From positions 1-40,635 of the forward strand of contig LFWW01000022.1 in assembly GCA_001273385.1 (NCBI GenBank): a stretch of 40,635 bases of DNA, in the 5' to 3' direction. Shown piece after piece: positions 1 through 40,635 of this stretch (position 1 is its first letter; every line of letters starts with the position of its first letter). Position numbers and translations under genes: made by a program. Source of the DNA: a miscellaneous Crenarchaeota group-6 archaeon AD8-1. Lineage in GTDB: Archaea; Thermoproteota; Bathyarchaeia; Bathyarchaeales; Bathycorpusculaceae. Below the pieces are notes generated by a model that was not told the origin of the DNA, did not search any database, and saw only the letters and a program-made list of their open reading frames with translations.

Positions 1-539
1 TCTTGTCTTGCCTCCAAGTATTGCTTCAGGACAAGAGATGTTTCCTCATTAAAGAAGCTCAACCAAACTTTCTTAGTCTCTCCTAAATGAGATTTGGGTT
101 TAATCATTCTTCTCTCAAAATTAATATCGCTAATGAATAAGTCCAAAACTTCCATGCGTCTCAAACCGCTAGAAGCATAAATTAGAAAAAGAGCTTTCAT
201 CTTTATTGAATCTAAAGCCGTATAAAATTTTTGCATCTCATTTCTGGAAGGAACAATTTTTGGCTTAAACACTTGTTTAGGAAATCTGAAAGTCTCCACA
301 ACTTCGGGCTTATTAAGGAAATCTCTGAAAAACACTTTTAGACTCTTGAGCAAGTTTGAATAAGCTGAATTTCCAACACCATTCAAATCTTTAAGATAAC
401 TTCGAACATCTTCTCTTGAAATCTCTGAAGGATTTTTTCCTATAATTTTAAGAAACTTTCGAATATACCAGACTTTCTCTTTTGCAGTTCTTTCAGCTCT
501 CTTCAAATCTACAACCTGAAAATCAAAGAAATTATCCAT
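1..539 (-). CDS. Tyrosine recombinase (archaeal integrase), C-terminus beyond window edge
   Basis: This reading frame, found by translating the minus strand, gives 179 residues and is still open at base 1. Residues about 10-90 look like a SAM-like core-binding domain. The catalytic domain begins near residue 98 and shows the box I arginine in 'YASSGLRRMEVLDL' (R127). The box II H-x-x-R and the Tyr nucleophile would lie outside the window. The ATG at 539 has a GGAG (545-548) five bases upstream, so it is a credible start. However, the frame stays open upstream through the tRNA fragment to 635, with TAA at 636-638 just past the tRNA end, so the gene could also be the C-terminal part of a partitioned integrase. 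It reads away from the att site into the element, which must lie to the left. Confidence 0.85.
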   Translation of the reverse strand, partial: MDNFFDFQVVDLKRAERTAKEKVWYIRKFLKIIGKNPSEISREDVRSYLKDLNGVGNSAYSNLLKSLKVFFRDFLNKPEVVETFRFPKQVFKPKIVPSRNEMQKFYTALDSIKMKALFLIYASSGLRRMEVLDLFISDINFERRMIKPKSHLGETKKVWLSFFNEETSLVLKQYLEARQ

Positions 540-590
540 TAAAGCTCCGATTTCTTGCCTGAGATTCTTTTCTGAAAGAAGCTCAACATG

Positions 591-635
591 TGCTTGACGT
601 GCAGAAGATCGCTGGTTCGAATCCGGCCCGGCCCA
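591..635 (+). other. tRNA 3'-half duplicate, probable attR of an integrated element (tRNA-Val GAC)
   Basis: This is an incomplete tRNA. An anticodon loop TTGACGT (594-600, anticodon GAC) is followed by a 3' anticodon stem GCAGA, variable bases AGATC, a T-arm GCTGG-TTCGAAT-CCGGC (611-627) and a 3' acceptor strand CCGGCCC with discriminator A635. No 5' half precedes it: the upstream bases cannot form an acceptor strand or D-arm. Integrases that target tRNA genes regenerate the gene at one end and leave a 3' copy at the other, so this is read as attR. The intact tRNA should lie left of the window. The Val identity rests on the loop alone and is less certain than the tRNA call. Confidence 0.75.
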
Positions 636-729
636 TTATTATAGTCTTATTTTATAAAAAAAGCCGCTATAGAAAATTATAAATAATGAACCTTTACAAA
701 TAAGATTTCTATAATTTGGAGGCTTATTT

Positions 730-1578
730 TTGCTTGAACTATTAGCTAATCTTTCTGTTCTCATTTTCGTGATCACCAGTATGCTGCAAATGGGTTTTAG
801 TCTAACAATAAATCAGATAATTGAGCCTTTAAAGAACTATAAGTTAGTGATTGGAGCTCTACTAGCAAATTTTGTGGTAGTACCACTTATCGGTTATCTT
901 GTTATTTTGATTATTCCGCTTGAAACAGATCTTGTAATTGGTTTGGCATTGCTAGCAACTGCTGCTGGAGCTCCTTTTCTGCCTAAACTTGCACAGATCG
1001 CAAGGGGTGATCAAGCATTTTCAGTTGGACTGATGGTTCTCCTTATGGGCATTACTGTTATCTATGTACCAGTGGTTCTGCCTTTATTATTGGAGGGCGT
1101 AAGTATTAACCCATTAAGCATAGCTAGTTCCCTTGTCATACTGATGATAATACCTCTTACTATTGCTTTATTCACAAGATCACGTTACAAAAGTATAGCG
1201 GATTCTCTTCGTCCTTATATGGGTCAAGCTTCCTCAATTTTCTTAATTCTACTAACGATTCTGATGCTGGTTGTTAATTGGGAATATTTGATTGGAGTAA
1301 TTGGAACTGGGGCAATAATAGCTCTGATAATATTTGCCCTTGGGAGTTTTGCTGTTGGTTACTTGTTTGCAGGCAAAGATAAAACTAAAAGAAGTGTTAT
1401 GGGACTTGGAACTGCTCAAAGAAATATTTCAGCGGCCCTTATTGTTGCTACTCAAAACTTTTCAGCTCAACCTGATGTCTTAATTATGCTATTAACGGGG
1501 GCATTAGTAATTTTTATCGTTTTGTTTCCAATTGCAGGCGAATTAGGTCGTCGAGGAAAAAAAGAAACATCAACTTAA
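730..1578 (+). CDS. BASS/SBF-type (bile acid:sodium symporter family) membrane transporter
   Basis: The product is 282 residues and almost wholly hydrophobic, with about nine to ten membrane segments, as in the sodium/bile-acid and ACR3-related BASS family. Landmarks are the N-terminal 'LQMGFSLTINQIIEP', the mid-protein 'ATAAGAPFLPKLAQIARGD' and the late 'LGTAQRNISAALIVATQNF', matching the two conserved core motifs of these carriers. The TTG at 730 is chosen because a strong GGAGG (718-722) lies seven bases before it and no better in-frame start follows. The substrate cannot be read from sequence; an organic anion taken up with sodium is the family expectation. It is the first host gene after the att site and has no operon partner. 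Confidence 0.8.
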   Translation: MLELLANLSVLIFVITSMLQMGFSLTINQIIEPLKNYKLVIGALLANFVVVPLIGYLVILIIPLETDLVIGLALLATAAGAPFLPKLAQIARGDQAFSVGLMVLLMGITVIYVPVVLPLLLEGVSINPLSIASSLVILMIIPLTIALFTRSRYKSIADSLRPYMGQASSIFLILLTILMLVVNWEYLIGVIGTGAIIALIIFALGSFAVGYLFAGKDKTKRSVMGLGTAQRNISAALIVATQNFSAQPDVLIMLLTGALVIFIVLFPIAGELGRRGKKETST

Positions 1579-1711
1579 ATGCAGAAACAAACTGTCTTAA
1601 TTCTTTAAAAAAAATAAAATTATACTTCATTTTTGGATAATTTACACAAACCTAAGATTATATATTATCTATTCAGATTTATGCGTTAGGAAACAACTTT
1701 TTCACTTTATA

Positions 1712-1846
1712 CTATTTATGTGCAATAAAATCACAAAAAGGAGTGCCACAATTAGCACAAACTGGACAATGTTTACTTCGACTATAGATGATTGGAGAAT
1801 ATTCTGAATTTTTGCATATTGGGCACATATATTTGGTTTTAACCAT
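1712..1846 (-). CDS. 44-residue zinc-ribbon micro-protein
   Basis: This short frame reads from ATG at 1846 to TAG at 1712. An AGGGGGA Shine-Dalgarno sequence lies just upstream (about 1853-1859). Among 44 residues there are six cysteines, in two CxxC knuckles (CPIC, residues 8-11; CPVC, 27-30) plus C33 and C38. This is the composition of a small treble-clef or zinc-ribbon protein. The good ribosome site, regular cysteine spacing and isolated position make it a likely gene despite its size. Its function is unknown; small archaeal zinc proteins of this kind are often RNA- or protein-binding. Confidence 0.65.
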   Translation of the reverse strand: MVKTKYMCPICKNSEYSPIIYSRSKHCPVCANCGTPFCDFIAHK

Positions 1847-2158
1847 TAAAATCCCCCTAATATCAATAATTATTATAGTATTATTCACATAACTAAAATT
1901 TTCTCTATAATTACTTCAAAACTAAATTTTAATTATGTCTTAAATTTTATGCTTTTTTTAAACAAAATTCTTGAATCTGATTTTTTCTATTTTTATCGAA
2001 TTATTCTTATAATTTCTTGTTTTTGAGTAATTAATTTTAAATATAAGATTGGGAATAATTGAATCAGTAATAGATAGATTTCTCAGAGAAGGTTATTATT
2101 AACTGTTTCAAAGGTTCTATTTTATTACCAATTGAAGATTAATGGAGGAGAGTTGGTT
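1847..2158. other. Intergenic region, very AT-rich
   Basis: No coding frame or RNA gene is visible. The stretch holds the 5' flanks of the divergent micro-gene (minus) and the small gene at 2159 (plus). A TATA-like TTTAAATATA around 2037-2047 could serve the plus-strand gene with a leader of some 85 bases. The rest is A/T runs. Confidence 0.4.
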
Positions 2159-2368
2159 ATGAATGGATTTTCAGGGATAGCCTTCAAAATGGAAGAAAGT
2201 ATTAAGGCAAAACTTATAGAGATAGGTGCAACTTCAAAAACTAGGGCTGTAGCAATCCAAGATACAAATCTTGACACTCAAGAACTGAATTGGCTCGATT
2301 ATATTGCTGGTGGCTTATTTGCTCAAGTCAAGAAAACAAATGACAGACGATATTATGTTTCGAGCTAA
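2159..2368 (+). CDS. Small hypothetical protein, 69 residues
   Basis: I do not recognise this protein. The start is placed at ATG 2159, not at the upstream in-frame TTG 2132, because a strong GGAGGAG (2144-2150) lies eight bases before the ATG. The product begins MNGFSGIAFKMEES and is mixed alpha/beta in character, with no cysteine pair, membrane segment or signal peptide. The C-terminal 'LFAQVKKTNDRRYYVSS' resembles the wing end of a small winged-helix protein, but that is only an impression. It is convergent with the OB-fold gene, 39 bases apart. Confidence 0.55.
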   Translation: MNGFSGIAFKMEESIKAKLIEIGATSKTRAVAIQDTNLDTQELNWLDYIAGGLFAQVKKTNDRRYYVSS

Positions 2369-2407
2369 AGATATATTTATTTTTTAAAGCAATCTAATAC
2401 AAATAAT

Positions 2408-3028
2408 CTACATTTTATCAGAATTATTGATTGTAGTTAGCGTTCCTTTTTTTCCTAAAGATAGCTGTCTTTCTCCTCTAAAAGCTGATGCTTGAGCATT
2501 TTCAATTTGAACAATATCTCCTTTATTTACGCTATCGATTTGTTCATTCCAAAGACATAGTTTAATTGTTCCAGTTTTATCTCCAATTAAAACTTTTACA
2601 ATATTGGCATTATTGCCATACCTAGTAACAACCCGTTTAGGTTCAGCAATTTCTAAAACCTTTGCTTTTAAATTAACTTTAGTCATTCCAGGACGTAAAT
2701 CTTTTATGTTATTTGAAGGAGTTGTTTTGTTTTTCTTTGCTAAATATTTTCTAATGGAGGTTGTTTCCATGAAATTGCTTAACTGATTATTTCTATCCAA
2801 TAGAAAGTTATTGGCAACAGGAAATTGAGCAATAACTTGTGAATCTTTTTTGACTAGAAAAATTGATTTATCTCTTAATTTTGTTCTGAGTTGAATGGTT
2901 AAATGATCACATTGAACTATTTTTTTATTTTCTGCTTTTCTAAGAGCATTTTGGAATTTATCAGGAGAAATATCATTTTTTATTGCTAAAAAAGCTAGAT
3001 ATTCTCCAATGGATCTTTTTTGTCTCAT
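2408..3028 (-). CDS. OB-fold nucleic-acid-binding protein (RPA/SSB-like domain at C-terminus)
   Basis: The product is 206 residues from the ATG at 3028. That start is preferred over the upstream ATG at 3076, which would overlap aIF-1A, because an AAAAGGAG sits six bases before it, just after the aIF-1A stop. The C-terminal 95 residues form a clear single-strand-binding OB fold: 'DLRPGMTKVNLKAKVLEI', then 'VLIGDKTGTIKLCLWNEQ' and 'GDIVQIENAQASAFRGERQ' are the standard strand landmarks of archaeal RPA-like proteins. The N-terminal 100 residues are basic and unassigned. The gene lies 14 bases downstream of aIF-1A and is very likely co-transcribed with it. Binding to ssDNA or RNA is inferred. Confidence 0.8.
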   Translation of the reverse strand: MRQKRSIGEYLAFLAIKNDISPDKFQNALRKAENKKIVQCDHLTIQLRTKLRDKSIFLVKKDSQVIAQFPVANNFLLDRNNQLSNFMETTSIRKYLAKKNKTTPSNNIKDLRPGMTKVNLKAKVLEIAEPKRVVTRYGNNANIVKVLIGDKTGTIKLCLWNEQIDSVNKGDIVQIENAQASAFRGERQLSLGKKGTLTTINNSDKM

Positions 3029-3042
3029 CAGAAACTCCTTTT

Positions 3043-3348
3043 TTAGATTTTTAGATACCCTTTGTTTCTTAACCATTCAACTTGATTTTTTCTATATCTC
3101 CAAAAAATGTCTCCACGTTTATCAGATTGAAAATCCCAAGGTGATACTAAAACAACATCTCCTTCTCGAACCCAAACTCTTCTCTTTAGTTTTCCTCGTA
3201 TTCTGCATAATCGTTCTTTACCATCCTGACACTTAACCAAAATTCTTTCAGAGCCAAGCATTTTAATTGCAATGCCCAAAACATCGTTTTCACTAGGCAT
3301 TATCATTCTCTCTAGATTTCCTTCTGATTTAACTTTTCTCTTACCCAT
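3043..3348 (-). CDS. eif1A: Translation initiation factor aIF-1A
   Basis: The product is 101 residues, the usual archaeal aIF-1A length. It has the S1-type OB fold of eIF1A: a basic N-terminus (MGKRKVKSEG), 'VLGIAIKMLGSERILVKCQDG' (family 'G.v..mLG..r..v.c.DG'), then 'RIRGKLKRRVWVREGDVVLV' and 'KRGDIFWRYRKNQVEWL'. The factor binds the A site of the small ribosomal subunit during initiation. The ATG is the only sensible start. It heads a two-gene unit with the OB-fold protein, and a ribosomal protein gene (eL38) lies close by on the other strand. Confidence 0.93.
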   Translation of the reverse strand: MGKRKVKSEGNLERMIMPSENDVLGIAIKMLGSERILVKCQDGKERLCRIRGKLKRRVWVREGDVVLVSPWDFQSDKRGDIFWRYRKNQVEWLRNKGYLKI

Positions 3349-3712
3349 GTTGACCGTCTTTTTATAACTTCATCAGCTTTTATTAGAACATTTTAAGGAA
3401 AACAAAGATTTAGTTTTTGATTCCTTTTGCTCTTCCTTTGAAAAATTCTAATTAATCTATGAAGGAGATAGCCCAATATATTAGTATAACTCCAAAAAAT
3501 TCGTTTTTTAACTTAGAAATTCCAATTTTCAACAATATTTTGTTAAAAAATAAGAGTTAAGAATGTTTTATTGAAAAACCTGCTTATTTATTTCTTATTC
3601 TTTTTTTTTAAAAATAATTTTAACTTTTTTTATTTGATCATATAACGATATTTTAAGCTTGCCTAAACAATTAGACAATATCTAATTTTTCTCTTTTCTA
3701 AATTTTGAAAAT
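3349..3712. other. Intergenic region upstream of aIF-1A
   Basis: These 364 bases are extremely AT-rich with no supported gene. They contain the upstream region of aIF-1A (a TTATAAAAAG on the minus strand lies close to its ATG) and T runs near 3602-3610 that could end transcription. No stable hairpin or tRNA-like fold was recognised. Confidence 0.4.
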
Positions 3713-3922
3713 TTATTTTTTTAATTCTGAAATTTTTCCTTCAAAACTTCGTAAATTCTCTTCACAAATACCTTTTTTCCATTTACAAATTCCGTTGACT
3801 ATTTCACCAAGATAATATTCAAATTCTTCATTTGATATATTACTCGCACTTTCTACGCGATAAATAATCTCATCTTTATCTCGACTTGCAGTAATTGCCA
3901 CTAGAATGTTATTATTATCCAA
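3713..3922 (-). CDS. Small hypothetical protein, 69 residues
   Basis: The protein is unrecognised. It is acidic and soluble, starts at TTG 3922 with GGGAG nine bases upstream (3932-3936), and has two cysteines (KWKKGICEE and NGICKW). There is no membrane segment and no known motif. The ribosome site and balanced composition make it more than a random frame, but its existence needs homologues to confirm. It is transcribed away from the eL38 gene. Confidence 0.45.
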   Translation of the reverse strand: MDNNNILVAITASRDKDEIIYRVESASNISNEEFEYYLGEIVNGICKWKKGICEENLRSFEGKISELKK

Positions 3923-4020
3923 AATGTTTTTCTCCCAGAAGTTAATTTGTATGATTTTAAATTTAAATTATTCTAAATTATTAATTGGAGATATAGTGAA
4001 ATTATCTGAATATTTAGTCT

Positions 4021-4029
4021 TTTATATTT
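4021..4029 (+). promoter_or_regulatory. Candidate TATA box for eL38
   Basis: TTTATATTT lies 63-71 bases before the eL38 ATG, which would give an mRNA leader of about 45 bases. A second similar motif (TTTATATC, 4057-4064) is too close to leave room for the Shine-Dalgarno site. This is motif matching only. Confidence 0.35.
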
Positions 4030-4091
4030 CTTTTACCACAACAGATAAAAACTGGCTTTATATCCTTGAAATCACTAAGGTGAGGATTCTA

Positions 4092-4286
4092 ATGCCCTCT
4101 GAAGTATTTGATGTTGATAAATTTGTAGAAATGAGTGCTAATGCAAAATATTGTCTGGTAAAAAGAAATAAAGAAAATATCAAACTAAAACTCAGAACGG
4201 CCTCTAGGTTATATACTTTGAAGGTTGATCTTATAAATTCTGACGAAATAATAAAAAAGTTGAAGTGTGAAATAAAGGAAATTTAG
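4092..4286 (+). CDS. rpl38e: Ribosomal protein eL38
   Basis: The product is 64 residues from ATG 4092. It aligns along its whole length with eukaryotic and TACK-archaeal L38e: an N-terminal 'MPSEVFDVDKFVEMS', basic 'CLVKRNKENIKLKLRT', the diagnostic 'RLYTLKVD' (compare 'YLYTL' in eukaryotes) and a C-terminal 'ADEIIKKLK'-like helix. A longer open frame starts at 3906, but its first 62 residues are unlike the family, and a GGTGAGG (4079-4085) sits six bases before the ATG used here. eL38 is a large-subunit protein found in eukaryotes and in TACK/Asgard archaea but not in euryarchaea, so it is also a taxonomic marker. The aIF-1A gene lies 0.7 kb away. Confidence 0.9.
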   Translation: MPSEVFDVDKFVEMSANAKYCLVKRNKENIKLKLRTASRLYTLKVDLINSDEIIKKLKCEIKEI

Positions 4287-4366
4287 CGATATTTTTCAAA
4301 AAGATAATTGTAAATCTTAAAGAATTGGTAAATTTAAAAGTATAAGCATTTAAGGAGGCCTCTTTT

Positions 4367-4786
4367 TTGAGCGAAGAAAAAAATAAAAACCATCTTGAAA
4401 TTAAAGCAGAACAAACTGGCAAGACAGTTGGTAATATTCACAATGAGGAATGGCAAAAAACCAAAGAAGTTGAAAGAGAATTAGCAAAAGATGAACAAGA
4501 AGAAAAAAAAGTTCAAATTGACAAGAAAAATACTGATGAAACAATAATTTATTGTTCTAGATGTGGTTCAAGAAATAGGTCAAACGCTAATTATTGCAGT
4601 AAGTGCGGTGCAAAAATTGTGATTTCTCAGAATAAAATGGAAGATTCAGCAAAGAAAATTGGGGAAAGTATTGGCAAAGTTGCAAAGAAAGGTTGGGTTG
4701 CTGTTTCAGCTGCTGGAAAGGGCTTTATGAATGGAATACAAGGAGAAGAAAGTAGAGAAAAACCAGCAAAAGAAGAAAATAAGTAG
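4367..4786 (+). CDS. Zinc-ribbon protein with charged N-terminus
   Basis: The product is 139 residues from TTG 4367, behind an excellent AAGGAGG (4352-4358) eight bases upstream. Residues 1-58 are highly charged and probably helical. A compact zinc ribbon follows with ligands C63, C66, C77 and C80 ('YCSRCG...NYCSKCGAKI', the zinc_ribbon_2 pattern). A C-terminal segment (about 90-125) has a glycine/alanine-rich amphipathic stretch and then a charged tail. There is no signal peptide. The role is unknown; such ribbons usually mediate protein or nucleic-acid contacts. It lies 80 bases after eL38 and may share its transcript. Confidence 0.7.
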   Translation: MSEEKNKNHLEIKAEQTGKTVGNIHNEEWQKTKEVERELAKDEQEEKKVQIDKKNTDETIIYCSRCGSRNRSNANYCSKCGAKIVISQNKMEDSAKKIGESIGKVAKKGWVAVSAAGKGFMNGIQGEESREKPAKEENK

Positions 4787-5060
4787 TAGACTTATTAATT
4801 TGAACTTCCACGAGTTGCAATCGGACTCTACAGAGGTTTAATTGACATTAAACTAATATTCTTGCGTTTGATATTCTCCTGATATTGGAGACATTTTGTT
4901 TTCTTTTGATGCGCTGCCTAACCAAGAAAAATTCTCTTATTTTTTGTATTTATATAAGCAAATAAAAAATTGGATATTAAATTGCTTTTCTGATAAAAAA
5001 AATTTAAGAGAATAAATTAGATTTATTCCTTTACCATCAGACTTGTATTATTCAAATTGA

Positions 5061-6275
5061 CTATACTTTAGCATTATACCTAAATTGATTTATTTGTTGT
5101 TTTAGCGTTAAGATATTATAATATATAGTCATTAGAAAAGGAGAAAAATCCGCTCTTGAAAAAAAGGTGGATACACTAATGCCTTTCAATGAATTAATCC
5201 ATTCTGCCAATGAAAGATTTCTTTTAATAAACATGCTAAATGAAGCCATAAAATCGGGTAAAAAATATATGCTTTTTAATCCTATTTTATAATTTTCAAT
5301 ATATTCATTTTTTTCACCAATAGCATCCAAATATGATGAAAACATAATGTCTGCCCCACAATCTGCGGAAAGCCAAAAGTGCCACCAAGCTCTGGCATTA
5401 ATTTCCAAGATCTTCATTTTTCCGTCTCTTTCATCTTTTTTAAACTCCGCACTCATTAGTCCATTATAGCCAATTTCTTTCAAAAAATTATCGACTTTAA
5501 TTTTTTGGGGTCCTATTTTTGTTAGAGGTATACTGACACAAAGAGTAGAATTACCAAATTCTGGAGGCCATATTCTTATCCTCTGTCGTGCAAAAAGAAC
5601 TGTAGGATTATGCTCTTTATTATAATATCCTTCGAATTGAAAGGAGTTAGTTGGGGGTCCAGGAATAATCTCCTGAAACATAACTTCAATTTCATGTTTT
5701 ATTGCCAATTGATAGTGTTGGATTAGTTGTTTTGGTGAATATGCAAAAAAACCTTTTCCTTGCCCAGTAAACGTCTTGCTAAATAACTGTGAATTTGATG
5801 GTCTAATGAATATTGGGTAAGTCAGATCTGCTCCAATTCGTTTAGTATCATCCAAATCTTCAGGGAAAAAGGTTGCTGGATAATCAATTTTATGATGATT
5901 TAATTCCTTGTAGAACTTTTTTTTGTTCACTAAGATATCTACAGGTTTTTTATTGCCAACTACAAAATGAAAATCGTCAACAAAATCTTCTTTTATTTGT
6001 GAGAGAAGAAGAGCATCTAAGTCAGAAGTAGGATATACTACAGCACGCTTACCCAAGTTTCTACTGATTGTATGTAGAACTTTTTTTAAGATTTTTTCGT
6101 TCTCTCTAAACTTAGGAGTTATGTAAGCCTTTTTACAGAATTTGCTGTATACAGCTTCATCTTTTTTATTCACAACGAGGTACACATCTATCCCAAGTTT
6201 TCCAAGTACTCGCGCTATTCCTAGGCCTGTCAAACCGCCGCCCAATACTATAACTGGACTTAGATTTTTACTCAA
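5061..6275 (-). CDS. ATP-grasp ligase of the COG3919 type
   Basis: The product is 404 residues from TTG 6275, with GGAG shortly upstream. Residues 6-40 are a Rossmann-like pre-ATP-grasp domain ('VIVLGGGLTGLGIARVLG'). The ATP-grasp fold follows, with 'YPIFIRPSNSQ' as the nucleotide-binding lysine/arginine strand, 'VMFQEIIPGPPTNSF' as the adenine-hinge strand, and 'GLMSAEFKKDERDGKMKILEINARAWW', in which E and N are the metal ligands. The overall order matches predicted ATP-grasp enzymes that join a carboxylate to an amine. The substrate is unknown, and no peptide or sugar gene lies nearby to suggest one. It appears monocistronic. Confidence 0.75.
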   Translation of the reverse strand: MSKNLSPVIVLGGGLTGLGIARVLGKLGIDVYLVVNKKDEAVYSKFCKKAYITPKFRENEKILKKVLHTISRNLGKRAVVYPTSDLDALLLSQIKEDFVDDFHFVVGNKKPVDILVNKKKFYKELNHHKIDYPATFFPEDLDDTKRIGADLTYPIFIRPSNSQLFSKTFTGQGKGFFAYSPKQLIQHYQLAIKHEIEVMFQEIIPGPPTNSFQFEGYYNKEHNPTVLFARQRIRIWPPEFGNSTLCVSIPLTKIGPQKIKVDNFLKEIGYNGLMSAEFKKDERDGKMKILEINARAWWHFWLSADCGADIMFSSYLDAIGEKNEYIENYKIGLKSIYFLPDFMASFSMFIKRNLSLAEWINSLKGISVSTFFSRADFSPFLMTIYYNILTLKQQINQFRYNAKV

Positions 6276-6473
6276 TCTTTGATCTCCATATTCAAAATTA
6301 GGTTATTTTCTTGATCCTATATAAATTACTTTTTAAAATTTTCTACTCTTTTGTAGAACAAAATTACTGAATATTAGAGTTATCATTAAGGTCTAGGATA
6401 TATTTCACAATAAATTCTTTTGAATGCACCAGATTTTATTTTTTGAAGTTAAACTTATACTTAACATACAACT

Positions 6474-6782
6474 CTAAGAGTCTGAAGAGGTTTTATTGTT
6501 TTGTGTAGTAGTGCTTTCTTTTAAGTTCTTTATATCTTCTTGAGTGTGGTTTAGAGTAATTACGTCTCCAAATCGTTTTACATAAGTTATTGGTATACAA
6601 ACTATTAATGCTCCTAATTTTGGTTTTTTTAATCCCATTTCTTTTATAGCTTCTCTATTCAACTTTACATCTAAATCTGTTATTTTCCAAGTGTTAATGT
6701 CTGCGTGAACTCCATCGATTTCACCTAGGTTTTGGGCATCTAGTGTTATCACTTTTAATCCTATCATGTTTTTGGTTTTCAT
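6474..6782 (-). CDS. PRC-barrel domain protein
   Basis: The product is 102 residues from ATG 6782. Residues 5-80 form a PRC barrel: 'MIGLKVITLDAQNLGEIDGVHAD' is the typical opening (G-x-x-V-x-...-G-x-I), followed by 'WKITDLDVKL' and 'VCIPITYVKRFGDVITL'. The tail is polar. Archaeal single-domain PRC barrels are small beta-barrels used for protein-protein or RNA contacts; some have been linked to cell division, but nothing here assigns that role. It stands alone between the ATP-grasp gene and tRNA-Gly. Confidence 0.8.
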   Translation of the reverse strand: MKTKNMIGLKVITLDAQNLGEIDGVHADINTWKITDLDVKLNREAIKEMGLKKPKLGALIVCIPITYVKRFGDVITLNHTQEDIKNLKESTTTQNNKTSSDS

Positions 6783-7012
6783 TTGTTTGTCAGCCTATGG
6801 CTATATTATGGTATGATATTTGAATTTTTAGTTTTCTTTTTTCTCAATTATTTTATGTTTTTATATTTTTTATTTTTTTTACGTACTTTTTTCCATGGAT
6901 TTTCTTTTTTTATACATGTTCTGTTCTTGTTTAGTAATTTTGTATCTTTTCTTTTTTCTTGTAACTTTTTATAAACAAACAAGAAATGAATTTAGCTTGT
7001 GTGTGTGTTTTT

Positions 7013-7089
7013 TGGTGCGGTCGCCGGGATTTGAACCCGGGTCACCAGGTTGGCAACCTGGAGTACTAACCAAACTATACTACAACCGC
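7013..7089 (-). tRNA. tRNA-Gly (GCC), 3' CCA encoded
   Basis: The cloverleaf is complete on the minus strand from G1 at 7089. The acceptor is GCGGTTG/CGACCGC, the D-arm GTAT...AGTAC, the anticodon stem CCAGG/CCTGG around loop TTGCCAA (anticodon GCC), and the T-arm CCGGG-TTCAAAT-CCCGG. The discriminator A at 7016 is followed by CCA in the genome (7015-7013). All stems pair and no intron is seen. It lies 39 bases downstream of the DUF123 gene on the same strand. Confidence 0.97.
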
Positions 7090-7128
7090 CGCCTAAACGA
7101 TAAACTACGTAATCTTCACAATATTCTC

Positions 7129-7536
7129 TTAAAAAGCATTACGTTTTTCAATTAATTTATTTAAAACATTTTTTAAAGATTTTTTATCCTTTATATAAAA
7201 TAGATGACTAATACATTTACAGTCAGAGGATCCAAATCTTATTGTGGCTTTTCCTGTTTTACTAATTGATGTTGCTATATTACATTCCTCTGTTTTGAAT
7301 GCTTTTTTGAAAAATATCTTTGATACATTCACTTTTTTATTTTTGAGAAGATAGTCAATATGCCAAAATAGTTTTTTCTCTTTCCTAAGATGTCTTTTGA
7401 TACGTTGATGGAAATTAGATTGAGCAGAACCAACATATGCATAGATTCCTTTTTTAAAAACTAATTCACCTAAGGCTCCTACACTTATTACACACTGGTT
7501 TGCCACTTTAATGACAAGAACATATACATATCCCAA
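7129..7536 (-). CDS. DUF123-type GIY-YIG nuclease-like protein (Uri superfamily)
   Basis: The product is 135 residues from TTG 7536, with GGAG eleven bases upstream. The first strands 'YVYVLVIKV' and 'KGIYAYVGSAQ' hold the GIY-YIG-like pair in the altered form typical of DUF123. They are followed by 'RIKRHLRKEKKLFWHIDYLL' (conserved H-R-R...HWHIDYLL) and the C-terminal 'RFGSSDCKCISHLFY', the family's 'GfGsSDC.C.sHLfy'. Members are compact nuclease-fold proteins of poorly known role in archaea. Length and motifs are complete. It is upstream of tRNA-Gly on the same strand. Confidence 0.88.
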   Translation of the reverse strand: MGYVYVLVIKVANQCVISVGALGELVFKKGIYAYVGSAQSNFHQRIKRHLRKEKKLFWHIDYLLKNKKVNVSKIFFKKAFKTEECNIATSISKTGKATIRFGSSDCKCISHLFYIKDKKSLKNVLNKLIEKRNAF

Positions 7537-7594
7537 AGAGCCTATTTCTCCTTTTAAATCAAATGTTTTTCTTTGAAAAAATTTTTAATTTACA

Positions 7595-9658
7595 TTATTG
7601 CGAATCAAGCATTTTTAACATTACATTAGCATCATTAGCAGGTGGTTTGCAACTTTTATCAGTGCAAATATACGCTACAGCTTTTCTAGAATCTTTACTA
7701 TTTGCTAAGTCACGTATTATTACCTTTGAAATAACGTTTGGCAGATAATTAGAATTCAAAACATCTATCATTCTATTGAGATTATCCTCCCCAAATTTTC
7801 CCTCTAAAGTAACACAAGATGATGGACCAACTAAGAAATCAAGCCCACAAAGTAGAAAAGTCTGTGATATAGGTGAGGTTTTAATATCTTTGGCAAAATA
7901 TTGCAAAATTTGGCTTGCTATATTTTCATATTCACTGTTTTCTGTTAGCATTCCAAAACGCAGTGAATTCAATAACGCAACTGAATTGCCTGATGGAATA
8001 GACCCATCATAAATATTCTTAAATCTAGGAACTTCATCATCAATTTTCTCTGAAAAATAAAACCCGCCATTTTTATCATCCCAAAATTTAATCTTACTGA
8101 CTGAGAACAACTCTTCTATTCTATCCAAATACCTGTTTTTAAAGCAACCCTCATAAATTTCTAGAAAACCCCATATTAAGAACATATAATCATCTAAAAA
8201 TCCGTTAACACCAACCTCATTATCTGAAAATCTATGATGTAATCCTCTATTCTTTTCTCTCATTTTCTCCCAGATAAACTCTCCAGCTTTTATAGCCACT
8301 TCTAGATATTCAGGTACATTTAATATTCTGCTTGCCTTTGCAAAGGCTGCAATCATTAATCCATTCCAATCAACTAAGATCTTCTTATCTTTAAATGGGG
8401 GAATTCTTTTTTTTCTATAATTGAAAAGTAGCTTTTGAATTCTCCCAATTCTCATAATTAAATCATTAGAGTTAATTTTAAATTCATTAGCCAATTCAAT
8501 TAATGGTTTTTTTATATATAAAATATTTTCATTGCTTTGTTTTTGTCTCGCTTCAGGATAATTTCCGTACCTTTCAATGTTAAATGTTGCTATGGCAATA
8601 TCTATTAATTCAGGTGGAAGGGCTTTTTCTATCTCATTTTTTTTCCATAAATAGAATTTACCTTCTGTATTCTCACTCTCTGCATCTTCTGCAGTGTAAA
8701 ATCCTCCCTGCTCAGAAGTTAGCTCTCTTAAAACATATTCTAATATTTCTTTGGCAGTTATCTCAAATTTTCTTTCTTTAGTAATTTGATAAGCTTCAAC
8801 ATACGCCATAACTAGTAAGGCTTGATCATAGAGCATTTTCTCAAAATGAGGAACCAACCAATATTTATCAGTTGAATATCGATGAAAACCAAAACCAATC
8901 TGATCAAAAATTCCTCTCAGCCTTATTTCTCGCAATGTCTTTTTTACAATCATTAAAGCATCTTTATTTTTACTCCTCTTCCAATATCTCAGTAAAAACA
9001 ACAAATTATGTGGAGCAGGAAACTTGGGGGCTTCACCAAATCCACCATTCTCTTTATCATAAAAAAGAAAAAGTTTATCAAAAGCATCATCTAAAACTTC
9101 ACTTCCAAGTTCAATTATTGAATTGCCCTTTTCAAATCCTTGAACCTTAATTTTGAGGTTTTCTCCAAATTTTTCTAATTCAGCTTTTTGAGTCTCCCAG
9201 ATTTTTTCTATTTGCGGAATGAGCTCCATTATTCCAATCATTCCAAATCTATTTTCTTTTGGAATATAACTGCTACTAAAGAACGGATTCTTGCTTGGAG
9301 TCATAATAATATTTAATGGCCAACCACAATTATGTCCCATTATTTGACATACTTTCATGTATACATTATTTAAATCAGGTCTTTCTTCTTTGTCAACTTT
9401 TATACACACAAGACTTTTGTTAAGTACTTCTGCAACATCCTTATTATCAAAACTTTCTCTATTCATAACATGACACCAATGGCAAGTTGAATATCCTATG
9501 GAAAGAAAGACTGGTTTGTTTTCTTTTTTAGCAACAAGAAACGCTTCTTTACCCCAAGGATACCAATTCACCGGATTATAAGCGTGTTGAAACAAGTAGG
9601 GACTCTTTTCATGAATTAATCTGTTAGGTTTCTTTTTCAGTGAAGAATTTTTTTGCAT
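7595..9658 (-). CDS. DUF255 thioredoxin-fold / (alpha/alpha)6-barrel protein (YyaL/SPATA20 family)
   Basis: The product is 687 residues from ATG 9658. A TTG at 9745 would add 29 non-conserved residues and leave almost no room for a promoter before the divergent MTAP gene, so the ATG is preferred. The N-terminal thioredoxin domain has the family hallmark 'NPVNWYPWG', then '[12 protein letters not shown]' with C59 and C62 (CHWC in place of the thioredoxin CGPC). '[10 protein letters not shown]' and '[13 protein letters not shown]' follow. The rest is a six-hairpin glycosidase-like barrel ('[22 protein letters not shown]' region, '[12 protein letters not shown]', '[13 protein letters not shown]'). 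Family members occur from bacteria to animals; the biochemical function is not settled. No signal peptide is seen, so it is probably cytosolic. Confidence 0.9.
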
Positions 9659-9776
9659 ACATAATAGCATCAAGAAACTAATTGAAAAATCCTTTTCATT
9701 TATACCAGATTTATTGCAAAAACAACACGCAAAATCATATTTCAATTAAGAAATATTGATTTTTCATAATGTCGCT

Positions 9777-9787
9777 ATTTTTATTAA
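9777..9787 (+). promoter_or_regulatory. Candidate TATA box for MTAP-apt, suggesting a leaderless mRNA
   Basis: ATTTTTATTAA is centred about 29 bases before ATG 9811, the spacing expected if transcription starts at or just before the start codon. No Shine-Dalgarno site precedes the ATG, which fits. Motif evidence only. Confidence 0.45.
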
Positions 9788-9810
9788 GTTCAAGCAAAGA
9801 ATTATGGACC

Positions 9811-10596
9811 ATGAAGCCAAAAATTGGAATCATTGGTGGAACCGGTATATATGACCCTAATTTAATTAAAAATGCAAAAGAACTCAAAATTAACACACCT
9901 TATGGATTTCCTTCTGATGTGATTACTGTAGGTGAATTAGCAGGAAAAATGTTGGCTTTTTTGCCTAGACACGGAAAGAAACATACAATCAGGCCTACTG
10001 ATGTTAATTCACGAGCAAATATTTTTGCATTGAAAAAAATAGGTGTTGAAAAAATTCTTGCACCGTCAGCAGTAGGATCATTAAAGGAAGAATACAAACC
10101 TGGAGATATAGTGTTTGTTGACCAATTTATTGATAGAACAACTAAACGTGAACAATCCTTTTACACAAAAGAAAAGGTCTGTCATATTTCAATAGCAGAA
10201 CCAATGTGTCCCAATCTTAGAAAAAACCTAATTGATATAGCAAATAAATTGAATTTTAAATTTCATGAAAAGGGAACTTACGTTTGTATTGAAGGACCAC
10301 GGTTTTCAACTAAAGCCGAATCCAGAATGTTCAGAAGCTGGAATGCAGATGTTATTGGAATGACTCTTGTTCCTGAGTGTGTTTTAGCTAGAGAAGCTGA
10401 GTTGTGCTATGCTTCAATATCTACTATAACAGATTATGATGTCTGGAAGGATAGACCTGTTAGTGCTAGTGAAGTAGCTTTAACCATGAGAGCAAATGCT
10501 GAAAAAGTAAAAAAAGTTATTATGATGGCAATAAAATATTTGCCTGAGGATTTTGATTGCCAATGCAGAAAAGCTTTGTGTGATGCATTTTTATAG
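9811..10596 (+). CDS. mtnP: S-methyl-5'-thioadenosine phosphorylase
   Basis: The product is 261 residues from ATG 9811; the in-frame extension back to 9769 is not family-like. It cleaves methylthioadenosine with phosphate to adenine and methylthioribose-1-phosphate. Motifs run in order: 'IGIIGGTGIYD', phosphate-binding 'LPRHGKKHTIRPTDVN', 'APSAVGSLKEEYKPGDIV' and 'DQFIDRTTKREQSFY'. Then come 'EGPRFSTKAESRMFR', 'GMTLVPECVLAREAELCYA' and 'TDYDVW', where Asp favours adenine over hypoxanthine. The C-terminus carries C250-x-C252 plus C257, the CXC disulfide seen in thermostable archaeal homologues. Apt follows 12 bases later, so the adenine released is recycled by the next gene. Confidence 0.93.
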   Translation: MKPKIGIIGGTGIYDPNLIKNAKELKINTPYGFPSDVITVGELAGKMLAFLPRHGKKHTIRPTDVNSRANIFALKKIGVEKILAPSAVGSLKEEYKPGDIVFVDQFIDRTTKREQSFYTKEKVCHISIAEPMCPNLRKNLIDIANKLNFKFHEKGTYVCIEGPRFSTKAESRMFRSWNADVIGMTLVPECVLAREAELCYASISTITDYDVWKDRPVSASEVALTMRANAEKVKKVIMMAIKYLPEDFDCQCRKALCDAFL

Positions 10597-10608
10597 GACG
10601 AATGTGGT

Positions 10609-11157
10609 TTGGATCAAAAGAACAAATGTAATTTAGATCTTAAATCGAGAATAAGAAGAATACCTGAGTTTAAGGGTGTTGTTTTCTGGGATATAACTCC
10701 ATTATTAAAAGAGAGTCAATGTTTTAAGGACTGCATAAAACGTTTGGCTGATCATTACAGAGAAAAATCAATTGATGTTATAGTTTCAAACGAAGCTAGG
10801 GGCTTTATTGTAGGTGCTGCTCTAGCATATGAATTAGGAGTAGGTTTTATTCCTATTAGAAAGAAAGGAAAGCTTCCTTATACTTGCATAGATCTAACAT
10901 ACAAAAAAGAGTACGAATGTGATACAATCGAAATTCATGAAGATGCAATTGAAAAAAACCAAAAAGTTTTATTGATTGATGATTTGCTTGCTACCGGTGG
11001 CACAATAAAAGCAAATATTGATTTAGTTGAAAAATTAGGTGGAGAGGTTGTCGGAATTGGTTTTCTTATAGAACTAGATTATCTAGACGGACGAAAAAAT
11101 ATTGGCGATAAATATGATATCTTTTCTCTTATTCATTATAAAAACACTGATCTTTAA
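10609..11157 (+). CDS. apt: Adenine phosphoribosyltransferase
   Basis: The product is 182 residues from TTG 10609, 12 bases after MTAP. It converts adenine and PRPP to AMP. Visible landmarks are the N-terminal 'DLKSRIRRIPEFKGVVFWDITPLL' segment, 'VSNEARGFIVGAALAYELG' (the E-A/S-R-G motif of Apt), 'IRKKGKLPY' (flexible loop), 'EIHEDAIEKNQKVLLID' and the PRPP motif 'VLLIDDLLATGGT'. The length matches the family. Together with the gene before it, this is a complete two-step route from methylthioadenosine to AMP. Confidence 0.93.
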   Translation: MDQKNKCNLDLKSRIRRIPEFKGVVFWDITPLLKESQCFKDCIKRLADHYREKSIDVIVSNEARGFIVGAALAYELGVGFIPIRKKGKLPYTCIDLTYKKEYECDTIEIHEDAIEKNQKVLLIDDLLATGGTIKANIDLVEKLGGEVVGIGFLIELDYLDGRKNIGDKYDIFSLIHYKNTDL

Positions 11158-11391
11158 AATTCATTTTTAATATCTCTCTTAATTCTACCCAAAAATTAGT
11201 TTTATTCAATGTCTTCATTATCTGGATTGACTAATTACAATAAAAATAAAGGGGATAGATTCAATATTTTTAAAAGCTTTAATACAAAAATTAATGTTTT
11301 TTTCAAAAATAACCTTCAAGTTAAGGCTATTTAGAGCGTGAAAGCTTTTCTCCTATAAAGTATACATAATGGTAATATCGGTGCTGGATTA

Positions 11392-11727
11392 ATGAATGAA
11401 AAAGAAACTAAAGACATGGAAAAGACTCTGAGAGAATTAAAAGAGAGATATGTTGATTTTGGGGATTCGATGAAAGAGACTGCAAGATCTGTGGGAGAGC
11501 AAAAAAAACTTTGGCGTAAAGGAAATAAATCAAAATTGATAAAACTTGGCTTAACTCTTGTATGTTTTCCAGAACCCACACCAGTAAGTGAAAGTATAGG
11601 TGCATGCTTTATTGCTGCAGGTTTAGTTCAAAAAGGAATTAAGAAAAGGTCTATCTATCTTGAAGATATCAAAAAAAATCTTAAAGCTACACTAAAAGAT
11701 GTATTAGATGCCCAAAATTCTATATAA
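11392..11727 (+). CDS. Hypothetical protein with one hydrophobic segment
   Basis: The product is 111 residues from ATG 11392. Residues 1-45 are charged and likely coiled coil. A hydrophobic stretch at about 50-82 follows ('LIKLGLTLVCFPEPTPVSE' then 'IGACFIAAGLVQKGI'), with a helix-breaking FPEPTP in its middle that suggests a membrane hairpin. The last 30 residues are again charged. I recognise no named family. It lies alone, about 230 bases after apt, in a region with no other gene. Confidence 0.6.
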   Translation: MNEKETKDMEKTLRELKERYVDFGDSMKETARSVGEQKKLWRKGNKSKLIKLGLTLVCFPEPTPVSESIGACFIAAGLVQKGIKKRSIYLEDIKKNLKATLKDVLDAQNSI

Positions 11728-11854
11728 CTAATATATCAAAAAAATCATTTTTTCCAATTTTTGCTCAAACTAATTCTAGCTATTCATTCTATTCTCTATT
11801 CTTGCAACATAGTTAAATAACAAGAGAATAGAAAAGTTCTTGTGGGAATAAAGC

Positions 11855-12196
11855 TTGGAGTGCACTGGTTCAGCTGAATTATACCTAGATCAATTAATAA
11901 AAAGACTGATAATAAATTTATTAGATATCCATCTTTTACGCATACTACAAAAAAAACCATTATGGGGATATAAAATAAAAAAATTTATTGAAACTACTTA
12001 TGGAATAAAAATTAGACACAGTATTCTTTATCCAACTCTGAATGAATTAGAGAAAAACGGATTTCTTGATAGTCAAAAAAAAACTAAAAGCGGTAGAGTC
12101 AGAAAAGTCTATAAAATCACTGAAAAAGGAAAAAAGTATATTGAAAGCTATTATTATATTTTAAACGATCAAATACATAACAAAGACTTAATTTAG
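11855..12196 (+). CDS. PadR-family winged-helix transcriptional regulator
   Basis: The product is 113 residues from TTG 11855. The wHTH is clear: 'IHLLRILQKKPLWGYKIKKFIE' (helix 1-2, with the PadR 'l.il...p.hGYei'), 'SILYPTLNELEKNGFLDSQ' (recognition helix, 'iYptL.rLe..Gli') and a beta-wing 'RVRKVYKITEKGKKYI'. It lacks the longer C-terminal dimerisation domain, so it is a subfamily-2 type. The effector and targets are unknown; neither neighbour suggests one. A T-tailed hairpin lies 70 bases after its stop. Confidence 0.85.
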   Translation: MECTGSAELYLDQLIKRLIINLLDIHLLRILQKKPLWGYKIKKFIETTYGIKIRHSILYPTLNELEKNGFLDSQKKTKSGRVRKVYKITEKGKKYIESYYYILNDQIHNKDLI

Positions 12197-12265
12197 TTTG
12201 ATTACTCTAACTTTTATAGGATAACTTGGGAAAAAAATTTTCTAAATTAGCTTATTAATTTATTC

Positions 12266-12292
12266 TCTTTGCTGGAAAGCAAAGAATTTTTT
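12266..12292 (+). terminator. Hairpin with T-tract after padR
   Basis: An 8-bp perfect stem (12266-12273 with 12278-12285, sequence TCTTTGCT/AGCAAAGA) with a GGAA tetraloop is followed at once by TTTTTT (12287-12292). This has the form of an intrinsic terminator for the padR transcript. It overlaps the end of the convergent acdB gene by two bases. Confidence 0.6.
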
Positions 12293-12989
12293 ATTCTAAA
12301 ATAATTCTAGCATCTACAACCTTTAATCCTCTTTCATATACAATAACAGGGTTTAGATCTAATTCTTTGATTATAGGATTTTCCATCATCAGATTGGAGG
12401 TATTTATGATTAACGATACTATTGATTCAATGTCTGAAGGAGGATTATTTCTATATCCTTTTAATAACGGATAAGCTTTGATTTCAGTTATCATTTCTTC
12501 TGCCTCCTGCTTTGTTACCGGCGCAACTCTAAAAGTCACATCCTTTAGAATCTCAACAAAAATACCGCCCAAACCAAACATTAGTGTCTGTCCAAATTGA
12601 GGATCCTTTAATCCTCCGACAATAACTTCTGTTGAAGGATTAACCATCTCTTGAACTAAGACCCCTAAAATTTTTGCGTTTTTATCATATTTTTTCACAT
12701 TATTTATAATTCTGTGAAAAGCATTTTCAACTTCTTTTTCGGTCTTTAAGTTAAGCATTACTCCTCCAGAATCTGATTTATGACTGATATCTGGGGAAAC
12801 GATTTTTAAAACCACAGGAAAACCAATTTTTTGTGAAATTGCGAGACTTTCTTCACAAGTTCTAGCTAGTTTAAATTTAGTTACAGGGATGCCATATTCC
12901 GAACAAATGATTTTCGCTTCATTTTCCAATAAAGTTTTTCTCGATTCAGAATAAGCAGTTGATATGATCTCTGAAGTTTTATTCAACAT
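12291..12989 (-). CDS. acdB: ADP-forming acyl-CoA synthetase beta subunit (ATP-grasp)
   Basis: The product is 232 residues, the size of separately encoded beta subunits of archaeal ADP-forming acetyl-CoA synthetase, which makes ATP and acetate from acetyl-CoA. The ATP-grasp_5 domain spans the protein: 'LLENEAKIICSEYGIPVTKF', 'GFPVVLKIVSPDISHKSDSGG' (the catalytic loop 'spdi.HKsd.GGV'), 'LVQEMVNPSTEVIVGGLKDPQFGQ', 'MFGLGGIFVEILKDVTFRVAPV' and C-terminal 'IIKELDLNPVIV'. The alpha subunit, which carries the phospho-His and CoA-binding domains, is not in the window, so substrate class and partner are unknown. Confidence 0.88.
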   Translation of the reverse strand: MLNKTSEIISTAYSESRKTLLENEAKIICSEYGIPVTKFKLARTCEESLAISQKIGFPVVLKIVSPDISHKSDSGGVMLNLKTEKEVENAFHRIINNVKKYDKNAKILGVLVQEMVNPSTEVIVGGLKDPQFGQTLMFGLGGIFVEILKDVTFRVAPVTKQEAEEMITEIKAYPLLKGYRNNPPSDIESIVSLIINTSNLMMENPIIKELDLNPVIVYERGLKVVDARIILE

Positions 12990-13068
12990 ACCAATTCCAC
13001 TTCTAATATCAACACATTAACTTCAAACTAAAAATGATTTTTATGAAAATTTTTTGCTAATAAAGCTT

Positions 13069-14031
13069 TTATTGTACTCTTTGAAGAGCTTTTAATCGTT
13101 TAATTATATTAGGATGAGTCGAAAAAACTTCAGCTAATTTTTCTGCAAATGTAGGTTTTCTTGATAAAATTTCTTGAACTAATCTCTGTTCATCTCTAGC
13201 TTTATTATAGCTTATTAACTCTATAGAATCGGTTTTTGCTCGATCAGGGTCAAAAATAAATAGAGCTCTAAAAGAGCTATTGTTATTATTTGCTTTTTTA
13301 TCTGCTCGAATTCTACTCCCAATCTGCACTATTTTAGCTAATCCACTAGATAATTTATTCGCACCATCATCAACAACAGAAACACTATGATTATCAGCAT
13401 AATATTCTCGCAATCTACTTAGATACAAAATAAATAGGTTTAATATCCAAGAAAAAACCATAAAGGCAATTCCAATTATCGCATTATTACCTCCATCGTC
13501 TCTTCGACCTCGATACATAGATGAGAACATTAAAGAAAAACCTATATAGTAAAAAAGTGCTGGCAAAAATGATGCCGCCATCATTACTTGTACATCTCTA
13601 TGCTTTATGTGTCCTAATTCATGCCCAATAACCGCTTCGATCTCTTCCTCTTTTAAAGAATCCAGCAAACCTGAAGTTATTGCCACATGGTTTCCAGATA
13701 AAGGAGACCCATAAGCAAAAGCATTTGGTAATTTTATTTGAGATAACATCAATTTCGGTTTTTTTATTTGACTTTTTTCACTCAATATTTCCAAGGTTTC
13801 ATATAATTTTTCATTATCTTTAATCTTCAGCTCTTTAGTTTTGTATATGGCTCCTATTATGTAAGGTGAGATAAGCCACTGAAGTATATTAAACCCAACA
13901 ACAAAAATCCCCAAAGTCAATAAATCAAATACGCCTGCTAAACTCATTGCAATAGCAAAAACTAAAGTTGAAAAACCAAAAATTATTGCTAATGTACCAA
14001 CCATAGAAATTCTTAATTTCCAAATATTCAT
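13069..14031 (-). CDS. htpX: HtpX-type membrane zinc metalloprotease
   Basis: The product is 320 residues from ATG 14031. Two membrane segments (about 12-32 and 36-60) come first. A cytoplasmic M48 peptidase domain follows, with 'KLMLSQIKLPNAFAYG' and the zinc site 'AVIGHELGHIKHRD' (H137, E138, H141). A further pair of membrane segments lies at about 150-205, then the third ligand region 'LSRLREYYADNHS'. The C-terminal 'STHPNIIKRLKALQ' is typical. It acts in membrane protein quality control. It is divergent from the RbkR gene. Confidence 0.92.
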   Translation of the reverse strand: MNIWKLRISMVGTLAIIFGFSTLVFAIAMSLAGVFDLLTLGIFVVGFNILQWLISPYIIGAIYKTKELKIKDNEKLYETLEILSEKSQIKKPKLMLSQIKLPNAFAYGSPLSGNHVAITSGLLDSLKEEEIEAVIGHELGHIKHRDVQVMMAASFLPALFYYIGFSLMFSSMYRGRRDDGGNNAIIGIAFMVFSWILNLFILYLSRLREYYADNHSVSVVDDGANKLSSGLAKIVQIGSRIRADKKANNNNSSFRALFIFDPDRAKTDSIELISYNKARDEQRLVQEILSRKPTFAEKLAEVFSTHPNIIKRLKALQRVQ

Positions 14032-14203
14032 TATCCTACCGTAATTTCACTAATTTTAGCTTCTTATATCCTTTATGCGCCACATTTCCTTTTTTATTAA
14101 AACTCTACTATTTTTTCAATCAAACTTGAAGAAAATTAATTCGAGCCGCTTAAATATTAACTAATCCTTTTGTTTAATATTCCAAGATGGAGATATGTAA
14201 TCC

Positions 14204-14902
14204 TTGAATGAGAGAAAAGAATGGAAAAAAATATACTTTTTACTAAAACTAGCGGAGCTAGGCGCTCATAGGGGAACAAGAAAAGTATCAACTGAATATT
14301 TAGCAGAAAAAATAAGCTTTTCTCAGCAAACAGCATCTAGACATTTAATAGAACTTGAACGTTCTAAATTAATTACCAGACAAATAACTCCTGACGGCAG
14401 TTTAATAAAAATCACGCCAAAAGGATTAGAATATCTCACAAAATTATATTCTAGCCTACAAAGAATAATTGCTTTTACTCATCCATCAGTACTTGCTCTT
14501 GAAGGAACTGTTTTTACAGGTTTAGGAGAGGGAGCATATTATATTTCAAAAAAATTTTATAAAGAACAATTTAAGAAAAAACTTGGATTTGATCCTTATC
14601 CAGGCACGTTAAATCTTAAGCTTTCAGATGGATTTGATCTTGAAACTAGGAAAGAATTAGATGCATATCCCGCGATTGAAATCAAAGGATTTATTGATGA
14701 GAACCGAACCTATGGTTTGGTTAAATGCTATAAAGTAAAAATTAATAACAAGATTAGTGGTGCATTAATCTTTGCTCTCCGAGGTCACTATGATTTCTCA
14801 GTTTTAGAAATTATAGCTCCGGTGAGTTTGAGAAAAAAACTTCATTTAAATGAAGGTCAAAAAGTTAAGATTGAAGTTTTTCTTCCGCAGGATGAACCTT
14901 AG
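14204..14902 (+). CDS. rbkR: RbkR: HTH regulator fused to CTP-dependent riboflavin kinase
   Basis: The product is 232 residues from TTG 14204, with GGAG (14189-14192) upstream. Residues 1-90 are a winged helix ('KVSTEYLAEKISFSQQTASRHLIELERS' then 'ITPKGLEYL'). Residues 100-232 are the archaeal riboflavin kinase, which uses CTP to make FMN: 'LEGTVFTGLGEGAYYIS' is the glycine-rich CTP loop, 'LGFDPYPGTLNLKL' the riboflavin/metal motif, and 'LRGHYDFSVLEIIAPVSLRKKL' the C-terminal signature. In characterised archaea this fusion both makes FMN and represses riboflavin genes in response to it. The FAD-forming enzyme RibL is encoded 0.6 kb away on the other strand. Confidence 0.93.
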   Translation: MNERKEWKKIYFLLKLAELGAHRGTRKVSTEYLAEKISFSQQTASRHLIELERSKLITRQITPDGSLIKITPKGLEYLTKLYSSLQRIIAFTHPSVLALEGTVFTGLGEGAYYISKKFYKEQFKKKLGFDPYPGTLNLKLSDGFDLETRKELDAYPAIEIKGFIDENRTYGLVKCYKVKINNKISGALIFALRGHYDFSVLEIIAPVSLRKKLHLNEGQKVKIEVFLPQDEP

Positions 14903-14906
14903 CCCA

Positions 14907-15503
14907 TTAGGGATAAGAATTCATATTATTCTTATTTTTTGAATGTACAATAGCAATAATATATCCAATAGTTAATCCTATAAATAATCCGCCAATATGT
15001 GCAAAGTTGTTGACATTAGCTCCTGAACTTAAAAAAAGCCAAAACAAAGCATAAATCAATGCTCCTAAAATAGATTGGCTGATTGTTTTTCTAGCGTAGA
15101 TTGTAGTGGCACCAAATATGGCAAATACTGCCCCTGAAGCTCCTAAAGAGGGAATATTCAATGGAAGTAAAAATAATGACAATAGATTACCTGTTAAACC
15201 TCCAAGAAAATAGATAAAAAAATATTCTGAAACCGAGAAAAATTCTTCAGCTCTTAAACCAAATATAAACAAAAAAAGCATATTTCCAAAAAGATGAGCA
15301 ATATTGGCGTGAGCAAACATGGAAGTCAATATCTGATAATAATATCCGTAATGAATAACCAAACCACCAACTTGGCCAAACTTGTAAATCATATCCATGG
15401 ATGTGTTTAAGAAATTCCCGCCAATCAAAGAAGTATAACTGTAAAATCCTATATTTATTGCAATAAGAATAAAAGTTGGCATGAACTTTTTGCTATTTGA
15501 CAT
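14907..15503 (-). CDS. Rhomboid-family intramembrane serine protease
   Basis: The product is 198 residues from ATG 15503. A TTG at 15530 would overlap ribL and add nine unlike residues. Six membrane segments are visible. Catalytic landmarks are the oxyanion-site 'AHLFGNMLFLFIFG' (N74), the nucleophile 'LGASGAVFAIFG' (S123) and the partner 'NNFAHIGGLFIGL' (H169), all in standard order, so the enzyme should be active. It is the last gene of the dph5-DUF357-ribL run and is convergent with rbkR, four bases apart. Confidence 0.9.
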   Translation of the reverse strand: MSNSKKFMPTFILIAINIGFYSYTSLIGGNFLNTSMDMIYKFGQVGGLVIHYGYYYQILTSMFAHANIAHLFGNMLFLFIFGLRAEEFFSVSEYFFIYFLGGLTGNLLSLFLLPLNIPSLGASGAVFAIFGATTIYARKTISQSILGALIYALFWLFLSSGANVNNFAHIGGLFIGLTIGYIIAIVHSKNKNNMNSYP

Positions 15504-15516
15504 AGTTTTTTGATCT

Positions 15517-15972
15517 TTAAAATGTTTCAATTATTTTTCTTAATATCATTGATGAACTATCTAAATCGTCTTTACCTAATTTTCCGATTCTAACAATTTT
15601 TATTTTAATACCTTTATTTTTTACATACTCTTGAACCTTTTTTTCCATAGTTCTTTGATCATAACCTAATGCGATCACACTGGGTTTTATTTTATTAATT
15701 ATTTCCAAGATATCCAGTTTTTCATACCCAAGCAAAGCTTTATCGACTACTTTTAATGCATTTATTAATTCACATCGTTGCTTTTCTGGTATTATTGGTT
15801 TTCTTCCTTTAGTTTTTTCCACAGTTCGATCCCGAGCTACAACTACAAAAAGCTTTGCTCCTTTACCTCCTTCTTTTTTAGCTGCTTCCAAGAATTTTAT
15901 ATGTCCTAAGTGTAGTAAATCAAAAACTCCTGACGCAAGCACTACTTTTCTGTCGGTTCTTTTGTTATCCAA
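15517..15972 (-). CDS. ribL: FAD synthase RibL (cytidylyltransferase fold)
   Basis: The product is 151 residues from TTG 15972. It shows the nucleotidyltransferase motif 'SGVFDLLHLGHIKFLEAAKK' (HLGH at 21-24), 'VVVARDRTVEKTKGRKPIIPEKQR', 'VIALGYDQ' and a final 'SSSMILRKI' in place of ISST. Length and motifs match archaeal RibL, which transfers AMP to FMN to form FAD; a related glycerol- or ethanolamine-phosphate cytidylyltransferase is the alternative. The nearby riboflavin kinase strengthens the FAD call. It overlaps DUF357 by 31 bases, implying translational coupling. Confidence 0.87.
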   Translation of the reverse strand: MDNKRTDRKVVLASGVFDLLHLGHIKFLEAAKKEGGKGAKLFVVVARDRTVEKTKGRKPIIPEKQRCELINALKVVDKALLGYEKLDILEIINKIKPSVIALGYDQRTMEKKVQEYVKNKGIKIKIVRIGKLGKDDLDSSSMILRKIIETF

Positions 15973-16220
15973 TCGAAATTCACAACATCCAACAATTTTA
16001 AAGCATCTAATACTCCTTCACAATATGCTATAGAAGTTAAACTTGTTTTAAACTCCCCTTGGTTTTTGTAGTATTTTGAATCTTCAAGATAATCTTTTGC
16101 ATATTTTATGACATTATCTATTTTTTCATTAGTTATTATTGTTCCACTTTTTACTTGAATTTTATTAAAAACTTTTTCTGCCGAGTTTATATATTTAGAT
16201 ACCAAACTTTCTATATTCAT
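15942..16220 (-). CDS. DUF357 protein
   Basis: The product is 92 residues from ATG 16220 and all-helical in character. It shows the DUF357 core: 'ISSA.kvl'-like 'YINSAEKVFNKIQV', 'YAKDYLEDSKYYKNQGEFKTSLTSIAYCEGVLDAL' (a helical hairpin rich in Y, A and E) and 'LLDVVNF'. The family is archaea-specific, and the gene often sits beside cytidylyltransferase or diphthamide genes, as here. The function is unknown. It overlaps dph5 by four bases (ATGA type) and ribL by 31. Confidence 0.85.
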   Translation of the reverse strand: MNIESLVSKYINSAEKVFNKIQVKSGTIITNEKIDNVIKYAKDYLEDSKYYKNQGEFKTSLTSIAYCEGVLDALKLLDVVNFDWITKEPTEK

Positions 16221-16984
16221 TTTTTAACCTCCATAATTTCTCGAGGCGCTTTTGCAAAAGAGATAAGGGCTTCAGTTTCCATAAAATGGAGCTCTCCAGG
16301 AAAAATCAAGCTCTGTGGGGGTCCTCCAAAATTCGTTTTTATTAAATCACTTAAATAATCCGCTTTTATGAATTGAGAAATACTTCCTATTCTAGCTGCA
16401 CCAACCACTAGAGTATCAAAATTAACTAACTTTTGTTTTCTTTTAGTTTCAATATCTAAAAGTATTTTCAACGCATCATTTATGCTTAGAAATTGCTTTT
16501 TTTTTGCATTTATGTCAAGTAAACATAAGGTGTGTAATCCATTTATTTTGTTTTGAGCAATTACATCATATGGTGTTTCTGAAAAATTTTTGTGTAAACC
16601 TGTTGCTCCAATTATTGCTGAAATTACAGATGTACCATGGATAACAGATGTTTTTATTTTTCGTTTTTTTGCCTCTAAACGTAAACTTATGTGGGTTGTT
16701 GCAATTAATGGATCACCTGGAACAAGAAATATAGTTTTGCCCCTTTCTGCAGCCTTGAGTATAATTTCTCCCTTTTCCTCTTCAAGTTCATATCTAGATA
16801 GTATGTAAGGATTTTTTCCTGAAATCTTTCTTAAATTATCGATTGAAAAATTTGGCATAAGATTTGTGTATAGTTCAATAAACACGTTTTTTGCACTCTT
16901 AATTTCTTCTAACCCTCTAATACTGACTCCTTTTTCGTCATTGAGTCCTAAACCTACAAATATAATTTCTTTCATTTTTTCCAT
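16217..16984 (-). CDS. dph5: Diphthine synthase (DPH5)
   Basis: The product is 255 residues of SAM-dependent methyltransferase. In archaea it methylates the modified histidine of elongation factor 2 three times on the way to diphthamide. Landmarks are 'IIFVGLGLNDEKGVSIRGLE' at the N-terminus, 'ELYTNLMP', 'LVPGDPLIATTHISLRLEAK' (SAM loop), 'VIHGTSVISAIIGATGLHKNF' and the C-terminal 'IFPGELHFMETEALISF'. Residue 1 is ATG 16984; a second Met at position 4 is an equal candidate. It heads the four-gene overlapping run ending in rhomboid. Confidence 0.95.
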   Translation of the reverse strand: MEKMKEIIFVGLGLNDEKGVSIRGLEEIKSAKNVFIELYTNLMPNFSIDNLRKISGKNPYILSRYELEEEKGEIILKAAERGKTIFLVPGDPLIATTHISLRLEAKKRKIKTSVIHGTSVISAIIGATGLHKNFSETPYDVIAQNKINGLHTLCLLDINAKKKQFLSINDALKILLDIETKRKQKLVNFDTLVVGAARIGSISQFIKADYLSDLIKTNFGGPPQSLIFPGELHFMETEALISFAKAPREIMEVKK

Positions 16985-17206
16985 CTACAACTTTCTGTAA
17001 GAGCTTACTTTTTCTTAAGCTTGGCTTCTGCAAAAGATCTTTGCTCATCTTCTATATTTAATATTTACATAAAATTGAAATGAGTTATATTTTTAATAAA
17101 TGGGTTTATTGCTCATGGAATTTATTTTTCTTAAATTTTTTGAAATAATATTTATTATATCCGGAATCTTATTATATACGATAATCTTTATTTTTAATGA
17201 AAAGAT

Positions 17207-17911
17207 TTGCTCCAAAATCAACTGGATTTCAAAATTCAAAAATTCAAATGCCTTCACTGCAAATCAAAATCTGAAAGCAAGTGGTATTACTTGGCAAAAG
17301 GAGGAATAACTCAAAAAGGTTTCAATTATTATGAAGGTTTTGTACCTGATCTGTATTTAAGCCTCTGTTTAGAATGCTATAACTACACTCTTTGGCTAAA
17401 TGAAAAAATAATTTATCCCAATTATTCTGAGGCTCCTTTACCCAAAGATGATATGCCTTTAGAAATAAAAGAAATCTTTTTAGAAGCAAGGGAGATTATA
17501 AATCAATCTCCTAAAGCTGCTTCAGCTTTATTAAGAATAAGCCTTAAAAAATTCATAAAACACTTAGGAGAAAAAAATAGAAACTTAGAGTTGGCATTAT
17601 TAAACTTAATTAACAAAGGCCTTCCAGAAAAATTCTATAAAGCTTTTCTTGAAGTAAGAGCTATAGGAAAAAACTCGGTTAAACCCGGCGTAATAAATAA
17701 CAGAGATGACATCGATACTGCACTTGCCTTATTTAATTTATTAAATATGCTTGTGGTATCAACAATATCTAAACAAAAAAAAGTAAATAATTTATTCAAA
17801 AAACCTTCCAAATCCAAAAAAATAAGAAAAAGAAAAAAAATCCGGAAGAAGAAAACAAAAAAACCAAACTCTATAGATGTGATTCCAAAACCAACAATTC
17901 TGTATCGGTGA
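17207..17911 (+). CDS. Zinc-finger DUF4145 protein
   Basis: The product is 234 residues from TTG 17207; no Shine-Dalgarno is seen, so the start is approximate. Cysteine pairs at residues 15-18 (KCLHC) and 54-57 (LCLEC) form a zinc ribbon. Residues 85-180 are DUF4145: 'EIKEIFLEAREIINQSPKAA', 'ALLRISLKKFIKHLG', 'GLPEKFYKAFLEVRAIGKNS' then 'KPGVINNRDDIDTALALFNLLNMLV'. The last 40 residues are an Arg/Lys tail, consistent with nucleic-acid contact. DUF4145 is often attached to restriction or defence proteins, but as a free gene its role is unknown. A hydrophobic frame at 17100-17309 overlaps its 5' end. Confidence 0.75.
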   Translation: MLQNQLDFKIQKFKCLHCKSKSESKWYYLAKGGITQKGFNYYEGFVPDLYLSLCLECYNYTLWLNEKIIYPNYSEAPLPKDDMPLEIKEIFLEAREIINQSPKAASALLRISLKKFIKHLGEKNRNLELALLNLINKGLPEKFYKAFLEVRAIGKNSVKPGVINNRDDIDTALALFNLLNMLVVSTISKQKKVNNLFKKPSKSKKIRKRKKIRKKKTKKPNSIDVIPKPTILYR

Positions 17912-17954
17912 TTTGATACAATATTTATTATTTTTTGACAAATATCTTAAAGTA

Positions 17955-19277
17955 TTATTTATTAAAGAATTCCCAAGCGATATTGAATCGCCAAGGATCC
18001 CCCTTTTCTGTCAATTGAATATTTCCATTTTGCACTTCAATTAACCCTTCTTTAGATAATTTCTCTAAAGTTCTGGGAAACATCTGTTCTGGAAATTTGC
18101 CAAATTCTCTCTTAAATGATGTTCTATTTACTGGAACACGGATATAGATAAGCATCATCGCTTTTCTCATCTCATCTTCTTTAGAAAGATTTGTGAGTCT
18201 GGCGATAGGGAAAATATCATTCTCTGCTGCAAGGATATACTTTTGAATATCTTCTTCATCTGAGTACAGGAATCGATTTATGTGTCCCATGAAAAAACCT
18301 GCTCCAGTACCAATAACCTCAGATGCAGGTTTCCTGAAATCCTCTCTAATTCTTGAAAATCTATTATGACATGTTGGGTGGTAACCATTATTCTTAAAAA
18401 TTTTATAAGCTTCAAGATACATTTTTAATTCAATTTCCTGATTATTTATTGGAGGAATTTCTCCAGTTGAGATTTTTTTTGCTAAGGTCGTGTCGGGATA
18501 TAAATCTAAAGGATAACAATCTACACTTTCAACTTCTAATTCAATTGCCTGTTTAATATCATCAAGCCATTGATCCAAAGTTTGACCAGGCAAATTATAT
18601 AGTAAATCTATGCTTATCTGGAGTCCATTTTTTTTTGCAAGTCTAAGTTTTTCTTTTGCATCTCTACCGCTGTCTCTGATCAATAAATTCTTTCTAATAG
18701 AATCATTGAAGGTTTGAATTCCGATATCTAATTGACTAATATTATTTGAAGATAGGGTCTTGATTTTTTCTAAGGATAGATTTGTTGTACATGCAGTAAA
18801 TTTTGTAATATGATCTGAATTGAGATTAAAATTAGCTCTACAAAACTCTAATAAATCAACTATTTCCTCATTGGAGATAACTGAAGGACTGCCTCCTCCG
18901 ATATATAATTCATTAAAAATACTTGAACGAACGTAATTTGTTTTTGAATAAGAATTTAATACTTTTTTTAATGCGAGAATATAAGGTATTACATAATCCT
19001 TTTCACAATTTATAGTGAAATAACAAAAAGAACATTTCCCTTCACAAAAAGGAAGCCATGGCTGTAATTCCTTGCTTTGGTTATCATTGTTTTCTGTGTT
19101 TAGAAGTTCAATAAAATTAAGAATTTTTTCAGGAGTAGGTAGTCCTCTATCTTTATAGGTCATCGGAGGCCAGTGCTCAATGTGGTTATAAGGCCAACCA
19201 TTGTGCTTACTGTAGTACACCTTGATAAACACCCTTCGGATAGAAGGCTCATTTTTACTTATTAAAGGTAACTGCAT
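17955..19277 (-). CDS. Radical SAM protein of the HemN/HemW family
   Basis: The product is 440 residues from ATG 19277. The cluster motif is 'LPFCEGKCSFCYF' (C78-x3-C82-x2-C85), with the aromatic after the last Cys typical of radical SAM. 'LYIGGGSPSVIS' (SAM-binding GGGTPS equivalent), 'QLDIGIQTFNDSIRKNLLIRD', 'ISIDLLYNLPGQTLDQWLDDI' and 'VESVDCYPLDLYP' follow the HemN/HemW order. The N-terminus before the cluster is about 75 residues, longer than in HemW. The family includes coproporphyrinogen dehydrogenase, haem chaperones and methyltransferases; motifs alone do not separate these, and no haem genes lie nearby. Confidence 0.82.
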   Translation of the reverse strand: MQLPLISKNEPSIRRVFIKVYYSKHNGWPYNHIEHWPPMTYKDRGLPTPEKILNFIELLNTENNDNQSKELQPWLPFCEGKCSFCYFTINCEKDYVIPYILALKKVLNSYSKTNYVRSSIFNELYIGGGSPSVISNEEIVDLLEFCRANFNLNSDHITKFTACTTNLSLEKIKTLSSNNISQLDIGIQTFNDSIRKNLLIRDSGRDAKEKLRLAKKNGLQISIDLLYNLPGQTLDQWLDDIKQAIELEVESVDCYPLDLYPDTTLAKKISTGEIPPINNQEIELKMYLEAYKIFKNNGYHPTCHNRFSRIREDFRKPASEVIGTGAGFFMGHINRFLYSDEEDIQKYILAAENDIFPIARLTNLSKEDEMRKAMMLIYIRVPVNRTSFKREFGKFPEQMFPRTLEKLSKEGLIEVQNGNIQLTEKGDPWRFNIAWEFFNK

Positions 19278-19365
19278 AAGTTATTTGTTAAATGAATGCC
19301 TTCTCTTTTTATAATCTGATTTGTTTATAATCGATTTTTAATTTTTTATAAACTTGAGATAATTA

Positions 19366-19440
19366 TGGGGCTGCCCGGATTTGAACCGGGGTCTATAACG
19401 CCCGAGGCTACAAGCCTAGACCAAACTAGCCGACAGCCCC
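19366..19440 (-). tRNA. tRNA-Pro (CGG)
   Basis: The cloverleaf is complete on the minus strand from G1 at 19440. The acceptor is GGGGCTG/CAGCCCC, the D-arm GGCT/GGCT (with G-U pairs), the anticodon stem GTAGC/GTTAT around loop CTCGGGC (anticodon CGG), and the T-arm CCCGG-TTCAAAT-CCGGG. Discriminator A is at 19366. CCA is not encoded, unlike tRNA-Gly in this window. No intron is seen. A TATA-like GATTTAAAG lies about 50 bases upstream. Confidence 0.93.
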
Positions 19441-19548
19441 TTTAATATTAGGAGGATTTTGTCTCGGGTATTTTGAAAAATCTCTTCTTTAAATCTTATT
19501 TTGCTGTATTATTTTTTTTAGGAGATTTGAGATTATATGTTATTTCCT

Positions 19549-20253
19549 TTATTCTTCGAAATTTCCGTATAGAATTTTTTTAACTTTTTTAGTAATTAAT
19601 GGTCCTAGTCCGTGAACATTTTTTGGCCAATTATCAACATTTACCAAAGCGTTTAATGGTGTTTTGTAAGTTTTAAGAATTACTCTAGCTTTTTCTTCTC
19701 CAATATTAGGTAAACTAGAAAGTAAGAATAATTGTGCATGTGATAGTGTATCATTTTTCTTAAACGAATGAATTGCTGGTTTTCTTTTTTCAAGAATTTG
19801 TTCTTGTTTTGCAGCTACACATAGAAAATCTATGGTTTCTTTGTAAGATTTTGTATTTATGATAGCAATTCCGTTTTTTGCTAGATTAAACATTGCTCCC
19901 CAAATTGCAGCTGGTTTAATATTACTAAATTTATAAATGATTGGCAAATAACCCTCTAGAACAATCATAGCTTTTGAGTACATGTCTTTGAGATTAAATA
20001 ACTGATCAAAAAGATATCTTCTTGTTAGAGTATATACAAAGTCAGTGACAGTTTTTCTTTCTACAGCACATTGATCTGAAAGAATATAATCTCCTTTTTT
20101 TAATGGAGCTGATTTTACATTGATACCTTTTTCTATCAGGCCTTTAACGATTTTAGGCGCAGTTTTGGCTTCGCGACTATCAATTATAATAATAAGTTTT
20201 TCTCCATTTCTCTTTTTATCGATATATGGAACAAGAGTTTCTATTTCTGACAT
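19549..20253 (-). CDS. xpf: Short XPF/ERCC4-type structure-specific nuclease
   Basis: The product is 234 residues from ATG 20253. The nuclease domain carries the full active site: 'IIIIDSREAK' (D25, E28), 'LKKGDYILSD' (G54, D55) and 'CAVERKTVTDF' (E65, R66, K67, D71). A tandem helix-hairpin-helix follows ('FLLSSLPNIGEEKARVIL' and 'VHGLGPLITKKVKKIL'). No helicase domain precedes it, so this is the short crenarchaeal-type XPF, which works with PCNA on branched DNA, and not the euryarchaeal Hef. It is 236 bases upstream of the EF-1A 3' end on the same strand. Confidence 0.93.
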   Translation of the reverse strand: MSEIETLVPYIDKKRNGEKLIIIIDSREAKTAPKIVKGLIEKGINVKSAPLKKGDYILSDQCAVERKTVTDFVYTLTRRYLFDQLFNLKDMYSKAMIVLEGYLPIIYKFSNIKPAAIWGAMFNLAKNGIAIINTKSYKETIDFLCVAAKQEQILEKRKPAIHSFKKNDTLSHAQLFLLSSLPNIGEEKARVILKTYKTPLNALVNVDNWPKNVHGLGPLITKKVKKILYGNFEE

Positions 20254-20487
20254 TTATTCTACCTTAATCTTTTAGTTGGTTTTCTTATTTATCTTGCTTT
20301 TAATCTTTTAGAATTTTTTTTGTCTTATTAATCTTGATTAAGAATTTTATATGTCTTTATAAATTGGCTTAAAATTATTTTTATAAATTGGTATTTAATC
20401 TAGAGATTGTGCAAGATTTATTTTTAGTAAAATAATTGTGAACTGAAAAAAATAAAATAGAAAATATAGAAAAAAATAAAGAGATTA

Positions 20488-21792
20488 TTATGGTCCTTTT
20501 TTCGTTATTTCTCTGATTACTCCTGCTGCTACAGTAGTTCCCATATCTCTAACAGCGAAACGCCCTAGTTCTGGAAATTCTTGATATGCTTCAACAGCAA
20601 TTGGTCGCAAGGGTTCTAATTTTATCCATGCTGCATCTCCTGTTTTTAGAAAGCTTGGATTTTCTTCAACTACTTGTCCTGTTCTAGGATCTATTTTCTT
20701 TATTAATTGTGTGAATCTGCAGGCGATTTGACCAGTGTGATAGTGTAGAACTGGTGTATATCCAACGGCTATTGCTGTAGGGTGGTGGATTACGATTATT
20801 TGACCTATAAATTCTTTGGCTACTGTTGGTGGATTATCTACAGGACCTGCAACATCTCCTCTATGAATTTCATTTTTTGCTATACCTCTCAGGCTCATTC
20901 CTATATTATCACCTGGTTCAGCCATAGGAATTTGTGTGTGGTGCATTTCGATTGATTTAACTTCTGATTTTTTATCTGATGGCATGAAAACTATATTCAT
21001 TCCAGGTTTTAGAATACCTGTTTCAACTCTTCCTACTGGAACTGTTCCAATGCCAGTGATGGTATAAACGTCTTGAACTGGGATACGTAGGGGTTTGTTA
21101 GTAGGTTTGGAAGGTATCTCTAATTGATCTAAAGCCTCTAATAGTGTTGGTCCTTTATACCATCCCATATTTTCGCTTTTATTAACTAAGTTGTCACCTG
21201 TCCATCCTGATGTGGGTATAAAATTTATTTTATCAACTTTATAACCTACAATTTTTAACATACGACTGACTTCATCTTTGATTTCTTTGTATCGCTCTTC
21301 GCTCCAAGATACTGTGACATCATCCATTTTGTTTACAGCTACAACTACTTGGCGAACTCCTAATGTGAAAGCTAAGAATGCATGTTCACGGGTCTGTCCA
21401 CCGGGACCAATTCCAGCTTCAAATTCACCTTTCTTAGCTGAAACAAATAATACTGCTGCGTCTGCTTGACTTGCACCTGTAATCATATTTTTAACGAAGT
21501 CTCTATGTCCAGGTGCATCGATTATTGTAAAGTCGAATTTTTTTGTACTGAATTTGAGGAATCGAAGATCTATGGTTACACCTCTTTCCCTTTCCTCTTT
21601 TAAATTATCAAGTACCCAAGCGTATTTGAAGGAGCCTTTTCCCAATTTAGCTGCTTCATCTTCAAAAGATTTTATTGTTCTTTGATCAATTGATCCTGAT
21701 GCGTATAACAAATGTCCTGTCGTTGTAGATTTTCCATGATCCACATGCCCCATAATTACGAGATTCAGATGGGGTTTAGCACTTTTACTCAT
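20488..21792 (-). CDS. tuf: Elongation factor 1-alpha
   Basis: The product is 434 residues from ATG 21792, with GGAAAGGA shortly upstream. It delivers aminoacyl-tRNA to the ribosome. GTPase motifs: 'GHVDHGKS' (15-22), 'ERERGVTID' (67-75), 'DAPGH' (92-96), 'NKMD' (154-157) and 'TSGWTGDN'. Domains 2 and 3 follow with '[10 protein letters not shown]', '[17 protein letters not shown]' and '[19 protein letters not shown]'. Residues 122-137 ('[16 protein letters not shown]') hold the long insertion shared by crenarchaea and eukaryotes, where euryarchaea have a shorter sequence. It is separated from S7 by an inverted GTPase gene. Confidence 0.98.
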
Positions 21793-22101
21793 ACTTTTTC
21801 CTTTCCTTTTCTTTGAATATTAGTGAATTCGTTATCAAGACTGTCTTTACAATTATTTTAACTTTATCATCTTTATTTCGAGTTTTAGTCACTCTATAGA
21901 AGCTTTTTTATTCTTTATTTACAGAATCTCCATTTATCAGGTTTGCCTTGGATTTTAAAATACATTAGCATTTTTAATTTAAACATTCTAAAAGATTATT
22001 GAATAGAATTCATAAACCTACTAATTTTAAAATATTGATTTTTTGTATCATTTAGAAATCATATTAAGGTTGTTTTAGAGCATATAAGTTGTTGAAATAT
22101 T
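21793..22101. other. Divergent promoter region between EF-1A and the DRG-type GTPase
   Basis: These 309 bases hold the 5' regions of two outward genes. Purine-rich GGAAAGGA just before the EF-1A ATG is its ribosome site. AATTTTAAAATATT near 22021-22034 is a TATA candidate for the GTPase. No small gene or structured RNA is recognised. Confidence 0.45.
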
Positions 22102-23277
22102 ATGCCTGCAAATCTTCCACCTGAAGCTAAAGATAAATGGGCTTTAGTTGAAAGTGCCCGAAATCCTCGGGAAAAAATTATTCGAATGCAAGAATTTCTT
22201 AGTGTTGTTCCTAAACACAAAGGAACTATGAAGCTATGTGGAAGAATTAAGAAAAAAATAGCTCTTTTAAGGAAAGAAGTTGAGGAACAAAAGCAAAAAC
22301 GTACAGGAAGAAGTGGTCCTAAATTATTTATAGAAAAGGAAGGGGCTGCTCAAGTTGCTCTTTTAGGTTTAACTAATGTAGGGAAAAGTTGTTTTTTATC
22401 TGTTGTCACAAATGCTAATGTAACAATATCCCCAGTTGCTTATACAACCATAAAACCAGAACCTGGTATTCTAAATTTTGAAGATATGCAATTTCAAATT
22501 GTTGAAGCTCCTGCAATTATGCAAGGTTCTTCTGAAGGTCGTGCTTGGGGTCTTCAATCTATTGGTATAGCTCGTAATGCGGACGGGATAATTCTAATGG
22601 TAGATCTTTCATATGATCCTATTTCTCAGTTAAAAATCATACTATCAGAATTGGAAAAAGCCAGAGTTCTAATTAATAAACCAAAAGGTAAAGTTGATAT
22701 TGACAGGAGATATTTAGGTGCTGGCTTGCGTGTGATTCTTTTAGGTAAAATAATAGATGGAAACATCCAAGCTGTTAAATCGTTATTAAGAAGTTACCGT
22801 ATTGGCGATGCTCTAGTGAGAATCTCTGGAGAAGTAACTTTGGATGATGTTGAAGATTCAATTTTTGAAAGTACAGTATATAAACCAGCTGTTATAATAG
22901 CAAATAAGTTAGATTCAAAAGAAGCTAAAAATAATTTAAAACATCTTAAAAGCTATCTTAATGAAGGCATACCAATAGTTCCGATATCCTGTGAGAACAA
23001 ATTGGGTTTGAAAAATGTTGGAAAAGTTCTTTTTGATACTTTAGATCTGATTCGCATTTATACAAAAGAACCTGGAAATAGGCAATATTCGTCTCGTCCT
23101 TTCACTCTTCAAAGAGGCAAAACAGTTGCTGATCTTGCTAAAAATATTCATACAGATTTCAAGCGAAATTTTGCATTTGCTAAAGTTTGGTCAAAACGGT
23201 TAAAATTTAGTCCTCAGAAAGTGGGGCTTAATTTTGAATTAGATGATGGAGATGTTGTTGAAATTCACGTGAATTAG
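22102..23277 (+). CDS. DRG/Obg-like GTPase with TGS domain
   Basis: The product is 391 residues from ATG 22102. The N-terminus 'MPANLPPEAKDKWALVESAR' and the basic helices to residue 80 are those of archaeal DRG-like proteins. G1 is 'GLTNVGKS' (89-96) and G4 is 'ANKLD'. G3 is altered: 'VEAPAIMQGSSEG' has E135-A-P-A138 in place of D-x-P-G, apparently a trait of this archaeal subfamily. The last 75 residues are a TGS domain ('PFTLQRGKTVADLAKNIHTDF', 'LDDGDVVEIHVN'). DRG proteins associate with ribosomes. It is inverted between S7 and EF-1A, two bases from the S7 stop. Confidence 0.9.
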   Translation: MPANLPPEAKDKWALVESARNPREKIIRMQEFLSVVPKHKGTMKLCGRIKKKIALLRKEVEEQKQKRTGRSGPKLFIEKEGAAQVALLGLTNVGKSCFLSVVTNANVTISPVAYTTIKPEPGILNFEDMQFQIVEAPAIMQGSSEGRAWGLQSIGIARNADGIILMVDLSYDPISQLKIILSELEKARVLINKPKGKVDIDRRYLGAGLRVILLGKIIDGNIQAVKSLLRSYRIGDALVRISGEVTLDDVEDSIFESTVYKPAVIIANKLDSKEAKNNLKHLKSYLNEGIPIVPISCENKLGLKNVGKVLFDTLDLIRIYTKEPGNRQYSSRPFTLQRGKTVADLAKNIHTDFKRNFAFAKVWSKRLKFSPQKVGLNFELDDGDVVEIHVN

Positions 23278-23279
23278 TT

Positions 23280-23855
23280 TTATCGTGAAGATTGGGCTAT
23301 TCGTTCAATTTCGTTTCTTTTTGATATTCCATAGCTTTTTATGTCTTTTTTATATGCAAGAATAAGTTCATCTGCTAGAGTTTCCTGAATAGTGCGAGGA
23401 TTATTTGATGAAGTTTTTCTAGCTCCTTCTGTAATGAACCTTAATGCTAAGTCCAGCCTTCTTTGAGGGGCTAGATCAACACTCTGATGATATACTACTC
23501 CTCCGTATCCGATTCTGGTTGTATCTTCTGCAGGGGCAGAATTTTCTATAGCTTCAACAACAACTTCAATAGGATTCCTTCCTGTACGTAGATTAATAAT
23601 TTCTAGTGCTTGCCTAACCATGTTTGTGGCTTTTGCTTTTTTTCCTGCATTTTTTCCAGGACGCATAAATCCATTAATTAGTCTTTCAATAATGTTCACT
23701 TTTGATTTTCGAAATCGTTTATGCTCATGGCGACCCATACTATGAGGCAAAACCATAGGTGTTAGGTTTAGATATCGTTTTAAGCCTCTATCCTTTGTTT
23801 CAACACCATTAAAACTCCATTTTTGAAAAAGTAAAATTTCTTGTTTGTTTGTCAT
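23280..23855 (-). CDS. rps7: Ribosomal protein uS7
   Basis: The product is 191 residues from ATG 23855, a usual archaeal S7 length. It binds the 3' domain of 16S rRNA and nucleates head assembly. Landmarks are 'LFQKWSFNGVETKDRGLKRY', 'VNIIERLINGFMRPGKNAGKK', 'NLRTGRNPIEVVVEAIENSA' and 'RIGYGGVVYHQSVDLAPQRR', with 'SYGISKRNEIERIAQSSR' at the C-terminus. It follows S12 by five bases in the conserved S12-S7 order. In many archaea EF-1A or EF-2 comes next in the same direction; here an inverted GTPase gene intervenes. Confidence 0.97.
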   Translation of the reverse strand: MTNKQEILLFQKWSFNGVETKDRGLKRYLNLTPMVLPHSMGRHEHKRFRKSKVNIIERLINGFMRPGKNAGKKAKATNMVRQALEIINLRTGRNPIEVVVEAIENSAPAEDTTRIGYGGVVYHQSVDLAPQRRLDLALRFITEGARKTSSNNPRTIQETLADELILAYKKDIKSYGISKRNEIERIAQSSR

Positions 23856-23860
23856 ATTTT

Positions 23861-24293
23861 TTACCTTGCTGGTTTTTGTTTACGTCCATAAACAAGTTCT
23901 TTGAGGCTAGTTCCATTAACCTTAATAACTTTCCAACGTACACCGGGAATATCTCCCATTGCTCCACCTCGAGGTCCACCAATACCTGCTACTACTACTT
24001 CATCATGCTCATCTATAATGTTTAAAGCTCCATCTCCAGGTAGAAATGCGGTTACTAACCGACCATTTTTGATTAATTGAGTTCTTACACACTTACGTAT
24101 AGCGCTGTTTGGTTGTTTTGATTCAATACCTACCTTCTCCAAGACAATTCCTCTACTCATAGGAGCTCCTTGCAAAGGATCCGTCCAAACGAAGCATACG
24201 ACGATTGTAGTATCTATCTGACCAACGAAAATTCTTCCTTTTCTTTTTTAGTTGTCTTGCGGCAAATTCGCCATTAGGAGATTTTGAACCCAT
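23861..24293 (-). CDS. rps12: Ribosomal protein uS12, split by a +1 frameshift
   Basis: The true start is ATG 24293 (GAGAGGAAA at 24301-24309). It encodes 39 family-like residues ('[20 protein letters not shown]' through 'RRMLRLDGS') down to base 24177. There one extra T in TCC-TTT-GCA throws the frame to a TAG at 24155-24153. The rest of S12 resumes in the next frame at 24175 (LQGAPMSRG...) and continues through '[15 protein letters not shown]' and '[20 protein letters not shown]' to the stop at 23861. Dropping one T gives a 143-residue protein of normal length. S12 is essential for decoding, so a base-call error or a programmed shift is likelier than gene loss. S7 follows five bases later. 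Confidence 0.93.
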
Positions 24294-24333
24294 TCTATTA
24301 TTTCCTCTCGCACAGAAACATCACAACACTACT

Positions 24334-24345
24334 ATTTAAATAAAA
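24334..24345 (-). promoter_or_regulatory. TATA box for the rps12-rps7 operon
   Basis: On the minus strand TTTTATTTAAAT is centred about 46 bases before the S12 ATG, leaving a leader of some 20 bases that holds the GAGAGGAAA ribosome site. Confidence 0.55.
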
Positions 24346-24449
24346 CGAACAAAACTACTGGGTTCTAATTGTACCCGTTTTATTTTTTAATGATAATCGT
24401 TAATTTCATTATTTATAAATAATTGATTGCCCGTACAGATAGTTTTGTC

Positions 24450-24461
24450 TTTATATATAAG
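24450..24461 (+). promoter_or_regulatory. TATA box for lplA
   Basis: CTTTATATATAA is a near-perfect archaeal TATA element, about 52 bases before ATG 24508. The predicted transcript would start near 24480 and include AAAGGA (24494-24499) as ribosome site. Confidence 0.65.
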
Positions 24462-24507
24462 AGGTAATATTTTTGAAAAGAGTATCAAAGATAAAGGAAA
24501 TTAAGCT

Positions 24508-25308
24508 ATGAAAACTTGGCGTTTGATTCCTCTTAGTACTAATGATGCTTTTATGAATATGGCAATTGATGAAGCAATTTTAATATCTAAGATAAAGAAT
24601 TTTATTCCAAATACTATTAGATTTTATCAATGGAATCCCAGTGCAGTAAGTATTGGAAGAAACCAAAACATAAATGAGCAAATTTATCCCCAAGCCCTCA
24701 AAGAATATCAAATAGATGTTGTTCGAAGAACTAGTGGTGGGGGAGCCGTATATCATGATCAAAATGGGGAAGTAACTTATAGTTTAACTGCAACAATAAG
24801 TGATCTTGGTTCAGATTATACCTCAGTTTATCAGAAGGTCTACTCTGCAATTATTGATTCTCTTAGACTATTGGGAATACCTGCAGATTTCGTAAAAGGA
24901 GATATTAAAAATTGTCCAAATTTAGCGGTTAATGGTAAAAAAATATCAGGGAGTGCTCAAACAGTGAAACGCAAAATTATACAACAACATGGTACAATAC
25001 TATTAAGTGTAGATCTACAAAGAATGTTTAAGTTATTACGTCTTAAAGGGTTGGATTGTGATTTAGCTACTGAAATAGGCAAAAGAAAAATAACTAGCAT
25101 AGAAAATGAGGTAAAGCACTTAATTTCTGCTACTACTGTGGCTAATGCTTTAGAACAAGGATTTAATGCAAAATTAAAAATTAAACTGAAACCAGATAAA
25201 TTAATTTCGAGCGAAGAAACTTTGGCAAAAAGATTGTATAAACAGAAATATTTAACGAATGAATGGAATCAGAAAGGACAATTTAGCTCTTTTTTAAATA
25301 CCATCTGA
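24508..25308 (+). CDS. lplA: Lipoate-protein ligase A (LplA catalytic domain)
   Basis: The product is 266 residues from ATG 24508. It activates lipoate (or octanoate) with ATP and attaches it to a lysine of carrier domains such as GcvH or 2-oxoacid dehydrogenase E2. Motifs: 'NMAIDEAIL', 'FYQWNPSAVSIGRNQN', the acyl-binding 'RRTSGGGAVYHD' (73-84) and the catalytic-lysine motif 'NGKKISGSAQ' (142-151). It has an LplA core but no clear LplB-type accessory domain; archaea often encode that separately, and none is seen here. Its 3' end overlaps cysS by 26 bases, tail to tail. The two BioB-like radical SAM genes 3-6 kb on give a lipoate-synthesis context. Confidence 0.9.
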   Translation: MKTWRLIPLSTNDAFMNMAIDEAILISKIKNFIPNTIRFYQWNPSAVSIGRNQNINEQIYPQALKEYQIDVVRRTSGGGAVYHDQNGEVTYSLTATISDLGSDYTSVYQKVYSAIIDSLRLLGIPADFVKGDIKNCPNLAVNGKKISGSAQTVKRKIIQQHGTILLSVDLQRMFKLLRLKGLDCDLATEIGKRKITSIENEVKHLISATTVANALEQGFNAKLKIKLKPDKLISSEETLAKRLYKQKYLTNEWNQKGQFSSFLNTI

Positions 25309-26698
25309 TCCCGTGAGGAGTATCCTCGAGAATAATTCCCATATTTTTTAGTTTTTTCCGAATTTTATCTGATTTACTCCAATTCTTGTTTTTACGCGCT
25401 TCTTCTCTTTCTTTTATTAAAATTTCGGCTTCTTTCGGTAAAGAGCATTTATCCAAATCTCCAATAATCCCTAAAACACTGTCAAATCCTTTCATGACAT
25501 CTATTATTTTTTCAGCATCTTCTCTACGAATTAGGTTTTCGTCCAACAAATTGTTAATCTCTCTAATAAAATCAAATAAAACAGCTAACATAACACTTAC
25601 ATTCAAATCGTCGTTTAAAGCATCACAAAAATCTTTTTTTACTATCTCTATTTTTTTCTCTATTTCTTTATTACAGGATTGTCCATCTGTTTCTTGTAAT
25701 CGCCTTAAAAAGTTCCTTAAACGTTCAATAGCTCGACTAGCACTTTCTAATCCCTCAAAAGTAAAATTTAACTGAGCTCTATAATGAGTGGACAATAATA
25801 ATAATCGAATTGCTTTTGGGTCAATGTCTTTTTTGATAAGATCACGCAAAGTGTAATAATTTCCCATTTTCTTTGACATCTTGCAACCTTCAACTAGCAA
25901 ATGTTCGTTATGAAGCCAATAATTCACAAATTTCTGACCTGTTGCTGCCTCACTTTGAGCGATTTCGTTTTCATGATGAGGAAAAATATTGTCTACCCCT
26001 CCACAGTGAATATCAAATGTTTTACCTAGATATTTCATAGACATTGCAGAACATTCAATATGCCAACCGGGTCTTCCTTTGCCTAGCTTGGTTTCCCAAA
26101 ATACTTCACCATCCTTTGCAACCCAAGCTTTCCAAAGAACAAAATCTTGTACTTGATCTTTTTCATATTCATCTGCTTTGATTCGTTTTCCTAATTTCAG
26201 TTTATCAATCTTTATTTTTGACAATTTACCATATTTATCAAATTTCCTGATTGAAAAATAAAAAGATTTTTCCTTGCTTTTATATGCAAATCCTTTAGAT
26301 AATAGACTCTCAATTAGATCCACCATTTCTGGTATATGCTCAGTAGCTCTGGGATAGCAGTTTGCAAGTTTTATATTTAAACTTTCTAAATCCTCAAAAA
26401 AAGCTTTTGTGTAAAAATTTGTAAATTTCTTGAAAGAAATTTTTTGTTTTTTACTTCGTTTAATTGTTTTATCATCCACATCAGTTATATTCATGACATG
26501 AAAAACTTCAAATCCTAAATACTCAAGCCATCTTTTTACCAGATCTTCAAAGATAAAAGCACGAAAATTTCCAATATGTGCGTAATCATAAACTGTGGGT
26601 CCGCACGTATACATACGAATTTTTCCTGGATTTATGGGATTAAACTTTTCTTTTTTTCTTGTTAATGTGTTAAAAAACACAAGTTGGTTTTTATGCAT
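25283..26698 (-). CDS. cysS: Cysteinyl-tRNA synthetase
   Basis: The product is 471 residues from ATG 26698, the usual length. Class I motifs are 'MYTCGPTVYDYAHIGNFRAF' (zinc ligand C32, HIGN at 41-44) and 'EHLLVEGCKMSKKMGNYY' (KMSKS loop), with further zinc-site residues in 'GWHIECSAMS' and 'IFPHHENEIAQSEA'. The DALR anticodon-binding helices and a C-terminal 'IRKKLKNMGIILEDTPHGIRW' complete it. The organism therefore has a direct Cys-tRNA route. No operon partner is visible. Confidence 0.97.
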   Translation of the reverse strand: MHKNQLVFFNTLTRKKEKFNPINPGKIRMYTCGPTVYDYAHIGNFRAFIFEDLVKRWLEYLGFEVFHVMNITDVDDKTIKRSKKQKISFKKFTNFYTKAFFEDLESLNIKLANCYPRATEHIPEMVDLIESLLSKGFAYKSKEKSFYFSIRKFDKYGKLSKIKIDKLKLGKRIKADEYEKDQVQDFVLWKAWVAKDGEVFWETKLGKGRPGWHIECSAMSMKYLGKTFDIHCGGVDNIFPHHENEIAQSEAATGQKFVNYWLHNEHLLVEGCKMSKKMGNYYTLRDLIKKDIDPKAIRLLLLSTHYRAQLNFTFEGLESASRAIERLRNFLRRLQETDGQSCNKEIEKKIEIVKKDFCDALNDDLNVSVMLAVLFDFIREINNLLDENLIRREDAEKIIDVMKGFDSVLGIIGDLDKCSLPKEAEILIKEREEARKNKNWSKSDKIRKKLKNMGIILEDTPHGIRWYLKKS

Positions 26699-26789
26699 AT
26701 CATTTAAGACTCGTATGGAGTACTTGTTTCTAAAATTATTTAAGGCTTATACTTCTCAAATATTCATTTAATAAATTTAGTTTAAAATT

Positions 26790-28424
26790 TCAATTTTTTA
26801 GAGTATTCTTGGTTTTATTTTTTCCTTTATTACGGGTTGCAACCAAATAAACTCCCATAATAATTATTATGATAATTAATGATAAACTCAATATCAATAA
26901 AATAGGAAAGGGAGCAATATTAAAAAAAACCGTCTCAGAATTTCCAGTATTTCCAACAACATCTGTTGCATAAAAATTTATACAATGAGATCCTTCAGGA
27001 AGAACAGCTAGAGTTATGTTTCCTGCAATTGTAATAGTTTCTTGTCCATCAAGACTATATCCAAGCCAAGATACTGGTTCATCTATTATGATGGTGGAAT
27101 GAACATCTAACTCTCTATAGGTTTTATTTTCAGGAGATAAAACTGAAATAGTTGGTGGTTTAGTGTCAACTGAAAAGTATGTTACATTTGAGCATATAGT
27201 ATTTCCAAAAGTATCATTAATGTAAACAATTATTTTATGTGATCCATCATTTAATCCTACGAGAATCTTATCACCGTTTGTAGTTGCATTTGGCTTATCA
27301 TCTAAACTATATCCAATCCAACTTGTTGCTCTATTTACTGAAATAATAAGTGAAACATTATTTGAAGGATAGATTTTATTTTCTGGGGATATTATTGAAA
27401 GTTTAGGCAATATTGTCCCATATTCTAGAGGTGTGTATTGCTCATTGATATCTAGCCATATATTGCCATCAAATCCTCCGATAACAAAAAAGACGTCATC
27501 AAATCTTGCAAGAGCCATATTTGCTCTAGGTATTGGTAGTGGTTCCGCTATTGTCCAGTTATTATTTTCAATATTATATGCATAATTTGTATTACTATAT
27601 CCTTGATGATTCATACCCCCAATATAATAAATTAAGATTGGAGCTGTTATTCCGATAGTTATTCCAGATGCTCCATGACTTTTTGCAGTTGGCATTGCAG
27701 CTAAATTCCGCCACGCATCAATTTTGGGATCATACATCTGATTGAATTGAACTGCAGTTGCTGTTCCTCCCTCTTCAAACTGGCGAGCTCCTCCAAGTAT
27801 GTATATTTTTCCTTCAATTACAGCTGAACCATATCCAAAGACTGGGATAAACATAGGAGATTTACTAATCCATGAATCATTACCAGGGAAGTAAACTTCG
27901 TTATTATTTACTTGTTGATAATATGGATTAATACCAGTGAATTTCTTTCCGCCAATAAGGTAGATTGCATCATTTACTATATTTGCAGATAAATCAGCTC
28001 TGGCAGTTGGCATTGAAGTTTTTACTTCCCATTCATCAGTGATGGGATCATATACTTCTGTTAATGAAGTTAATTCTGGATTATCGATATTTCCAGTTAT
28101 TCCTCCAAAACAATAAATTTTACTTTGAAACACTGCTATAGAAAAGCTACTTCTAGCAGTTGGCATTGAAGCTTTTTGGCTCCAAGTGCCTGTGGCTATG
28201 TCATACACTTCGTTCTTATCAAGATTTCCATTCTCATTTTGACCACCAATAACAAAAATTTTTCCATCGAACTCGGCAATCCCATGTTCTCCCCTCTTTG
28301 TGGGCATCGGTGATAAAGACAACCATTCGTTTTCAGAAGCTTTTCCAATAAAATTATAGGAATTAAAATTTAAGCCAGAGACAATTAAGATTATTATAAT
28401 CAATAGAAGGAAATTTTTCTTCAT
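26790..28424 (-). CDS. Secreted, membrane-anchored Kelch-repeat protein with two Ig-like repeats
   Basis: The product is 544 residues from ATG 28424. Residues 1-28 are a signal peptide or anchor. Residues 35-340 hold about six Kelch blades, each with a 'MPTARSSFSIAVFQSKIYCFGG' type unit; the repeated 'MPTAR' leaves visible DNA repeats. Two near-identical Ig-like units follow (about 345-435 and 436-515), both opening 'SPENK.Y' and carrying 'SW.GYSLD'. A membrane helix (about 517-540) and a Lys/Asn-rich tail end the protein, so it should display a beta-propeller outside the cell. The function is unknown; carbohydrate or protein binding is usual. Confidence 0.85.
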   Translation of the reverse strand: MKKNFLLLIIIILIVSGLNFNSYNFIGKASENEWLSLSPMPTKRGEHGIAEFDGKIFVIGGQNENGNLDKNEVYDIATGTWSQKASMPTARSSFSIAVFQSKIYCFGGITGNIDNPELTSLTEVYDPITDEWEVKTSMPTARADLSANIVNDAIYLIGGKKFTGINPYYQQVNNNEVYFPGNDSWISKSPMFIPVFGYGSAVIEGKIYILGGARQFEEGGTATAVQFNQMYDPKIDAWRNLAAMPTAKSHGASGITIGITAPILIYYIGGMNHQGYSNTNYAYNIENNNWTIAEPLPIPRANMALARFDDVFFVIGGFDGNIWLDINEQYTPLEYGTILPKLSIISPENKIYPSNNVSLIISVNRATSWIGYSLDDKPNATTNGDKILVGLNDGSHKIIVYINDTFGNTICSNVTYFSVDTKPPTISVLSPENKTYRELDVHSTIIIDEPVSWLGYSLDGQETITIAGNITLAVLPEGSHCINFYATDVVGNTGNSETVFFNIAPFPILLILSLSLIIIIIIMGVYLVATRNKGKNKTKNTLKN

Positions 28425-28524
28425 TTTCTAATTGTCTCCATGATTATCTTTAAAATAATAATTGGTTTTACATTTATATGATTACCATAATTAACTTGAT
28501 TGATTAATTGATAGTTTATAGATA

Positions 28525-29508
28525 TTAAAGAAATTCTGAATATATTTGAGCACAACAACTATAATGAAAAACAATTTTATAATCTTGACTTTTTGCATAG
28601 CTTATGATTTCTTCTGATGGAAAGGCGATTGCATCAACACCTGCTTTAAGTGCATAAAATTCTATGGTTTTTCGTTCCTTGCCTTTTTGACGCATACAAC
28701 CAAGTGCTATTCCTGTTTTTGGAAAAGTTAATCTTGTTGCTACAAGAACCTTAGCTACATCCTTAGGATCAGAAGTTTGGAATTTTTCCATATTTGTTCC
28801 TTTAATTGGTATAAATGCGATTATAACGATAGCTGAAGGTTTTGTTGAAGAAATAATTCTTAGCGAATTGAATTCACCTTCAAGTTTGCCATTATTTAGT
28901 CCTACAATAATATGAGGAACAAATTTTACTCCAGCTTTTTGCAGAGCTTTTAATGAATTTTTATAATCTATTAGTTTTAATTTATTGTCCAATTTTCCAA
29001 GAGTGTTTTCTGAACCAATAACATCTATTAAAGCTAAGTCAATTTTTGCTTTTTTTAGTTTTTTCGCAGTTTCTAAGTTTATAATGCCTGTATGAACAAA
29101 AACCTCTAAATCCAACTCATTTTTAATCCTAGCGATAGTTGGCAAAAATTGTGCAAGTGGGATTGATCCATCAATTTGGCAGCCACCACTTATTAGACAT
29201 CCTATTCCCCCTTCTTTTTTAAGTGTATAAGCTGCTTGATATAGTGATTTTGGAGTGATGGTTGGTTGCATTGAACCAAGAATTTTTCCTTCGCAATGTT
29301 TACATTTTAGCATGCACTGCTTGCCAGTTATTGAATATGTTTGAAAAAGATTTGGGATAGTTTTATAATATTTTGTTTTTAGAGGAATAAAACTTGGAAT
29401 ATAGAAATTAATCACTTTGGGCTGAGGGATTAGGGTTCCAGAATTTAAATAATTTAACAATTCATTTGAATTTTTTTCCCAATTTCTAGTGTGATTAAGT
29501 TCTATCAT
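28525..29508 (-). CDS. BioB-like radical SAM protein, probable archaeal lipoyl synthase subunit (LipS-type)
   Basis: The product is 327 residues from ATG 29508. The radical SAM cluster motif is 'GKQCMLKCKHCEGK' (C65-x3-C69-x2-C72). The barrel continues with 'IGCLISGGCQIDGSIPLAQF', 'EVFVHTGIINLETAKKL', 'FVPHIIVGLNNGKLEGE' and 'IIAFIPIKGTNM'. Extra cysteines in 'LGCMRQKG' and 'HYSCCAQIY' could bind a second, sulfur-donating cluster. Thermococcus kodakarensis makes lipoate with two such proteins, LipS1 and LipS2. This one, its partner at 30113 and the nearby LplA fit that pair. I do not assign which subunit it is. Other BioB-like sulfur-inserting roles remain possible. Confidence 0.7.
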   Translation of the reverse strand: MIELNHTRNWEKNSNELLNYLNSGTLIPQPKVINFYIPSFIPLKTKYYKTIPNLFQTYSITGKQCMLKCKHCEGKILGSMQPTITPKSLYQAAYTLKKEGGIGCLISGGCQIDGSIPLAQFLPTIARIKNELDLEVFVHTGIINLETAKKLKKAKIDLALIDVIGSENTLGKLDNKLKLIDYKNSLKALQKAGVKFVPHIIVGLNNGKLEGEFNSLRIISSTKPSAIVIIAFIPIKGTNMEKFQTSDPKDVAKVLVATRLTFPKTGIALGCMRQKGKERKTIEFYALKAGVDAIAFPSEEIISYAKSQDYKIVFHYSCCAQIYSEFL

Positions 29509-29543
29509 GGGATAAATTAAATTACTAAAGAATAAATGTGTGT

Positions 29544-29906
29544 CTATTTTCTATCTTTGATCTTTTGATCATGTTTTTTAAGTTCATGTGTAGTAAAAAA
29601 GCGTATGCTATCTTGAGCCTTATTTATTTCTTGAATATTGGTTTGCAGTTTTTTAAGTTGTTTAGTTATTTTTATGGTTTTATAAATAGCTAAGCCTCTT
29701 TTTGTGAGAGAGTATAGTGTGTTTTTTTTGGATATTTTTTCCTCAATTAATTTGTTTTTAAGAAGAAACTCCAATCTAGCTATGAGAGCTACACAATCCA
29801 TGTTTACACAATATGCTATTACATCTATAGATTTTGAATTATTATAGAGTGAACATAGGATGTCTTCATAGAGCATCAGTTTTGATCTTCTCATAAGTGA
29901 GTGCAT
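29544..29906 (-). CDS. Winged-helix DNA-binding protein
   Basis: The product is 120 residues. The start is ATG 29906 or the second Met (29894). The N-terminal 'RRSKLMLYEDILCSLYNNSK', then 'DCVALIARLEFLLKNKLIEE' (recognition helix) and 'TLYSLTKRGLAIYKTI' (wing and final helix) form a standard archaeal winged helix. The last 40 residues are a charged helix suited to dimerisation. It lies 35 bases upstream of one radical SAM gene on the same strand and is divergent from the other, a natural position for a local regulator, though nothing shows what it binds. Confidence 0.75.
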   Translation of the reverse strand: MHSLMRRSKLMLYEDILCSLYNNSKSIDVIAYCVNMDCVALIARLEFLLKNKLIEEKISKKNTLYSLTKRGLAIYKTIKITKQLKKLQTNIQEINKAQDSIRFFTTHELKKHDQKIKDRK

Positions 29907-30112
29907 CTCATTTTTGAGATGTTTTTTCTTTAGATAAAGGATTTGTGAATTTTAGATCTTTAATCCAAACTATTATTTTTGAAACATAGTATTTTTTTGA
30001 ATCCTAAATGAAATTAGAACCAAATTCTATATACTTCTTTTGGAGATATGCTTTAGCTGTATTTGCTCTTTGAGGAAGCTTTCCTACGATTAAATTAGAT
30101 TATATTCAAGAA

Positions 30113-31099
30113 TTGATACCGAAAATTCGAGTTTCAGTAGGATCGGCTGCAGTTCTTAAATTGTTAAATTGTAGAGTTGATGTCTTTCCAACAACAATTC
30201 ATTTAATGACATATTATCCAAACAAATGTGATGCTAACTGCAGTTTTTGCCCCCAAGCAAATACTAGCAGCAGCAAATCTTTGTATCTATCTAGAATTTC
30301 ATGGCCTGAATTTCCAACAGATAATGTTTTGGTAACTTTAAAAAATGCATACACAGATAGGATCATTCAAAGAGTTTGTATTCAAGCACTGAATTACCCA
30401 GATGTTTTTGAACATATAGATTTAATAATTCGCTCTATAAGAAATTATTCCAAAATTCCTATTTCAATATCATGTCAACCTTGGAATCATGAAAATTTAT
30501 TTCATTTGTTTAATATTGGCGTTGATAGAATTGCCATTCCAATTGATGTGGCTACAAAAACTTTGTTTAATAAACTTAAAGGTGAAGATGTTAAAGGTCC
30601 TTATGTTTGGGAAAGGCAGCTTTTAAAATTAAAAGAAGCGGTTAAGATTTTTGGAAAAGGAAAAGTTACAACACACTTAATTGTGGGTCTTGGGGAGTCT
30701 GAAAAGGATTTATTGGGATTAATACAATATTTTTTTGATCAAGGTATATTAACCGCGCTTTTTGCTTTTACACCTATTCGAGGAACTCGATTACAAAGTA
30801 GAAGTCCGCCTTCAATTGCTTCATATAGGCGGATTCAATTAGCAAAATATCTAATAGAACATAATTTGGTTAGATTTGATGAATTGATATTTGATGATAA
30901 TCATCGACTGATTGAATATGGAGTAAATAAAAGCATATTAAATAACGAAGTTAAAACAGGTGTTCCTTTTCTTACATCTGGTTGTCCAAGTTGCAATCGT
31001 CCATTTTATAATGAAAAACCTAGGGGACCTTTGTATAATTTTCCTCGTAGTTTGTCTGCAGAAGAGATTTCTCAAATAAAAAATCTGTTAGATCTATAA
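30113..31099 (+). CDS. BioB-like radical SAM protein, probable second lipoyl synthase subunit (LipS-type)
   Basis: The product is 328 residues. The only in-frame start candidate is TTG 30113, without a clear ribosome site. Motifs: 'KIRVSVGSAAVLKLLNC', 'FPTTIHLMTYY' and the cluster 'NKCDANCSFCPQA' (C39-x3-C43-x2-C46). Then 'LSRISWPEFPTDNV', 'THLIVGLGESEKDL' and 'ALFAFTPIRGTRL' follow. A C-terminal pair 'TSGCPSCNRPFYNE' (C291, C294) is suited to an auxiliary cluster. These are the features of the archaeal 'biotin synthase-related' proteins, of which two act together as lipoyl synthase in Thermococcus. Both types occur here, divergent around a winged-helix gene, with LplA close by. Confidence 0.7.
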   Translation: MIPKIRVSVGSAAVLKLLNCRVDVFPTTIHLMTYYPNKCDANCSFCPQANTSSSKSLYLSRISWPEFPTDNVLVTLKNAYTDRIIQRVCIQALNYPDVFEHIDLIIRSIRNYSKIPISISCQPWNHENLFHLFNIGVDRIAIPIDVATKTLFNKLKGEDVKGPYVWERQLLKLKEAVKIFGKGKVTTHLIVGLGESEKDLLGLIQYFFDQGILTALFAFTPIRGTRLQSRSPPSIASYRRIQLAKYLIEHNLVRFDELIFDDNHRLIEYGVNKSILNNEVKTGVPFLTSGCPSCNRPFYNEKPRGPLYNFPRSLSAEEISQIKNLLDL

Positions 31100-31133
31100 A
31101 AATAAAGCTGTTTTTATTGGATAGTAAATGAAG

Positions 31134-32462
31134 TCATTTTTTTGATTTTTTATTTTTTATCTGTTGTAGATTAGGTTTTTGTCGGGTTATTGATTCTACC
31201 AGTCTCCAAAAATCGTTCATATTGTATCCTTTTTGTAGTTCTTTCATTAATTTTTTGATTTGATAAAAAGTAATTTGTGCTTCACCCTTGTCAAGACTTT
31301 CTTGAGGTCCTTTAATTCTTCTAAATAGTTGATCTATTTGTCTAGGTGATGCTCTTATACCAGCTTTTTCTAAGATTTGTTGAATTAATGATTGACCAGT
31401 ATTTCTCCCAATAAACAAGCTTGTTGATCTGCCAACGATTTCAGGTGGAAAAGGTTCATATAACATTGGAGTTGATTGCATTTCTTCTAAAGCTTGGTCG
31501 ATTTCATGAGTGAATGCCGCATCTCCAATTATCGGTTTGTGGAATTGAATCGGCAAAGCAAATGCTTTTTCTGCTGTTTGAGCCAATCTATAAATTTTAC
31601 CCTGATCTACTCCCGTGTCTATATTATATAGCAACTCTAATGCGGTAACCACTTCTTCGAAGGGTGCTATTCCTGCTCTTTCTCCAAAGCCTGCTATGCA
31701 CGTGTGAAGATACACAGCTCCCTCTTCTACTGCTGCTAAAGTGTTTGCAGTAGCTAATCCAAATGCATTGTGACAATGGATACCGAGAGAAAAATTCTCT
31801 TTTGTTTTTTCATTTAGTTCATTTCTTATTTTGGACATTAAATACCTCATAGATAATGGTCTAAGAAAACCTACACTATCAGCTAGGATTAGCTTGCTTA
31901 CTCCAGTATTAATCGCGGCTGTAAAGCATTCAATTATCTCCTCTATCGGTGTTCTAGAACCATCAATTAACACAAAATTCGCCTTTGCATTGTGTTTTCG
32001 CACATAATCGATGCTATTTACAAGTTGGGCTAGAGCCTCTTTTTTTGTTAATCTTAATCTGTTTTTGAGATTTAATCCATTAAATGGCATTTCTATTGTT
32101 ATTTCTTTTATTCCACATTCTAAACACGCATCTACGCTTTCCTTATTTGCGTGAGCTGAGGCTGTGAGTTTTGCATTCTCGAAAGTTTCGTTTACAATTC
32201 TTTTTACATTATGTTTTTCTCCTTCGTACAAGGCTGGAAAACCTACATTAATAATTGATATTCCAGAATCATCCATTAGTTTCGCTAGCTTAACTTGTTC
32301 AACATATGTCAAAAAAACTGTTGGAGTTTTTATGCTTTCACGAAAGGATTCGTCCCAAATAAAAACTTTTTTTTGTAATCTGGAAGGCAAGTTTTTTCTT
32401 AATCTATTATAATTTGCAATAAGTCCTTGTGACTCTAGCTTCTTAAAAATGCTTTTTCTCAT
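31134..32462 (-). CDS. DRE-TIM metallolyase family enzyme (isopropylmalate/homocitrate synthase-like)
   Basis: The product is 442 residues from ATG 32462. The TIM barrel opens with 'VFIWDESFRES', a variant of the D-T-L-R-D-G-E-Q motif that keeps the metal-binding Asp and catalytic Arg. It continues with 'GISIINVGFPALYEGEK', 'VLIDGSRTPIEEII', 'LADSVGFLRP' and 'LGIHCHNAFGLATANTLAAV' (HxH metal ligands). 'FGERAGIAPFEEVVTALELL' completes the signature. A C-terminal helical region replaces the LeuA regulatory domain. The family condenses acetyl-CoA with 2-oxoacids or cleaves the products; the substrate is unknown. It is convergent with the second radical SAM gene, 34 bases apart, which may or may not be functional linkage. 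Confidence 0.85.
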   Translation of the reverse strand: MRKSIFKKLESQGLIANYNRLRKNLPSRLQKKVFIWDESFRESIKTPTVFLTYVEQVKLAKLMDDSGISIINVGFPALYEGEKHNVKRIVNETFENAKLTASAHANKESVDACLECGIKEITIEMPFNGLNLKNRLRLTKKEALAQLVNSIDYVRKHNAKANFVLIDGSRTPIEEIIECFTAAINTGVSKLILADSVGFLRPLSMRYLMSKIRNELNEKTKENFSLGIHCHNAFGLATANTLAAVEEGAVYLHTCIAGFGERAGIAPFEEVVTALELLYNIDTGVDQGKIYRLAQTAEKAFALPIQFHKPIIGDAAFTHEIDQALEEMQSTPMLYEPFPPEIVGRSTSLFIGRNTGQSLIQQILEKAGIRASPRQIDQLFRRIKGPQESLDKGEAQITFYQIKKLMKELQKGYNMNDFWRLVESITRQKPNLQQIKNKKSKK

Positions 32463-32602
32463 TGAAGTACAACCTAATAATTCGAAGCTGAATTATATTG
32501 TTTTATTCTTTAATTCTTATATAAGATTTGACCTGAATTTGTTTTTGATAAAAAAACCCTAAATTTTATAATATATTTTTTATTGAATACTTTTTTGATA
32601 AT

Positions 32603-33337
32603 TTATTTTCTCTTTTTATAAACAATTAATCCTGCTACTAATAAACCAACAACTATTATTATTAGGATTATAGTGTATGGAATATTCGTTTCGGTTATTC
32701 TCCAAATGTGCGTTTCTTTTAATTTCCATTTCAGTGTTTCAGTTGTGATTGGTTCAGATAGAACTCTCATATCCTCGATTTCAACTAGCATTCCTGTTTG
32801 TCTGTCAAAATATGTCTTTGAGTATTCAGTACCTGTGATGTTTGGGTCGTCTTCATTAATTAGCGTGTAGGTTATATCAATAACATTTGTTTGTCTTGGA
32901 TTCCCTTGACCATAATTTCCAGATATTGTGTAGTTGATTGTTGTTCTATCAAATCCTGTAGGTCTAATTCTATCCCCTGCGTTAAGATTGCTGGCGAATA
33001 TAGTCCAGAAATCTCCGGCTCTGGTTCCTGTTTCTAAATTAACGTGTCCTTGTCCTTCTATTTGGGTTCCATTAAGAAATCGCCATGTAGTTGTGTATGA
33101 AACTGTTACTTCTTCAATTTCAGTTATTTTTACTTTAAAGTAATCTGTACTATTTATAGCCAAAGCTTGGTCGCTAATAGTTGCACTTTGATTATCAGAA
33201 GTAAAAAAGATTCTTATGTCATAGTTAAATTCATCTCCTGGACTAACTCCAGGGGATACTGCTAAAACAGCACTTATCTGAGTAGTAATAGTGCATAGTA
33301 AAATAAGAGCAATGATTATTAAAGATGTGTTTTTCAT
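32603..33337 (-). CDS. Exported single-span protein, function unknown
   Basis: The product is 244 residues from ATG 33337. Residues 1-27 are a signal peptide. Residues 28-210 are beta-rich with several N-x-S/T sites ('INSTDYF', 'LNGTQ', 'NYTISG', 'NITGTEY'). Residues about 217-239 are a membrane helix followed by 'YKKRK'. The domain outside the cell is of a kind common in Bathyarchaeia-like genomes but has no named function that I know. It is flanked by unrelated genes on the same strand. Confidence 0.7.
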   Translation of the reverse strand: MKNTSLIIIALILLCTITTQISAVLAVSPGVSPGDEFNYDIRIFFTSDNQSATISDQALAINSTDYFKVKITEIEEVTVSYTTTWRFLNGTQIEGQGHVNLETGTRAGDFWTIFASNLNAGDRIRPTGFDRTTINYTISGNYGQGNPRQTNVIDITYTLINEDDPNITGTEYSKTYFDRQTGMLVEIEDMRVLSEPITTETLKWKLKETHIWRITETNIPYTIILIIIVVGLLVAGLIVYKKRK

Positions 33338-33407
33338 GAAGATTCATCGCATTATTAGAAATATATGTTTTTATAGTTTTTGCAGATTCTTTTATTTCTT
33401 AATAAAA

Positions 33408-34691
33408 TTAATTATTTTTATTTATTTTTATTGTATTTTTTTGTCTATTTCTTAAAAAGTAATAAATTGAACCTATTGCCAAACATGAGACTCCAAATAG
33501 CCATGAGTCAGGTGAAACTACAAGAATAATAGAGAGCATTATGAGACAACTTACTAGTCCTGCTAAAGATACTAACTTTTGTTTTATTCTTTTTCTATTT
33601 TTAAGTTTAATAGCAGCTATATTGGCTAGGGCATAGTAAAAAAGCGATGCAAAAGCGCTTATAGCAACAACTCTAGTAAGGTCGAAAAATAGAACCAATA
33701 CTGCCATTATAGCTCCAATAATTATTATTGAGTAATACGGAGTGCAAAATTTTGTGTGGAGTTTGGATAGAGTTTGTGGTAGGTCTCTTCGTCTTCCCAT
33801 AGAATAAGTCATTCTGGAGACACCCAATATTGCGGTGAGCAACACACTTGCTGTAGCTATTAATCCTCCTATGGAGACAATTTCTATCACTAGCTGATTG
33901 CCAGTTACACTTATTGCATCTATTAAAGGAGAATTCGAGTTTGCTAATTCTGGTGCTCCAATAAGACCTACTGCAACAAATCCAACTAGCACATAAATTG
34001 CTGTACTTATTCCAAGGGAATATAGCATGGCTCTTGGCACATTGCGGTTAGAATTCTTTACTTCCTCAGCTACTACTGCTGCTCTGGCAAATCCAGCATA
34101 AGCAAAAAAAACATACACTGCCCCAAAAAGTACACCCGTATTGATTGGTGAAAAGGGTTCAAAATTTGATGGGGTAATGTAGAATGCTCCAACGATTATA
34201 AAAATGAGCAAAGCGAAGAGTTTGACTATTACTAATAGTGTGTTAAAACGTGCAGATTTGTGAACTCCTATAAAATTTATTATCGTAAATATGAGGACCA
34301 GCGCTGATGCAACTATTTTTGTTGGCAAGCTTGGAATAGCAGCTGACAAATAATAAGCAAAACCTATTGATACTGCAGCTCCTATGAACGTGTTTGATAT
34401 TATCCACATCCAGCCTGCAAGAAATCCTGAAAAAGGAGAGATTAGTTGATGAGCATATTCATACACGCTTCCTTCTACAGGTTGCCATTTGGCTAATTCA
34501 GAAAAGCTAAGTGCTGTGAAAAGAGCAACCAAGCTTGCGATCATCATTGATATTACTAACGCTGATCCTGCAATTCCAGCTGTAATACCGATGACAACGA
34601 ATATTCCGCCGCCTATTATAGCTCCTACGCTAAGCGCAGTAGTATCCAATAAACCAAGAGTTTTTTTTAATTTCGTTTCTTTATTAGCCAT
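33408..34691 (-). CDS. APC-superfamily amino acid permease
   Basis: The product is 427 residues from ATG 34691 with about twelve membrane segments. The first unwound helix shows the APC substrate site 'LSVGAIIGGGIFVVIGI'. Later landmarks are 'WQPVEGSVYEYAHQ' ('P.aGg.Y.y'), 'FLAGWMWIISNTFIGAA', 'VFFAYAGFARAAVVAEEVKN' (the conserved 'F.ayiGfd....aeE.kn') and 'NVPRAMLYSLGISTAIYV'. It would import an amino acid by ion or proton coupling; the specificity is not evident. Confidence 0.9.
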   Translation of the reverse strand: MANKETKLKKTLGLLDTTALSVGAIIGGGIFVVIGITAGIAGSALVISMMIASLVALFTALSFSELAKWQPVEGSVYEYAHQLISPFSGFLAGWMWIISNTFIGAAVSIGFAYYLSAAIPSLPTKIVASALVLIFTIINFIGVHKSARFNTLLVIVKLFALLIFIIVGAFYITPSNFEPFSPINTGVLFGAVYVFFAYAGFARAAVVAEEVKNSNRNVPRAMLYSLGISTAIYVLVGFVAVGLIGAPELANSNSPLIDAISVTGNQLVIEIVSIGGLIATASVLLTAILGVSRMTYSMGRRRDLPQTLSKLHTKFCTPYYSIIIIGAIMAVLVLFFDLTRVVAISAFASLFYYALANIAAIKLKNRKRIKQKLVSLAGLVSCLIMLSIILVVSPDSWLFGVSCLAIGSIYYFLRNRQKNTIKINKNN

Positions 34692-34871
34692 TTTTTCAGT
34701 GTCAACAGTTTAACTTTTACTAGTTTTATTCAATTCAACTTGGTTTTTATTTATTCTGCAATTTTTATTCAATTTTTACTTTTTTTGGTTGATTCTTTCG
34801 ATTTTTCTTCTTATCAGTTTGAATTTTTTGATGCTTCTTTTGATAAAATTGAGGCATTTTTTTGTTAAATT

Positions 34872-36086
34872 CTATTTACTGATATTTGAAGTTAGTAATG
34901 ATATAATTGATGTGTTATGAATTAATCCAAATCCGCCATTTTTAGCTGATACTTCATCAAACTTTGTAATTTTATCTGGCTTTATTGAAGGTGAATAGAT
35001 TACAAATGGTACAGGATCTTTTGTATGAATTCCAATTTTGCATGGAGTAGGATGATCTGGTAATATTGCTATTGCATAGGGATCTTTGATTTTTTTTAAG
35101 ATATTACCTACAAGTCTTTTGTCTATATCTTCTATTGTTTTAATTTTCTGATTATAATCTTTAGAGTGACCTGCTTCGTCAGGAGCTTCTACATGAACAA
35201 ATATTAAATCATTATCTTTAAGAGCTTGTAGCGCGTGTTTTGCTTTTCCTTCATAATTTGTGTTAGCTAATCCTGTTGCTCCTGGAACGTTGATGATTTT
35301 CATTTTAGAGTAAATTCCAATACCTTTTACTAAGTCTACTGCAGAAATTACTGCTGCTTTTAAGCCATATTTATTTTGGAATGATTCTAAAGATGGTTTT
35401 TTGCCTCCACTCCAGGGCCAAATCATATTCGCTGGTTTTTTGCCTCTTTTTATTCTGGAAATATTAATTGGATGGTCATTTAGTATTTTCTTAGAATCGA
35501 TAATCTTGTTTATCAGAAATTGTGCTATTTTTTCAGCTTTTTTTGATTTGGCTCTTGGCAAAATTGTTGTAATTTTTTTTCCTATTGCGTTATGAGGAGG
35601 AGTAGCTTCTAATAAAAGAGCTTCTGGGCAATTTTTTAAGATTAAGAAATGCCTATAGTCTAATCCTGAATAAAACTCTATCCTATTTGGTTCTCCGCAA
35701 GTTTGATTTATTTTTTTGATTAATTCTTCTGATTCTTTAGTTGAGATATGATCTGCAGTGTGATCTGAAATAGTACCGTTTTTTTCTGAGATAAGATTAC
35801 ATCTAAATGCAACGTCATTTTCTTTTAATTTAATACCTCTTGCTGCAGCCTCAAAAGATCCTCTTCCTGTTAGAACTTTTTTTGGGTCATATCCTAAAAC
35901 TGAAAGGATTGCTACATCTGATCCAGGTTTTAATCCTTTAGGGATTGTTTTAAGAAGTCCGTTTCTTCCAAGACTTGCTATTTTATCTATATTTGGTTTT
36001 TTTGCTATTTGTAAAGGAGTAAGATTTTTTAATTCTGGAATTGAATAATCTGCCATTCCATCCCCAATTATCAAAATGTATTTCAT
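34872..36086 (-). CDS. apgM: 2,3-bisphosphoglycerate-independent phosphoglycerate mutase, archaeal type
   Basis: The product is 404 residues from ATG 36086, the archaeal ApgM length. It interconverts 2- and 3-phosphoglycerate in glycolysis and gluconeogenesis. Alkaline-phosphatase-fold motifs: 'LIIGDGMADYSIPEL' (metal Asp), 'GSDVAILSVLGYDP' (Ser nucleophile), 'GRGSFEAAARGI', 'FRCNLI', 'HDGNG'-less 'DHTADHIS', 'FVHVEAPDEAGHSKD' and 'AILPDHPTPC' (second metal site). It is divergent from the CARDB surface-protein gene, with a 170-base promoter gap. Confidence 0.95.
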   Translation of the reverse strand: MKYILIIGDGMADYSIPELKNLTPLQIAKKPNIDKIASLGRNGLLKTIPKGLKPGSDVAILSVLGYDPKKVLTGRGSFEAAARGIKLKENDVAFRCNLISEKNGTISDHTADHISTKESEELIKKINQTCGEPNRIEFYSGLDYRHFLILKNCPEALLLEATPPHNAIGKKITTILPRAKSKKAEKIAQFLINKIIDSKKILNDHPINISRIKRGKKPANMIWPWSGGKKPSLESFQNKYGLKAAVISAVDLVKGIGIYSKMKIINVPGATGLANTNYEGKAKHALQALKDNDLIFVHVEAPDEAGHSKDYNQKIKTIEDIDKRLVGNILKKIKDPYAIAILPDHPTPCKIGIHTKDPVPFVIYSPSIKPDKITKFDEVSAKNGGFGLIHNTSIISLLTSNISK

Positions 36087-36257
36087 GACAATCTTACTCC
36101 TCGTTTTTTATTTGTGATTTCAGTGAATTTATGAATTAGATTTTTAGTTATTGTTTATCAGGTTAGATTTATTATATTTTATTTGTAATTGAATATGGAA
36201 ATAATTTAAAAGTGTGAGCCTATCTTTCTATCTAATCTTGATTATAGTTGAAGATAT

Positions 36258-38459
36258 ATGGTAATCTCAAACCGATCAGCAATTGGAAAAGTAAAGGTGC
36301 TTCTGCTAATTGACATTATTATTTTGTCCGTAGCTACTGGTACATATTTTTATCTTCAAGCTTCAGGCCAACTAGAGACTGAACCTGCTGGTGCTGAATA
36401 TTTATTTTCTGATCTTCAAATCAATCCTGTTGAGGCTGACGTGGGTGAACCTATAATGATTTCAGCTAATGTTACAAATGTTGGAGACTTAGCAGCTAAT
36501 TATACCGTAAGTTTGTTTATTGACGATATAATAGTTGAAAATCAAACAATCAGGCTAGTTGGTGGGGTTTCTTCTATTGTTGAGTTTATTCATAGTGAGT
36601 TTTCAGAAGGGAATTTTACTGCCCAATTAGGTAATCTTACTGATACTTTTATTGTAAAAGCATTGTTTCCAGAAGATAGCCCGATTAAACTATCTTCATT
36701 ATCGATTAATCCTTACGAGATTAATCTCGGAGAGTCAACTCAACTGAAGCTTACTGCAAGAAATACTGGTTCTGGAACTGAAAGCTTACCCGTAAGATTA
36801 TTTGTTGATGGAATCCTTTTAGAAACTAAGATTGTGGAGCTGGGTCCAAGTGGATCAACACCTGTTGAGTTTGTTTTAAATGGGACTAATTTAGGTGTTC
36901 ATAAGGTTAAAGTAAACAATTTATTTGGAGGTTTTAATATTGTCCCGGTAGGGATGCACACTCTTACTATTCATACTTATCCTATCCCAGATGAAGGTTA
37001 TACAGATCTTACAATAAATGGTGAAGAATTAAGAACTCCTTATAATGAAATTCTCCCTGAAGGAAAATACACGATTTCAGTGCCTGCTACAGATACAACT
37101 GGAGAGCATGCATTTTTATTTTGGCAGGATGGCCCCTCTAATCCTACAAGAACAATAACATTATCTAAACGAACTACTTTAACTGCAGAATATGAAGCCG
37201 GTGTTTCTTGTCCTTCTTTGAGTATTTGGAATGGAACAGATTTTGTATATGTTGCTGATGTGAGTAATCATGGGTGGCTTGGTTACATGAATTATTTAAC
37301 TGATGATCCTGAATGGCCCATTGTGTATTGGAGAAATAATCCTTGGGATTACATTCCAGTCCAATCAAATCTTTTGCAAACGAGAAATGGGTATTATGAG
37401 ATGTTATTAACGCAAAAATGGAATGAGATCTTTTATTTGGATTCAGCTTATCTGGTTGCAGTTGATCATCCCACCAATGTTGATGTTTATTCAACGATGG
37501 TTGAACAATATCTTGACCCTGATTATATGGGACAGATCTATACGGTTTCGAAGAATCCTTTAAAACCAATTTATGCTGTGAATGAGAAAGGTGAAAATGT
37601 GCTCCCATACCTATCTGAGATTGATGACATTTTCACACCAGGATTTAATGGTTTGCAAAGTGATTCTTGGGACAATATTTCTTGGAATAGTTTAACTTTG
37701 GATTTGGGTGATTTATCAAATAGTGACGAAATAAAACTTCTTGTTAGAGCTATAGTGGATTGGGGTTCTGCTGAAGATTATAGTTTGTGGATAGACAAGT
37801 TTTTTGCTGAGCCTGTTCCAAATGGCACACAGATCACTCCTGCTCCTTATATGGAAGTTAAGGATTCTGACGGTAATTGGATAAGAGTTGCAGATAATAG
37901 GCAATTTCCTATACCTCCAGATGCTGTTCCAAGAACTTTTGTTGTTGATTTAACCGGTTTGTTCCCTTCTGATGATTACTCAATTAGAATAAACAATTTC
38001 TGGAATGTCACATTTGATTATATTGGAGTGGATATTTCGTCTCAAGAAGAGATCTCAACAAATACAATTTATCCGTATGCGAATCTTCGTCAAGTATTTG
38101 AAACAAGTTCTAGCTCTTCAGGTAATTTCACTAGTTATGGTGATGTGACTGACTTGCTTTTGGCTGAAGATGACAAGTTTGTTGTTGGAAGACAAGGAGA
38201 TGAAGTATCTTTATTGTTCCCAATCTCAGGCTTGGCACCTCCAGATAAAGGAATGGTTAGAGATTATTTTGTTTTTATTGCTCTTTGGTTTAAGGATGAA
38301 ACCGGAAATTGGGGTTATGGATTTGATTTCACAGTTGATCCTATGCCCTTTAAGGAAATGAGTGGATTTCCCTATCCATTAGATGCAGAAAGTTATCCAT
38401 ATGATGAAAATCATATCCAATATCTTCAAGAGTATAATACAAGACAAATATCAAAATAA
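36258..38459 (+). CDS. Large surface protein with two CARDB domains and an uncharacterised C-terminal region
   Basis: The product is 733 residues from ATG 36258. A membrane anchor or signal (about 10-34) is followed by two CARDB-like domains (about 47-135 and 140-230, each 'NP.E...GE...I...V.N.G'). A PEGA/InlB-like strand module follows (about 235-318, ending 'RTTLTAEYEAG'). The remaining 410 residues begin 'SCPSLSIWNGTDFVYVADVS' and are rich in Trp, Tyr and Asp. Many N-x-S/T sites suggest N-glycosylation, and there is no C-terminal anchor. The long tail resembles extracellular repeat regions around 'C..L..WNG..FVYV.DV' motifs but has no assigned activity. It is the largest gene in the window. 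Confidence 0.78.
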   Translation: MVISNRSAIGKVKVLLLIDIIILSVATGTYFYLQASGQLETEPAGAEYLFSDLQINPVEADVGEPIMISANVTNVGDLAANYTVSLFIDDIIVENQTIRLVGGVSSIVEFIHSEFSEGNFTAQLGNLTDTFIVKALFPEDSPIKLSSLSINPYEINLGESTQLKLTARNTGSGTESLPVRLFVDGILLETKIVELGPSGSTPVEFVLNGTNLGVHKVKVNNLFGGFNIVPVGMHTLTIHTYPIPDEGYTDLTINGEELRTPYNEILPEGKYTISVPATDTTGEHAFLFWQDGPSNPTRTITLSKRTTLTAEYEAGVSCPSLSIWNGTDFVYVADVSNHGWLGYMNYLTDDPEWPIVYWRNNPWDYIPVQSNLLQTRNGYYEMLLTQKWNEIFYLDSAYLVAVDHPTNVDVYSTMVEQYLDPDYMGQIYTVSKNPLKPIYAVNEKGENVLPYLSEIDDIFTPGFNGLQSDSWDNISWNSLTLDLGDLSNSDEIKLLVRAIVDWGSAEDYSLWIDKFFAEPVPNGTQITPAPYMEVKDSDGNWIRVADNRQFPIPPDAVPRTFVVDLTGLFPSDDYSIRINNFWNVTFDYIGVDISSQEEISTNTIYPYANLRQVFETSSSSSGNFTSYGDVTDLLLAEDDKFVVGRQGDEVSLLFPISGLAPPDKGMVRDYFVFIALWFKDETGNWGYGFDFTVDPMPFKEMSGFPYPLDAESYPYDENHIQYLQEYNTRQISK

Positions 38460-38464
38460 TTTTT

Positions 38465-38483
38465 ACAATTTAAAAAAAATTGT
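38465..38483 (+). terminator. Inverted repeat after the surface-protein gene
   Basis: ACAATTT (38465-38471) and AAATTGT (38477-38483) pair perfectly around a five-base A loop, six bases after the stop at 38459. A T-tract does not follow, so termination on the plus strand is uncertain; T-rich bases just upstream would be used by minus-strand transcription. Confidence 0.35.
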
Positions 38484-38548
38484 GAATTAATTTATGTCTT
38501 CTGATAAAGATAGCTCATAGGAATAAGTGGTTATCTTGTTCTAGTTTT

Positions 38549-38968
38549 TTATTCGCCCATTATCTGTAGGATTATTTTTCTTCTTCGGTTTCTTGCATCT
38601 AATTCTAAAAATACTATTTGTTGCCATGTTCCTAAAGTTAATGCCTTATCTGCAAAAGGAACAGTTAGGCTAGGTCCAATTAATGAAGCTCTAACATGGG
38701 AATGCCCGTTTCCATCATGCCATCTTTTTTCATGTTCATAAGATAAATTTCTTGGCGCTATTTTTTCAAGAGTATTTGGTAAATCCAATAGAAGTCCTGG
38801 TTCATATTCGATTGTGGTTATTGCTCCTGTTGATCCTGGAATGAAAATGGTTACTATTCCATTTTTCATTTTGGTGGTGTTTAATTCTCGAGTCACATCT
38901 TCTGTTATATCCAGAATATCGTTTTCTCCTCTGGTTTGATAAAATAATGTTTTTGTTATGATGTTCAA
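38549..38968 (-). CDS. YjbQ/UPF0047 family protein
   Basis: The product is 139 residues from TTG 38968. It is a single-domain beta-rich protein with the family's 'GIVTIFIPGSTGAITTIEYEPGL' strand-turn, 'WHDGNGHSHVRASLIGPSLTVPF' (conserved H-D-x-N-G-H-x-H, likely metal ligands) and 'LGTWQQIVFLELDARNRRRKI'. Homologues are annotated as secondary thiamine-phosphate synthases, from a weak activity in Escherichia coli YjbQ; the physiological role is unsettled. It is upstream of the ABC transporter genes on the same strand. Confidence 0.9.
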   Translation of the reverse strand: MNIITKTLFYQTRGENDILDITEDVTRELNTTKMKNGIVTIFIPGSTGAITTIEYEPGLLLDLPNTLEKIAPRNLSYEHEKRWHDGNGHSHVRASLIGPSLTVPFADKALTLGTWQQIVFLELDARNRRRKIILQIMGE

Positions 38969-39010
38969 TTTTTATCCACTAATACATTATTACTTAAAGA
39001 CATAATTCCT

Positions 39011-39748
39011 TTATTTTTTTCCGAATTTTCCAAAGAGATAAACTCCAATGATTATGATTGCAGTGCTGACAGCTGTGAGAATTCCCATATTTGTTGTGAT
39101 TCTTGGATTTAGGAAATCTCCTTCCAAGATCAATGTTAAACTATCAAGCAAATAGTAACTTGGCATAAAAACTGCAATCTGTTTTGTAGTTTCGGTTATT
39201 GGAATAAAGGTTCCAAAGAACATTTGAGGGAGAATGAAAATGAACGAAATTCCGGTTGCGGCTTCAGGACTTTTTGATATTGTGGCTGTTATTAATCCTA
39301 ATCCAACTGAGGTTAGAGAAAATAAGGCTGTAATAGGTAATGCTAATAATATTCCTGCAATTCCACTTTGAGGTCTAAATCCTAAGATGAATGCAAGAAT
39401 AACTACAATTATTACTTGAATCATTGCAGTTAATAAATTTGATATTATTCGACTTCCAATAAATTCACTAGAAGTCATAGGAGTGGTGCTCAGTCTTTTT
39501 AGTAAGCCTTCCTGTCTTTCCATGGAGAAGGATTGTGCGACAGTCATGATTAAGAAGATAACTGCATAAACAATCAAACCCGGTACAAGTATTGATAATG
39601 ACATTCCAAATTCTGGGTCTGAAAAAGCAAAAACGAAAATTATGGTAAGAATTGCTGGAAATAAAAGATTTAAAAATAAAATTGCAGGCTGACGAATGAG
39701 TTTTATCATTTCTAATTTAATAAGTGCAAATAAACTTTGCAATTTCAT
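39011..39748 (-). CDS. ABC-2 type transporter permease
   Basis: The product is 245 residues from ATG 39748 with six membrane segments. Typical ABC-2 features are the amphipathic start 'LFALIKLEMIKLIRQPAILFLNLLFPAIL', the cytoplasmic 'FSMERQEGLLKRLSTTPMTSSEFIGSRI' (coupling helix, 'R..GtlerL..tP....e....+') and the late 'ISFIFILPQMFFGTFIPI'. It is immediately downstream (one base) of the ATPase gene. The substrate is unknown. If the ATPase is truly broken, this permease has no partner in the window. Confidence 0.9.
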   Translation of the reverse strand: MKLQSLFALIKLEMIKLIRQPAILFLNLLFPAILTIIFVFAFSDPEFGMSLSILVPGLIVYAVIFLIMTVAQSFSMERQEGLLKRLSTTPMTSSEFIGSRIISNLLTAMIQVIIVVILAFILGFRPQSGIAGILLALPITALFSLTSVGLGLITATISKSPEAATGISFIFILPQMFFGTFIPITETTKQIAVFMPSYYLLDSLTLILEGDFLNPRITTNMGILTAVSTAIIIIGVYLFGKFGKK

Positions 39749-39749
39749 T

Positions 39750-40635
39750 TTAAATGCCCTCCAAAATTCTTCTTCCTGTAATTTTTAGGAAAACTTCTTC
39801 GAGGTTTTTTGTTTTGTGTTTTTGCATTAGTTCTTTGGGAGTTCCAAGTGCTATTAATTTGCCATAATCGATAATTCCCACTCTATCACTTAGAGCTTCA
39901 GCCTCTTCAATATAGTGCGTTGTAAGAATTATCGTTTTACCCTTATATTTGAGTGCTTTTATAAAATCCCATGTTGCTCGCCTAGCTCTGGGATCCATTC
40001 CAACAGTTGGTTCATCTAAAAAGGCAATTTTGGGATCATTTATTAGAGCAATTATTAGATTTAGTTTTCGTAACATTCCTCCACTATATCCTTTTACTTG
40101 TCTTTTACTCTCCTCTTGCAATCCTAATTTTTCTAAAAGACTACTCATTCTTTCTTCAAGATCTATTTTTGTAATAGAGTGAAGATTTCCAAAAAGTTCA
40201 ATGTTTTCTCTTCCAGTAAGAAAATTAAAAACAGAGGCTTTTTGAGGGCAAAGACCAATTAGACTTTTAATTTTTTTTAGATTTTTGGTCACGTCAAATC
40301 CGGTTATTATTGCTGTTCCTTTTGTAGGAGCTACTAATCCTGATAAAATATTGATTGTTGTCCATTTGGTCCTAAAAGACCAAAAAGCTCTCCTTGTTTT
40401 ATGTCAAGATTAAGATCATCAACTGCTGTTATCTCATCATATTTTTTTACTAGGTTTCTAATTGATATTGCTGAGTCAGCTATCCGCTCACCAGATACAA
40501 CTTGAATTTCAACTTCCGCAATGATTTGTTTAAGTACCAGATTTGCTAGTGTTCTTTGTCTTATTTCTTCTGCTATTTGTTTTCCAGCTAGCTTTTCAAC
40601 AAGCATAATCGAGAAGGGAAGTGCACTTGCAGGTC
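39750..40635 (-). pseudogene. ABC transporter ATPase with deleted Walker A core, 5' end beyond window
   Basis: The N-terminal frame runs from the window edge to TAG at 40334-40336, and the C-terminal frame from about 40360 to 39750. The first ends its homology at '[11 protein letters not shown]' (40361). Intact relatives continue with A-G-K-T-T-T, but here the next bases are CAACAATCAAT, which encode the following T-I-N in a shifted frame. About 13 nt (A-G-K-T plus one base) are missing. The second frame then has '[13 protein letters not shown]', 'VKGYSGGMLRKLNL' (signature) and 'IAFLDEPTVGMDPRARR' (Walker B). Residues before the ABC domain ([20 protein letters not shown]) are unrecognised. 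It could be a real deletion or an assembly fault. Confidence 0.85.

Follow-up and report, generated by a model that had tools for sequence, protein, structure and literature searches.

Background

Lipoyl synthase in Thermococcus kodakarensis consists of two radical SAM proteins, LipS1 and LipS2, and the ligands that were mutated in these proteins (PMC9585515) are the source of the reference residues used below. LipS1 and LipS2 have been reported earlier in Thermoproteota and in mesophilic archaea (PMC10332631). The same work left open the identity of the octanoyl donor of archaeal loading enzymes that function without LplB, and LipM is thought to have been derived repeatedly from LplA through the loss of LplB (PMC10332631).

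Here we describe a locus in a Candidatus Bathyarchaeota MAG (83 contigs, 92.8% complete), contained in a window of 40,635 nucleotides, which is the whole stretch of DNA that was analysed. Judged from the sequences, the locus very probably encodes a bathyarchaeal LipS1/LipS2 lipoyl synthase and a C8-loading enzyme that act in a lipoyl-cofactor pathway.

Gene content of the locus

The features of the locus are as follows:

24508-25308, plus strand: LplA-fold protein of 266 amino acids, CPN-loop variant without an LplB partner, putative ligase or Cys-type octanoyltransferase (PF21948, E = 2.6e-44)
25283-26698, minus strand: CysS (open reading frame)
26790-28424, minus strand: Kelch gene (open reading frame)
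28525-29508, minus strand: radical SAM protein assigned to LipS1 (NF053742, 222.5 bits versus 53.8 for bioB)
29544-29906, minus strand: winged-helix protein, HTH_45 / Sso10a-like, between the two radical SAM genes (PF14947, E = 3.6e-9)
30113-31099, plus strand: radical SAM protein, predicted LipS2 (NF053743, 333.8 bits, cut-off 270)
31134-32462, minus strand: divergent HMGL/IPMS-like enzyme, convergent with LipS2 (PF00682, E = 8e-52)

The Pfam and NCBIfam assignments of these genes were far above chance. The original prediction had recognised two radical SAM genes diverging around a winged-helix gene, both encoding a CxxxCxxC motif and additional C-terminal cysteines; the open reading frame coordinates and the gene arrangement agree with this description, and the cysteines could be located to individual residues.

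The distance from the LplA-like gene to LipS1 is 3.2 kb, and since cysS, which is unrelated, and the Kelch gene intervene we consider the region to be a neighbourhood rather than one operon. Of the 51 loci compared, only 11 have LplA at a distance of up to 8 kb from LipS2, while LipS1 was found near LipS2 in 38, in every case on the opposite strand. In f6 genomes (L078, L080 and L082), the genes for GcvH, LipS1, LipS2 and LplA are located in one cluster. The winged-helix protein is a candidate local regulator, with homologues near LipS2 in 17 of the 28 loci of the host's family.

The LipS1/LipS2 pair

The match of LipS1 to NF053742 extends across the whole profile at a score slightly below the curated cut-off of 230 bits, with bioB as the next family, and each of the 16 aligned LipS1 sequences matched the profile. 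The LipS2 score exceeds the curated cut-off, as compared to 31.9 bits for bioB. The cysteines of LipS1 are C65/C69/C72 in the CxxxCxxC motif, C271 and C318/C319, and those of LipS2 are C39/C43/C46 in the corresponding motif, C89 and C291/C294. Together with H199 in LipS1 (16 sequences aligned) and H188 in LipS2 (24 sequences aligned), all of these cluster ligands were invariant. The auxiliary ligands C271, C318, C319 and H199 of LipS1 are equivalent to C230, C276, C277 and H159 in T. kodakarensis, and C89, C291, C294 and H188 of LipS2 to C85, C276, C279 and H178, such that every catalytic and auxiliary-cluster residue mapped in that species (PMC9585515) is present and invariant here.

In a tree with BioB as the outgroup, inferred from taxa other than the T. 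kodakarensis proteins, LipS1 formed one clade with a support of 100/100, which included the window protein and was separate from BioB and LipS2, while LipS2 formed a single group with a support of just 59/73. The radical SAM matches of the genome included no LipA-like protein, and the two parts of the classical LipA motif set (CxxxCxxC and CxxxxCxxxxxC) did not occur together in any radical SAM open reading frame examined. The original prediction had read the two genes as LipS1 and LipS2 and pointed to a phylogeny and a search for LipA as checks; both analyses favour that reading, as do the clear profile memberships and the presence of a GcvH protein with the lipoyl lysine. We thus identify the gene at 28525-29508 from its sequence as LipS1, which would form a lipoyl synthase pair with LipS2. 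By homology and the complete conservation of the mapped ligands, LipS2 is predicted to act first, inserting a sulfur at C8, and LipS1 would add the second sulfur at C6, each using an auxiliary Fe-S cluster of its own.

LipS2 was present in all 37 good genomes of the host's order, and the trait is therefore lineage-wide. The suggestion of de novo lipoylation in this lineage is supported in so far as the pathway genes are concerned (LipS1, LipS2 and the GcvH acceptor), but it is not new at the lineage level because LipS1 and LipS2 in Thermoproteota have already been published (PMC10332631).

The loading enzyme

The protein encoded at 24508-25308, which would transfer octanoyl to the GcvH lysine, matched NF053750 (LplA_large) with 146.9 bits. 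Its AlphaFold model (pLDDT 92) has the LplA fold, and the best PDB match was LplA from T. acidophilum (3r07_A, TM 0.84). The LplA-N motifs RRxTGGGxxxHD and G(R/K)K(I/L/V)SGxAQ are intact, as RRTSGGGAVYHD and GKKISGSAQ; lipoyl-AMP motifs of this type define LplA-N in Borziak et al. (PMC3904984). However, the ligase loop P-I/V-N-D before GxKK is replaced by NCPNLAV, which is about 6 residues longer, and Cys136 of this CPN loop is invariant. Among the relatives, CPN forms occur in genomes that lack LplB and ND forms alongside LplB (11 versus 10 genomes). The label LplA in the original prediction hence holds for the fold and the profile but not for a canonical archaeal LplA, and we classify the protein as an LplA-fold variant.

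Searches for LplB (NF053749) gave no matches in any of the four genomes of the genus, including the host. A weak partial match to PF10437 (16.1 bits) at positions 15794-15904 of contig C72 was rejected since it falls inside a nucleotidyltransferase-like open reading frame of 205 amino acids. Genes for proteins of 222-242 amino acids that adjoin LipS2 or LplA in relatives were also discarded as LplB candidates upon sequence inspection, the products being predicted to be membrane-anchored or highly charged and having no LplB features. With an assembly of this completeness and contig number, the absence of LplB, LipA, GcvT and GcvP from the host genome falls short of proof.

There is a roughly even chance that the protein transfers octanoyl in a Cys-dependent reaction, with octanoyl-CoA or another acyl thioester as the donor. 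This would make transfer about equal to, or slightly likelier than, ATP-dependent ligation, since the Cys loop replaces the N-D loop and LplB was not found. A substantial possibility, although clearly short of an even chance, is that the Cys loop is incidental and the protein an ordinary ATP-dependent octanoate or lipoate ligase, one that has no need of LplB and uses either scavenged lipoate or free octanoate. Consistent with a ligase, LplA is the top match in both profile and structure searches, the lipoyl-AMP motifs (RRxSGGGAVYHD and GKKISGSAQ) fit the LplA-N definition (PMC3904984), and most CPN proteins are placed among archaeal LplA in the tree, separate from the LipM-like protein. On the other hand, T. 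acidophilum needs LplA-C/LplB (PMC3904984), the N-D that is conserved in all ND-type ligases is lost while Cys136 is invariant, and the genomes with CPN forms are devoid of LplB. We did not adopt the name LipM because the position of the Cys differs and the profiles favour LplA. The Cys motif is also different, and the protein did not group with the LipM-like protein. The association of the Cys-loop class with the absence of LplB makes the donor question testable with one protein and one mutant.

The HMGL/IPMS-like neighbour

To our knowledge, the usual acyl-carrier route to octanoate is absent in Archaea. In the host's family, the HMG-CoA-lyase/isopropylmalate-synthase-like gene accompanies LipS2 more often than any other gene (24 of 28 loci, compared to 0 of 23 in other families). 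Its product contains FRES and GERAGI where the LeuA-like protein of the host has LRDGEQ and GERAGN. Condensation activity is doubtful because a catalytic metal-site Asp is replaced by Glu and an Asn by Ile. In our view, it is improbable that this enzyme uses acyl-CoA chemistry or the chain elongation of 2-oxoacids to provide a C8 precursor and that the locus thereby couples octanoyl supply to lipoyl synthesis. Such a role would be in line with its rank among the LipS2 neighbours, with the genes for CoA-transferase A/B, acyl-CoA dehydrogenase, 3-hydroxyacyl-CoA dehydrogenase and enoyl-CoA hydratase that several relatives have in the same stretch, and with the acknowledged gap concerning the donor for archaeal LplB-less transferases (PMC10332631). 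However, among the other genomes with LipS1 and LipS2, several contain no close ortholog (f4, f6, f9) or encode it at a site distant from LipS2 (f2, f7), and adjacency within a family can reflect shared ancestry.

The lipoyl acceptor and its possible use

GcvH is the sole lipoyl acceptor found in the genome and is located on a different contig. It scored above the gcvH cut-off (TIGR00527, 134.9 versus 115.85), and its lipoyl lysine, in the motif ESVKAVSD, is retained in 31 of 31 sequences. The search for lipoyl domains proposed in the original prediction thus yielded GcvH, but neither an E2 protein nor any other lipoyl/biotinyl domain (PF00364) was found in the genome. None of the four genomes of the genus, the host's among them, had matches to GcvP or GcvT, and the same was true of LplB. 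With both a functional glycine cleavage system and E2 missing, the need for lipoate is unexplained by known enzymes. Across the order, GcvT and GcvP are absent from 16 of the 37 good genomes, all 16 of which have kept GcvH and LipS2. That the H protein and lipoyl synthase were retained suggests that lipoate is used in this abundant sediment lineage by something other than the known complexes.

In the host, GcvH is flanked by genes for GAPDH, PGK and a CoA-disulfide-reductase (CoADR)-type flavoprotein, and the pair of GcvH and flavoprotein genes is conserved throughout the order, which suggests that this FAD disulfide reductase may redox-cycle lipoyl-GcvH. A literature search on lipoate in Bathyarchaeota, or on GcvH with CoA-disulfide reductase in archaea, found nothing relevant. 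Our best guess, at slightly less than an even chance, is that, where GcvP and GcvT are absent from a genome, lipoyl-GcvH has a thiol/persulfide or electron-carrier role. A rather unlikely but broader scenario is that in a large group of Bathyarchaeia the LplA-fold protein has lost LplB and the ligase loop, has gained a catalytic Cys independently of LipM, LipL and LipB and takes octanoyl from a CoA-type thioester, and that lipoyl-GcvH, working together with the CoADR-type flavoprotein, is a dithiol carrier that stands alone, apart from glycine cleavage.

It is quite improbable that lipoyl-GcvH instead serves a sulfur-oxidising sHdr system in the role of LbpA: a cluster of Hdr, LbpA-like, LipT-like, Lpl and LipS2 genes is present in the relative G037, but the single GcvH of the host is a bona fide gcvH by its TIGR00527 score and has GAPDH, PGK and flavoprotein genes rather than Hdr genes as neighbours. 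Still more remote is the idea that the radical SAM pair represents biotin synthases or another sulfur-insertion pair, since both proteins share the fold and match bioB weakly but score far higher as LipS1 and LipS2 and have complete LipS-specific ligand sets, and no biotin carrier target was found, PF00364 being absent from the genome.

Comparison with known systems

The host GcvH resembles the H protein of glycine cleavage in its profile score and lipoyl lysine and differs in that GcvT and GcvP were not found. The flavoprotein linked to it is of the CoA-disulfide-reductase type with one active-site Cys, unlike classical lipoamide dehydrogenase. As in the LipM and LipL octanoyl and amido transferases, LplB is absent and in the loading enzyme the corresponding region ahead of GxK is a longer loop that contains a Cys, whereas the cysteine of the LipM-like CFDxPSxYE motif and the Cys-Pro-Asn of the window protein are about 6-8 residues apart in the alignment. 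The locus shares LipS1, LipS2, a loading enzyme of the PF03099/PF21948 family and the absence of LipA with the sLpl(AB)-LipS1/S2 pathway (PMC10332631), but here LplB was not found, no LipT was identified nearby, the loading enzyme has a CPN loop and the typical archaeal order lipS2-lplA-lplB-lipS1 (PMC10332631) was not seen. As in T. kodakarensis, the synthase consists of two BioB-like radical SAM proteins with identical radical-SAM and auxiliary-cluster ligands (PMC9585515), although lipS1 and lipS2 are more than 130 genes apart in that species (PMC9585515) and adjacent in the bathyarchaeal locus.

Gene content of the locus

The region is a genuine locus for lipoate assembly and belongs to a known type; its loading enzyme is a variant and its client is unexplained. 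The original prediction had read an LplA gene and two BioB-like radical SAM genes as a probable archaeal lipoate locus, and the gene set that it described was correct. The genes lie in the window in the order listed here.

24508-25308, plus strand: LplA-like gene
25283-26698: cysS, between the LplA-like and Kelch-repeat genes
Between cysS and LipS1: Kelch-repeat gene
28525-29508, minus strand: first radical SAM gene (LipS1)
29544-29906, minus strand: winged-helix gene, between the two radical SAM genes
30113-31099, plus strand: second radical SAM gene (LipS2)
31134-32462, minus strand: HMGL-like gene, convergent with LipS2

The LplA-like gene does not share a transcription unit with the radical SAM genes, and LplA is located within 8 kb of LipS2 in only 11 of the 51 loci compared. 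The arrangement running from cysS to past HMGL recurs in genomes of the same genus (L109, L110). The 3' ends of the convergent LplA-like gene and cysS overlap, a pairing seen again in family members L085, L109 and L110.

Identity and distribution of LipS1 and LipS2

Profile scores, ligand residues and tree topology identify the two radical SAM proteins as LipS1 and LipS2, so the original prediction was right on this point. LipS2 scored 333.8 bits against NCBIfam NF053743 (cut-off 270), while LipS1 scored 222.5 bits against NF053742, slightly below the cut-off of 230, and 53.8 with the BioB model; NF053742 was also matched by LipS1 of 15 relatives. Each ligand residue that mutagenesis identified in T. 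kodakarensis (PMC9585515) has a counterpart here that is invariant in the alignments, both in LipS1 (C65/C69/C72, H199, C271, C318 and C319) and in LipS2 (C39/C43/C46, C89, H188, C291 and C294). In a tree that included E. coli BioB and LipA and left out the T. kodakarensis sequences, LipS1 formed one group (support 100/100) containing the window protein, and LipS2 formed one weakly supported group (59/73).

The window genome belongs to Ca. Bathyarchaeota, the closest named records being CSMAG_2318 and DVMM_5. At a loose threshold LipS2 was found in 58 of the 61 genomes searched, 50 of them above the curated cut-off, and in all 37 good genomes of the order. Since the LipS1/S2 pathway has already been published, including its occurrence in Thermoproteota (PMC10332631), its presence in this lineage is not new.

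The window genome showed neither a rival lipoyl synthase nor another loading enzyme. It has 34 radical SAM matches, and none of the ORFs examined among them carries the LipA motif CxxxxCxxxxxC; there is one gene with an LplA/B catalytic domain. The genome contains one GcvH gene and no Biotin_lipoyl domain, the control being detected in 14/14 genomes. About 10 of its radical SAM matches lie within 28 kb on contig C6 (1025-27515), and many of these are of the TSRGCPFxCxFC type.

The acceptor and its role

GcvH (C16:4558-4965; lipoyl lysine in ESVKAVSD) is the predicted acceptor. It is followed on its contig by a flavoprotein of the CoA-disulfide-reductase family and then by GAPDH and PGK. Throughout the order the GcvH-flavoprotein pair is maintained, whether or not a genome has glycine cleavage; 31/31 sequences retain the lipoyl lysine, and each of the 28 GcvH-linked flavoproteins read has a motif with a single Cys (usually YSRCGLPF). 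Searches for GcvT and GcvP gave no match in the window genome or elsewhere in its genus (four genomes), and both are missing in 16 of the 37 good genomes of the order, all 16 of which retain GcvH and LipS2. Lipoate in the window genome must therefore serve something other than classical glycine cleavage. Our best guess is that lipoyl-GcvH acts as a thiol/persulfide or electron carrier with the flavoprotein.

Other GcvH forms occur in relatives. The GcvH-like proteins encoded at five loci (L287:5576-6163, L289:5642-6232, L297, L309 and L310) are 195-221 aa long, carry a ribbon-helix-helix-like segment at the N terminus and lack the lipoyl lysine, ETWMFMFD replacing ESVKAVSD; in L287 and L289 the gene adjoins Hdr-like genes. 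An sHdr-like cluster in a relative genome (G037, L119:3334-10585) contains HdrB/C-like genes, a GcvH/LbpA-like protein, a LipT-like FAD protein, a fused Lpl(AB) and a second LipS2. A third GcvH class, of the FESVKTVLD type (L301:570-3092, L322:2488-6952), adjoins arrays of ~140-aa cysteine-motif proteins, with two further LplA-like ORFs in L322.

The HMGL-like neighbour

Within the family, no gene neighbours LipS2 more often than the HMGL-like gene (24/28 loci, in 17 of them within 400 bp), whereas in other families it is near LipS2 at none of 23 loci. Its product is distinct from the LeuA-like paralogs of the genome (864 versus at most 289 bits) and has a changed metal-site motif, with FRES instead of LRDGEQ and GERAGI instead of GERAGN. 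Several relatives have genes for CoA-transferase, acyl-CoA dehydrogenase, 3-hydroxyacyl-CoA dehydrogenase and enoyl-CoA hydratase in the same stretch. The gene could be connected with octanoyl supply, but the case is weak because several other LipS1/S2 genomes have no close HMGL-like ortholog. In family relatives, CoA-transferase A/B and beta-oxidation-type genes (crotonase, 3HCDH, acyl-CoA dehydrogenase) adjoin LipS2-HMGL at:

L071:662-6083
L077:10313-12645
L099:1-5422

The loading enzyme

The prediction of LplA at 24508-25308 needs qualifying, as this loading enzyme is unusual. The protein retains both of the motifs that define LplA-N (PMC3904984), RRTSGGGAVYHD and GKKISGSAQ, and its predicted structure (pLDDT 92) most closely matches T. 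acidophilum LplA. However, where ND-type ligases have [K/R]P[IV]ND ahead of the GxKK motif, it has NCPNLAV (the CPN form), in a loop ~6 residues longer with a Cys invariant in the alignment, and LplB, the usual archaeal partner of LplA, was not found in the window genome or its genus. LplB was present in 0/11 genomes in which the CPN form was read, whereas LplA was ND-type in all 10 genomes where it was read beside LplB, although these genomes are related and do not represent independent events. After the loop columns were removed, a tree of LplA-fold proteins grouped all but one of the 16 CPN proteins together (93/90), separate from a LipM-like protein; the exception, that of L170, had a long branch and was unplaced. 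LipM has been inferred to derive more than once from LplA following LplB loss (PMC10332631), which makes a parallel conversion of the CPN loading enzyme plausible.
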